47,042 nt of DNA from Pseudobdellovibrionaceae bacterium (GCA_947462815.1 CANHQR010000024.1:1-47042); one strand, 5' to 3'; shown: positions 1-47,042, numbered from the stretch's first letter. The notes: generated by a model not told the origin, from the letters alone. Made by a program: numbers and translations.

Positions 1-1
1 C

Positions 2-127
2 TCTCCAGAGAATCCGACACCCAGCCCGACTCCGAATTCTCCGAGCCAACGCCCATCGTCCCCCACACAATCTGCAGCCACGCCTTCGGCCTCGAGCACA
101 TCGCCTCGCCCGAAGCCGACACCTTGA
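2..127 (+). CDS. C-terminal tail of an upstream protein, probably MreC (partial)
   Basis: Only the last 41 codons lie in the window, read in frame 2 to a TGA at 125-127. The peptide is almost entirely Pro, Ser, Thr and Ala with a few basic residues, a disordered tail. The identification as MreC rests only on position: the stop sits 9 bases before mreD, and mreC-mreD-mrdA-rodA is a standard order. No MreC domain is visible here, so any protein with a Pro/Ser tail remains possible. Confidence 0.5.
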   Translation, partial: SPENPTPSPTPNSPSQRPSSPTQSAATPSASSTSPRPKPTP

Positions 128-136
128 GGTGCGCAG

Positions 137-700
137 ATGATGAGGGAGAAGCTTCTACGCCTTTTGAACATCGGGATCTTCGCATTGGTCCTACTTTTGC
201 TGACCAGTGCGCAGACCTCATTTTGGATGCAGATCTTCGGGCACTTTCCCGCGCCCCTGCTGTGGCTTCCCATCATTGCTTATGTGGCCATCAATCGCTC
301 GCCTCTTGAAACCATCATCGTCACTCAGTTTTTCTCGCTGATCATGGCACCTGCGACGGTTATGCCGGAGGGCCTGTTGATGATTTGCAATCTGGGCGTC
401 GCGCTGAGTGTGCAATTGTTTAAGACGCGTATTTATTGGAACTCGGCCACTTACATCATGATGGTTTCAGGCGGATCAGTCCTACTCTTTCATCTGTTTC
501 ACCTCGTCGGTAGTTTCCTCGTGCGCATGCCAAACTATCAACCGCTCACGCAACCCAGCGTCAGCGATTGGATTGTGCAAGCGATGCTGACCCCGCTCGC
601 CGCCCCACCCATCATGTGGCTTCTGCACTTCATTGATAGATTGACGGGGCGTGAGATCGCCGTCGAAAACATGGAAGACTCGTGGGGAGGAACGCGATGA
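137..700 (+). CDS. mreD: Rod shape-determining protein MreD
   Basis: A 187-residue, strongly hydrophobic protein with about five membrane segments and no soluble domain, the expected size and build of MreD, the inner-membrane partner of MreC and MreB in the elongation machinery. MreD sequences diverge quickly, so the call leans on the neighbours: a likely MreC tail before it, PBP2 and RodA after it. The start is ATG at 137, with a GAGGT Shine-Dalgarno about six bases upstream that overlaps the stop of the preceding gene; a second ATG follows directly at 140. The TGA overlaps the mrdA start as ATGA, indicating coupled translation. Confidence 0.85.
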   Translation: MMREKLLRLLNIGIFALVLLLLTSAQTSFWMQIFGHFPAPLLWLPIIAYVAINRSPLETIIVTQFFSLIMAPATVMPEGLLMICNLGVALSVQLFKTRIYWNSATYIMMVSGGSVLLFHLFHLVGSFLVRMPNYQPLTQPSVSDWIVQAMLTPLAAPPIMWLLHFIDRLTGREIAVENMEDSWGGTR

Positions 701-2709
701 GCTACCTACCCGGGAATGAATTGGAAGTTAAAGAGTATCAGCCTCGCTTCCGCCTTCTCTATGTCATTATGGGCATCACTTTTGGCGTCTTCTTCATCCG
801 CCTTTGGTATCTCCAGGTTCTACAAGGTGAAGAGCTGCGGGCGTTCTCAGAACAAAACTCCATCAAAGAGTCCAAAATTCCAGCTCCTCGCGGAATCATC
901 TATGACCGCAATGGCGAGGTCCTGGTTGAGAACCTTCCAGGCTTCCAAGTCACACTCTCACCTCAATACATCGGCAATCTCACGGAGACGGCCGAAGCTC
1001 TCGGCGCCGCACTGAACATGGCTCCGCAACAAATTGAAGCCATCGTCCAGCGGAGCCGAAGAGTGAACGGCCCGTTTCGGGCCGTACGAATCAAAGAGAA
1101 CCTGTCTCGCGAAGAGATCTTTAACATTGAGATTCTCAAGCAAGACTATACCGGGATCGACATTAAAGAAACCGTGTTGCGCTCCTATCCCTTGCGAGAG
1201 AATGGCGCGCAGTTTTTCGGCTATGTCAGCGAGATTTCGAAACGACAGTTACCGCGCCTCAATGAGCGCTACGCGGACCGAAACATTCGCTTTCAACAAG
1301 GCGACATCATCGGCACGACGGGACTTGAGGAAGTCTACGATCTCGATATTCGCGGCAAGGACGGCATTTCCGTCGCTCAAGTGGATGCTCACGGACGTGA
1401 GGCGATCGGTGACCCCATGGGCCTTTTGGGCTCGATGGGCGGAGTCACGCCTGCAACGCCGGGACAAAACATCGTTTTGACGATCGATAAGGACATTCAA
1501 GAGGCGGCCTGGCAAGCCTTCCAAGATCTCGGCCGAATTGGCGGCGCTGTAGCGATGAAGTCGAATGGAGAAATCCTGGCATGGGTGAGCGCACCGAGCT
1601 TTGACCCGAACGAATTTGCCACGGGCATCGCACCGGATCTGTGGCGTAAGCTCATTAACGATCCGGATAAACCTCTACGCAATAAGCCGATTCAAGATCA
1701 CAATGCGCCGGGCTCGACCTTTAAACCCTTGATCGCACTCGCCGCACTAGCGGAAGGAGCGATCTCTCCGAATACCATCGTCTCCTGCCCAGGAGCACTT
1801 CGCTTTGGCAGCCGGACCTATCACGATCACCTACGTGGAGGTCACGGAAACCTCAACGTCATGCAAGCCATCGAACGAAGCTCGAACGTGTTTTTCTACA
1901 AGATGGGCATCGCCCTCGGCATCGATCCGATGTTCCGATATTGCGACCAACTTGGAATTGGACGCCGAACCGGCATCGAACTTCCGCGTGAGCGTACGGG
2001 CCTGATGCCGTCGAGTGCATGGAAGAAAGCTAATATTGGCGAAGAGTGGCAGCCGGGTGAGAACCTTTCCGTCGCCATTGGACAAGGATTTGTGTTGACC
2101 AACCCCTTGCAGCTCGCTGTCGCTTACAATGCGATCGGCACGGAAGGTAAAGTTGTACGTCCCTTTGTGGTCAAACGCGTCTTAGGCCCTGATAACAAGG
2201 TGATTCGAGAGTTCGAACCAGAAGTACTGCGCGACCTCAACTCTCCTGAGGCCCAACTCAAGATCAAACCAGAGCACTACCGAGCGGTCAAAGAGGGTCT
2301 TCGTCGAGTCGTCAATGGTGAAGCCGGCACAGCTCGAGCTTCGAAACTCAAATACATCGAGATGGCGGGAAAGACCGGAACCTCGCAGGTGATGAGCTTT
2401 TCCGCCGATCAGATCTACGCCTCGTGCGAAGCTCGCCCTAAACATCAACGCCACCACGGCTGGTTCATTGGCTACGCCCCCGCTGATAAGCCGGAAATCG
2501 CTTTTGGCGTATTGGCCGAACACGCTTGTCATGGCTCATCCGGAGCGGCTCCGATCGCGAAAGCCATGGTGGCCGCTTACGTCGCCAAGTATCGTCCCGA
2601 GTGGTTGGATCGAGACGTTCACAAGGAAGCTCGCGAGCGGGCTCAGCGACCGCCAGATCAAAATACGACGCCAACACAACTACCAGAAGGCCCCATCGAA
2701 GGAGAGTGA
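697..2709 (+). CDS. mrdA: Penicillin-binding protein 2, elongasome transpeptidase
   Basis: This 670-residue class B PBP cross-links peptidoglycan in the periplasm with RodA during side-wall growth. It has one N-terminal membrane segment (about 20-45), a dimerisation/pedestal region beginning near the conserved APRG-I-YDRNG motif, and a C-terminal transpeptidase domain. All three active-site motifs are present: STFK with the acylated Ser near residue 340, SSN near 395 and KTG near 559. Length is normal for PBP2. ATG 697 was chosen because a GGGGAGG ribosome site lies six bases upstream and the codon overlaps the mreD stop; an upstream in-frame GTG at 682 lies across that ribosome site. The rodA start follows two bases after the stop. 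Confidence 0.96.
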   Translation: MSYLPGNELEVKEYQPRFRLLYVIMGITFGVFFIRLWYLQVLQGEELRAFSEQNSIKESKIPAPRGIIYDRNGEVLVENLPGFQVTLSPQYIGNLTETAEALGAALNMAPQQIEAIVQRSRRVNGPFRAVRIKENLSREEIFNIEILKQDYTGIDIKETVLRSYPLRENGAQFFGYVSEISKRQLPRLNERYADRNIRFQQGDIIGTTGLEEVYDLDIRGKDGISVAQVDAHGREAIGDPMGLLGSMGGVTPATPGQNIVLTIDKDIQEAAWQAFQDLGRIGGAVAMKSNGEILAWVSAPSFDPNEFATGIAPDLWRKLINDPDKPLRNKPIQDHNAPGSTFKPLIALAALAEGAISPNTIVSCPGALRFGSRTYHDHLRGGHGNLNVMQAIERSSNVFFYKMGIALGIDPMFRYCDQLGIGRRTGIELPRERTGLMPSSAWKKANIGEEWQPGENLSVAIGQGFVLTNPLQLAVAYNAIGTEGKVVRPFVVKRVLGPDNKVIREFEPEVLRDLNSPEAQLKIKPEHYRAVKEGLRRVVNGEAGTARASKLKYIEMAGKTGTSQVMSFSADQIYASCEARPKHQRHHGWFIGYAPADKPEIAFGVLAEHACHGSSGAAPIAKAMVAAYVAKYRPEWLDRDVHKEARERAQRPPDQNTTPTQLPEGPIEGE

Positions 2710-2711
2710 AG

Positions 2712-3848
2712 ATGCTCGGCGTGGGAATTCAAGGAGCGCAGCTCGAAGAACGGGGCTTTTTTAGAAAGCTCGATTGGAATTTCATTTTGCCCCTGCTGGC
2801 ACTTCAAGTGATTGGCATCATCAATCTCTACAGCGCTACACATGGATTCGGGGCCGACTCAACAGATCGACTCTTCATCTCGCAATTGTTTTGGCTTCTC
2901 AAAGGCTGGATCGTCTTTCTGATCGTCACTCTGATCGACTATCAGTTCTTTATCCGACTCGCCTATGTGATTTATGGCCTGAATCTTCTGGCGTTGATTG
3001 CGGTGATATTCGTCGGAAAGGTGGCGCTTGGAGCTCAGCGATGGCTCGACTTGGGCTTTTTCGCCTATCAGCCCTCGGAGTCCATGAAGCTTTGTATCAT
3101 TCTGGTCTTGGCGAGACATGTTTCCCAGCGTTCCTACGGGGATGGTATGGGGATCAAGGATTTACTTCTTCCCTTGGGCGTCATCATTGGCGTTCCATTT
3201 TTCATCACGGCCGAGCAGCCCGACTTGGGAACTGCGATGATGCTTTTGATCATCGGCTCGTCGGTCCTCTTTTTTGTTCGAATTCGGCGTTCGATCTTAG
3301 TCGCGCTGGCTGTGTTCGGCATTTTCAGCGCGACGGGCGCGTGGTTTTTTGGACTTCGCGATTACCAGAAACATCGCATCTACACTTTTCTGGATCCGAT
3401 TCATGATCCGCGCGGCAAAGGTTATAACTCCATTCAATCGCGAATCGCCGTCGGTTCGGGCCAAGTGTTTGGCAAAGGCTTTCGCAAAGGCACTCAATCC
3501 CAGCTGGAGTTCTTGCCTGAGCGTCACACCGATTTCATCTACTCGGTGTTGAGCGAGGAATTTGGTTTTGTCGGCAGCATGTTCACACTCTCCATCTTTG
3601 GACTTATGTTCTTTACGATGATGCGAATCGCACAACACGCCCGAGATAAAGCCGGAGCGATCATCACCGTCGGGGTCATGGCCGCCCTCTTCTGGCATAT
3701 GCTCATCAACGTCGGCATGGTGATTGGTCTACTGCCCATTGTGGGTGTGCCGCTACCACTTCTGAGTTACGGCGGCTCCAACATGCTGACGACGATGGCC
3801 GCGCTCGGCATGGTTTCAAGCGTCTCCTACCGCAAGTACCTTTTCTAG
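2712..3848 (+). CDS. rodA: Peptidoglycan polymerase RodA (SEDS family)
   Basis: A 378-residue polytopic protein of the SEDS family, which polymerises lipid II into glycan strands in complex with PBP2. Visible family features are about ten membrane segments, the long periplasmic loop ending in LPERHTDFIYSVLSEEFG with the catalytic Asp near residue 274, and the C-terminal LPLLSYGGS signature. RodA is favoured over FtsW because the gene directly follows mrdA. The reading frame is open much further upstream, but ATG 2712 is preceded by GGAGAG at 2701-2706 and lies just past the mrdA stop, so the longer form is rejected. Confidence 0.95.
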   Translation: MLGVGIQGAQLEERGFFRKLDWNFILPLLALQVIGIINLYSATHGFGADSTDRLFISQLFWLLKGWIVFLIVTLIDYQFFIRLAYVIYGLNLLALIAVIFVGKVALGAQRWLDLGFFAYQPSESMKLCIILVLARHVSQRSYGDGMGIKDLLLPLGVIIGVPFFITAEQPDLGTAMMLLIIGSSVLFFVRIRRSILVALAVFGIFSATGAWFFGLRDYQKHRIYTFLDPIHDPRGKGYNSIQSRIAVGSGQVFGKGFRKGTQSQLEFLPERHTDFIYSVLSEEFGFVGSMFTLSIFGLMFFTMMRIAQHARDKAGAIITVGVMAALFWHMLINVGMVIGLLPIVGVPLPLLSYGGSNMLTTMAALGMVSSVSYRKYLF

Positions 3849-3871
3849 GCCGATGCTTTGATGAACTGCAA

Positions 3872-4720
3872 ATGACCGAATCCGAATCGCCGAAGCCGAA
3901 ATCGAAGAGAACAGGACGAGCGATGATTCGCTGGCTCAGTCTCGCCAACTTGCCGGTCATCGCCATCGTCCTCTACGGATGGAAAATCGAGACAAGTTGG
4001 ATCGAGATCACGCGCAGTGAAGTGCAATTTCCGGTTCAGCAGCCGGTGAAGATGGCTCATTTGAGCGACGTGCATGTCTTTGAAATCGGTGCCCGAGAGG
4101 AAAAGACCTTCACGATTCTGGAACGAGAGCGTCCCGACCTCATCGTCATCACAGGAGATTTAGTCTTCACCGATGGCAACTGGGCGATGTTTGCCGCTTG
4201 GTTGAACCAACTCACGCAACGCGCGGCCCCTCAGCATGGGACTTGGCTGATCCAAGGGAACTGGGAACATTGGCGGCCTCACCCTCAGCTCGCCAAGCTG
4301 GTCGAAGCCGCTGGCGGGCGCTTGCTTCGCAATCAGAGCTTCAAGATCGAAGCCCTTGAACTGATTTTGGCTGGCTATGATGATGATTGGCTCGGAAAAC
4401 CTGAACCCATTGAAACTCAGCTCACCGAAGAGGAACGTCGACATGCGATCGGCTTGATCCATAGCCCAAGCGGGTTTCGAAAGATTCAGCCTCAATTGCC
4501 TCTTGTTTTGGGAGGCCACACGCACGGGGGACAAATTCGCTGGCCCGGGGCAGGGGCGATCTATTTACCGCCTTCATCAGATGGATTTGATCATGGCTGG
4601 TATGAGGAAAAAGGCGCTCGATTTTACGTCTCGCGAGGTGTGGGAACGAGCACCATCGATTTTCGACTCTTTTGTCGCCCAGAAATTCACCTTCTCACTC
4701 TTCTGCCCCTCGATCGATAA
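3872..4720 (+). CDS. Membrane-anchored calcineurin-like metallophosphoesterase (YkuE/LpxG type)
   Basis: A 282-residue protein with an N-terminal hydrophobic anchor (about 19-36) and a full set of metallophosphoesterase motifs: SDVH (D66, H68), GD (D96), GNWEH (N130, H133), a metal-ligand H197 and GHTHGG (215-220). The C-terminal pattern with YVSRGVGTS and a Cys-Pro-Glu is typical of the YkuE/LpxG subgroup, some members of which hydrolyse UDP-2,3-diacylglucosamine in lipid A synthesis. That substrate is an inference here; no lpxH or lpxI is in view. The gene lies 23 bases after rodA and probably closes the operon. ATG 3923, preceded by AGGA, is an alternative start that would leave a very short tail before the anchor. 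Confidence 0.85.
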   Translation: MTESESPKPKSKRTGRAMIRWLSLANLPVIAIVLYGWKIETSWIEITRSEVQFPVQQPVKMAHLSDVHVFEIGAREEKTFTILERERPDLIVITGDLVFTDGNWAMFAAWLNQLTQRAAPQHGTWLIQGNWEHWRPHPQLAKLVEAAGGRLLRNQSFKIEALELILAGYDDDWLGKPEPIETQLTEEERRHAIGLIHSPSGFRKIQPQLPLVLGGHTHGGQIRWPGAGAIYLPPSSDGFDHGWYEEKGARFYVSRGVGTSTIDFRLFCRPEIHLLTLLPLDR

Positions 4721-4837
4721 GCCGAGGCAGTTTCCTCGACGGCCACGATGATCAACGGTCATTATCGAAGAGAAATCGGGGAATCGGCAGTATCGCACCA
4801 AGGAGCCGCGGCTCTCGCCCCACCGCACCAAGGGAGC

Positions 4838-4866
4838 CGGCTGATTTCTCATTGCGAAATCAGCCG
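4838..4866. terminator. Hairpin between convergent phosphoesterase and trxA genes
   Basis: A perfect 11-bp inverted repeat, CGGCTGATTTC and GAAATCAGCCG, with a 7-base loop. It sits between two genes that end toward each other, so it could stop transcription from both sides. No clear T-tract follows on either strand, which weakens the intrinsic-terminator reading. A short direct repeat, GCACCAAGG(G)AGCC, occurs twice just before it (near 4796 and 4825). Confidence 0.5.
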
Positions 4867-4891
4867 CAGGCCTTCGCTACAAGTTGGCGTC

Positions 4892-5224
4892 TTACAACTT
4901 CGGGATCAGGGTCGCGACGATTTCTTCTTTTGATCGATTGCCAACGATGGTTTGCACGGGCTGTCCACCCTTGAACAAAATCAGCGTCGGAATACCACGC
5001 ACACCGTACTTCTCCGCCATCTCGCCATTTCCTTCAGCGTCGATGTCGAGTTTCACAACCTTCATCTTGCCCTGCATGTCTTGAGCGATCTCTTCGAGCT
5101 TCGGCGCCAAAGCCTTGCACGGACCACACCACTCGGCCCAAAAGTCCACCAATACGGGTGTTTCCGAACCCAATACATCTTGTGAAAAAGTCCCGCCACT
5201 TGTGTCCGTCGTGAACTTGCCCAT
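4892..5224 (-). CDS. trxA: Thioredoxin
   Basis: A 110-residue cytoplasmic thioredoxin that reduces protein disulfides with electrons from thioredoxin reductase. The active site WCGPC is present (C33, C36), with the cis-proline segment GIPTLILFKGG and normal length. No signal peptide is present. It is transcribed alone, divergent from the receiver/J-domain gene, with an AAAGGA ribosome site about nine bases before the start. A second, more divergent thioredoxin is encoded at 44926-45297. Confidence in the family is very high; trxA as the main housekeeping copy is an inference from its canonical sequence. Confidence 0.95.
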   Translation of the reverse strand: MGKFTTDTSGGTFSQDVLGSETPVLVDFWAEWCGPCKALAPKLEEIAQDMQGKMKVVKLDIDAEGNGEMAEKYGVRGIPTLILFKGGQPVQTIVGNRSKEEIVATLIPKL

Positions 5225-5549
5225 TTGCTGAATTCCTTTCCCTCGTGTCTTACCCTTTCAGCTTGGCACGACCAAAGTCCTTTTGTCACTTCTGTCGACG
5301 TGGGTCGCGAGCCCCTAAACCCGAGACTTGTCCCAAATTAAGTCATAAACCACCTGCCTTTCGCGTCCAACACTCAGCGCCAAACCCGAATCGGCCGCCA
5401 CGGAGTCGTCACCCTTTCGGTCGGCACTCTTGCAAAGATCCGAATGTAAGGGTCCGGACCGAGTCGAGCCCGACATCGACGCCACCATCTCGACCATCGT
5501 CCAGGTGCATTACATTCCCCAAGCGAAACGCCGATAAGTTCCCAGAGCT
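5225..5549. promoter_or_regulatory. Divergent intergenic region, trxA / receiver-J-domain gene
   Basis: These 325 bases separate two divergent genes and must hold both promoters. I find no convincing -35/-10 pair and no long inverted repeat. Open frames crossing the segment lack ribosome sites and family features, so no gene is called. Confidence 0.4.
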
Positions 5550-7496
5550 ATGCAGAAAAATGAAATCCGTATCCTGATTGTCGATGATGACACTCGCTTG
5601 GGTCACACACTCAAGGAAGTCATCGCACGCGAGGGCTACATCTCATTTCATGTCACCAAACCGGAAGACGCGCTCGCGCAGGTCAAGCTGCACACCTACG
5701 CCTGCGTGGTGATCGACTGCATGCTTCCGAAGATGAATGGCCGTGATCTTGCCCAGCGAATCACGGCTGAATCCAACATGCCTCCTGCTATCATTCTGAT
5801 GTCGGGAATCTTTAAGGACAAAAAGTTCATTCAGGAGTCAATTCAGAAAACTGGCGCGCGACACTTTCTCACCAAACCCCTCGACATGGGTGAGTTGGCG
5901 ACAAAAGTGAATGAGTGCGTCCAGCACCTGATCGACATTGATGTGAATCCCATCATCGAACTCATGGGCAAAAAAGAGGCCACGCCGGGCGAGCGAATCG
6001 CAGCCTTCAATGGCTCAGAAAATGTTCACGGCTACGAACTTCCGTGGATCTTTGCCATGTTGCTGCACCCCAAAATCAACGGCAATTTGCACGTGATCTC
6101 CGCTGAAGGCGAAGCTTCCGTGATTGGCGTCAACAATGGCGAGATCGTCAGTGTTCTAAACAAAGATCAAAAGTCGTATTTCGGTGTCCTGCTCGTCGAG
6201 CACGGATTCATCTCTCAAGATGACCTCGATCGTGTCGCGAATGACAACCAAGGCAAAGGGCGACTCGGCCAGCGTCTCGTTGAGGCCAACGTGCTTTCCC
6301 CACACGCCATTCAGATTGTGATGACCGAGCAGCAAGGCTTGCGAATGGCGAAGATGGTTCGCGACACTTCGGTTCGTCTGCGATTTGAGGAGTCCAACGA
6401 TGTTCGCTTCGAGACGAGCATCGATCGCCGCCTGATGCTCGACATGTTCAATGACTGGGTCACGTCGAAACTCCCCCACGAATGGCTGAAGACACATTAC
6501 CAAGCCTGGAATCGGCACAGAGTGATTATAGGTAGTGAATTCCGAGCCGACCATCCCGCAATGAACGGCCCGGCTTCGCTGCGTGCGAGCCGCATGCTGG
6601 AGCTTTTCATGAAGATCGAAGAGTCCGGACTCACTCTGGAGCAACTGCTCGCTCAGTCCGAAACTCCAGATCATGAGTTTTTTCCAGCGCTGCATAATTT
6701 GATGTTGGGTGGCTGCTTACGATTTGGCGACGAGGTGAAGGCCTCGGACCATAAGATTCAACGCTTGCGTCTCAAGAAATTGCTCGAGGACCTCCAGCGC
6801 CAAAATTATTTTGAACGTTTGGGCGTGTCATCGAAAGCTCGCGAGAATGAGATTAAGCGCTCCTTCCACGAGTTTGCGAAGACCATTCATCCGGACAAGA
6901 TGGCGCGCGATACGCCACTCGACATTCGCGATCTCGCACGTCAGTGTTTCAACCTCATCACTGAGGCCTACGAAACCCTGCAAAATGCCACCGTCCGCGA
7001 AAACTACATGTTGGAATTAGAACAGGGTCGTGCTGAAAAAATTCTTGAGGCCGAACAGAACATGGAACAGGCAAGACTGTATCTCAGCAAGGGAGATGCA
7101 CGCCGTGCCAAAACACTCCTCGAAGATATACTCTTGAGTGTTCCCGTGACCACCGAGTTGCGCCTCCTGCTGATGTGGTCACAGATCAAAATGCCAGATG
7201 CCGAGCGCGATACCGGTTTGGCGAGCAGACTCAAAGATCAACTCACGGCAATCCCGCCGGAGGATCGACACAATCCGACTTACTTTTTCGTCAAAGGCCT
7301 CGTGCAAAAGGCGTCGAAAGATCTGGAGGGCGCTCGCCGCTCTTTCGAGCAGGCCGTGGGAATTGACATGGCCTTCAACGATGCCAAGCGCGAGCTGAAC
7401 ATCATCAACTTGCAAATCAAAGACAATAAGCCCGTCGACATTTTGCGCGGTGACCTCAAAGACGTGATCGGCCAACTCTTCAAAAAGAAGAAGTGA
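5550..7496 (+). CDS. Receiver / DUF4388 (PATAN) / J-domain / TPR regulatory protein
   Basis: A 648-residue soluble protein of four parts. Residues 1-120 form a receiver domain with the acidic pocket (IVDDD), phospho-acceptor D56 in VIDCMLPKMNG, and the conserved Lys in FLTKP. Residues about 150-330 resemble the DUF4388/PATAN domain common in delta-proteobacterial signalling proteins. Residues about 415-485 are a J domain with intact HPD at 447-449 and DnaJ-like flanks, which in known proteins stimulates DnaK ATPase. The rest is helical with TPR-like repeats and a Lys-rich end. No DNA-binding or enzymatic output domain is seen, so the inferred output is phosphorylation-controlled recruitment of DnaK or a partner. 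No histidine kinase is adjacent; a degenerate receiver protein follows, convergent. Confidence 0.85.
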   Translation: MQKNEIRILIVDDDTRLGHTLKEVIAREGYISFHVTKPEDALAQVKLHTYACVVIDCMLPKMNGRDLAQRITAESNMPPAIILMSGIFKDKKFIQESIQKTGARHFLTKPLDMGELATKVNECVQHLIDIDVNPIIELMGKKEATPGERIAAFNGSENVHGYELPWIFAMLLHPKINGNLHVISAEGEASVIGVNNGEIVSVLNKDQKSYFGVLLVEHGFISQDDLDRVANDNQGKGRLGQRLVEANVLSPHAIQIVMTEQQGLRMAKMVRDTSVRLRFEESNDVRFETSIDRRLMLDMFNDWVTSKLPHEWLKTHYQAWNRHRVIIGSEFRADHPAMNGPASLRASRMLELFMKIEESGLTLEQLLAQSETPDHEFFPALHNLMLGGCLRFGDEVKASDHKIQRLRLKKLLEDLQRQNYFERLGVSSKARENEIKRSFHEFAKTIHPDKMARDTPLDIRDLARQCFNLITEAYETLQNATVRENYMLELEQGRAEKILEAEQNMEQARLYLSKGDARRAKTLLEDILLSVPVTTELRLLLMWSQIKMPDAERDTGLASRLKDQLTAIPPEDRHNPTYFFVKGLVQKASKDLEGARRSFEQAVGIDMAFNDAKRELNIINLQIKDNKPVDILRGDLKDVIGQLFKKKK

Positions 7497-7512
7497 TTTC
7501 CTCTTCGGATGC

Positions 7513-8397
7513 TTACGGCTTTTTTCCGATCGGATTCTTGTCGACCGGCTTCTCATCTTCGTTCTCTAAAAGCGCGACGACAAATCGACGTTTCTCCGCA
7601 TCGAGTTTTTGAAGCCGAGCCTCTTCACCACTTTGCGACTGCACAAAGTCTTTGAGCTGAACACCAGCGGACTTAATGGACTGGGTGCTGACCATGGGCG
7701 GCAGTTCCGCGGACTCATCATGCATTTGCCGAAGGGCCGACTCGAAGCGTTCCTGGCGGCGCGCAGACTGCAGGAGTCGCGCTCGTTCCTCTTCAAACGC
7801 TGAAGCCCCAGTTTTGGACCTGGCCTTGCTCGATCCCGAGTCCGCCGACTCGCAGCCACCGGTGACGAGCTGAGCCTCGCGGTTTGTGGTCCCGGACTGC
7901 ACCAAATACATTTCGTCCGATTCGCCCAAACGAGCTGATTCGATTTTCCCCAGCTTCTCGACGAGTGGCTCAACCGGCAAATTCAAGATACTAGAAAGAA
8001 TGCGCAGAGTACGCACATGATCGATGGGTAAAGGCAACCAGGCATCCGCTCCCGCGGTGGCCAGCATCGGATCTTGAGGGTCAATACCTGGAGGCAAAAC
8101 GAAGAGGACTCGCAAACGAAGTCCCACCTGATTTTTCATGCGCTGCCCCAAGCGTGGACCGTCGATGTTCCGCCCTCGATAAGTGGCTAAAAGAAGATCA
8201 GGCGTGAAAGCCAAAGTCGTCTCCGCCACCGAGGCTTCGCGCGACAAACTTAAGACGTCGAAGCCGACCCTCCGAAGCAGAGACTCCAGCGAAATCAACT
8301 CAGCATAGTCTTCGATCACCAAAAGGAGTTTGCGCACCTCCTCTAGGATTGAAAGCCTCACCCGAGGCGTCAACCAGAAGCTAACGCCTTGCTTCAT
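7513..8397 (-). CDS. Degenerate receiver-like protein with charged C-terminal tail
   Basis: A 294-residue protein. Residues about 22-145 follow the alternating pattern of a receiver domain (KLLLVIEDYAEL at the first strand, DPMLATAGADAWLPLPID near the fourth and fifth). The phospho-acceptor position is Thr72 (PDLLLAT) and the usual Lys of the KP motif is Leu (LPLP), so phosphorylation is unlikely. The C-terminal half is charged, helical and low in complexity, ending in Lys-rich sequence. The gene is convergent with the receiver/J-domain gene, only 16 bases apart, and divergent from a glycosyltransferase. A start a little downstream is possible because receiver homology begins at residue 22. 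Function unknown. Confidence 0.7.
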   Translation of the reverse strand: MKQGVSFWLTPRVRLSILEEVRKLLLVIEDYAELISLESLLRRVGFDVLSLSREASVAETTLAFTPDLLLATYRGRNIDGPRLGQRMKNQVGLRLRVLFVLPPGIDPQDPMLATAGADAWLPLPIDHVRTLRILSSILNLPVEPLVEKLGKIESARLGESDEMYLVQSGTTNREAQLVTGGCESADSGSSKARSKTGASAFEEERARLLQSARRQERFESALRQMHDESAELPPMVSTQSIKSAGVQLKDFVQSQSGEEARLQKLDAEKRRFVVALLENEDEKPVDKNPIGKKP

Positions 8398-8424
8398 TTC
8401 GAAGTAATTGTTAGGTTTTGGACG

Positions 8425-9336
8425 ATGAAAGGCAATTTGCCAGGTCTCAGCGGATTCACAGTGATTCGAAACGCCCGACTGATGGGTTATCCCGTGCTCG
8501 AAAGCCTTCGCAGCATCTTGCCTTTAGTTGATGAGCTCCTGGTGGCCGTCGGCCAGAGCGAAGATGACACTCGGGCTATGATTGCGTCCTTGAACGATCC
8601 GAAAATCAAAATCGTCGACACATTTTGGGATACCTCCAAGACCAAGGGAGGCCTCATCTTGAGCGAAAAGACCAATGAGGCGCTGGATCTCTGCCAGCAC
8701 GACTGGTGCTTCTATATTCAGGCCGATGAGGTTGTTCATGAAATGGACCTCCCTCGGATTGCACACGCGCTCAGTCGAGCGGCCCAAAATCCAAAGTGCG
8801 AAGGTCTGCTCTTCCGCTACATTCACTTTTACGGAAGCTACTCGACGATTGCGACCTCGCGTCGCTGGTATCGCAACGAAGTGCGCGTCGTTCGCCGGTC
8901 AAGCGGCATACGTTCCCACAATGACGCCCAAGGGTTTCGCGTGCAGGGCGAGAAACCCAAGGTACTCCGTTCCGATGCGCGCATTTTTCACTACGGATGG
9001 GTGAAGCCGCCACAACTCATGGGCCAAAAATCGAAACTGCTCAATCGCTGGTGGCACGGCTTTTCAAGGGATCATGAATTCGAGAGCTTTGACTATGAAC
9101 GTCAGTATGGACTTCGCCCCTACACGGGAGAGCACCCTGCCGTGATGCGTGAAATGTTGGCGACACAGAACTGGAAATTTGACCATCGGCGGCGTTGGAA
9201 AGATTGGACAATCAAGGATTTAAACTTGTTGGCGAGTGACACTTTCGAGAGATTAACTGGTCATCGAATCGGCGAATATCGCCCTTACCGGCTCTTGTCC
9301 GAAACCGACAAGGCTCCCGTGTCGGCGGTGAAGTGA
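8425..9336 (+). CDS. Family 2-type glycosyltransferase
   Basis: A 303-residue soluble protein that looks like a GT-A fold family 2 transferase: an N-terminal FTVIRNARLMGYPVLESL segment, LVDELLVAVGQSEDDT, and the acidic metal/nucleotide-sugar motif IQADE at about 99-102. The C-terminal half has many aromatic and basic residues, including RWWHGF and several HYG/YG motifs. Donor and acceptor cannot be read from sequence; with kdsA, lptF and lpxC nearby, a surface glycan is a reasonable guess. The frame is open to 8389, but that start would lie inside the divergent neighbour; ATG 8425 is preferred. A GC-rich repeat region follows the stop. Confidence 0.8.
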   Translation: MKGNLPGLSGFTVIRNARLMGYPVLESLRSILPLVDELLVAVGQSEDDTRAMIASLNDPKIKIVDTFWDTSKTKGGLILSEKTNEALDLCQHDWCFYIQADEVVHEMDLPRIAHALSRAAQNPKCEGLLFRYIHFYGSYSTIATSRRWYRNEVRVVRRSSGIRSHNDAQGFRVQGEKPKVLRSDARIFHYGWVKPPQLMGQKSKLLNRWWHGFSRDHEFESFDYERQYGLRPYTGEHPAVMREMLATQNWKFDHRRRWKDWTIKDLNLLASDTFERLTGHRIGEYRPYRLLSETDKAPVSAVK

Positions 9337-9356
9337 TCGCCTGGCTAAGAAGCCGG

Positions 9357-9473
9357 CCGGACTGCCGACGGCCGCCCCCCGCTGCCACGCCCGGACTGCC
9401 ACGCCCGGACTGCCGACGGCCGCCCCCGCTGCCACCTCCGGACTGCCAGTCGAGGATTGCCAGCCGAGGATTG
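9357..9473. repeat. GC-rich imperfect tandem repeats downstream of the glycosyltransferase
   Basis: The octamer GGACTGCC occurs at 9359, 9393, 9407 and 9440. A longer unit of about 30 bases starting CCGGACTGCCGACGGCCGCC is present at 9357-9388 and again at 9405-9434, with a C-tract of six in the first and five in the second. The segment ends with CGAGGATTG twice (9451, 9465). No coding function is supported. Confidence 0.75.
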
Positions 9474-9516
9474 AGTGAGGCGGCACGGAATAAAGCGGTA
9501 TCGAAGGTCGCCCAAC

Positions 9517-9566
9517 TGACTTGAAGTGAAATGACTTAAACTGAACTGACTTAAATTGAACTGAAC
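9517..9566. repeat. Three 15-bp tandem repeats upstream of kdsA
   Basis: Consecutive units start at 9517, 9532 and 9547; the second and third read TGACTTAAACTGAAC and TGACTTAAATTGAAC, the first is more divergent, and a fragment TGAAC follows at 9562. They are AT-rich against a GC-rich background and end 47 bases before the chosen kdsA start, within the likely promoter or leader. Confidence 0.8.
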
Positions 9567-9613
9567 CCGAATTGGATGAACTAGAAAACAAAAAAAGCGA
9601 AACGAGTCGACAC

Positions 9614-10531
9614 ATGTCCCAAACGACAAACAAAACGCGTACTGAAACCACCACCCTCCCCGCACGTCAATTCACCGTCGAAGCTGGTCGAAGCAAAATC
9701 CAGATTGGACAAGGTCATCCTTTAGCCATCATCTCTGGACCTTGTGTGATCGATTCCCGAGAAATGATCATGAACGCCGCTCGCCAGCTCTCAGAACTCT
9801 CCCAGCGAGTGGGTATTGGTCTGATCTTCAAGTCGAGCTACGAAAAAGATAACCGCGGCTCAGAGAAGAATTGGACGGGACCGATGGCGGATGACGGCCT
9901 TAAGATTCTTGCCGATGTTCGCAAAGAATTCGGCCTTCCCGTTTTGACCGACGTACATCGCGTGGAAGACGTTGCACGAGTGGCCGAATCCGTCGACGTT
10001 TTGCAGATCCCGGCTTATATGTGCCAACAGACCTCGCTCGTCGTCGCTTGTGGCAAGACCGGTAAACCCGTGAACATCAAAAAGGGCCAATTCTTAGCTC
10101 CCGAAAACATGTCGGGCGCGGTTTCGAAAATCCATTCGACGGGTAATCAGAATGTGTTGCTGACCGAGCGCGGCGCTTGCTTCGGCTACAATCGCTTGGT
10201 GGCGGACATGCGATCCATTCCCGTGATGCAGGAGCTGGGTGCGCCGGTTTGTTTTGATGCAACTCATGTGATTCGACTCTACGGGATCTCCAGTGCCGAC
10301 CCTGCAGGCGGCGAGCCTCGCTTTGTTCCGCATCTCACAATGGCCGCCGTCGCCGCTGGAACGGATGCCTTGTTCATCGAAGCCCATCCGGAACCAATGT
10401 CGGCAAAATGCGACGCTGCCTCCCAACTGAATCTCAAACATTGGGACGGACTGATCCGGATGGCCATGCGAGTTCGCGAAGCCATCGGCACGCCGGAGAA
10501 CGTCGGCCTCATGCATGCCCCACAAGCCTAA
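9614..10531 (+). CDS. kdsA: 3-deoxy-8-phosphooctulonate (KDO-8-P) synthase
   Basis: A 305-residue cytoplasmic enzyme condensing PEP with arabinose 5-phosphate to KDO 8-phosphate for the LPS inner core. Family motifs are clear: SGPCVIDS, FKSSYEKDNRGS (the KANRSS-type substrate loop), DVHR, QIPAYMCQQTSL, FDATHVIRLYG, FIEAHPEP and CDAASQLNL. The Cys in SGPC marks the metal-dependent class (metal-independent enzymes have Asn there), with the expected His, Glu and Asp ligands downstream. About 20 extra N-terminal residues precede the barrel. ATG 9614 is preferred to a TTG at 9572 in the repeat-rich leader; the ribosome site is weak in either case. The lptF gene follows after 112 bases. Confidence 0.95.
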   Translation: MSQTTNKTRTETTTLPARQFTVEAGRSKIQIGQGHPLAIISGPCVIDSREMIMNAARQLSELSQRVGIGLIFKSSYEKDNRGSEKNWTGPMADDGLKILADVRKEFGLPVLTDVHRVEDVARVAESVDVLQIPAYMCQQTSLVVACGKTGKPVNIKKGQFLAPENMSGAVSKIHSTGNQNVLLTERGACFGYNRLVADMRSIPVMQELGAPVCFDATHVIRLYGISSADPAGGEPRFVPHLTMAAVAAGTDALFIEAHPEPMSAKCDAASQLNLKHWDGLIRMAMRVREAIGTPENVGLMHAPQA

Positions 10532-10562
10532 GTCCTGTTGACTCTGTCTGCAGCCCGCTCGG

Positions 10563-10631
10563 GGACTCTTTGCAAAGCCTTGCAATGCTGTGCAACACCT
10601 TGCAACACCTTGAAACGGAGGCAAAGAGTCC
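10563..10631. other. Long-range inverted repeat enclosing short direct repeats before lptF
   Basis: GGACTCTTTGC at 10563-10573 is perfectly complementary to GCAAAGAGTCC at 10621-10631. The 47 bases between them hold repeated TTGCAA-type words and a 10-base tandem GCAACACCTT. The right arm ends 12 bases before the lptF start, where I see no good Shine-Dalgarno. In RNA this could fold into a long stem around the lptF leader; on DNA it could be a spaced operator. Confidence 0.6.
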
Positions 10632-10643
10632 TAGAATAAAGTT

Positions 10644-11759
10644 ATGCGCGCCCGTTTGCTGACTCGATACGTCCTCGGTGAAATGATTCCGACGTTCTTT
10701 TTGGGCGTGATCGTCTTTGTCTTTATCTTGTTGATGTTTCAAGCCCTGCGGCTCACCGAGTTTGTCCTCGTTCACGGGGTGAAGCTTTCGACGATCGCAC
10801 AGATGATGGGCTATCTGTCGACGAGCTTTTTGCCGATTTTGTTTCCCATGTCGTTACTCTTCACCATCATTCTCACCTATGGCCGCATGAGCGCCGATAG
10901 CGAAGTCGTGGCCATGAAAGCGACGGGACTCAGCATGTGGTCCATCTCAACGCCGGCGCTGATCCTCTCCGCACTCGTTTGTGTGCTCAGCTTGCAGACC
11001 AGCTTCTACGTCGCACCTTGGGGTAACCGACAGTTTGAGCAGTTGGTCGCCAAGCTCGGCTCGATGAAGCCCGGCGTGACCATCAAGGAAGGAACTTTCT
11101 CGGAAGGTTTTTTTGATCTTGTCGTCTACGCCAATCAAGTCGACAACAAAGCGGGTCGACTCGTTGACGTTTTCATTTATGACGAGCGCAATGCCCAGGC
11201 GCCGATCACCGTTATCGCACGCGAGGGTGAGCTGGTACAGGATCCCGACCGTCCGGGCCACTCCGCATCGCTTCGCCTGATCAACGGCTCTATCCATCGA
11301 GGCAGTGAAGGCCGGCACACGAAAATCGATTTCTCCACATACGACTTGCAACTCTTCGATCCCGTCGCCGAACAGAATCATTTTAGCTCACCAACCTCGA
11401 TGGGTATAGAGGAGCTCCGAGCTCGAATCGAGAGGTCGATCAACGCTGAAGGACTTCCCATGAAGCCCAAGCAACGCGTAGAGTTTCTCACAGAATACCA
11501 TCGTCGGATTGCGACCGGCTTAGCTTGCCTTCTTTTTGGAGTTTTGGGCGTAGCCCTCGGGACAAGCACGAATCGTCGAGGCGCGCGAAGCGGTGGCACC
11601 GTCGTTTCCATTGGCGTGATTGTGGTTTATTGGGCCTTGGCTGTAAGTGCCGAGAGCTTAGCTCGGCAAGAGCAGCTCCCTCCTGGAATCGCGATGTGGC
11701 TGGCCAATTTCATCTTTTTGATCGCCGCCATTTTTCTGGCTCGTAAAACTTGGGCCTAA
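10644..11759 (+). CDS. lptF: LPS export permease, LptF/LptG family
   Basis: A 371-residue inner-membrane protein with the LptF/LptG layout: three membrane segments within the first 120 residues, a periplasmic beta-jellyroll region (about 130-265) and three membrane segments at the C-terminus. Typical sequences include RYVLGEMIPTF near the start, the cytoplasmic coupling stretch with RMSADSEVVAMKATG, and EYHRRIATGLACLLFGVLGVALG at the fourth segment. With LptB and LptC it extracts LPS from the inner membrane. LptF rather than LptG is a weak choice. Its partner is not in the window. It is convergent with dprA, 12 bases apart. Confidence 0.88.
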   Translation: MRARLLTRYVLGEMIPTFFLGVIVFVFILLMFQALRLTEFVLVHGVKLSTIAQMMGYLSTSFLPILFPMSLLFTIILTYGRMSADSEVVAMKATGLSMWSISTPALILSALVCVLSLQTSFYVAPWGNRQFEQLVAKLGSMKPGVTIKEGTFSEGFFDLVVYANQVDNKAGRLVDVFIYDERNAQAPITVIAREGELVQDPDRPGHSASLRLINGSIHRGSEGRHTKIDFSTYDLQLFDPVAEQNHFSSPTSMGIEELRARIERSINAEGLPMKPKQRVEFLTEYHRRIATGLACLLFGVLGVALGTSTNRRGARSGGTVVSIGVIVVYWALAVSAESLARQEQLPPGIAMWLANFIFLIAAIFLARKTWA

Positions 11760-11771
11760 TTCGGCGGACTG

Positions 11772-12650
11772 CTAACTCTTCACCTCATGCCTGCGACGAG
11801 CGAACTCGGCGTGCAGGAGATTCGATAAATCCTCAGCACTCCGAATGAGATGCGCACCATCGACAATGAGTTGGTTGTTGAGCTCACCGCAAAGATCCAG
11901 GGGCGACCACGGCAAAGCACCCAACTCCCTGCCGTTTTCTCGAGCATGCGAAGTGGTGATCGACGAACCGCTCCGCTGTCTCGCCTCAACGAGGAGAACA
12001 AAATCCGCAAGCCCGGCGATCAATCGATTCCGAGCGGCAAAGTGAGATTTTCGCATCGGTTGATCATCGCGAAATTCGCTCATGAAAAACCCTCCACCTT
12101 GAAGCACCGTATACCGGTGGCGCGACCAATGTTCCGGATACGGGCAATCTAAGCCTGAGGGCATGAGCACGCCCGTGGGCCAACCTCGCTCCAAGGCGAT
12201 TTGATGCGCAAGTGCATCCACGCCCCGCGCTCCCCCGCTCACAATCATGACAGGGCCCTTGAGTCGATGCAGTTCTCGACGCATCCAAACCTCAGAGGGC
12301 GGCGAAATCTCTCGTGTACCGATGATCGCCAAACAGGGCATCGATACAAAGGCATGAAGTCCACCTTCGACTCGGAGAGCGGTCGGCGGCTGCAGCATCT
12401 GCTGGAGTTGACGAGGGAACTCTGCATCCGACCAAGTCACCCAGCGCCGTTCCGTTCGCGGTGGTTTCGAACACTCGGGAGGAACTGTGATCACCTGAGA
12501 CACCTGCCCTGCACGCAAGCTCGGACGCTGTTGCAATGGGCCTCGAAAATGATCGTGCTCTCTTTCGCAATCGCTACCGCGATCGCAAACGCGATCGTAA
12601 CGGCTCTCCTCACTTGTATTGACATGTTGATCGCTGGGCACCCGCGCCAC
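11772..12650 (-). CDS. dprA: DNA processing protein DprA (RecA loader)
   Basis: DprA binds incoming single-stranded DNA during transformation and loads RecA. The Rossmann-like core is clear from about residue 100: LAIIGTREIS, VSGGARGVDALAHQIAL, LPSGLD-type sequence with PYPEH, FAARNRLIAGLADFVLLVEAR and RSGSSITT. The first 50 or so residues are low in complexity and cover a short CGCGATCG repeat, so the GTG at 12650 is an upper limit; GTG codons near 12503 and 12494 are alternatives, the former following a GGGCAG sequence. It lies downstream of a strong terminator and so needs its own promoter. A ComEC-like gene is 4 kb away. Confidence 0.88.
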   Translation of the reverse strand: MARVPSDQHVNTSEESRYDRVCDRGSDCEREHDHFRGPLQQRPSLRAGQVSQVITVPPECSKPPRTERRWVTWSDAEFPRQLQQMLQPPTALRVEGGLHAFVSMPCLAIIGTREISPPSEVWMRRELHRLKGPVMIVSGGARGVDALAHQIALERGWPTGVLMPSGLDCPYPEHWSRHRYTVLQGGGFFMSEFRDDQPMRKSHFAARNRLIAGLADFVLLVEARQRSGSSITTSHARENGRELGALPWSPLDLCGELNNQLIVDGAHLIRSAEDLSNLLHAEFARRRHEVKS

Positions 12651-12703
12651 CTTTCAAGGCCACTGGCCTCCAAGGCGATCACGCAAATCGTATCGCTGGC
12701 CTC

Positions 12704-12734
12704 AAAAAAGCGAGAGCCCTACGCAGGCTCTCGC
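12704..12734 (-). terminator. Intrinsic terminator of the LysM gene
   Basis: On the minus strand a perfect 9-bp stem, GCGAGAGCC / GGCTCTCGC, with a 7-base loop is followed directly by six T residues. It lies 30 bases past the LysM stop and separates that operon from dprA. Confidence 0.92.
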
Positions 12735-12763
12735 TCCATCCGAAAATCGGGAATTGCCGACAG

Positions 12764-14599
12764 CTAGCCGCCAGCTCCGGGCCCAGTACCCTGACTCAGG
12801 CGTGGAGGCTGCAGTTTGAAGTCCGGCATAGCGCTCGGGAACTGCGGCCCTGTACGATCACCTGTGCGAATCTCATCAAAGGTCTTCAGCACAACAGCCG
12901 AGGCCACAACCCCCTGAACGGAGAACACGCGAATCAGTGCGATGGGACGGGTGAGGTCGGGGACACTCGTTTCGCTTCGGCGCTCCCCTCGACGAGCTTG
13001 CACGGACATCACATCTCCCGGGCGCAAATCTACATTGCCAGGATTCTCGAGGAACACGACGGCGCTATCGCCGAACATCTGGCGGTTATCTTCAAATTCG
13101 CCGCCGATAATGCGCACCTCTCCGGTGTTGCGTCGACCGTTCGTGGTCAACGACACGCGCCTCGGCTTCTCGTTGCGAACGATACTACCCACGCGCACAG
13201 GGCCGGCGGCAAAGATCACTTGGGCTCTGTACATACCCTGCGACTCATCGAGCACGTCCATCACTTCGATGTAGCCACCGGACTCGTAGCCCCAGCCAAT
13301 GCGCGTTCCGCTTTTATCTCGCACCGCCATGCGCTTGAAGTAAGTCGCCAAGCGATCGCCGGGATTCAACGACTCTTTGGATTTGATGAAAACGTTTTGA
13401 CCAATTCCCGCAACTAATTCCCCAGCCTCAACCTCTTCAATGGTGGCGACATGATCAGGTTCGTTTTCAAAGGCCTCATATCCCGGTACAATCGCGGGCG
13501 GCACAGTTTCGGCTTGGCCCTTGAGCTGCGTGATGCTGACCGTCGTATCGATCAACTTTTGTGTCGTCGGCTTGAAGGACCGTGGCAAATCGCGCAGCAC
13601 AGGCAGCGGTGATTGGGCAGGCGGCGGGATCTGAGGCTTCGCCAAAAGTTGATCCATTTCAATCACAGCACCCGCATCCAGCTCAGCCTGACTGATCTGT
13701 CCTTCGAAGTCTTCGCGATAGGTTGGCGGCGAATTGATGAGTTCGCGAATTTCATCGCGATCATTTCGCTGGCGACCACCTCGACGTGCGCTGCTCTCGG
13801 CATCTTCGGCGTCTCGAATCGCTGGAACTTCATCGATGCGCTCGAAGGCTCGCTTGGACTCTTCCGTCAGCTCGTCAGGCTCAACTTTGGTCACAGAGAC
13901 TCGAGGCCCCGAAGCCATAGTCCCCGCCAAGAACACCAGCTTTTGTCCGCGCGAAATCTGGTGAGGATTGCGAATGCTGGGGTTTTCGGCCCACAATCGC
14001 GACCAGTAAAATCCGTCTGCAAACAGAGTTTTTGAAAGATCCCAAAGCGTGTCGCCGCTTCGCACCTTGTAAGCTTCCGAAGCTTTTTCGCCGATCAGCT
14101 CTGTCCACTTGGTGTCCTCCACCGGCTCGGAGTTGGCGTAAATCTTGGCCAAGCGCTTTTCGAAGTCCTTGTTGGGCTCATCTGTTCCAGGCGCCAAAGA
14201 TTCGCTGGAAGCCGAGTCCAATTCAGTTTCAAGGTCGTCTTCCGCCTGAGGTGGGCGCGTCGCTTCGGGCTGCGCGGAGGACGTTGTCGACGCGTCGTTG
14301 GACTCCTCCTCGTTGGCGAGCTCGGCGTCCAAATCCCCTTCGCTGCTCTCAGCATTCAGTTCGTTTTCCAGTTCGCCCGACTCTTCGCCCTCATCGGTGA
14401 TTTCAAGATCGGCGTCTTCGACTGACGTATCCCCGCTGGTATCGGTTCCCGGATCTGCGACATCGTCGAGCTCCGCATCAATATTGTCTTCCAAATCCTG
14501 CGCCCACAACGAACTCGATGGGATGGAGATCAGCGCGCTCATCATCAGCGTGAGGACGATGGCAATTCCAACCGGAAACCCCGCGGACTTTGACTTCAT
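12764..14599 (-). CDS. Exported LysM-domain protein with acidic linker
   Basis: A 611-residue secreted protein. A signal peptide of about 33 residues (Lys-rich start, hydrophobic core, SLWA before QD) precedes a very acidic, Ser/Glu/Asp-rich segment (about 35-145). A LysM peptidoglycan-binding domain follows at about 177-224 (YKVRSGDTLWDLSKTLF, then NPHQISRGQKLVF). The 380-residue C-terminal region has no domain I can name; it looks beta-rich, with a GDRLATYF segment and VNEKPR-type stretches. The start overlaps the stop of the upstream TPR lipoprotein as ATGA, so both are made together. Probable role: peptidoglycan-linked envelope factor; no enzyme motif is seen. Confidence 0.85.
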   Translation of the reverse strand: MKSKSAGFPVGIAIVLTLMMSALISIPSSSLWAQDLEDNIDAELDDVADPGTDTSGDTSVEDADLEITDEGEESGELENELNAESSEGDLDAELANEEESNDASTTSSAQPEATRPPQAEDDLETELDSASSESLAPGTDEPNKDFEKRLAKIYANSEPVEDTKWTELIGEKASEAYKVRSGDTLWDLSKTLFADGFYWSRLWAENPSIRNPHQISRGQKLVFLAGTMASGPRVSVTKVEPDELTEESKRAFERIDEVPAIRDAEDAESSARRGGRQRNDRDEIRELINSPPTYREDFEGQISQAELDAGAVIEMDQLLAKPQIPPPAQSPLPVLRDLPRSFKPTTQKLIDTTVSITQLKGQAETVPPAIVPGYEAFENEPDHVATIEEVEAGELVAGIGQNVFIKSKESLNPGDRLATYFKRMAVRDKSGTRIGWGYESGGYIEVMDVLDESQGMYRAQVIFAAGPVRVGSIVRNEKPRRVSLTTNGRRNTGEVRIIGGEFEDNRQMFGDSAVVFLENPGNVDLRPGDVMSVQARRGERRSETSVPDLTRPIALIRVFSVQGVVASAVVLKTFDEIRTGDRTGPQFPSAMPDFKLQPPRLSQGTGPGAGG

Positions 14600-15618
14600 G
14601 GTGTACCTCGGCTCGCGCCCGTGGACGACGTTTCAGCGGCATGTGCAGCACGCTTTGATGTGGGACGAAGTTGCGATTCAAATTGCTGATCAATGAGCGC
14701 AAGTTCGAGGCTCGCACGGTAGGCCTCGGGGCTTCCTGGAAAGGTAGCGACGAGTTTACGAAACAAGGCTCGTCCCTCTTCCGCACTGCGATTCTTCGCC
14801 AGCAGGGCTTTGCCCAACAGTGCCGCCGCTCGTTTGTCACCTTGGGGGCACTTCAACAAGAGCGTGTCCCACAAAGACTCCGCACGCGTGACCTCGCCCT
14901 TGTCGAGCCAGGCCAAGGCCAACTGATGATAAGCATTGTCGAGCTCTGGCGAGTCCGTGAAACCGCGCTCCATCATGAGTACCACTCGTTCCGCATCTCC
15001 GAGCCGTTTGTGTCGAATCGCGGTGATGGCGGATTCATAAAGTTCTCGGTCACCTGCATCTAAGGCGCCCAATTCAGATGCCTCGAGAACATTTTCAGCT
15101 CCAGCCGCTTCACGATGTTTCGAGGCCGACTGAATTTGCGCCCACGCCGCCTCAGCCTCCGGGTCCATACCTTCATGAGCCACTTCCGGAGCCATCACGA
15201 CGGCCGGCGGTGCGGCCATAGGCTGAATCGTCGCCGAAGCATGCAGGCCGGCACTGGAGGCACGTCGCGCCTGAGGGTCGGCACTTCGGTCCTGCGGATA
15301 CGGTGGGAAGGCATCCAAGGGCGCAGGACCTTCGATCTCGCCGCGGCCGGTGATTTCCAGACTCTTCACCTTTTTGCGAAGCACCTGGTTTTGATCGAAA
15401 AGACTCTCCATCTTTCGACGCGTATCACGCAGTCGTTTTTCGAGCTGACGAACGCGCACTTCCGCTGGAGCTCCAGCTAGGGAAGAGGTCGCTCGAGATG
15501 CACCACCTTGCGTCGCACGGCCGGAATTCACGACTTCCTCACGCGACGACGAACTTTTTGATGAGGTCGGCCGGAGCGCACAAGAACTTAAGAACATCAT
15601 GTACAACACGAAGATCAT
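14596..15618 (-). CDS. Coiled-coil / TPR lipoprotein (CpoB/YbgF-like build)
   Basis: A 340-residue protein, assuming ATG 15618. The N-terminus has a short hydrophobic stretch ending LSSC, a plausible lipobox with the lipid Cys at residue 13, though positive charges are missing from the short form. A heptad-rich coiled coil (VRVRQLEKRLRDTRRKMESL onward) comes next, then a Pro/Ala linker, then TPR-type helical repeats (about 190-320). This order resembles CpoB/YbgF, which couples the Tol-Pal system to cell wall synthesis, but no tol or pal gene is here. The frame is open to 15711. It is translationally coupled to the LysM gene. Confidence 0.75.
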   Translation of the reverse strand: MIFVLYMMFLSSCALRPTSSKSSSSREEVVNSGRATQGGASRATSSLAGAPAEVRVRQLEKRLRDTRRKMESLFDQNQVLRKKVKSLEITGRGEIEGPAPLDAFPPYPQDRSADPQARRASSAGLHASATIQPMAAPPAVVMAPEVAHEGMDPEAEAAWAQIQSASKHREAAGAENVLEASELGALDAGDRELYESAITAIRHKRLGDAERVVLMMERGFTDSPELDNAYHQLALAWLDKGEVTRAESLWDTLLLKCPQGDKRAAALLGKALLAKNRSAEEGRALFRKLVATFPGSPEAYRASLELALIDQQFESQLRPTSKRAAHAAETSSTGASRGTP

Positions 15619-15815
15619 GAGGACTCTTCGCGGCGACCCCGTTGGAACATGCGGCCGCAAACATCGAGGCCCGTGCGACGTCCCTGTGCATGCCGTAAAA
15701 TGTGGACGCATCCGTGCATCCCCTTTCTCCAGTACGATTGAGAGCTGCGACCTCGGTCATCTTCGCGAAGACCACTTCACCAAGACTGACGCGCTCCCGC
15801 CCTAACTCCGCCACT

Positions 15816-16148
15816 TTAGTTTAGCGACTCCGGCATGCGCTTGAAAGCGAGTCGTTTCAAGGGTCTAGGTTCAGTGACGGCGATGTCATGGCCAAAGCCG
15901 CGGATCATCAAACTCCTTGCCCACGAGGCCGCGTGTGAGCGTCCGGGAACGAGGGCCCCAAATCTATAGTAGGCCCGCCCACGGCCCTCGAGCGATGCTT
16001 TTTCAACCAACAGTTCTCGACCTTCGGCGTAGGAGAAAAGCTCGGTCCTCAGTTCCATCACGAAGGGCCATAACAATTCCTCCAAGATTTCAAATCCTTC
16101 GCGACAGATCTGCGCGATGTGTACGAGTCCGAAGCGAAGCTTTGCCAC
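15816..16148 (-). CDS. Small hypothetical protein, 110 residues
   Basis: A GTG-started frame with codon use and composition like its neighbours, which is why I accept it although no family is recognised. It is soluble, basic and probably alpha/beta, with a middle section GRGRAYYRFGALVPGRSHA and a C-terminal block rich in Arg and Lys. No signal peptide or membrane segment is present. The stop lies about 200 bases before the lipoprotein start on the same strand, so it may head that operon. A further GTG frame begins just after its stop (15814) and overlaps the lipoprotein start; I do not accept that one. Confidence 0.5.
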   Translation of the reverse strand: MAKLRFGLVHIAQICREGFEILEELLWPFVMELRTELFSYAEGRELLVEKASLEGRGRAYYRFGALVPGRSHAASWARSLMIRGFGHDIAVTEPRPLKRLAFKRMPESLN

Positions 16149-16476
16149 CCGCCAGACCGCGCCTTCGGATCAACATGCTATAAAATCAGGCGCATCTTCG
16201 ACCTACTTTGACAGAGTTTTCCACAACAAATGTGGACGACTCCATCGCCAAGACCTTAGACCCGTTGATAGACAAGGGTTTCAGCGTTCTGCTGCAGCTT
16301 TCATCACGACATAAATATATGTGATGACTGGCATTTCCATCAGTTTCACCACCTTCTCCGCAGCTTTGTTTTAGGTCTTAAATCCGACATTCGGAGACCT
16401 TACAGAAAGTGACAAAACTAGATGGGCTTCGCTTCGCTTCTGATCAAGCCAACTAAGCTTGCAAGGCTCCTGAAGA
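16149..16476. promoter_or_regulatory. Divergent regulatory region upstream of the ComEC-like gene
   Basis: No gene is seen in these 328 AT-richer bases, but several dyads are: TCCACA/TGTGGA with a 5-base gap (16221-16237), whose left part is TTTTCCACA (16218-16226), matching the DnaA-box pattern TTWTNCACA; TCATCAC/GTGATGA around an AT-rich 13-base spacer (16301-16327); and AGGTCT/AGACCT with a 16-base spacer (16373-16400). TTGACA occurs at 16209-16214 but lacks a good -10 at normal distance. Promoter positions are unresolved. Confidence 0.5.
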
Positions 16477-17703
16477 ATGTGGCGATTTTCTCTTCTTGCA
16501 ACGGCATGTACTCTCCTCACGAGTCAGTTTTTGTCTAATTTCACCGCATCGTGGTCAGAACCCTTCCACAAGACATGCCTCTCCTTGGCTCCGGCAGTTC
16601 TGTCGCGCGATGTCCTGCAATCGCTGATCTGCGGGGCGCCTCTGTCGAGTTCGGTCGACGCCGCAGTGTGGAAGCAACTGGGGCTCGTTCACCTCTTAGT
16701 CGTCAGCGGCGGCCATCTCGTCATCGTCGATCTTGTGTTGATGAGTGTCATGAAATGGGTCGGGTTCTTACATCGCTTCCCGAAGCTGACGGCGCTCATC
16801 CGTTGGACGGCCCTGAGTGCGATGATGATAGCGAATCAGTTTGCCCCGCCGATTTGGCGAGCCTACCTGGCGATGGCCCTTCGTGAACCTCTTCGTCGTC
16901 GTGGTTGGACTTCCACACAGCGCGGATTGGCCGCTTTCTGGCTGGCCTTGTCCACGGTGAAATCACGCGGCGACTTGATGTCTCTGAGCCTCTCAGCCAT
17001 TTGTGCGTGGGTACTCACATGGCCGAGGCCACAACTTCGTCCCATCAAGCGCCTCCCATCGACTTGGCGACAACGTCTTCGAGACGCCCTCCTCAAACTT
17101 GGGCCGCAACTCGTCTGGGCTTTACTCATTCAAACTCTGATCTGGTGGGGCACCTGGCCCCTGATCGCCTCGATGGGCGCCCCTCATCCTTTGGCAACGA
17201 TGAGCAATCTGGTCTTGGCGCCGCTCTTGGGACTCTTGCTCTTACCGCTCGCGCTTCTTGCTCTCTTCGTTCATGCCGATTGGATCCAATTGACTTGGGA
17301 ATCGATATGGTCGCTGACGCAAAACGGACTGCAGCTATTGGCATCGGCTTTACCTCTCACCTCGGCCAGAGAGACGTTATCGAGTTTGGAGTGGGCGCTC
17401 TTATCGATCGCAATGAGTGCGATCTTGATCCTTGTCATGATTCAAGAAAGATCTGCCGCTCGCAACGCCAATCTGGGACGAAGTCCACGCATCCAACTCG
17501 GGCTCATGGTGTTGCTGAGCCTCCTCGCAATCGCCACGCCGCCTCGGCCACGCCTACGATCTCAGAGTTCCGATGTTCGACATGCAACTCATGCCCCCGC
17601 TGGAGCTTCTGATGCTGAAGGCCCACAAAAAGAAAAGCCTGTAGGCTTTCACCTACAGGCTCGCTGTCCCTCATCCGATGATCGAAATCAGTTCGCCGAG
17701 TAA
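16477..17703 (+). CDS. ComEC/Rec2-type DNA uptake channel core, truncated and probably frameshifted
   Basis: A 408-codon polytopic membrane protein. The segment GLVHLLVVSGGHL at about 70-81 is the ComEC signature, where family members have G-SHLLAISGLH, and PPIWRAYLA near 128 fits the next conserved helix. ComEC forms the inner-membrane channel for single-stranded DNA in transformation. Compared with full ComEC (600-800 residues) both the N-terminal OB-fold and the C-terminal metallo-beta-lactamase domain are missing. The last 50 codons have unusual third-position composition and pass through the ald terminator into ald itself; a +1 frame change near 17519-17546 would give a more natural end at 17644. 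The ribosome site is weak. A relic, a short form or an assembly error are all possible. Confidence 0.75.
   Translation: MWRFSLLATACTLLTSQFLSNFTASWSEPFHKTCLSLAPAVLSRDVLQSLICGAPLSSSVDAAVWKQLGLVHLLVVSGGHLVIVDLVLMSVMKWVGFLHRFPKLTALIRWTALSAMMIANQFAPPIWRAYLAMALREPLRRRGWTSTQRGLAAFWLALSTVKSRGDLMSLSLSAICAWVLTWPRPQLRPIKRLPSTWRQRLRDALLKLGPQLVWALLIQTLIWWGTWPLIASMGAPHPLATMSNLVLAPLLGLLLLPLALLALFVHADWIQLTWESIWSLTQNGLQLLASALPLTSARETLSSLEWALLSIAMSAILILVMIQERSAARNANLGRSPRIQLGLMVLLSLLAIATPPRPRLRSQSSDVRHATHAPAGASDAEGPQKEKPVGFHLQARCPSSDDRNQFAE
17546..17644 (+). other. Likely true 3' end of the ComEC-like gene in frame 2
   Basis: In the frame one base ahead of the annotated one, the codons from 17546 encode GHAYDLRVPMFDMQLMPP and then a hydrophobic stretch ending in Lys-Lys-Lys-Ser-Leu before TAG. 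About 25 of 32 codons end in G or C, against about 8 of 32 in the annotated frame over the same bases. The stop lies at the edge of the ald terminator, avoiding any overlap with ald. Frame 2 is closed upstream by a TGA at 17516, so the shift must lie after that. Confidence 0.55.
17627..17661 (-). terminator. Intrinsic terminator of ald
   Basis: On the minus strand a perfect 10-bp stem, AGCCTGTAGG / CCTACAGGCT, with a 6-base loop is followed by TTTTCTTTTTG. It lies 27 bases beyond the ald stop and within the apparent 3' end of the convergent ComEC-like frame. Confidence 0.9.
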
Positions 17704-18809
17704 GGCTTGAAATCCATACCCAAGGACCGCGCGACCGGTTCATAGGTCACATGTCCGCCGTAGCAGTTGAGACCTTTGTAGAGAGCGCGATCTTTCGCGA
17801 CGGCATCTTCGACTCCCATCGCGGCGATCATCGAGCCATACTTGAATGTCGCGTTCGTCAGGGCGTAGGTCGAAGTACGAGCCACGACACCCGGCATGTT
17901 CGGCACGCAATAGTGAATGACTCCGTTCACCTCGTAAGTGGGGTTTTGGTGTGAGGTCGGTCGGCAAGTCTCAATGCAACCGCCTTGATCAACCGCAACG
18001 TCCACCACCACCGATCCTGGCTGCATACGTTCGATCATGTCTTTCGACACCAAAATCGGAGCCTTCCAGCCCGTCACCAAAACACCGCCGACCACAAGGT
18101 CTGACTCGACGACACTCTTTTCGATGTTCTGTGTGTTCGAATGCAAAGTCGTCAACCGGCCCTGGAAGACGTCATCGAGATACTCGAGACGCTTATGATT
18201 CACATCCAAAATGGTCACCTCAGCACCTAAACCGACCGCCATTTTGGCCGCATTGATACCGACGACACCACCGCCAATGATCGTGACTTTACCGCGATTC
18301 ACGCCCGTCACGCCGCCCAGCAAAATGCCTTTTCCGCCGTGATCCTTTTGCAAATAAAACGCGCCAATCTGTGTTGCCATTCGGCCCGCGACTTCCGACA
18401 TGGGAGTCAAAAGCGGCAGCGATCCGTCGTCGAGCTGAATCGTTTCGTAGGCGATCGACTTCACTTTGCGTTCGCAAAGAACCTTGGTCAGCTTCGCCTC
18501 GGCTGCGAGATGGAGATAAGTGTAGAGAATTTGATTTTCGCGGAGCAGCTCGTACTCATCGGGGAGCGGCTCTTTCACCTTCATGATCATATCGGCTTTC
18601 GAATAAAGCTCAGCCGCAGAATCCACGATCTTCGCTCCAGCTTTTTCGTATTGCTCGTTGGTGATGCGCGAGCCAAAACCGGCATCCTTTTGGACGAGCA
18701 GCGTATGTCCCTCTTTGACGAGTTGTTTGACACCGGCTTCGGTCAGGCCAACGCGATTTTCTGAGATTTTAATTTCCTTCGGAACACCAATGACGATGCG
18801 TTTTCCCAC
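17688..18809 (-). CDS. ald: Alanine dehydrogenase
   Basis: A 373-residue NAD-dependent enzyme interconverting L-alanine and pyruvate plus ammonia. The family start [20 protein letters not shown], the VKEP and LHLAAE motifs, and the nucleotide-binding stretch [23 protein letters not shown] (split across about 168-190) are all present. Substrate and catalytic residues R19, K79 and H100 match the positions known in mycobacterial Ald. The frame is open to 18995, but GTG 18809 has an AGGGAG ribosome site and yields the normal length; the extension looks non-coding. lpxC lies upstream on the same strand 218 bases away, so ald probably has its own promoter. Confidence 0.95.
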
Positions 18810-18996
18810 CCCATCTCCCTTCTCGCCCTCGGCGAGTTTGAACGGGCTGATTGGAGCAGAGTCTTGAAGTGGGGGCAAGTGCCGCGCTCGACGCTGAAAC
18901 TCAAACAAGGCGAAGCCTTGCGTCATCTCGAGCGGGATGCCAAGAAGCGGTGGGGGGTCGATGGAGGCTCTGGACTCAGGCAGAAGGCATGACATT

Positions 18997-19005
18997 GGGG
19001 GGGGG
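18997..19005. repeat. Homopolymeric G9 tract between lpxC and ald
   Basis: Nine consecutive G residues on the + strand, 22 bases past the lpxC stop. It is outside any accepted gene. Confidence 0.8.
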
Positions 19006-19027
19006 CCACCGTGCGCCAGCTCGCCGT

Positions 19028-19912
19028 TTAGTATTTCCCCGCCCAGGCATATTCGCCGCCGAGCTGCATCTCGCGCCAGCGATCTGTGGACTGCAGCAGC
19101 TTGCGCGCGAGCTTGTTCATGACATCATGCCCTGCTTTGTGCAGGACCACATGCCCCAAAAGCGGGCGCCCCAAGGTGACTAAGTCACCCAGCGCATCCA
19201 AAACTTTGTGACGCACGAATTCGTCCGCAAACCGTAAGCCGCCTGGATTCATAACGCCTGAATCATCGAGGACAATCGCATTGTCCAAGCTCCCGCCAAG
19301 TGCCAATCCCCGAGCGCGCATCGCCTCGACATCCTTCAAAAACCCAAAGGTCCGCGCACCAGCAATCTCGCGGGCAAAGCTGGTTTCGTTGATATCCACA
19401 TCAATGCGCTGCTTACCGATCGCCCCATGTGCGAAGTCGATGACGCAGGTTACGCGCAAACCCGAGTAAGGCACCACGTAAGCGTGCTTCTCACCTTCGC
19501 CATAAAACACAGGCTCCGTGACGTAGAGGTAGCGCCGCGGCTCTTCTTGCTCCACAAAGCCGACGGAGAGGAGTGCATCGAGAAAAGTCTTCGCCGATCC
19601 ATCGCCGATGGGAATCTCCGGACCATTCAATTCGATATAAAGATTGTCGATGCGGTAGGCCGCCAACGCCGACAAACAATGCTCGACGGTCGACACCGAG
19701 AATGCGGGGCCCGAGAGAGTCGTCGCAAGTGACGTGGCACTCACACTCTCGGCGTGAACTCGAATCGCGGGCGTACCCGGCAAATCACTTCGCATCACGA
19801 AGATTCCCGTGTCCGGTGGCGCAGGTCGAAACACAATTCGCGCCGGCTCTCCCGTGTGCAAACCAATCCCATCCACGGCGACTCTTTGGCGAATTGTGCG
19901 CTGAAGATACAT
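19028..19912 (-). CDS. lpxC: UDP-3-O-acyl-N-acetylglucosamine deacetylase
   Basis: The committed step of lipid A synthesis: removal of the N-acetyl group from UDP-3-O-acyl-GlcNAc. The 294-residue length is normal. Zinc ligands are recognisable: H78 in STVEHCLSAL (with E77 beside it), H235 and D239 in FVRHKVLDALGDL; the catalytic His is H262 in HKAGHDVMN. The N-terminus QRTIRQRVAVDGIGLHTG and ELNGPEIPIGDGSA are typical. A GAGGT ribosome site precedes the ATG by five bases. In many bacteria lpxC follows ftsZ or sits in division clusters; here it stands alone before ald. Confidence 0.96.
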   Translation of the reverse strand: MYLQRTIRQRVAVDGIGLHTGEPARIVFRPAPPDTGIFVMRSDLPGTPAIRVHAESVSATSLATTLSGPAFSVSTVEHCLSALAAYRIDNLYIELNGPEIPIGDGSAKTFLDALLSVGFVEQEEPRRYLYVTEPVFYGEGEKHAYVVPYSGLRVTCVIDFAHGAIGKQRIDVDINETSFAREIAGARTFGFLKDVEAMRARGLALGGSLDNAIVLDDSGVMNPGGLRFADEFVRHKVLDALGDLVTLGRPLLGHVVLHKAGHDVMNKLARKLLQSTDRWREMQLGGEYAWAGKY

Positions 19913-20210
19913 AGACCTCAGTCTTAATGAGATGCGCTGGGGGTGTCTAGAAAAGCCTCGTGGTTGAGCCCGGCTGCTTTCAGCTGTGGCTCACAGGCCA
20001 CGCCCAGTGTGGGCCACGACCCACACCCTGAGCCGAATCCCGCCTGATGCCGCGACACTCGACTTTAGTTCGATTGGAATTCAACGCCCCTCCACCGACA
20101 ATTGAGGAGATGCTTCGCTTTGAACTTCACAAGGCCATGACTCACGAATCCAGGGCGAAAACGGCAAACTTGCGTCTGCAGGTTTTCGGGCACAACTTGT
20201 GTTCTATAGG

Positions 20211-20264
20211 CCTCATGCGCCTCATGCGCCTCATGCGCCTCATGCGCCTCATGCGCCTCATGCG
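20211..20264 (+). repeat. Six perfect 9-bp tandem repeats CCTCATGCG
   Basis: Six uninterrupted copies of CCTCATGCG. In the frame of the small lipoprotein each unit reads Leu-Met-Arg, so each copy carries an in-frame ATG ahead of the signal peptide. Changes in copy number would keep the frame and change only the N-terminal length. Confidence 0.95.
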
Positions 20265-20568
20265 TTTCGGTCGCTTCGGCAGCTTCAGCCGGCTGCTCGG
20301 CGGCCTCGGCATCGCCCTGTCGGTCCTCGCGGCATGTGCTTCAAAAGATGAGAAAGAGAGTGTGCGCTGGTCCACAGATCCCGAGGCCAGTGGACAAGGA
20401 CATCCCGCCGCCTACGGAATCATCGACACTTTCTATGTTGGCAAACCCCAGTCCGTGCGCCCCGCGAATGATGCGGTTTTTTACTACAAAAAGTGCTCGA
20501 TGCAAAACGCCTCCGGCGAACGCGCTTTCTTCACCAAAACCGAATACAACTGTAACGATCCTCGCTGA
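20215..20568 (+). CDS. Small lipoprotein with repeat-encoded N-terminus
   Basis: From the first repeat ATG the product has 117 residues: Met-Arg-Leu units, then RFGRFGSFSRLLGG, a hydrophobic core and LAAC, a good lipobox, followed by about 75 polar residues with two cysteines near the end. No known family is recognised. Because every 9-bp unit contains ATG, any of six codons between 20215 and 20260 could start translation; the last gives about 102 residues and a conventional Arg-rich signal peptide. The frame is open to 20047, but that extension would place the signal sequence inside the protein. TATAGG just before the first ATG is a weak ribosome site. The gene stands alone. Confidence 0.55.
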   Translation: MRLMRLMRLMRLMRLMRFGRFGSFSRLLGGLGIALSVLAACASKDEKESVRWSTDPEASGQGHPAAYGIIDTFYVGKPQSVRPANDAVFYYKKCSMQNASGERAFFTKTEYNCNDPR

Positions 20569-20738
20569 GATTCGGACATGATCGTATAAAAATCAAAGGG
20601 CCTGGCCTCGCCGTTGAAATCGGGATTGCGTCGCCTCAACTTCTTGCTCAAAGTGAAGTCGCGCGCGAAGAGTCACACCACGTCTAAGACTTAAAGCTCG
20701 TGGAGGCTTCTGTTTCTCTCTACCCTAGGTCACCGCTG

Positions 20739-22406
20739 ATGAATCAATTTTCGACACAGCCACTCATGAATCGCAAATCATGGATGCGGAGGCTCAGCGG
20801 GCCAATACTGGCCGCCCTTCTCGGCTGTGTTGTGGTTTTTCTTGGCTTAGAGATTTTCGTTCGTTGGTCAGGCCAAAAAGGTCGGGCGCAACGCCACGTG
20901 CACATTGATCCGACGGTCCGCTGGAGAATTCTCTGTATCGGCCATAGCCACACAATGGGCGTGGGCGCACCTGAGTCAGAAAGCTTTCCTGCTCAACTCG
21001 AACGGCAGTTGCGAGCCCGAGGACGAAGTGTCCAGGTGATCAATATGGGGTTTGGCGGTTGGAACACCGCTCAGATTCTCAATGAACTTCCCGTCTGGCT
21101 GCAAACCTACTCGCCGCAAATCATTTTGGTTTGGGCCGGCGACCCGAATTTCTATAACCCGGTTGGGCTTCACCAGCAGGGGGAAGCCCCGCGCTGGGAT
21201 CCCCGGCAAACTTTTCGCTCTCTCAATTTTCTTTCGCTTCTCTGGAATGGAGTCGGGATCGACTCGGCCATCGGTCGGAACGAGTATGATCCGCCCTTCG
21301 GCTTGGATCTTGATCAAGCGGAGCGGGCGATGGCCTGGGCCGGATTAATTGAAGTGGGTCCGACAGACCCGACACGTTTCGGGCCCAACTTAAATCGACA
21401 AATCGAGTTGGATCTCTCGTTGGGCCTCGAGCGAGAGCCCGGACATTCTCTCGTGGCCTCCTCCTACATCTTCCATCAGATCACGCGCTCCCCGATTTCA
21501 ACCGAGTCGTTGAGTGATTTGATCAATCGGCATCTCCTCAATCCGCCCGAACCGAAGAAGCCCTCGCCACTCATGGCCAAGGCGCTGATCGAGTATGCTC
21601 GAAGGAAGACGGGCGAGTTGGGTCGAATTCAGGAGTTTCTCTACTGGCAGCGGTGGGCCTTTGAATTTTCAACTTATCCGTTTCGTGACGGCGATCTCCT
21701 CACATGGCTGATCGATCGGAGAGTGCCTCCCGGTTTGAGTCGAGATCAGGTGCAGGTGCAGTTTCAGCGCATCGTCGATGAAATTCACAGCACGACGCTT
21801 TTGCAATTCGGACCTCGGGTGGCTGACCCCAGGTTCAAGCAGCCGTGGGACTATCTCTTACCAACATCTGACCCTTCAAACGACTACCGAAAACGTCAAC
21901 TGCGATTGATTGAATCCAATCCTTATTCGGCTTCGATGGGTTCAGCCCAGCAATTTAGAGAAATCGCCGCAAAAGAACGGTCTCAGGAGAGCGCCAAGGC
22001 CGTTGAGGCTCGCTTGCACCAACTCGTCCCGCAGTTCGCCAAAACACTGCGTTTTGATCAGGACTGGATTTCCAAGAGTGTGACGAGCGGACTCACGCGC
22101 ATGATTCAAATTTCTCGTGCAGCCGGCGCGAAGCCTTTCCTGCAATTGTACCATCCCCACCGCGCAGGTTTTCGCGAAGACCTCAGGATCAACGATCTCG
22201 TTCGACAAGTTGCCGAACGAGAAGGCGTCGTCGCCATCAATCCCCTACCATTTCTCCAAAGGGAAATCCGTGGGCGCTCGCACGAACTTGTCTTTACCAA
22301 GAACTATGGACCTTATGACGATCACTTGAACGAATTGGGCTACAAGGCTGTTGCCGACAGCGTTGAGAGTTCTTTGCAAGAGGCCCGGGTCTTTGAGGCG
22401 GATTGA
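20739..22406 (+). CDS. Membrane-anchored SGNH/GDSL-like hydrolase
   Basis: A 555-residue protein with one N-terminal membrane segment and a periplasmic domain of SGNH type. Block I reads ILCIGHSHTMGVG: Gly and the nucleophile-position Ser (residue 70) are kept, but the usual Asp of GDS is His. Block II is GFGGWNT, block III is represented by VWAGDPN, and the Asp-His pair sits in YDDHLNELGY near the C-terminus. A long helical insertion fills the middle. Related proteins remove or add acyl groups on surface glycans; the substrate here is unknown. GTG 20700 and ATG 20766 are other possible starts; 20739 follows AGGT. It is convergent with a methyltransferase gene. Confidence 0.75.
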   Translation: MNQFSTQPLMNRKSWMRRLSGPILAALLGCVVVFLGLEIFVRWSGQKGRAQRHVHIDPTVRWRILCIGHSHTMGVGAPESESFPAQLERQLRARGRSVQVINMGFGGWNTAQILNELPVWLQTYSPQIILVWAGDPNFYNPVGLHQQGEAPRWDPRQTFRSLNFLSLLWNGVGIDSAIGRNEYDPPFGLDLDQAERAMAWAGLIEVGPTDPTRFGPNLNRQIELDLSLGLEREPGHSLVASSYIFHQITRSPISTESLSDLINRHLLNPPEPKKPSPLMAKALIEYARRKTGELGRIQEFLYWQRWAFEFSTYPFRDGDLLTWLIDRRVPPGLSRDQVQVQFQRIVDEIHSTTLLQFGPRVADPRFKQPWDYLLPTSDPSNDYRKRQLRLIESNPYSASMGSAQQFREIAAKERSQESAKAVEARLHQLVPQFAKTLRFDQDWISKSVTSGLTRMIQISRAAGAKPFLQLYHPHRAGFREDLRINDLVRQVAEREGVVAINPLPFLQREIRGRSHELVFTKNYGPYDDHLNELGYKAVADSVESSLQEARVFEAD

Positions 22407-22459
22407 ATCGGTGGCGGTCTCGCGGCGGTCGCGTCAAAGACTCGCATTCGGCGCGATCT

Positions 22460-23206
22460 TCAAGCCGACCTGAGTTCGAGAATCCGGCAGCCAAAAAGAC
22501 CTTCTGAAGAAACGCTCAAACCCAAATCTCGACATCGAGAGATAAACTCATCGAGGTAGCCTCGGCCCGGATCACATACCAAGGCCCGCATCGCAGCACC
22601 CGGCTCTGGGTGAGGCTCATGACCAGCTCTCGAGTCAACCAAAGTCCCTTTCAGGGAAGTCGCCAGATAGCGAGCCAGGCTGGCGGGTTGAGATCGATCG
22701 TAGAGGACATCACTGGCGAGCACCAAATGCCACGCCTCCTGGCGAGGCTCTTGCCAATCCGCCCGCTCAAAGACGAGATCTACGCCGGGCAACCTCGAAC
22801 GATTACGCGCCAAAAAGTATTCAACATCTGGGTGCAGATCGCGGGCGACGACGGACCAACCGCGCGCAGCGAGCACCAAGGAAGGCAAAGCCAGGCCACA
22901 ACCCAACTCGAGGACACGGGGCCGCTCACCCCACTCGTTCCGCCAGCTGGTCTCTCTCTCGGCCACAACCTGAGCTAACACTCGCGCGGCAGGCCAGATG
23001 ATCCCGAAATATGGACACATCTCTTCAAAGAGATCCTTCTTTCCCTGCGCGAGGTAGTGCTCGAAAAGTTGATCGATCGTTTTGTCGATATCAGCCAAGT
23101 GTTCGATCTCAAGCGAAAGGCCGCCCAAATCGACACGCGAAATTGCGGTCTCGTATTCGAAGTTTGGCGTGCGAAGACGCGTCGTCAGATCTTGCATATG
23201 TTGCAT
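22460..23206 (-). CDS. SAM-dependent methyltransferase, lysine-methyltransferase-like
   Basis: A 248-residue class I methyltransferase. Motif I is VLELGCGLALPSLVLAARG, preceded by PYFGIIWPAARVLA, a Trp-containing stretch typical of the Methyltransf_16 group, which includes protein lysine methyltransferases such as those acting on ETF-beta. The post-motif VLASDVLYDRSQPASLARYL replaces the DxxY-type acceptor motif with D-V-L-Y-D. The substrate is not readable from sequence and no ETF gene is near. Two ATG codons nine bases apart (23206, 23197) could be the start; the frame is open to 23242. No strong ribosome site is seen for any of them. Confidence 0.75.
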   Translation of the reverse strand: MQHMQDLTTRLRTPNFEYETAISRVDLGGLSLEIEHLADIDKTIDQLFEHYLAQGKKDLFEEMCPYFGIIWPAARVLAQVVAERETSWRNEWGERPRVLELGCGLALPSLVLAARGWSVVARDLHPDVEYFLARNRSRLPGVDLVFERADWQEPRQEAWHLVLASDVLYDRSQPASLARYLATSLKGTLVDSRAGHEPHPEPGAAMRALVCDPGRGYLDEFISRCRDLGLSVSSEGLFGCRILELRSA

Positions 23207-23231
23207 TGAATATCTTGCTGATTTTGCCCAG

Positions 23232-23295
23232 AAGCCGGCCACAGTAGCCGGCCATAGAAGCCAGCCAGTGAGCCGACCAGTGAGTCGTCCCGTCA
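23232..23295. repeat. Degenerate 12-13 bp direct repeats between ruvB and the methyltransferase gene
   Basis: Four to five decaying copies of AGCCGGCCANNN(N): AGCCGGCCA twice, then AGCCAGCCA, AGCCGACCA and AGTCGTCCC. They lie just after ruvB and before the methyltransferase start on the same strand, and might form weak hairpins through the palindrome GCCGGC. Confidence 0.65.
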
Positions 23296-23304
23296 GACGC
23301 CGTC

Positions 23305-24369
23305 TTAGCTTTCTAACTGTAGCTTTTCAATATGCGCTCGAGCCGACTCGGTGATCACTCGGCCTCGCGGTGTCTTTTGCAACAAGCCTTCCTGAAGCAA
23401 GAAGGGCTCATAGACTTCTTCCAAAGTGTCGACCTCTTCAGCAAGGGCCGAGGACAAAGTCTCGATGCCAACCGGACCGCCGGCGAATTTATCACAAATC
23501 ATGCTGAGCAGTCGGCGATCCATATCATCTAAACCCAGCTCGTCGACTTCCAACAGATCCAGAGCAGCCCGAGCCGCGGCCTCATCGATGACACCGCGAC
23601 CCCGAACTTCCGCAAAATCACGGACGCGCTTCAAAAGGCGATTGGCGATTCGCGGTGTACCTCGACAACGCCGAGCAATTTCAAAGGCTCCCTCAGGCGT
23701 CATCTGTAATCCGAGAATACGACCCGATCGAAGAAGGATCTCGACCAGATCCTGCTTTTGATAGAACTGCAGTCGCTCGACGATTCCAAAGCGATCGCGA
23801 AGAGGTCCATTCACCAAACCTGCCCGCGTCGTGGCGCCAATGAGCGTGAACGGTGCGAGCTGAAACTTCATCGATCGTGCACCGAGACCTTCGCCGCTCA
23901 CGATATCAATGTAGAAATCTTCCATCGCCGAATACAAATACTCCTCGATCGAGCGATTGAGTCGATGAATTTCATCGATGAACAAAACACTGCCAGGACG
24001 AAGCCCCGTGAGAATCGCGGCCAACTCGCCTTTGCGATCGAGGGCTGGGCCTGAAGTGGTTTTGCATTCCACCCCCATCGCTTCGGCGATGATGTGAGCC
24101 AGCGTCGTCTTACCTAAGCCGGGAGGGCCACTGAGCAAGACATGATCCAAAGGCTCGCCTCGCTTGAGAGCCGCCTGCACGAAGAGGAGCAACTTCTCTT
24201 TCACCCGATGCTGTCCAGGGAACTCGTCAAATCGATGCGGCCGGAGTTGATTTTCCCAGGTGCGCTCGCCCGAGCTCGCAACCTCAGCACTCAAGACCGG
24301 CGCACGCTGAAGATCCACACGCGCACGGGCCGACGACTTCGAACTGGTCTTTGGCGATTCTAAACTCAT
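23305..24369 (-). CDS. ruvB: Holliday junction branch migration ATPase RuvB
   Basis: A 354-residue AAA+ motor that drives branch migration of Holliday junctions as a hexamer bound to RuvA. Walker A is GPPGLGKT (81-88), Walker B is FIDEIH (about 130-135), sensor 1 lies in LIGATTRAG and the Arg finger region in PLRDRFG. The C-terminal winged-helix contains [13 protein letters not shown]. About 35 extra N-terminal residues, Ser/Ala rich, precede the usual [11 protein letters not shown]. The start overlaps the ruvA stop as ATGA, so it is translated as part of ruvC-ruvA-ruvB. Confidence 0.97.
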
Positions 24370-24974
24370 CGCGCACCTCCGAGGAGGCGGAGTGCTTCGC
24401 GCACACCGTCCTCAAAACTGACATCCGGCGAAAGCTGCTGCATCACGCGTTCAAGCTCCGGTCCACGAAAACCCAAATTTGAAAGAGCCGAGGCAATTTC
24501 ATCCTGGCCCTTGAGCGGCATCGCCGTCGCCCCAACGGCTCGAGCTTGCCCCATGCGGACCGAGCCCGTGGCCCAATCGCCCAGCTTGCCTTTCAATGAC
24601 ACAATCAACTGCTCGGCCGTCTTTTTGCCAACCTTTGGCAAACCTGAAAGCGACTTCACGTCGCCCATTTCAATCCAACGAGCAATCTCACCCAAAGGCG
24701 CCCCAGACAGGATCTTCACCGCCATTTTTGGCCCGACGCCATTCACTCCCAAAAGCGCCAAGAACATGGTCTTTTCTACGCGCGACGAGAAACCAAACAG
24801 CGTCAGCTGATCTTCGCGAACATGCGTGTGCACATCGACGACCACCTCAGCTCCCACCTGTAAGTCTCCGAGAGTCGAAGCCGGACAGGTGAGTTCGTAC
24901 ATCACCCCACCCACATCGATGAGGCAGGTCTCTAAATCCATCTCTTCCACTCGTCCGCGCAGTCGTCCAATCAT
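24366..24974 (-). CDS. ruvA: Holliday junction binding protein RuvA
   Basis: A 202-residue protein that tetramerises on Holliday junctions and recruits RuvB. The start [12 protein letters not shown], the OB-fold, the two helix-hairpin-helix segments ([16 protein letters not shown] and [17 protein letters not shown]) and the C-terminal UBA-like domain that contacts RuvB ([14 protein letters not shown]) are all present. ATG 24974 overlaps the ruvC stop and gives the normal family start; five residues of the longer frame are rejected. Confidence 0.96.
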
Positions 24975-25639
24975 GTGGCTTCTCCCCAACCTTCTTTTCG
25001 AGCGCGCGGCGAGCGAGCCGCAATGTTTTCGGCCGTTGTTGGCAACTCGCCCGGAAACTCGCCCGGTAGCTCGCCCGGTAGCTCGCGCGACAATTCACGC
25101 CTCGAGGGCTCGCGCTTTGCAGATCCACGCAAGCGGACTTCGATACAAACCAGTCGCCAAGCGTGATACGCGAGGGCCAGTGCATCGCTCGCGTCTAGGG
25201 GCAAATCTCGCGCTTGTTCGTGAAGCCCGAGCAGTTGCACCAAACGTGCGCGGACTTCTTCCTTCTCCGCCCCGCCATTGCCGGTGACGGATTTTTTCAC
25301 CGTGCGTGTGGCCTCTTCACGAAACTCCGCGCCGTGCTCACCCAGAGCCGCCAAAACCACTCCGCGCGACAAGCCCAAGGTGAAAGCGGATTCCACGTTC
25401 TTACCCAAAAACACGCGCTCCACAATCACCTGCGAAGGCTTGAGCTCTTCGATCAAGGCCCGCAACTCGGTATGCAAAAAGCTGAGTCGTTGCGGAAGCT
25501 CCGCGCGACGCCTCGGCTCCAGAGTCGTCCAACCCAAACCGAGAATTTGTTCCGGTCGTTCGCTGTCGCAAATTAACCAACCCGCACCCATGACGCGTGT
25601 GCCGGGATCAATACCTAAGAGAACAAGAGGCGCTACCAT
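24971..25639 (-). CDS. ruvC: Holliday junction resolvase RuvC with repeat-rich tail
   Basis: RuvC cuts Holliday junctions symmetrically as a dimer. The four acidic catalytic residues are in place: D11 (GIDPGT), E74 (IVERVFLGKN), D149 and D152 (LDASDALALAYHAW). The core ends near residue 168; the protein then carries a 50-residue charged tail containing four ELPG-like units encoded by a 12-bp tandem repeat, which ordinary RuvC (about 160-175 residues) lacks. The start has GAGGG five bases upstream. It is first of the ruvC-ruvA-ruvB operon, each pair overlapping by ATGA, and is divergent from a TPR gene. Confidence 0.95.
   Translation of the reverse strand: MVAPLVLLGIDPGTRVMGAGWLICDSERPEQILGLGWTTLEPRRRAELPQRLSFLHTELRALIEELKPSQVIVERVFLGKNVESAFTLGLSRGVVLAALGEHGAEFREEATRTVKKSVTGNGGAEKEEVRARLVQLLGLHEQARDLPLDASDALALAYHAWRLVCIEVRLRGSAKREPSRRELSRELPGELPGEFPGELPTTAENIAARSPRARKEGWGEAT
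25044..25091. repeat. Four 12-bp tandem repeats in the 3' part of ruvC
   Basis: Units of AACTCGCCCGGW / AGCTCGCCCGGT begin at 25044, 25056, 25068 and 25080, the last more diverged. On the coding strand each gives Glu-Leu-Pro-Gly or a close variant. The unit is a multiple of three, so copy number changes keep the frame. Confidence 0.85.
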
Positions 25640-25714
25640 GCCCTCATCAAAGCCAGCCCGCCGTTGAGCGGCAAGACCTTGTCCGATTGAGGGCGCGGTG
25701 CGACACTATGAAAC

Positions 25715-26608
25715 ATGGTCGACTCGCCTCCGAACTCGCCTAAAAAACAGTCATCCTCTCGCCCTGAGTCTGCGGCCGGCCCCAACACGCGACCTCATGC
25801 CTCACAAACCGGGCATCTCGGACCACTGCCCACCAGCGACTTCATCGAACGCTGCCAACTCGATTACCAGCGCAATCCCGGATCAAAGGTCTTTGCCCCC
25901 TTAGCCGAAGCGTATCGGCGCCTAGGACTCTTGCCACAAGCTTTCGAGGTTGCGAGCCGAGGGGTGCGCCTTCACCCCAACTTCGCGGCCGGCCGAATTG
26001 CTTTCGCTCGCGTCTTGATCGATCAAGGCGCCCTTGAAGACGCACGCGATCAGCTCATCTCAGCCGGCGAGCTTTCTCCTGACAACTTGCTCGCCTTTCA
26101 ACTCCTGGGTGATGTGTTTTTGCAACTCCGCCGGCCTCGCGAGGCCTTGCAGGCCTACAAAATGGTGCTGCTGCTCAACCCCCAACACGAGCGAGCCCAA
26201 CAGGTGGTCCGCAAATGGGAGTTTTTGTCGGCCGACGAGTTCGAAGACGAGGTTTTTGAAGCCGCCGAAGAGGCACCGCTTCGCGCGTCGGACGACCACG
26301 AGGAACTGGATCCCGAACTTTTTGAGCGCGAGCTGCATCGCACTTTGTCTATGGCGGATGCCTTAACCATCCGCAATGACCTACAGGCCGCCTTTGATCG
26401 ACTGCGTCGGGCTCGACGTCTGCTCGGACCTCATGACGAATTGGATCGTCGACTGCGCATGCTGGCGCAACGCCTGCATTTGAGCGAAGCCGAACTCGCG
26501 GGTGCGATGCGTGTTCGACGAACCGCTCAGGAGAAGAAGCGCGAGCGGCTCGAGTTGCTGCTGAAACGCATTCAGGAGCGCACGCGAAGGCCTCGAGCCG
26601 AGGGTTGA
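25715..26608 (+). CDS. Cytoplasmic TPR protein
   Basis: A 297-residue protein without signal peptide. After a 40-residue Pro/Ser-rich start come three to four TPR units (about 50-170), for example PGSKVFAPLAEAYRRLGLLP and LLAFQLLGDVFLQLRRPREA. An acidic stretch (DEFEDEVFEAAEE) separates them from a strongly basic, helical C-terminus that could bind nucleic acid or form a coiled coil. Function is not known; TPR domains mediate protein contacts. It precedes efp by 68 bases on the same strand and may be co-transcribed with it. The upstream neighbour ruvC is divergent. Confidence 0.75.
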   Translation: MVDSPPNSPKKQSSSRPESAAGPNTRPHASQTGHLGPLPTSDFIERCQLDYQRNPGSKVFAPLAEAYRRLGLLPQAFEVASRGVRLHPNFAAGRIAFARVLIDQGALEDARDQLISAGELSPDNLLAFQLLGDVFLQLRRPREALQAYKMVLLLNPQHERAQQVVRKWEFLSADEFEDEVFEAAEEAPLRASDDHEELDPELFERELHRTLSMADALTIRNDLQAAFDRLRRARRLLGPHDELDRRLRMLAQRLHLSEAELAGAMRVRRTAQEKKRERLELLLKRIQERTRRPRAEG

Positions 26609-26676
26609 CCTCACGCGTAGAAATTGCGAAACCCAAGTCTACGCAATTGGGACTGCGCCGATTTATTGGGGGACGC

Positions 26677-27240
26677 ATGTATCAGCTTTCAGATTTCAAA
26701 AAAGGCATGAAGATTATGGTCGAAGGTCAACCCTTCGTCATCACCGACTTCCAACACGTGAAGCCCGGCAAAGGTAACCAGTTCACACGCTGCAAAGCTC
26801 GAAATCTTCTGACCGGTCAGAACCGAGAGTGGACCTTCAAACAGGGCGAAAAGTTCGAAGTCCCCGATATATCCACTCAGGACATGCAGTTCCTCTACAA
26901 AGACGACAATGGCTATGCGTTCATGAATCAAACGAACTATGAGCAGATCTCGCTCAACGACGAGGATGTCGGCGAAGCCAAAAACTATCTCATCGAAAAT
27001 CTGGACTGCGTGATTGTGTTCTTTAACGGCAAAGCCATCGGCGTCGACGTTCCGAACGCGGTCAATCTCAAGGTCGCAAAGACAGACCCAAACTTCAAAG
27101 GCAACACCGTGACGGGTGCAACAAAACCCGCAACCTTGGAGACCGGGTACGTCGTACATGTGCCGATGCACATCAGCGAAGGCGATCTCCTGCGCGTCGA
27201 TACGCGAACCGGCGAGTATGTCGAACGCGTGAACAAGTGA
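26677..27240 (+). CDS. efp: Translation elongation factor P
   Basis: EF-P enters the ribosomal E site and relieves stalling at consecutive prolines. The 187-residue length and three beta-barrel domains are normal; KPGKGNQF carries K32, the position of the modified Lys (beta-lysylated in enterobacteria), and the C-terminus DTRTGEYVERVNK is the family signature. ATG 26677 is preceded by GGGGGA; the frame is open 24 codons further, overlapping the TPR gene, but that part does not fit the family. Proline-rich products nearby, such as the tail at 2-127, fit a need for EF-P, though this is only suggestive. No epmA or epmB is visible. Confidence 0.97.
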   Translation: MYQLSDFKKGMKIMVEGQPFVITDFQHVKPGKGNQFTRCKARNLLTGQNREWTFKQGEKFEVPDISTQDMQFLYKDDNGYAFMNQTNYEQISLNDEDVGEAKNYLIENLDCVIVFFNGKAIGVDVPNAVNLKVAKTDPNFKGNTVTGATKPATLETGYVVHVPMHISEGDLLRVDTRTGEYVERVNK

Positions 27241-27587
27241 GCCGCGTCGCCATTCAGCGCACGCAACACGGCTCGCTTTGAATAGGGGCGAGCCGACAGC
27301 CCGCCCCCTCCACCAGCTGGAGAGCCGGTTAATGAGTCAGACTCCACACGTCCTTTCTCAAAATCCTTTCCTTAAAATCCTCACTGGCCACCTCGTCGGC
27401 ACCTCGCTGGCACGTCAGCGGCAGGTCATTGGCAACTCATTTGCGGCGAATCAGGACTCGCCCGCAACTCTTGGCTTGTTGGGGTCAGTGTTAGATCTGT
27501 TGCAAGAGCCCTCATCAAACTCTGACTTGTGTGACTCGCTCGATTGAGCTACCAGCTCTGTCGCAACCCTAACCCGAGGTGATCGCG
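27241..27587 (+). other. Spacer between efp and a secreted protein; possible small ORF
   Basis: A 7-bp dyad CGGCTCG/CGAGCCG with a 13-base loop (27269-27295) follows efp and may end its transcript, though no T-run is present. A frame from ATG 27332 to TGA 27547 (71 residues) has GGAGAG seven bases upstream and is otherwise featureless; it could be a real small protein, but codon use does not decide, and I do not list it as a gene. Confidence 0.35.
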
Positions 27588-28076
27588 ATGAACGGCCTGA
27601 CTCGATTTGCTCAAAGCACAGCTCCGCAAATTTCCGTAAAGACCCCAAAGCTCCTCCTCGCCTTGGCTCTCACAACGCTCGCATTGACGACACCTTCCAT
27701 CGGTCACGCGACAGGTCTTGAACTCTCTCCCGAAATGATTCGCCTCGCACAAAGTGAAGCTGAGAAATTTCTCGATTACAGCGACAATGAAATTGCCGGA
27801 GGCCTCAGTGGCGAGATTCAAAAGCCACGTCTGGAAAACATCGTCGAGATGAGCCCTGGCGTTTGGATGGCGACGATTGTCAGCGAAGCCTTCTATTACA
27901 GCCAAGACTTCGACTTCGGTGACCCTGTGGATGAGGTGGACACCGTTTGCCGTACCGACATTGAAGCTCGACAGGTCAATTTGGACTTATCTCTGAAGGC
28001 TTTGAAGACCACCTGTGATCTCGACCCTCGCCTCGAGGCCGCCGAGGACGAAGGAATCATTCAAGACGAACCCTAA
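27588..28076 (+). CDS. Secreted hypothetical protein
   Basis: A 162-residue protein with a long signal peptide: a polar start with Lys near residue 19, a hydrophobic core (LLLALALTTLALTTP) and a likely cut after SIGHA, near residue 41. The mature part is acidic, about 120 residues, with two Cys near the C-terminus (CRTD and CDLD) that may pair in the periplasm. No known family is recognised. ATG 27588 is preferred over the in-frame GTG at 27579, which lies in the GAGGTG ribosome site. A strong hairpin follows the stop. Confidence 0.65.
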   Translation: MNGLTRFAQSTAPQISVKTPKLLLALALTTLALTTPSIGHATGLELSPEMIRLAQSEAEKFLDYSDNEIAGGLSGEIQKPRLENIVEMSPGVWMATIVSEAFYYSQDFDFGDPVDEVDTVCRTDIEARQVNLDLSLKALKTTCDLDPRLEAAEDEGIIQDEP

Positions 28077-28096
28077 TTTCGTCGAAGATCCAAACA

Positions 28097-28127
28097 CACA
28101 CGGACAGACGAGAGGTCTATCCGTGTG
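28097..28127. terminator. Strong hairpin downstream of the secreted-protein gene
   Basis: CACACGGACAGAC (28097-28109) pairs with GTCTATCCGTGTG (28115-28127) over 13 positions with one mismatch and a GAGAG loop, 21 bases after the stop codon. No T-tract follows, so termination is likely but not certain. Confidence 0.6.
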
Positions 28128-28401
28128 GGCGAACGAGCCGAAAAAGGGCCCGATCATTTACGGAGATCGCAGCCTCACCTCTCTGGGGTCGTCATTCAGT
28201 TCTAACTCCATTCCGAGGAGACTACTTTTCGACGAAGGTCGAGCTGTAATCTCAATCGCCCCCCCCTTTGGGCGTGGATCCTTGACGGCTCGGGCTTTTG
28301 AAAAAGGACCGCCAAACGCGTTTGAGCTGGACTCACCCGAAGTCCGAGTTCCCGCTCGCATTCATAGCTCGGCGTCGCCCGGGACCGTATTATTTATAGA
28401 G
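28128..28401 (+). promoter_or_regulatory. Leader/promoter region of the TPR-tamB-omp85 cassette
   Basis: The frame of the downstream TPR gene stays open through this stretch, but it begins inside the preceding gene and shows no domain, so I treat it as non-coding. TATTAT at 28388-28393 is a plausible -10 element for a transcript beginning very close to the ATG at 28402; no clear -35 was found. Confidence 0.4.
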
Positions 28402-29475
28402 ATGAGTTCCCAGCTCGAAACTGAAATTCAAAGCCTACTCGCCGATTCCGGCGAGGTCAGCCTCGTCGCTGACTTGCTGCTGCGTCGTTGGGAACGCAAC
28501 ATACTTTCCCCCGAAGACGTTCGCGCCTTCACACGCTTTCTCATCAACGCTCAGCTCTACCCCACACTTCTTACCCAAATTCGCGCGCGCCTCGGCGAAG
28601 ATGCGCCTGTGCCGTGGGGTGAATTCGTTGAATGTCTCGCGCAAATGGGCGTGGCGTTAGAAAGTTTCGAGATCGACGCGCTCTTTGAAGGCGCTCGCCG
28701 ATTTGAAGGAGGCCTGGACGATCTCAGCGATTCACGTGCTCTAGATCATGTGAAGCCTCAAGTCGCTCAGCACCGGCAAACACGCCTGGCTCGCTTAAGA
28801 GAAGAGCTCGACGAGCGTCGCCAAGACTTACGACGCCGCTTAGAATACGCACGCGTTAATCGCCTCCTTCAACAAGAGCGAAAAGTTCTCGAAGAATTGC
28901 ACCTTCTCGATCCCGACGACCCGGAAGTTCGTCGCGAGAAGAATGCCTTAGCTTTTCGCGAGGCTCAAGACGTCATCGACGCTGCGCTCTCGCACACGCC
29001 ACCTCGAGAGGAGTTAGAATTAAAAGCACTGGAGCTTCCCATGGATCTCAAACCCGAAGCTCAAGCGCTCATCGCGCAAGTTCAAAAGCGCGCCTCAACT
29101 TCCCCCCAGGAAACGCTGGTCTACGATCTTGCCATGCTGCTGATCAACATGGACTTGCCCGCGGCCGCAGCCGATCTACTTGATCAACATCGGCAGATCT
29201 CGTCGCCGCGTTATCGATTGCTTTGGCTTAGACTGGAGGCTTTGTTACTCGCAAAGCAATACGCTGGCGCGCTCGCAGAAGTGCAAGTTTTGGAAAGTAA
29301 ACTTTTTGGTCAACCTGATGCGACATTTGCTCTGACGTACGCGAGAGCTCAGGCACTTTGGGGGCTTAAAGAAACCGTCACCGCGATCGAACTCATGCGA
29401 GGAATTGTAAAGGTGCGACCCGGTTATCGATTGGCTAACTCACTTCTTCTCCAGTGGCAGACTGAGGCCCCATGA
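28402..29475 (+). CDS. Cytoplasmic helical/TPR protein coupled to tamB
   Basis: A 357-residue protein without signal peptide or membrane segment. The first 110 residues are helical; a basic coiled-coil region (about 120-170, with LREELDERRQDLRRRLEYAR) follows; the C-terminal 170 residues show TPR-like pairs such as LVYDLAMLLINMDLPAAAADLL and LLWLRLEALLLAKQYAGALAEV. No enzyme motif is seen. ATG 28402 is chosen by where native-looking sequence begins; there is almost no leader between it and a -10-like TATTAT. Its stop overlaps the tamB start as ATGA, so stoichiometric production with TamB is likely. It could be a cytoplasmic partner of the envelope machinery, which is inference only. Confidence 0.75.
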   Translation: MSSQLETEIQSLLADSGEVSLVADLLLRRWERNILSPEDVRAFTRFLINAQLYPTLLTQIRARLGEDAPVPWGEFVECLAQMGVALESFEIDALFEGARRFEGGLDDLSDSRALDHVKPQVAQHRQTRLARLREELDERRQDLRRRLEYARVNRLLQQERKVLEELHLLDPDDPEVRREKNALAFREAQDVIDAALSHTPPREELELKALELPMDLKPEAQALIAQVQKRASTSPQETLVYDLAMLLINMDLPAAAADLLDQHRQISSPRYRLLWLRLEALLLAKQYAGALAEVQVLESKLFGQPDATFALTYARAQALWGLKETVTAIELMRGIVKVRPGYRLANSLLLQWQTEAP

Positions 29476-32400
29476 GCGATCAACCGACGCCATCCCTACA
29501 AGCACCGTCCCCGCCCTCCGCATCCCGTCGTGGACGCCAGCGCCGGCTGATCATTCTTTCCGTGCTCGTCGCAAGTATTTCTTTTGTTCTCGGCACGATT
29601 GTCGCCCAAACTCTCCCGAAGATGCGCAGCTGGCTGCTTGTGACCATCGATCGCATTAGCCAAGAGCACCTTCCTGTTCGAATCATTCCCGGCACGGTCA
29701 GTTTTCGACTTTTTCCTTTGGGCGCAAGCTTCTATGACACCCGCATCCTGCCGAAGCCCGACGCCCCCTTCCAGCTTTCACCTCTCCAGATCGAAGAAGT
29801 TTCCGCTGATCTCTCATTCTTGGCCGTGATTTCGGGCGAGGTGGCCCTCAATCACGTACGGGTCGCGGGCACCCAGCTCGAGCTCGGATTACCTCAACGC
29901 ACATCTTCAGGCGGGCCGCCACTTGAGGGTTTGTTTCATGCTCTCGACGCCGTTCCAATTGATGAACTTGAAATTGAGAACGTGAGTGCGAAAATTCGAC
30001 TTCCCCAGGGCGGCTGGCAACTGAGCCTTGATCAACTGCAACTGAGTTCGCAACGATCGCGGCGTAAACTTCAAATTGAAGCGAACCTCGACTCACTTTT
30101 GATTTCACGTCGTGCCACGCGAGCCACGCCCGAATTCTCAATTCGTTTGTCGCCTCGGCTGGACCTGACTCTGACTCCGGACCGGATCGAAGTTGACCAA
30201 CTTCAGTTGCAACGAGGCGGCACCGAATTAGAACTACAAGGCGAGCTGGTCGGCAACACTGAAGCCCTGCGCTTTAAGAACGGCCGCATGGAACTCAACG
30301 CCCAGGTCGATGTGCGCTCGATGAACGAGTGGCTCATCAAAAATCAGACATGGGCTGCCAAAAATCCACCGATGTCGGGCAAATTGAAGCTCAAAACCAA
30401 AGCCTTACTCAAGTCACCCTCCAGGGCTTCGCCGCCAAAATCGCCATCCAACACGGAGTCGACTCCCGAACCGAGCTGGACCGCCGAGGCCGACGTGAGC
30501 ACAGAAGGCTACATCGTTGAGGGCCTATTGCTCGATCGCGTGAGCGGCATCGGCAAATGGGATGGCCGATTGTTGCGCTTTCCGAAGGTAAAAGTCGATT
30601 CGCCAGCAAAAAAACTACAGTTCGAAGATCTCAAAATCGGCGAGGCGCCCTCAGCGAGCCTTTCTCCTCCGACCTCAGATCCAACGTCTTCCGTGAGCGC
30701 GATCTCAACCGAAAAGACCGAGCGCAAAATCGTCCTCCAAATCGGCCGCATGAGTGGGCAGCTTAATCTTCACGAGTTCTTTGCGCTGTCGCCGAGTCTC
30801 GGTCGTATTCCCGTTTGGACAACCGCAGCTGTCGATGCCCCCTGCGAGGCGGAGCTCAGCCCCCAATTTCTACTTCGCTGTGGTGGAGAGCTTCGACTCA
30901 GCGAGATCATCGTCCGCAATGACCTAAAATCAGGTCCCCAAGTTGCAGACGCGATTGTGGCCCTGCCTCGCTTTGATCTTCAGGGCGAAGCCACTTTCGA
31001 TCTCGATCAAATGCGCTTTAAAACATTGATGGCGATGCCGAACTCCAAAGGTATGGCGCAAGGTGAAGTGGGCTACCTCACAGGATTCGATATTCGTTAC
31101 GAAGCCGAACAACTCGAGTTCAGAGACGTCGCTTCGCTCAGCGGCCTCAAACTCGAAGGCGCTTTACAAAAGGTTCGCGGCAAGACATCGGGCTCATCGA
31201 AGGCCGCAGAATTCTCTTTTCAAGCCGAGGGACAGGATTTGTGGTTTGAGGACTTCTGGCTGGGCTCTCCAAGTGCTGAGGTTTCCTACAAGTCAGGAAT
31301 CTTGAACTTCCTCAATATGCAAGGCTATCTCAGCACGTCGCGATATTCAGGAGACATTAAAGTCGATCTGGATCAATCACGAATCTCCGTCGCGGCCCGC
31401 TTCCCCTTCATTGATGCCAAGGATCTTCTCAAGGCGCTTTCGCGCAAAGCCCAGGTCCCGATCCAATTCACCGGTTCGGGCCAAGCGACCGTTCGCGCCA
31501 CGGGTCCAATGGCCTTGGGTAAATTGACGTATGATCTGAAGTCATCGCTGTTCAAAGGCAGTGTCGCCGGTGAGTCCTTCGACGTTTTTCATTTCGACTT
31601 GAAGTCCAAGGACGGCGAAGTTCGCACAGAGCGTGTCCTTTTCAAGCATGGCGATGCGGAGATCACTCTGACAGGGCAAGGGCATCCTAACGGCGAGATT
31701 GAAACTCAGGTTCGCGGTCGAGACATCCGCCTGGAAAACACCAACACCATTGCAAACTCAGGTTTTGGAATGAGCGGCCAGCTCAATTTCGAAATGGATT
31801 TGAAGGGACCCGTGCTCGCTCCGGACGCACTCATGCGGGCTCGACTGACCAAGACGGCCATCGCCGAAGCCAGCGTACCAGATTCGGCATTTGACCTTCG
31901 CTTCGCACGAAACCGAATCGAAGGCTCAGGACAGCTCCTCGGAGATGTCCTGGCCGGAGATTTCATTTGGCCTTTCGAGCCCGAAGCTCCCTTACTTCTC
32001 AAACTTCGCGCCAATGAGTGGAACTTTGCACCGATCTTTGCCGCTCTTGCTGGTCCCGCCTCGCGCAAGGATTTTGAAGCTGAGTTGACTGGCGTCATTG
32101 ATTTACAAGCTCCTCGCGGCGGACTTTGGAGTTCGACAGGAAAAGTTGATCTCAAGAAATTGAGACTCAGCCGAGGACCTATCAACATTGCAAATGAAGA
32201 GCCGATCCGCGCTCAAATCCGTGATGGAAACTTCGATATCCAAAGCTTTGAGCTCAAGGGCGAAGAAACTTTCGTCAAAATTGAAAACCGACCTGGCTCT
32301 AACCGTGACACGAAATTGGACATCGACGTGCAAACGAAGGTGGATCTCTCCCTCTTTTCGATTCTGACTCCCTTTTTCGAAGAGCTTCGCGGACTCTTTT

Positions 32401-33626
32401 CGAGCAAAGTTTCCATCAAAGCAGGGCCTGATCGCGGGACCATTATCGGAACAGCCTATGTTGAAAGAGGCTTCATCAAGTTCCCAGCCTTCCCGCATCC
32501 CTTTGAGAATATTCGGGCGGATGTGAACTTCAATCAGCGCAGCATGCAGATCAATTCCATCAAATCCGACTTCGCTTCGGGTCGATTGAGTGGCGCGGGA
32601 GAAGTGGTATTTCGAGGTCCCCGCGACTTACCCGTCAATGTGGTCGGAAACTTTGATCGGATCACGCTCAATGTTCCTCAAGACATTCGTACGACCGGCT
32701 CAGGTGAGTTCAGCTTCACCGGCAATTGGTTTCCTTTCCTGTTAAAAGGCAATTACGAAATCTATAACGGACTTTTCTCTCTGGAAATGTCAGGCGGCAA
32801 AACCGCTGCGGAAGTCCGGGCTCGTCGTGAACAGTATCTACCCAAGTTTCTTCGCGAAGACAGTACATCTCCCATCATCGTCGATCTGAATATCGAGACA
32901 AAGGCCGGCCTGCCTCTCAAAACCTCGCAGATCGAAGGACAAGCTTCAGCCAAACTGCAGGTCACGGGCGATCCCACCAAACCCATCATTCGAGGTGAAG
33001 TCCGCACTCTCCCTGAAACTAAAGTTATCTTTCAGAAAAACATTTTTGACGTCACCAATGCTGTGCTTGATTTTCAAGGTACCGAAGAGATCAATCCCCT
33101 TCTCAACGTTCAGGCGCGCACTCGAGTTGCCGAATACGACGTCGCTCTTCTTGTCCAGGGCACAGCACAGAAGCCGGAGATTCAGTTCCAAAGCGTTCCG
33201 CCTCTCCCCGAGCGAGACTTGATCGCCCTTCTCGCCGTCGGGACAACGCAAGAAGGCACAGCCGGCGCGAGTAATTTGGGTCAGGCGGCGATCACGGGCG
33301 TAATCAACCCGATCACAGGTGGAATTGGGCGGCAGTTCGGTTTGGATGTCCAGCTTTCCCATGGTTGTGACGAAAATAACGAGTGTGCTCCCAAATTCAC
33401 AGCCGCCAAACGGATCAATCAGCGGTTGTCGGTTTCGGGCACCCGAAGTTTCGGAAAGCGACAAGAGACCGATGCCAAGCTCAACTATAGGCTGACCGAT
33501 CGCGTGTCCGTGGTCGGCAGTTGGCAAGGAAATGAATTTAACGAACAAGCTGAGCAAGGTGGGCAAAACGCTCGAAACCAAGATCGCTTGGGCTTGGACT
33601 TTGAGTATAAGTTTGAATTCAAATAG
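29472..33626 (+). CDS. tamB: Translocation and assembly module protein TamB (AsmA-like)
   Basis: A 1384-residue protein with one N-terminal membrane anchor (about 25-48) and a very long periplasmic body of beta-strand repeats that ends in the TamB/DUF490 domain (about 1000-1384). TamB-type proteins span the periplasm as hydrophobic grooves and are linked to phospholipid transport and outer membrane protein assembly, usually with an Omp85 partner. The C-terminal part has the typical GDPTKPIIRGEV, FQGTEEINPLLNVQARTRV (split across lines of the motif) and PPLPERDLIALLAVGTTQ segments. Length is within the family range. The start overlaps the upstream TPR gene; the Omp85 gene begins six bases after the stop. 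Confidence 0.93.
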   Translation: MSDQPTPSLQAPSPPSASRRGRQRRLIILSVLVASISFVLGTIVAQTLPKMRSWLLVTIDRISQEHLPVRIIPGTVSFRLFPLGASFYDTRILPKPDAPFQLSPLQIEEVSADLSFLAVISGEVALNHVRVAGTQLELGLPQRTSSGGPPLEGLFHALDAVPIDELEIENVSAKIRLPQGGWQLSLDQLQLSSQRSRRKLQIEANLDSLLISRRATRATPEFSIRLSPRLDLTLTPDRIEVDQLQLQRGGTELELQGELVGNTEALRFKNGRMELNAQVDVRSMNEWLIKNQTWAAKNPPMSGKLKLKTKALLKSPSRASPPKSPSNTESTPEPSWTAEADVSTEGYIVEGLLLDRVSGIGKWDGRLLRFPKVKVDSPAKKLQFEDLKIGEAPSASLSPPTSDPTSSVSAISTEKTERKIVLQIGRMSGQLNLHEFFALSPSLGRIPVWTTAAVDAPCEAELSPQFLLRCGGELRLSEIIVRNDLKSGPQVADAIVALPRFDLQGEATFDLDQMRFKTLMAMPNSKGMAQGEVGYLTGFDIRYEAEQLEFRDVASLSGLKLEGALQKVRGKTSGSSKAAEFSFQAEGQDLWFEDFWLGSPSAEVSYKSGILNFLNMQGYLSTSRYSGDIKVDLDQSRISVAARFPFIDAKDLLKALSRKAQVPIQFTGSGQATVRATGPMALGKLTYDLKSSLFKGSVAGESFDVFHFDLKSKDGEVRTERVLFKHGDAEITLTGQGHPNGEIETQVRGRDIRLENTNTIANSGFGMSGQLNFEMDLKGPVLAPDALMRARLTKTAIAEASVPDSAFDLRFARNRIEGSGQLLGDVLAGDFIWPFEPEAPLLLKLRANEWNFAPIFAALAGPASRKDFEAELTGVIDLQAPRGGLWSSTGKVDLKKLRLSRGPINIANEEPIRAQIRDGNFDIQSFELKGEETFVKIENRPGSNRDTKLDIDVQTKVDLSLFSILTPFFEELRGLFSSKVSIKAGPDRGTIIGTAYVERGFIKFPAFPHPFENIRADVNFNQRSMQINSIKSDFASGRLSGAGEVVFRGPRDLPVNVVGNFDRITLNVPQDIRTTGSGEFSFTGNWFPFLLKGNYEIYNGLFSLEMSGGKTAAEVRARREQYLPKFLREDSTSPIIVDLNIETKAGLPLKTSQIEGQASAKLQVTGDPTKPIIRGEVRTLPETKVIFQKNIFDVTNAVLDFQGTEEINPLLNVQARTRVAEYDVALLVQGTAQKPEIQFQSVPPLPERDLIALLAVGTTQEGTAGASNLGQAAITGVINPITGGIGRQFGLDVQLSHGCDENNECAPKFTAAKRINQRLSVSGTRSFGKRQETDAKLNYRLTDRVSVVGSWQGNEFNEQAEQGGQNARNQDRLGLDFEYKFEFK

Positions 33627-33632
33627 GTGACG

Positions 33633-36600
33633 ATGCAAAGGCGGAGCGTGAGTCTCAAATTCTTCCATGAGCTTGTCGCGACGATCTCGTCGAAGACAGC
33701 GACGTCGCATCCAGTTTTGGCCGTGCATTGTCTTGCTCTGTGTATTTTAGCGCTTCTTTTTTCGACTGACATCGCGATCGCACAGTCCGTGACCCAATCG
33801 ACACCCAAGCATTACATGAAGTTCAACGGTGTCTCCCCCAAGGAAGGCAAAGAGCTGCAAAAGAAGTTTCCCCATTTCTTTCAGCGCGAAGTGACGCTTG
33901 CGGAGATCGACGAGCTGGTTCGATACCTCATGCAAACCAAACGCTTTTCGAATATTGACGTCATTCGCCGGCAGAATACCGAAGACGGCCCCCACCTTCT
34001 TTTGGTGGCCACCGAACTTCGCAAAATCGTCGAGATCAAGATCCAAGGCGCACGTGCGATACCAGAAGCCGAGGTCCGACGCTTTCTCAAGATCAATGAA
34101 GGCCAAGCTTTCGAACGCAAAGAGGTCTTGGACGGACGAGATGCCCTGAAGACCGAGTACACCAATCGGGGCTACGTCAACGCGGAGTTCGAGGTGGATT
34201 TTCCTCGCTTCACGGACACCGAAGTCTCCGTTGAGGTTCGGATCCGTGAGGGCTCACCCATTCGGATTTCATCAGTTGTCTTTGAAACGGCGAATACCGA
34301 ATTGAAACAACGCCTCACCAACTATGCCCGACGATTCCGAGGCCAAGCTTTGACTCGCGACGAGCGCGAGAACATTCGTCTCGACGTTGTCCGCTACCTT
34401 CGCGAGCAGCGGTATCTCACCGCACAGCTCCTGGAACCACAGCTCCAGCAAATGCAGCAAGGCCAAGAGCAAACGGACAAAAGTCAGTTTCGTATGTCAT
34501 TTACCGTGGAGAGCCCTTGGCGATATCAGTTCCTGTTTGAAGGTCTTTCGGCCTTTTCTGCATCGTCGCTCATCCGCAATCTCAATCTCGAACAGCTGGG
34601 CGGATCGGTTTCGACTCCTGCCCCCGAGCTCGCCGAGAAGCTTCGCCGACACTACCGAAACGCAGGCTATGCTCATGTGGAAGTTAAGACGGAAGACCGG
34701 GTGGTCGCGGAGAATTGGCTTCACGAAATCAAATTCATTGTTGAGGAAGGCCCAAGAGTTCGAATTCGGAATATCGAGATCACCGGGAACATCTCTCGAC
34801 CCGGGTCCTACTATGCCAATTGGGTAAGATCCTCCTCTTCCGATCTGATCGGACAGGGCTATTACAACAAGGCCGATATCGAAGAGGGAATAAAACAACT
34901 CGAGCGTGAGCTTCAATTCCAAGGTTTCCATCGCGCCAAAGTTAAAAACTGGCGAACAGAATTCAACAAGACCGCTCAAGATCGCCAAGCCGAACGCGAA
35001 GGGCGCAAGAGCCGCGGCTCGCAGGCTTCGGTGATTCTCAACATCGACGAAGGCCCGCTGACGATTGTTCGTCAGGTCAAATTCGAAGGCGCGGAAGCCT
35101 TCTCACGGGTGCAACTGGCGAACCTCCTGCCACTCAAAGCTGGCCAAGCTCTGCTCAACTCCGATTTGCTGGAGTCCATCGAACGACTCAAACAGTTCTA
35201 TCAATCGCAGGGCTACCTCGAGATGCAGATTACCAACGAGCGTAGCCCTGACTCGCTCGTGACCTACAACGACACGAGTACGCAAGCGACCGTGGACTTT
35301 CAAATCTACGAAGGTCCGCGCGTCGTCATCTCCAACATCGTGCTCGAGGGCAATGACTTTACCCAAGACTACGTGATTCTTCGCGAGATTGAGGTTCAGC
35401 CCGGCGACATCTTCACGCCCGAGGCGGCTGAAGAGATTCGCTATAACCTCACTCGCCTCGGCCTCTTCAGTAAAGTCGAAGTCCGCACGAGCGAAGAAGG
35501 TACACGGATTGCGGAGCGGACATTAGTCATTCGCGTCGAGGAGCGAGATCCCGGACTCTTCACCGCGGGTGTCGGGGTTGTTCAGGATCGCGATCTCATC
35601 TTTCGTGGCTACGCCGGATTCGTCTATCGAAACCTCTATGGCACGGGCAGATCCGTCAGCGCTCGCATTGACCCCAGCTACTCGACGGATCCCAAGATCT
35701 CTTATCTCGAACACAAGATCACACTCGGTTACACGGAGCCCTACATCTTCGGCGATCGCAACCGCGGTCGTCTCAATCTTGTTCGTGAGCTCAAGTTTTT
35801 CGAATTCGATGACCGCGATCGGACGATCATTCAGGAAAAGAACGCTCTGGGTCTTTTAATCGACAAGGACTTCACTAAGAATATCAAACTCACTTTCACA
35901 GCCTACGACTTTTCGAGTCTCACGCAGTTCGACCGACGCTCCTACGACATCAAAAGAACGCAAAACATTGCGAAGGTCGGCCCTCTCTTTGAGTTCGATT
36001 GGCGTGACAACATTTTCAACCCAACCAAGGGAAGTTACAGCTCGATCGGTGCTGAGTACTCAGATCCCAACATCGGAAGCTCTGAAGACATCAGCCAAAG
36101 CATCAAATTCGTCAAAGCGACGGCTTCGACGGCGCTTTACACACGGCTTTGGCGCCAAGATCCACGTTGGGTATTCGCAAACGCCGTTCGCGTCGGTTAT
36201 CTACGTAACCTCTCCGAGCGCACACCCAGCGGCGTGCCGTATGAAGAATCCTTTGTCTTGGGAGGACGCGCCACCATTCGTGGTTTCGACGGCTCTGACA
36301 TCGAGCGTGTGCCCAACCTCAATCAACTCGGTGTCGCCAACCGTCGGGACTTCTACATGACAGGTGAGTCGACCTACTACCTGATCAAGAGCGAGTTGCG
36401 CTTCCCGATCATGGCCAACACCAGCTTTGGCGAGATCTCCGGAGCTTTCTTCTACGATGGTGGCGCAGTTAAACTCACGCAACGCGAGTTCGAAGGCTCC
36501 TACCGTGATTCAGCAGGAGCCGCGCTCCGAATCGGCGTCGCGGGCGGCATCCTCGTGAGTCTCGAGTACGGTTTTAAGCTGACTCGCCGGACTTGGGATG

Positions 36601-36650
36601 GCGTCCAGGAAAGTCCGGGATCCTTTCATTTGTCGATTGGAACCTTCTAA
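33633..36650 (+). CDS. Omp85-family outer membrane protein with about seven POTRA domains
   Basis: A 1005-residue protein with a signal peptide (hydrophobic core LALCILALLFSTDIAIA), a long periplasmic part and a C-terminal barrel from about residue 637. I count seven POTRA-like units, beginning near residues 55, 128, 208, 295, 374, 475 and 562; most start with PhxI-type strands and end in EG before the next. The barrel carries the IRGF motif (882-885), the VRGF-type lid contact of BamA, and ends in LSIGTF with a terminal Phe. BamA has five POTRAs and TamA three. Adjacent to tamB, this may act as its TamA partner or as the BamA of the cell. ATG 33633 has AGGTGA just upstream; GTG 33627 is also possible. 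Confidence 0.9.
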   Translation: MQRRSVSLKFFHELVATISSKTATSHPVLAVHCLALCILALLFSTDIAIAQSVTQSTPKHYMKFNGVSPKEGKELQKKFPHFFQREVTLAEIDELVRYLMQTKRFSNIDVIRRQNTEDGPHLLLVATELRKIVEIKIQGARAIPEAEVRRFLKINEGQAFERKEVLDGRDALKTEYTNRGYVNAEFEVDFPRFTDTEVSVEVRIREGSPIRISSVVFETANTELKQRLTNYARRFRGQALTRDERENIRLDVVRYLREQRYLTAQLLEPQLQQMQQGQEQTDKSQFRMSFTVESPWRYQFLFEGLSAFSASSLIRNLNLEQLGGSVSTPAPELAEKLRRHYRNAGYAHVEVKTEDRVVAENWLHEIKFIVEEGPRVRIRNIEITGNISRPGSYYANWVRSSSSDLIGQGYYNKADIEEGIKQLERELQFQGFHRAKVKNWRTEFNKTAQDRQAEREGRKSRGSQASVILNIDEGPLTIVRQVKFEGAEAFSRVQLANLLPLKAGQALLNSDLLESIERLKQFYQSQGYLEMQITNERSPDSLVTYNDTSTQATVDFQIYEGPRVVISNIVLEGNDFTQDYVILREIEVQPGDIFTPEAAEEIRYNLTRLGLFSKVEVRTSEEGTRIAERTLVIRVEERDPGLFTAGVGVVQDRDLIFRGYAGFVYRNLYGTGRSVSARIDPSYSTDPKISYLEHKITLGYTEPYIFGDRNRGRLNLVRELKFFEFDDRDRTIIQEKNALGLLIDKDFTKNIKLTFTAYDFSSLTQFDRRSYDIKRTQNIAKVGPLFEFDWRDNIFNPTKGSYSSIGAEYSDPNIGSSEDISQSIKFVKATASTALYTRLWRQDPRWVFANAVRVGYLRNLSERTPSGVPYEESFVLGGRATIRGFDGSDIERVPNLNQLGVANRRDFYMTGESTYYLIKSELRFPIMANTSFGEISGAFFYDGGAVKLTQREFEGSYRDSAGAALRIGVAGGILVSLEYGFKLTRRTWDGVQESPGSFHLSIGTF

Positions 36651-36653
36651 TTG

Positions 36654-36674
36654 TAAGCCGGCTTTCGAGGCTTA
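36654..36674. terminator. Short dyad between omp85 and the convergent regulator gene
   Basis: TAAGCC and GGCTTA flank a 9-base loop, and the inner AAGCCGGCTT is itself palindromic. It fills the 21-base gap between two converging genes and includes the stop of the minus-strand gene. Stem length is modest, so terminator activity is uncertain. Confidence 0.35.
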
Positions 36675-37508
36675 AAACGACATTTTATCGGGTAAACCCA
36701 TTCGCGCTGAGATAATTCGCACAATCTCAGCGGCGGTCTCTTCAAGAGCTCTTTCGGTCACATTGAAAACGGGCCAGCGGCGGTTCTTCGCAAACAGCTC
36801 TTGAGCATACGTGATTTCCTTCTCGATGTAGCTCGCGCGGGCGTACTCTCCGCCAGGATCTTGCCCAAACTTCTCGAGCCGATTGCGGCGAATTCTCGAG
36901 AGCGAATCGGTATCGATCAAGAGGCCAACAATTTTTCGCTGATCGACTTTAAAGAGCTGCTCAGGAAGAGGGGTTCCGACCACAATCGGAATGTTGGCCA
37001 CCTTCCAACCCTTGTGACTGAGGAAGATCGACAACGGTGTCTTCGAGGTACGGGATACACCCACCAAAATGATGTCAGCCAGATCGAGTTCCGCCAAACT
37101 TTTGCCGTCATCGTGCTTCACCGTGTACTCGATCGCTTCGATTCGCCGATAATAACGCTCGTCGACAGTCCGTAACATTCCCGCACTTTTCTCACCGCTC
37201 GCGACACCAAAATACGCGTCGAGGGAGCCCAGCAAGGGACCGAGCAAGTCAACATGCAAAAGTCCTTTCGCGCTTGCGTACTCCTGGATTTTCAAACGCA
37301 GATCAACTGACACCACGGTGTAAATCACAATGCCCTGATTGTTGAAGGCTTCGTCGATGACCGCCTCGGCCTGTGATTCGGTACGAACGTTTTTACTCCG
37401 CACAATGTTGATTTCTGTATCTTGATACTGAACGAGGGCCGCGCGAATCATCGTTGCGGCGGTCTCACCTGTTCCATCGGAAATGATGTAGATACTGCCC
37501 TTTTTCAT
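36672..37508 (-). CDS. PEP synthase / pyruvate phosphate dikinase regulatory protein
   Basis: A 278-residue member of the DUF299 family, bifunctional kinase/phosphorylases that control PEP synthase (PpsR) or pyruvate, phosphate dikinase (PDRP) by ADP-dependent phosphorylation and phosphate-dependent reactivation of a Thr. The start SIYIISDGTGETA, the loop GVSRTSKTPLS (P-loop GVSRTSKT at 150-157), ANIPIVVGTPLP and GLLIDTDSLSRIRRNR are diagnostic. Which target it acts on cannot be told; neither ppsA nor ppdK is in the window. ATG 37508 fits the family and follows AAAGG; the 50-residue extension in the open frame is rejected. Confidence 0.92.
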   Translation of the reverse strand: MKKGSIYIISDGTGETAATMIRAALVQYQDTEINIVRSKNVRTESQAEAVIDEAFNNQGIVIYTVVSVDLRLKIQEYASAKGLLHVDLLGPLLGSLDAYFGVASGEKSAGMLRTVDERYYRRIEAIEYTVKHDDGKSLAELDLADIILVGVSRTSKTPLSIFLSHKGWKVANIPIVVGTPLPEQLFKVDQRKIVGLLIDTDSLSRIRRNRLEKFGQDPGGEYARASYIEKEITYAQELFAKNRRWPVFNVTERALEETAAEIVRIISARMGLPDKMSF

Positions 37509-37611
37509 CTTCGCCTTTTCATAGAGTTCATCCGTCGGGAACTCATCCGTATTGACCTTTTCGGTTATCAGCTCCTCCGCATTTAGGCCTTCGGCACGGA
37601 GCGTTCCATAT

Positions 37612-38349
37612 TCAAAGCCCCAACGGGGAAGGTGAATCCACTTGAATGGGCTCGCCAACCTCCCCTTGCGGAGGGGGTAATCGACGGATCAGGCCTCGCG
37701 CCACACGTTCCGCATGATCGCGGCGAAAGGGCTCGTTGCGCGAATCGAAAATCAGCCACACGCAAGTCTCATCTCGCATGGCGAGTACCGCCGAGGCGCT
37801 GGGCTCGGTGGACCAGAGCTGGGTTTGTCGCCCCTGAATCTCTGGCTTGCGATCAACCCGAACGTCTCCCGCCTGCAGATCTCGAAGATGAACTTCTTCA
37901 ATCGAATGCGACAAATCCTGAAACTGCAGATCTTCGGCAACTTCCCAAGGTCGGCGACGACTGATGCGGACTTGGCCGCAGCGAAGATTCTGAAGCTCGG
38001 GATCGAGTTGCTGCTCAAAAACTTCCACGCGCACATCAGGAACATAGGCTCGAGCCAAAATCCATACATCTAAAAGCGTCCATGCTTGACGCTCGGGATG
38101 CCAGATCAATCGCGCCGCTCGCGAATAATTCTGCGCAACCCATGGGACTTCGATGAAGGTCGCACGCGGCGAACTCGCCTCGAGGGCAGATGGCAGATGG
38201 CTCAGTCGCCTGAGGCTCTTCCACAAACGGCGAAGCAAATGATGAGCTTTCGAGTTGAAGGAGGTGACGATTCTCGCAACCTCGCGAGGCCCGCTTGAAG
38301 TGGCTGCCTCCGCATTCCTGATCTCGAAGTCGCGGCGGACTTCGTTCAC
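37612..38349 (-). CDS. Hypothetical protein, 245 residues
   Basis: No family is recognised. The protein is soluble, rich in Arg, Glu and Leu, and looks alpha/beta in its second half (TLLDVWILARAYVPDVRVEVF, then CVWLIFDSRNEP). The start is set at GTG 38349, which overlaps the stop of the preceding 129-residue gene as GTGA; GTG 38361 is an alternative. The end lies about 100 bases before the PEP synthase regulator. Codon composition fits the neighbours and no other frame is better, so I accept it as a gene. Its close coupling to the upstream gene suggests that the two products act together. Confidence 0.55.
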   Translation of the reverse strand: MNEVRRDFEIRNAEAATSSGPREVARIVTSFNSKAHHLLRRLWKSLRRLSHLPSALEASSPRATFIEVPWVAQNYSRAARLIWHPERQAWTLLDVWILARAYVPDVRVEVFEQQLDPELQNLRCGQVRISRRRPWEVAEDLQFQDLSHSIEEVHLRDLQAGDVRVDRKPEIQGRQTQLWSTEPSASAVLAMRDETCVWLIFDSRNEPFRRDHAERVARGLIRRLPPPQGEVGEPIQVDSPSPLGL

Positions 38350-38735
38350 GGCGACACCCACAAAATCTCAAGACTTGGTTCTCGAGGCCACTTCGAGCCG
38401 GTCGGTTTCATCGCGGCTGTCGCCAAGATGACAACTCGATCCACCCCCAAGGCCTTGGCGTCCGCAAGAGCGAGTGACAGTCGATGTTCCCAAGATTCGT
38501 CGGCCTGTTCTTGAAGTACAAGAACTCCACGGGCCGGAAATCCAGGAGGCGTCGCCACCAGCAAGCGCCCCTTCTCGGCACGAGGCCACTGCCGCCGAAT
38601 CAGAAGATTCAGCTCCCAATCCAGCCGCGATAACCACGGCGAATTCACGGGATCCACGACGATCCAAAGATCTTGCGGTCGCGATTCTTGCCATATCTGA
38701 GGCCAGGTTTTCTGTTCGAAGATCGCTCGATTCAT
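38346..38735 (-). CDS. Hypothetical protein, possibly a stand-alone M17 N-terminal-like domain
   Basis: A 129-residue soluble protein with alternating strands and helices: LWIVVDPVNSPWL, GRLLVATPP, RGVLVLQEQADESWEHRLSL and ADAKALGVDRVVILAT. The last two segments resemble the macro-like N-terminal domain of M17 leucyl aminopeptidases, where a short acidic helix leads into ALG-V-RVA-L, but the similarity is weak and the catalytic half is absent. It is coupled to the following 245-residue gene by GTGA and separated from nusB by a probable terminator. A different family, or a degenerate gene, cannot be excluded. Confidence 0.5.
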   Translation of the reverse strand: MNRAIFEQKTWPQIWQESRPQDLWIVVDPVNSPWLSRLDWELNLLIRRQWPRAEKGRLLVATPPGFPARGVLVLQEQADESWEHRLSLALADAKALGVDRVVILATAAMKPTGSKWPREPSLEILWVSP

Positions 38736-38840
38736 TGAACTTCATGCTCTCAAACGCAGACGCGTTGTCAAACCATCGGTCTCTCCCAACAGGTCGGCCT
38801 CGCAGGACCTCGAGCCTCAAGCGAAAGCCGCCCGCACCTC

Positions 38841-38866
38841 AAAAAGTTGCGAAGCTGCAACAACTT
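38841..38866 (-). terminator. Probable intrinsic terminator downstream of nusB
   Basis: On the minus strand GTTGC and GCAAC form a 5-bp stem with a 6-base loop (alternatively AAGTTG/CAACTT, 6 bp), directly followed by TTTTT. It lies about 70 bases beyond the nusB stop. The stem is short but the T-run is correctly placed. Confidence 0.5.
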
Positions 38867-38933
38867 GCGAGGCTTTCTCGAAGTCAGAGCCGCGACTTCA
38901 GTGACCCTTAGGCTGGGCCACACTCGAATGCGC

Positions 38934-39392
38934 TTAGATCGAAGTGTTGGCGATGGGATCCAAAACCCCATTCACGAAAGCGGCTGATTCTGAACTGCCA
39001 AATTCTTTGGCGAGTTCGACGGCCTCATCGAGAATCACAGGGCGATCGATCTTCTCGTCGCCAAATCGCAATTCAAAAATGGCCAGCCGAAGAATCGAAA
39101 GATCCACCAGACTCATGCGTGAGATTTTCCAATGCTGGGAGTGCTTTTCAATCAAGGCATCGATCGAGGCAATATGTTGGCAAACGCCCAAAAACAGCGT
39201 TCCCGCATAGCTGGCGACGTCTTGCTCGATTCGAAAATTGAAAATGAAATCGTGCAACAGGACGGGGGGCTCAGCCTCAAGACCCCGCGGGGCGAACTCG
39301 GCCGAAGGCGAAATTCCGCCCACGCCGGCCAGAAACTCTCGCTGAAACAAAAGCTGAAGCGCCACCTGGCGCGAATGCCGTCGCAATGTCAT
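38934..39392 (-). CDS. nusB: Transcription antitermination factor NusB
   Basis: A 152-residue all-helical protein that binds boxA RNA with NusE (S10) during rRNA antitermination. The N-terminus RRHSRQVALQLLFQREF and the C-terminal half are typical: SLVDLSILRLAIFELRFGDEKI, PVILDEAVELAKEFGS and AAFVNGVLDPIA. A loop of about 20 residues near positions 25-50 is longer than in E. coli. ATG 39392 gives the family start; a codon 12 bases earlier is also possible. Often found after ribH; here no riboflavin gene is near. The upstream gene is divergent. Confidence 0.93.
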   Translation of the reverse strand: MTLRRHSRQVALQLLFQREFLAGVGGISPSAEFAPRGLEAEPPVLLHDFIFNFRIEQDVASYAGTLFLGVCQHIASIDALIEKHSQHWKISRMSLVDLSILRLAIFELRFGDEKIDRPVILDEAVELAKEFGSSESAAFVNGVLDPIANTSI

Positions 39393-39589
39393 GAGGGCGC
39401 ACACTAGCGGCGTCAGATATTGCGCGTCAAGTCGACAGAATTCCGAGCCTTATTTCAATTCACTCTAAAGTCTTTGCAGGCCATTAAGTTTCTAGACGCA
39501 CCCCGCCCAATCCGTTAAAGCTTAAGCTTAGGACGCTGAAGAATTGCCCAAGAGGTCTTAAAGAACGAGACCCGCAAGCGGAGGCCCTT

Positions 39590-40438
39590 ATGCTGCTCAA
39601 TCGAGCTCCATCACACTCTCCATCTGGCTCCTCATCTGGCTCCTCATCTGGTTCCTCATCGGGTTGGTCCTTGAGCCGCGCATTTCCGAGACTCGCCGTG
39701 GCCCTGCTACTGGCGGCGCTGCCTGTTATGGAAATTCAACTCGGTCCTGTCGCTTCAGCCCAAGTCTTCGAAGACGGCTATTCTGCCGTAGACGTAACAG
39801 AGGGAGACCCGAAACCCCGCCAAGTGCGCACGCCGCCCGCCAACACCCGCGTGGGTCGCAAGCGCTATGCGGAAAACCAAGAGGCTCAACCTGAAACAGG
39901 TCGCGATGCCGCGGTTAAATACATGTCTCCTCGCCAGCCCGCGAACTCCAGCGGCGGATCTGTCGATCACTATTTGCAGATCGCCTTCGGATGGTCGGTC
40001 AATGATCAGAGTTTCAAATGGGGTCAGCCTGACAATCAGACGAACGTTGGTCGTTGGAACCTCGGCATTTCGTATCGCATGGGCGAGTGGGTGAACTCGA
40101 TGGATTTACTCATGCGGGTGGAAGCCACTCGGTTTGCCATGGCGGAGGGCGGAATCACTAAGTTCAGCTTCATGCCCCTCATCACTTTTCCAGATGCCAG
40201 CAGTCGGTTTCCGCTCTACTTTGGCGCCGGCATTGGTCTTGGCATTTTTGGGAATCAGTTTGGCGGCGAATCTTCGCTTGCACTCGATTACCAAGTCTTG
40301 GCCGGAGCACGCTTTTTCAATCTTTGGGGTTCAGCCGGTCTCTTCGTTGAGGGTGGCGTGAAGAATCACATCCACGTTCTCAGCGATGGGCAGTACAATG
40401 GCACGTTCGTTTCCACCGGGACGCTCTTCACGTTCTAA
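39590..40438 (+). CDS. Outer-membrane-type beta-barrel protein
   Basis: A 282-residue exported protein. The N-terminus is unusual: four Gly-Ser-Ser-Ser units encoded by 12-bp repeats precede the hydrophobic core (LAVALLLAALPVM) of the signal peptide, which should be cut near SAQ at about residue 57. A polar linker follows, then about 160 residues of alternating beta-strands with aromatic girdles (HYLQIAFGWSV, RWNLGISYRMG, LYFGAGIGLGIFG) that end in TLFTF; a terminal Phe is the signal recognised by the BAM complex. No specific family is recognised. A GGAGG ribosome site precedes the ATG. The end overlaps the start of the methyltransferase frame. Confidence 0.75.
   Translation: MLLNRAPSHSPSGSSSGSSSGSSSGWSLSRAFPRLAVALLLAALPVMEIQLGPVASAQVFEDGYSAVDVTEGDPKPRQVRTPPANTRVGRKRYAENQEAQPETGRDAAVKYMSPRQPANSSGGSVDHYLQIAFGWSVNDQSFKWGQPDNQTNVGRWNLGISYRMGEWVNSMDLLMRVEATRFAMAEGGITKFSFMPLITFPDASSRFPLYFGAGIGLGIFGNQFGGESSLALDYQVLAGARFFNLWGSAGLFVEGGVKNHIHVLSDGQYNGTFVSTGTLFTF
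39621..39668 (+). repeat. Four 12-bp tandem repeats in the signal-peptide region
   Basis: Units CATCTGGCTCCT, CATCTGGCTCCT, CATCTGGTTCCT and CATCGGGTTGGT, the last diverged. They encode Gly-Ser-Ser-Ser repeats ahead of the signal-peptide core of the barrel protein. Confidence 0.88.
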
Positions 40439-41780
40439 GTCATTCGATCGAGGCGCGAGCACGAAGGCTTCACGGACTGCTTCGCCGCAAGTCCCTCACC
40501 ACAAGAAGAAAGAGCCCTCGCTGGAGGAGCGTCCTCACTTCATTCATCGCCCCATTGCGCGACTCGCTTTGCAGGCCGTGGCGGATGTGATGTTTGATTC
40601 GCGCCCCGCCGACAAAGTCATTGAGCACTACTTCAAAAATCAGCGCAGCATGGGAGCCAGAGACCGTCGTCAATTCGCAGAGCTCACCTACGATCTGATT
40701 CGCTGGTGGAGACGGCTGGCGTGGCTGACGCAAATCCCTGAGTCCGACCTACACCGAGAGAACTTGTGGCCGCTGTTGGCCGCGTGGTGGGTGGAGCGCG
40801 GCGAGGCCGTTCCCGCTTGGGACGAGCTCCACGATTGGCCGAGCAAGCGCTTCACGGCGCGCAAGCGCGAAATCACGACAGCTCCGCGAGCCATTCAACA
40901 TTCCCTTCCGGATTGGCTCGATGCTATCGGCGAGCAGGAATTGGGTGCTCAAGTATGGAGCGCCACCTGCATCGAACTCAACAAGCCGGCTCCCGTGGTC
41001 TTGCGAGCTAACGCACTCAAGTGCACGCGCGATCTGCTCGCGGAGCGGTTGCGCTTAGAAAACGAACTTGAAACTGAGCCAGCGCCACAGACGCAACATG
41101 GTCTTATTCTCAAAGATCGCTCACCCGTCTTTCGAACGCTCGCTTTTCAAGAAGGTTGGTTTGAAGTTCAGGATGGCGCCAGCCAACAAGCCGCGGAGGC
41201 TCTCGGCGCCCAAAGCGGCGAATGGATCATCGACGCTTGCGCTGGGGCGGGCGGAAAGACGCTGGCGATTGGCGCCACGATGGCGAATAAGGGAAAAATT
41301 CTCGCTCTGGATGTCCATGATCGCCGGCTCCAAGAACTCAAAAAACGCGCGGCCCGTGCGGGACTTGATATTGTCGAGGCTCGACTCATCGACGGAAGCA
41401 AAAGTATCAAACGCCTTGAAGCCACTGCGGATCGCTTGTTTCTCGATGTACCTTGCTCGGGCACGGGAATTCTTCGTCGCAATCCCGATGCGAAGTGGAA
41501 GTTGCGTGAAACCGACCTCGCATCACTTCGCTCGACACAAAGCGAGATTCTCGCCACCTACACGCGCATGCTCAAGCCGGGAGGTCGTCTCGTTTACGCC
41601 ACTTGCTCGATTCTCCCGAGCGAAAATCAAAAGGCGATCGCCGATTTTCTGAACTCCGAGGCCGGCCAAGGATTCGAAAAGCTCAGCGAGCGTAGTCTTG
41701 CCGTCGGCGAACAGGGTTACGATGGGTTCTATATGGCCGTACTCCAACTCAAGCCGGCGCACAAATCTCTCAATGCCTAA
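40386..41780 (+). CDS. RsmB/NOL1-type RNA (cytosine-5) methyltransferase
   Basis: A SAM-dependent RNA m5C methyltransferase of the RsmB/Sun group; E. coli RsmB modifies C967 of 16S rRNA. An N-terminal NusB-like helical region (about 55-140, ALQAVADVMF and RDRRQFAELTYDLIRWW) precedes the catalytic domain: SAM motif IIDACAGAGGKTLAIG, catalytic Cys C357 in DVPCSGTGILRRNPDAKW and C407 in YATCSILPSEN. All required residues are present. The first 50 residues are basic and poorly conserved. ATG 40386 lies within the 3' end of the barrel gene, and ATG 40398 is equally possible; no good ribosome site marks either. Exact RNA target not determined. Confidence 0.88.
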   Translation: MGSTMARSFPPGRSSRSKSFDRGASTKASRTASPQVPHHKKKEPSLEERPHFIHRPIARLALQAVADVMFDSRPADKVIEHYFKNQRSMGARDRRQFAELTYDLIRWWRRLAWLTQIPESDLHRENLWPLLAAWWVERGEAVPAWDELHDWPSKRFTARKREITTAPRAIQHSLPDWLDAIGEQELGAQVWSATCIELNKPAPVVLRANALKCTRDLLAERLRLENELETEPAPQTQHGLILKDRSPVFRTLAFQEGWFEVQDGASQQAAEALGAQSGEWIIDACAGAGGKTLAIGATMANKGKILALDVHDRRLQELKKRAARAGLDIVEARLIDGSKSIKRLEATADRLFLDVPCSGTGILRRNPDAKWKLRETDLASLRSTQSEILATYTRMLKPGGRLVYATCSILPSENQKAIADFLNSEAGQGFEKLSERSLAVGEQGYDGFYMAVLQLKPAHKSLNA

Positions 41781-41850
41781 ATTGAGACGCAAACAACTCG
41801 ATCGTGCGACTCGCACGCTGGATCTCGCGGCATCAGGGCGCCGCAAGTTC

Positions 41851-42738
41851 TTATGCGGAAAGCTGCTGCTTCAAGAGTCTGAAGAACACATCGACCAGAG
41901 CCGCGGTTTGGGCGCCGTCCCTCGAGTAGTAAACGATGTTCGTGGAGTGCTTGAGGTCTCGCACTTCCACTTGCGTGAGCCGCCCCAAGCGCACTTGTTT
42001 CTTGATCGCGTGCGAGGGAAGAAATCCCCACCCAAGCCCCGACTCAATCACTCGCTTCAGCGTGCCAATGTTGTTGGACTCAAAAACAGTGGAAAGTCGA
42101 ACACCCGATTGCTCCAGCATCCGATTGAAACTTTCGTCAAAGCTTTCATACTTTTCACCGAGCCGAATGAAGGGTCGCTGATCGAGCTCACGAAAATCAA
42201 TGGCCTCGGGAAGCAAAGGATCCTTTCCACTCGCTACCAACCACATTTCGTCTCGCATCAATGGCCGACCGGAAAGACCATGCGACCCCGGCATCTCGGG
42301 TAAGACCGCCACGTCCAGTTGCCCGTTGAGAAGCTGAGTGAAGATCTCATTCGACTCTTCGTACTTGAGCTCAATGCTCACTTTCGCATGATGCTTCAAT
42401 AATGTGGCGACGGTCGGCGCCACCACTTGTAAACCTAACGAGTTCAAGGTGCCGACGCGCAAGTGCCCCTGCACACCTTCGGCCATGGCTTGGATCGCAG
42501 CTTGAGCTTGTGCCGTCAGTCCGATGATTCGCTTCGCGTAGTCGTAGAGCAACTGTCCCTGTGCCGTTGGACGCGCATGCCGAGCTCCACGATCTAAAAG
42601 GTTAACACCCAACTCTTCTTCTAAATTGCGAATTTGTTGAGAGACCGCAGGCTGAGTCAGAAAGAGTTTCTCTGCCGCTGCTGTCATACTACCTTCAGAA
42701 ACTACCGCTGAGAATGTAATCAGTTGCTGCAGATTCAT
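41851..42738 (-). CDS. LysR-family transcriptional regulator
   Basis: A 295-residue LysR-type protein with an N-terminal winged helix-turn-helix (AEKLFLTQPAVSQQIRNLEEELG at about 22-45, recognition helix included) and a periplasmic-binding-protein-like effector domain (about 90-290, beginning HLRVGTLNSLG). Such proteins bind T-N11-A sites near their own and neighbouring promoters and respond to small molecules; the ligand is unknown. GAGGGAG lies a few bases before the ATG. A dyad TGTCTC-N5-GAGACA, which contains T-N11-A, lies 21 bases upstream of the start, suggesting autoregulation. It is convergent with the rRNA methyltransferase gene, 70 bases apart. Confidence 0.93.
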   Translation of the reverse strand: MNLQQLITFSAVVSEGSMTAAAEKLFLTQPAVSQQIRNLEEELGVNLLDRGARHARPTAQGQLLYDYAKRIIGLTAQAQAAIQAMAEGVQGHLRVGTLNSLGLQVVAPTVATLLKHHAKVSIELKYEESNEIFTQLLNGQLDVAVLPEMPGSHGLSGRPLMRDEMWLVASGKDPLLPEAIDFRELDQRPFIRLGEKYESFDESFNRMLEQSGVRLSTVFESNNIGTLKRVIESGLGWGFLPSHAIKKQVRLGRLTQVEVRDLKHSTNIVYYSRDGAQTAALVDVFFRLLKQQLSA

Positions 42739-43067
42739 CGCGACTCCCTCATGCGAGTTGTCTCAATCCGAGACAGCTCAAGTGTAAACGTATTTCATAG
42801 CCGCCGTCTCGCAGGAAGCGTAAGTTCCCCAGATGTGAGGACAATCTCGGCCCGACTAAAGTCTGATACCTACATACGATCGTGTCGCGGGCGTGTTCAG
42901 GCCCTCTTCCTCGGTTAACCTAGAAGTATAAAGGGAAAGGGGCAATTCGGGCCAAGAGTGCTCGATCACTCCTCGGCCCTGTCCCTGTTCAAACCAAAGA
43001 GTTCGATCGACGAGCTCTCTGATGTCGAACATCCTGTTGGTAGCGCACACGATGGAGAGCCCACACC
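42739..43067. promoter_or_regulatory. Divergent region, LysR regulator / anchored hypothetical protein
   Basis: These 329 bases hold no supported gene. Nearest the regulator is the dyad listed separately. TATAAA at about 42927-42932 is a possible -10 for the + strand gene, without a good -35. Confidence 0.4.
42759..42775. promoter_or_regulatory. Candidate LysR operator (T-N11-A dyad)
   Basis: TGTCTC and GAGACA form a perfect 6-bp inverted repeat with a 5-base spacer. It contains T-N11-A (42761-42773), the core of LysR-type sites, and lies 21 bases upstream of the regulator start, a position suited to autorepression. Confidence 0.55.
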
Positions 43068-43919
43068 ATGAGCGATCAAGTCATCTCGTTGAACTCCGCT
43101 AGGCCTTTCACCACGGATCAAAACGCATGGGCATCCAACGATGGGCAGGGAAATCTTAGAAGTTCATTTCGCTCGTTGGTCACCGGCGCCTGCTCCCTTT
43201 TCCTCATAGGACAGGCGATCATCCAAACGGAGTCCGCCGAGGCAAAGACTTTTATCAATTCCTATGTCAGCTTTGAGCTGGCGGATCGCTGGAATTGCGT
43301 CCTCGAACAAACCGAGTGGGTTTGCCGAACTTCCGGGGCCGGAGACGCTCGAGAGGCGATTATTATTTTGACTGCAAAGGAAGTCGGCCCCCAGGACTCA
43401 CTGCCGGCCTACCTCGGACACCTCAAAGCACCTCGACAAATCACCACAAGAACCGGAATGCCGATCACCTCGGAAATTCAAAAAGTGGAACAACGTCTGA
43501 TCAACAGCCAACCCTGGGCGGACGGTATGCATTTGCAGAGCGAGGTCCCGAACTACTACACCCGCTATGTCGCGACGACCAAGGACGACATCGCTGTGCT
43601 GGTCACCTTCTCCGCTCATAAGACCCACTACTCGAAGTACGCTCAAGATTTCTTTCGAGCCATCGAATCCCTGAAAGTTGTTTGGACAAAAACTTCTCGA
43701 GGCGCAGCCAACCGAGGCCCTATGGGACCAGGCGGAGGACTTCTGGGAAGCGGGAGTGGGGGCAGCGCCGTTGGTTTCGATCTTCCCGAAGAGGGCGAAA
43801 ACCTCGGCGAGGGGGGCGACCTCACCACGCAGGCCGTTTTCGGTATTGCCGCGCTCTTAGTCGTCGCCGCGATTTTCTTGCTGATGCGAAAGAAAAAACC
43901 AGCCAAGAAGAAGCGATAA
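43068..43919 (+). CDS. Exported hypothetical protein with Gly-rich stalk and C-terminal anchor
   Basis: A 283-residue protein. A late N-terminal hydrophobic stretch (SLVTGACSLFLIGQAII, about 36-52) probably is a signal peptide with a cut near AEA at about 59. The soluble domain (about 60-210) has no family I know and contains two cysteines (NCVLE, VCRTS) likely to form a disulfide. It then runs into a Gly-rich segment (GPGGGLLGSGSGG), one membrane helix (AVFGIAALLVVAAIFLLM) and a basic end with RKKK and KKKR. This gives a type I topology, domain in the periplasm, tail in the cytoplasm, or a sorting signal. GGAGAG precedes the ATG. Confidence 0.7.
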   Translation: MSDQVISLNSARPFTTDQNAWASNDGQGNLRSSFRSLVTGACSLFLIGQAIIQTESAEAKTFINSYVSFELADRWNCVLEQTEWVCRTSGAGDAREAIIILTAKEVGPQDSLPAYLGHLKAPRQITTRTGMPITSEIQKVEQRLINSQPWADGMHLQSEVPNYYTRYVATTKDDIAVLVTFSAHKTHYSKYAQDFFRAIESLKVVWTKTSRGAANRGPMGPGGGLLGSGSGGSAVGFDLPEEGENLGEGGDLTTQAVFGIAALLVVAAIFLLMRKKKPAKKKR

Positions 43920-44262
43920 GTCGGCCTCGCGATCACAAGTCCGATTCAACCGGGCCCTTTGATTGTGCGTGGGAACTTCGAATCCTAAATAATTTTATCT
44001 ACTTAAGCTGCCTTCGACGGGCTTGAAAACACGCTTCAGGGGCAGGGACTATGGAGATGGAATTGGGTCAGCCCAATCAAGTGGCCCACTTTACCCGACG
44101 AAAACCTGATTGAGCCCGACCGGGGTCAGGCCTGTAACTTGACCAATCTGGCCTGGCTGATCTGGGAAATTTCCACCCCACACCCCACCCCCAAATCGCC
44201 AAAGTTTTCCGTCCCCGCACCCCCATCTCCCCTTCAACATAAATTCGGACAAAACTGGGATC
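43920..44262 (+). other. Non-coding spacer, 343 bases
   Basis: No gene supported. It includes short dyads (TTGGG/CCCAA near 44065, CAGGCC/GGCCTG near 44130 and 44151), a C-rich stretch (44173-44235) with repeated CCCCACCC-type words, and CATAAAT near 44240 as a weak -10 candidate for the next gene. Confidence 0.4.
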
Positions 44263-44823
44263 ATGGAAATTCTGAGTTGGCTGATGAAGGTTCCGGGTTG
44301 GCTCAACGCATTTGATGAACTTCAACTCCCGCTTTGGGGAGTCGTTGCGGCCGTAGGTTTGGCGAGCGTGGCGGCGATCTTCGCAGCGCGCGAACTCTTG
44401 GGTTGGCTGACAAAGTCCCACAGCGTGCTCGATGAGTTGGGCGAACTTGAAATCAATCTCATGGAGCAGATGAACGCGAATTCGCGCGAACTGCATTCAC
44501 AGATCGAAAGCCTCAGAGAGGAAATCGCGGAACTCCGCCGGGCCTCACAGGCTCAGCGAACGCAAGGGCAAGCTGCGACGCTGCTGCGAAGTTTGGAAAC
44601 TTCACGAGAATCAGATTCTGATCGAAGCGAGATGGATCTCGCGTTGATGGGGCGGGCCACTCCACTTCCCCCGATTCCCGCTGAGCTTCGCAATCCAATT
44701 GAGACATTAAACCGAGATCGCGGAGACGATTTGTATGAGACCTCAGTGCGCTCACCGTTAAAGACCACAGCCGAAAGGCCTCGACAGTTTCCCCTGCGTC
44801 AAGAATCCATGGATCTTCGCTGA
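44263..44823 (+). CDS. Membrane protein with coiled coil, hypothetical
   Basis: A 186-residue protein with one hydrophobic segment (about 22-47, PLWGVVAAVGLASVAAIFAA) followed by a heptad-patterned coiled coil (about 55-95, with LEINLMEQMNANSRELHSQI and ESLREEIAELRRASQ). The C-terminal 90 residues are polar, Arg/Pro/Ser rich and probably disordered. The single helix with a charged tail suggests a membrane-tethered scaffold with its coil in the cytoplasm, but no family is recognised. The ribosome site is not obvious. It converges on a thioredoxin gene across a hairpin. Confidence 0.6.
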   Translation: MEILSWLMKVPGWLNAFDELQLPLWGVVAAVGLASVAAIFAARELLGWLTKSHSVLDELGELEINLMEQMNANSRELHSQIESLREEIAELRRASQAQRTQGQAATLLRSLETSRESDSDRSEMDLALMGRATPLPPIPAELRNPIETLNRDRGDDLYETSVRSPLKTTAERPRQFPLRQESMDLR

Positions 44824-44879
44824 AGTCATTTTTTATTGTGGATGAGAGCCCGATCAGAGCCTCATCAAATAAAGAGCTG

Positions 44880-44904
44880 AGGGCTTGATCAGCTCTCAAG
44901 CCCT
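44880..44904. terminator. Bidirectional hairpin between coiled-coil and thioredoxin genes
   Basis: AGGGCTTGA and TCAAGCCCT form a perfect 9-bp stem with a 7-base loop between converging genes. On the minus strand a T-rich CTCTTTATTTG follows at a distance of a few bases, supporting termination of the thioredoxin transcript. Confidence 0.65.
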
Positions 44905-44925
44905 GCCCAACGATTCTGGTGAGCC

Positions 44926-45297
44926 TTAGACCTTTGGCTGTGTCACCTTGAAAAGTTCCCCGATCGCCTCGTAAAAGACCTCCTTCGGCAACGCTCCCGC
45001 CGCCATCTGCGGCGAGCCGTCCTTTGGAATGAACAGAATGCTAGGAACCGAGCGAATCTCGAACATCGCCGCCAACTCTTGCTCCTGATCTGTATCGACT
45101 TTGTAGATGTCGACTTGACCGTCGAACTCACGCGCAAGTTCGTCAAGAACCGGTGCGAGGCGCTTACAAGGTCCGCACCAAGTCGCGTAAAAATCGATGA
45201 TCGCCGGGCGCGGCCCTTGAAACTTCCAAGCTCCACCCTTGGTGAAGTCGAACACCTTCGCTTTGAAATCAGCCTGAGTCAGTTTTTGCACAGCCAT
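44926..45297 (-). CDS. Thioredoxin-like protein, divergent from an ArsR-type regulator
   Basis: A 123-residue cytoplasmic thioredoxin with active site WCGPC (C41, C44), partner strand IIDFYATWC, and the cis-Pro segment SVPSILFIPKDG. It is longer at the N-terminus than the trxA copy at 4892-5224 (insert FDFTKGGAWKFQGPRP), a form seen in Bacteroidetes-like TrxA variants and stress thioredoxins. GAGG lies seven bases before the ATG. The promoter, TTGACA with a 16-base spacer to TACAAT, overlaps that of the divergent regulator gene, so control by this regulator is likely. It may repair thiols under metal or sulfur stress; that is inference. Confidence 0.9.
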   Translation of the reverse strand: MAVQKLTQADFKAKVFDFTKGGAWKFQGPRPAIIDFYATWCGPCKRLAPVLDELAREFDGQVDIYKVDTDQEQELAAMFEIRSVPSILFIPKDGSPQMAAGALPKEVFYEAIGELFKVTQPKV

Positions 45298-45313
45298 GTT
45301 CGGCCTCGCTTTC

Positions 45314-45342
45314 TGTACATTATTGTATTATGTTTTTATAAT
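45314..45342 (+). promoter_or_regulatory. Promoter of the ArsR-type regulator gene
   Basis: TGTACA (45314-45319), a 17-base spacer and a perfect TATAAT (45337-45342). The expected start of transcription is near 45349, which lies after the first possible ATG (45343) and favours a later start codon. Confidence 0.7.
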
Positions 45343-45349
45343 ATGTCAA
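45322..45349 (-). promoter_or_regulatory. Promoter of the divergent thioredoxin gene
   Basis: On the minus strand a perfect TTGACA (45344-45349), a 16-base AT-rich spacer and TACAAT (45322-45327). Its -35 box abuts and its spacer contains the -10 box of the opposing promoter, so the two RNA polymerases cannot bind together. Confidence 0.75.
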
Positions 45350-45393
45350 GTTCAGACCGAAAAGACCGCGCCAAGACTGAACACCGAAGCCAA

Positions 45394-45729
45394 ATGGTCA
45401 AATCGATCAAGTCCCGAACCGAAAGGCCACGACATCAGGATCTCCGTTCTAGCCTTGCTCCGCGATGCGAAGAGGTGGCTCGAGTGCTGAAGCTTCTCTC
45501 GCACCCTGAGCGATTGCGAATCCTCATGGAACTGATCGATGGCGAAAAGTCGGTGGGCGAACTGATCAATTGCTGCGACAGTTCGCAGTCACAAACTTCG
45601 CAGTTTCTCATGCGCCTGAAACTCGAAGGACTCTTGGAGCATCGCCGCGATGGACGATCTGTATTCTACCGAATCGCTGACCCCCGCGTCGAATCCGTCC
45701 TTCACGCCCTTCGGCGCTGTTTTTGCTAA
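45394..45729 (+). CDS. ArsR-family winged-helix regulator rich in cysteine
   Basis: A 111-residue regulator (128 if started at ATG 45343) with the ArsR/SmtB fold: VARVLKLLSHPERLRILMELIDGEKSV, the recognition region SSQSQTSQFLMRLKLEGLL and the wing EHRRDGRSVFYRI. Five cysteines stand out: C25 ahead of the first helix, a CC pair (60-61) at the start of the DNA-recognition region, and RRCFC at the very end, counted from 45394. ArsR proteins use such sites for metals or reactive sulfur. The later start is preferred because the predicted transcript begins after 45343. It probably represses itself and the divergent thioredoxin gene. Confidence 0.88.
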   Translation: MVKSIKSRTERPRHQDLRSSLAPRCEEVARVLKLLSHPERLRILMELIDGEKSVGELINCCDSSQSQTSQFLMRLKLEGLLEHRRDGRSVFYRIADPRVESVLHALRRCFC

Positions 45730-45780
45730 GGAGACTCTCATGAGGAGACTCTGCTAAGGAGACTCTCATGAGGAGACTCT
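45725..45780. repeat. Perfect 28-bp tandem duplication
   Basis: Bases 45725-45752 are repeated exactly at 45753-45780, starting in the last codons of the regulator gene's region and reaching to 24 bases from the end of the M16 gene. Each unit contains GGAGACTCTCATGAGG; the first holds a complete mini-frame of five codons (ATG to TAA). Confidence 0.95.
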
Positions 45781-45803
45781 CACCGCATCAGGAAGAAGCG
45801 GGA

Positions 45804-47042
45804 TCACTTCAACGAATTGAGAGATACGCTTTCAATGGGTGCCAAATCTTCCAGGCCCTTCGCCGAGCCGGCTGGCGCGTGAATGATCACGGCCCAGTTC
45901 TCCGGAGCCATAGACTTTTTAATGGCCTCGTTGACATCGCTCACACTGAGCCGCTCCAGATCCCGAACGTAGTTTCGGAGATAAGTATCTGGGATCCCGT
46001 AGTGCCGGAGCAACAGGAGGTTGAAGGCCAGCTTCTCAGCGGTTTCGATCGCTTGGGGAAAGACGCCACGTAAATAGCCACGAGCACGCTCAAGCTCTTC
46101 ACCGCGAATTCCCTGTGTATGCAATTGTCGCCAGATCGCGAGCGTTTCGCGGACCACCGGTCCGATGGAATCGACTTTCGTGAAAGTCTCAATCTCAAAG
46201 GGACCGCGCTGCAATCGAGCATCAAAGCCGGAGTTGATGTTATACGTCAGACCCAATTCTTTACGGACTCGATTGTTCAAGCGGGAAGCGAAGGCTCCGC
46301 CCAAAATCGTATTGGCGACACGAAGAGGGATGAAATTCTCGTCCGCTCGACGAATGCCGAGACGGATGAAACGAACCTGGGCTTGGGTGAGCCCGGGCTT
46401 TTCGACCAAGAAGATTCGCGGCTCAGGCAACTCGGAAGGTTCCGTTATCAAAACAGGTTTGACGTCTCGCGCGGACCAGACTTCGAGTTGCTGTGTGAGA
46501 CGCTCGGCAAACGCAGGACTGAACTGGCCTGTGACTGCAAGAATGGCGTTATTGGGTCGGTAGTAGCGCAAGTAATGCTGAATGACTTGCTTCTTCGTGA
46601 TCTTCTCGACGGTGGAACTCAAACCACTCGCCGGTAAAGCATAAGGATGTGAGCGATAGAGCACGCGCTGAGACGCCAGGTCGGCAACCTGCGCCGGCGA
46701 ATCCAGACGTCGAGCCATCTGCGCTAAGCGCTGCTTCTTGAGCCGGCTGATCTCCGCGTCTGCAAATCGAGGTTGCGTGAGGATCTCGACAAAATTCTTG
46801 ATGAACTCATCTCCGTAGAGACTCAGACCAGACATGGAAACGCTGGTGAAATCCTCGCTCACACTGGCGCCAAAATTCGCGCCGATTCGCGCCAACTCCT
46901 CAGCGAGCTTTTGCGCATCGCGCTTCTGGGTTCCCTGCTGGAGAAGCTCCGCGACCAGACTCGAAAGTCCGGCCGAGCCCTCAGGATCACTGGCAGATCC
47001 CGTCTGAATGAGCATTTGAACGCTGAGGTAGGGAAGACTGGA
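45804..47042 (-). CDS. M16-family peptidase-like subunit lacking the zinc motif (partial)
   Basis: Open to the right edge, so the N-terminus is missing; 412 codons are visible. The order of segments is that of an M16B (pitrilysin-like) protein: LPYLSVQMLIQTGSASDPEGSAGLSSLVAELLQQGT at the start in pieces, SLYGDEFIKNFVEIL, HPYALPASG, RYYRPNNAILAVTG, and a second half with GLTQAQVRFIRLG and VANTILGGAFASRLNNRVR, the usual substrate-binding half. Where active members have HxxEH after the Gly-Leu, this one reads SSLVAELL, so zinc binding is lost. Such proteins pair with an active M16 subunit, probably encoded just outside the window. The acidic, Leu-rich C-terminus is normal. Confidence 0.85.
   Translation of the reverse strand, partial: SSLPYLSVQMLIQTGSASDPEGSAGLSSLVAELLQQGTQKRDAQKLAEELARIGANFGASVSEDFTSVSMSGLSLYGDEFIKNFVEILTQPRFADAEISRLKKQRLAQMARRLDSPAQVADLASQRVLYRSHPYALPASGLSSTVEKITKKQVIQHYLRYYRPNNAILAVTGQFSPAFAERLTQQLEVWSARDVKPVLITEPSELPEPRIFLVEKPGLTQAQVRFIRLGIRRADENFIPLRVANTILGGAFASRLNNRVRKELGLTYNINSGFDARLQRGPFEIETFTKVDSIGPVVRETLAIWRQLHTQGIRGEELERARGYLRGVFPQAIETAEKLAFNLLLLRHYGIPDTYLRNYVRDLERLSVSDVNEAIKKSMAPENWAVIIHAPAGSAKGLEDLAPIESVSLNSLK

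Follow-up and report, generated by a model that had tools for sequence, protein, structure and literature searches.

On the plus strand of a 47,042-nucleotide stretch of DNA from a Pseudobdellovibrionaceae bacterium (the window) is a cassette of three abutting genes encoding a soluble TPR protein, TamB and a seven-POTRA Omp85 protein. The cassette is already known in kind, being a new instance of an operon published for Bdellovibrio bacteriovorus, and probably represents the SgmX1-tamB-tamA operon of Bdellovibrionota (the bd2492-bd2494-bd2495 locus), whose adaptor would link a polarity hub to envelope and pilus work. The identity of the TPR gene is thereby settled: it belongs to a published predation-hub operon. 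Its breadth, which covers nearly the whole phylum with exact overlaps, loss in two families and survival without MglA, makes a general trait of what had been observed in a single predator; together with the MglA-less cases, this breadth usefully extends the literature that we found. The features of the cassette and of its upstream context are as follows.

25715–26608, plus strand: second TPR protein, syntenic with SgmX2 (Bd2490); context
26677–27240, plus strand: elongation factor P gene (efp), between the two TPR genes; context
28402–29475, plus strand: TPR protein, 357 aa, soluble; orthologue of Bd2492 (TPR_Bd, SgmX1)
29472–29475, plus strand: ATGA, the tamB start overlapping the TPR stop
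29472–33626, plus strand: TamB, 1384 aa, with a 25-residue tail followed by the N-terminal membrane helix (PF04357, 1.4e-47)
32574–33620, plus strand: C-terminal TamB (DUF490) domain
33633–36650, plus strand: TamB-linked Omp85 protein, 1005 aa; alternative start GTG 33627
33813–35543, plus strand: seven POTRA domains, residues 61–637 (AlphaFold secondary structure; Pfam POTRA)
35556–36644, plus strand: 16-strand β-barrel, residues 642–1004 (AlphaFold model)

The three genes and their products

The TPR open reading frame runs from ATG 28402 to the stop TGA ending at 29475. A longer in-frame option begins at GTG 28015; as alignments with relatives begin at residues 2–5 of the shorter product, ATG 28402 is taken as the right start. 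The N-terminus is free of a hydrophobic segment, and a soluble TPR fold lacking a signal peptide is predicted. Pfam gives a weak match under the cut-off (TPR_14, E 0.0018), and the AlphaFold model is all-helical and TPR-like, with a mean pLDDT of 88. The best local match of this model is a bacterial YbgF TPR domain (TMt of 0.75 and r.m.s.d. of 2.8 Å). Among solved structures, the TPR protein matched only generic TPR proteins, at weak E-values. The core, at approximately residues 130–335, is conserved phylum-wide. Homologues from the genus Bdellovibrio (E 1e-31 to 1e-41) are about 30% identical to the window protein, and the TPR protein of one relative, G039, has 353 aa when read from a TTG start, equal to the reported length of Bd2492. 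Judged by sequence, the window TPR protein is the single-copy orthologue of Bd2492.

Immediately downstream is the sole full-length tamB of the host genome. Its product has the hallmarks of the PF04357 family: a C-terminal DUF490 domain, an N-terminal membrane anchor and great length. Two starts are possible for omp85: GTG 33627, which adjoins the tamB stop, and ATG 33633, which six bases separate from that stop. The coordinates of these frames bear out the first-pass annotation, which had described three genes running without a gap, an ATGA overlap between the first two and an omp85 start six bases after tamB. Terminator-like sites in the region are rarer than in shuffled sequence and none falls between the three genes; a separate promoter or terminator at the junctions was rejected, as nothing rose above the shuffles.

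The Omp85 protein matches both Pfam POTRA (2e-42) and Omp85 (2e-28). Seven POTRA domains had been assigned to it from the sequence, and the AlphaFold model does contain seven β-α-α-β-β units. In canonical TamA the POTRA domains number three, and its gene precedes tamB. As in the Proteobacterial TAM (tamA-tamB of Escherichia coli), TamB is here paired with an adjoining Omp85 protein; unlike it, the window has tamB first, seven POTRA domains and a BamA-like score, whereas the canonical TAM operon has no TPR gene. The score for canonical TamA (NCBIfam ATportTamA) is 50.6 bits against a cut-off of 625, and that for BamA (TIGR03303) is 317 bits against a cut-off of 297. Nor does the protein fit the main BamA, which would have five POTRA domains and be the best BamA of its genome. 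A stronger, canonical BamA (616 bits) is encoded on another contig of the host, C83, and the window Omp85 is thus the partner of TamB and not the main BamA.

Published counterparts of the cassette

In B. bacteriovorus, the genes bd2492-bd2494-bd2495 encode a 353-aa TPR protein, a DUF490/TamB protein and a seven-POTRA Omp85 protein; they are co-transcribed, and synteny of the operon extends to Bacteriovorax marinus and to Myxococcus xanthus (Milner 2014, PMC3983030). The first-pass annotation had not counted a TPR protein among the standard members of such a cassette. For Bdellovibrionota this is wrong, the operon and its co-transcription having been published in 2014 for B. bacteriovorus (PMC3983030). 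The window resembles the HD100 locus in gene order, strand, tight junctions, a soluble TPR protein some 355 aa long, a TamB with DUF490 and a seven-POTRA Omp85, as well as in the SgmX2-like gene and efp upstream and an MglA encoded elsewhere in the genome. It differs in the low identity of its TPR protein to those of the genus Bdellovibrio and in a longer, basic TamB tail (25 residues against 3); moreover, the window organism is known from the genes of a draft assembly alone, whereas predation and MglA binding are B. bacteriovorus data.

Bd2492 and the Ras-like GTPase MglA form a 1:1 complex, their binding having been shown by pull-down, two-hybrid and co-purification, and Bd2492 is located at the invasive pole and required for prey invasion (PMC3983030). 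It is now named SgmX1, and the nearby TPR protein Bd2490 is SgmX2 (PMC11025332). An AlphaFold-Multimer model of MglA with Bd2492 has an ipTM of 0.898 (PMC12034629). The TPR protein has MglA, CdgA and RomR as its reported partners, the last being disputed, as a later assay failed to reproduce the contact with RomR (PMC11025332). These partners point to pole and pilus control. A supply of lipid or protein from the cytoplasm to the periplasmic bridge, as had been suggested from the sequence, finds no support.

In M. xanthus, MXAN_5766-5763 (SgmX, a SecA-like ATPase, TamB and Omp85) likewise has a TPR gene that precedes those for TamB and Omp85. Like the window-type orthologue in B. bacteriovorus, SgmX is an MglA effector: with MglA-GTP it activates type IV pili (PMC7519303, PMC7668184). 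It differs in its size (1,060 aa with 14 TPRs) and in the extra ATPase gene that intervenes. The similarity between SgmX and Bd2492 is reported to be marginal or very slight (PMC11025332), an assessment with which PMC7519303 disagrees; the name SgmX may accordingly mislead. TamB-BamA operons occur in Borrelia and Acidobacteria (PMC4494059), in which TamB is also linked to a BamA-type Omp85, the Acidobacteria also having a second BamA copy. Unlike the Spirochaetes, whose linked protein is their only BamA and has five POTRA domains (PMC4494059), the window host has a separate canonical BamA.

Conservation in the order and across the phylum

Within the order, 60 relatives were searched and loci were fetched for the profile matches. 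A relative of the TPR protein is present in 56 of these genomes, one per genome, with one genome split over two contigs. Every complete locus has the TPR-tamB-omp85 triplet in the same order and on the same strand, including that of G042, although the first TPR search missed this genome. Of the three remaining genomes with no TPR match, G015 and G030 have tamB contigs that are cut short of where the TPR gene would lie, and the sequence of G009 is in fragments. The overlap of the tamB start with the TPR stop is exactly 4 bases in 45/55 loci and 1–26 bases in the others, and omp85 starts at most 10 bases from the tamB stop in 48/51. The abutting same-strand arrangement of TPR gene, tamB and omp85 is that of the Bd2492–Bd2495 operon.

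Across the 291 Bdellovibrionota genomes of the phylum set, the profile trained on the order matches 183, and its best, albeit weak, matches in other classes directly precede tamB in almost every case that was checked. A further 66 fetched loci represent other classes and the remainder of the phylum, a few of them belonging to the same class or order. An open reading frame matching the TPR profile abuts tamB in 58 of the 64 of these that are untruncated, and an Omp85 gene follows tamB in 65/66. A narrower scan with the back-translated sequence found 17 contigs, nearly all from Bdellovibrionota members. Iterated outside the order, the profile drifted toward general TPR sequences and took in the SgmX2-like gene; owing to this drift, orthology of the TPR protein is firm only within the class, and outside it rests on synteny.

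A chance adjacency of a generic TPR gene would have in its favour that TPR proteins are common, that the Pfam TPR score is weak and that the iterated profile took in a second TPR gene. Against it, nearly every relative in the order has exactly one match to the order-trained profile, invariably at tamB, and the best matches in other classes likewise lie beside tamB. Recurring in every complete order locus, with the overlap exactly 4 bases in 45 of 55, the arrangement is not due to chance, and synteny leaves this reading with practically no probability. The TPR gene was thus correctly described from the sequence as locked to tamB: it is single-copy and adjacent through the order and abuts tamB in most of the phylum. 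TPR homologues lying mostly away from tamB, which would have spoken against this, were looked for in both sets and the search did not overturn it.

Two families, f19 and f22, are exceptions in keeping tamB-omp85 with no detectable TPR gene alongside. At the f22 loci (L176 in G077 and L186 in G084), the gene directly before tamB, in the place of the TPR gene, is by our own reading biotin carboxylase-like, and the SgmX2-like gene is further upstream. Within the order, the SgmX2-like gene and efp precede the cassette in 45/52 loci, and SgmX2-efp-SgmX1-tamB-omp85 as a block has the look of a single ancient cluster.

Some individual loci deviate. In genus g15, TPR matches at G187:C1:1317806-1318858 and G266:C51:26214-27266 were reported with one internal TGA. 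At 13291–17280 of locus L167, the open Omp85 frame has 1330 aa as compared with about 930 in relatives, which could mean only that the frame stays open further upstream, or that it is fused to the end of tamB. In the window, a 165-aa frame with a signal-peptide-like start (27579–28076) lies between efp and the TPR gene; it has no Pfam match and is absent from the loci of relatives.

A proposed polar adaptor and envelope bridge

The TPR protein is expected to serve as a cytoplasmic adaptor, which in B. bacteriovorus, according to others' work, binds MglA at one pole and is needed for prey invasion. From their families, TamB would span the periplasm and meet the seven-POTRA Omp85, forming a bridge from inner to outer membrane. 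This bridge may insert outer membrane proteins and perhaps carry phospholipid, as suggested by the general TAM literature. The stop/start overlaps would couple translation of adaptor and bridge, so that both are made together. At the pole, the adaptor would connect the polarity hub (MglA, possibly with RomR and CdgA) with envelope and pilus work, by either of two routes: it may place or regulate TamAB, or it may act on type IV pili and be merely co-produced with TamAB.

Consistent with such a hub, the host genome encodes MglA (G000:C1:138688-139272; 68% identity to MglA of G039), and PilQ is also present. As a test, co-occurrence with MglA is weak, as MglA is found in 279/291 phylum genomes. 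It was undetected, even at E 0.01, in the other 12, including 4/4 genomes of family f16 and two of genus g61. These are mostly incomplete MAGs, although G061, G064 and G065 are 94–98% complete. The MglA-less G061, G065, G078, G085, G091 and G165 nevertheless retain a TPR gene directly adjoining tamB (loci L170, L193 and L203–L206). In f16, PilQ is present though MglA is undetected in all four sampled genomes, and a short TPR gene of 165–247 aa, with mainly the C-terminal repeats kept, lies at tamB in all three fetched tamB loci. With the cassette kept in several MglA-less genomes, MglA cannot be the whole explanation for the linkage.

In one alternative, along the lines suggested from the sequence, the TPR protein would assist the TamAB bridge directly from the cytoplasm, as a cofactor that gates, scaffolds or feeds it, and MglA binding would be a later addition. 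The phylum-wide adjacency to tamB, the translational coupling and the retention of the cassette in the MglA-less genomes listed above argue for it. The cytoplasmic tail of TamB, on which such a protein might dock, has 25 residues in the window; in most members TamB is almost devoid of one, with 3 residues in the genus Bdellovibrio and a median of 6 over 55 order loci. A complex of the TPR protein with the TamB N-terminus is accordingly unlikely as a general mechanism, the tail being too short in most members, and a TPR–TamB contact through it appears unlikely on the sequences compared. The TPR protein might instead contact the membrane, another inner-membrane protein, or neither. In addition, two families keep tamB-omp85 with no detectable adjoining TPR gene, and host-independent B. 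bacteriovorus survives deletion of the TPR gene, whereas no deletion of tamA, which appears essential, was obtained (PMC3983030). TamAB thus seems to work without the TPR protein, and we regard the direct cofactor as unlikely. The short TPR gene kept at tamB in f16 genomes that lack MglA led us to consider a related proposal, that the ancestral job of the TPR protein was tied to TamAB and not to MglA, making it a phylum-wide cytoplasmic controller of the bridge, with MglA control being one lineage's use of it; this we consider improbable.

A second alternative holds that the TPR protein acts with MglA on polar type IV pili in the manner of SgmX, and that it shares with TamAB the timing of envelope synthesis and no joint function. 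The action of SgmX on type IV pili through MglA-GTP (PMC7519303, PMC7668184) is in line with it, as are the PilQ-family match in 19/19 genomes tested, MglA-less ones included, and the presence of the housekeeping gene for EF-P in the same block. A linkage so strong and old, with its exact overlap, nevertheless exceeds what shared timing would need, and the pilus role of Bd2492 is putative in the literature. Co-expression of this kind is a real possibility, short of an even chance. An adaptor linking the polarity hub to both envelope and pilus work remains the reading that we favour. The MglA-less and TPR-less lineages provide natural test cases for deciding which of MglA, pili and TamAB the adaptor works for.

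Distant from the cassette, at 5550–7496 of the window, an unusual combination of domains was observed, in which one chain joins a response regulator receiver to DUF4388 and a DnaJ domain.
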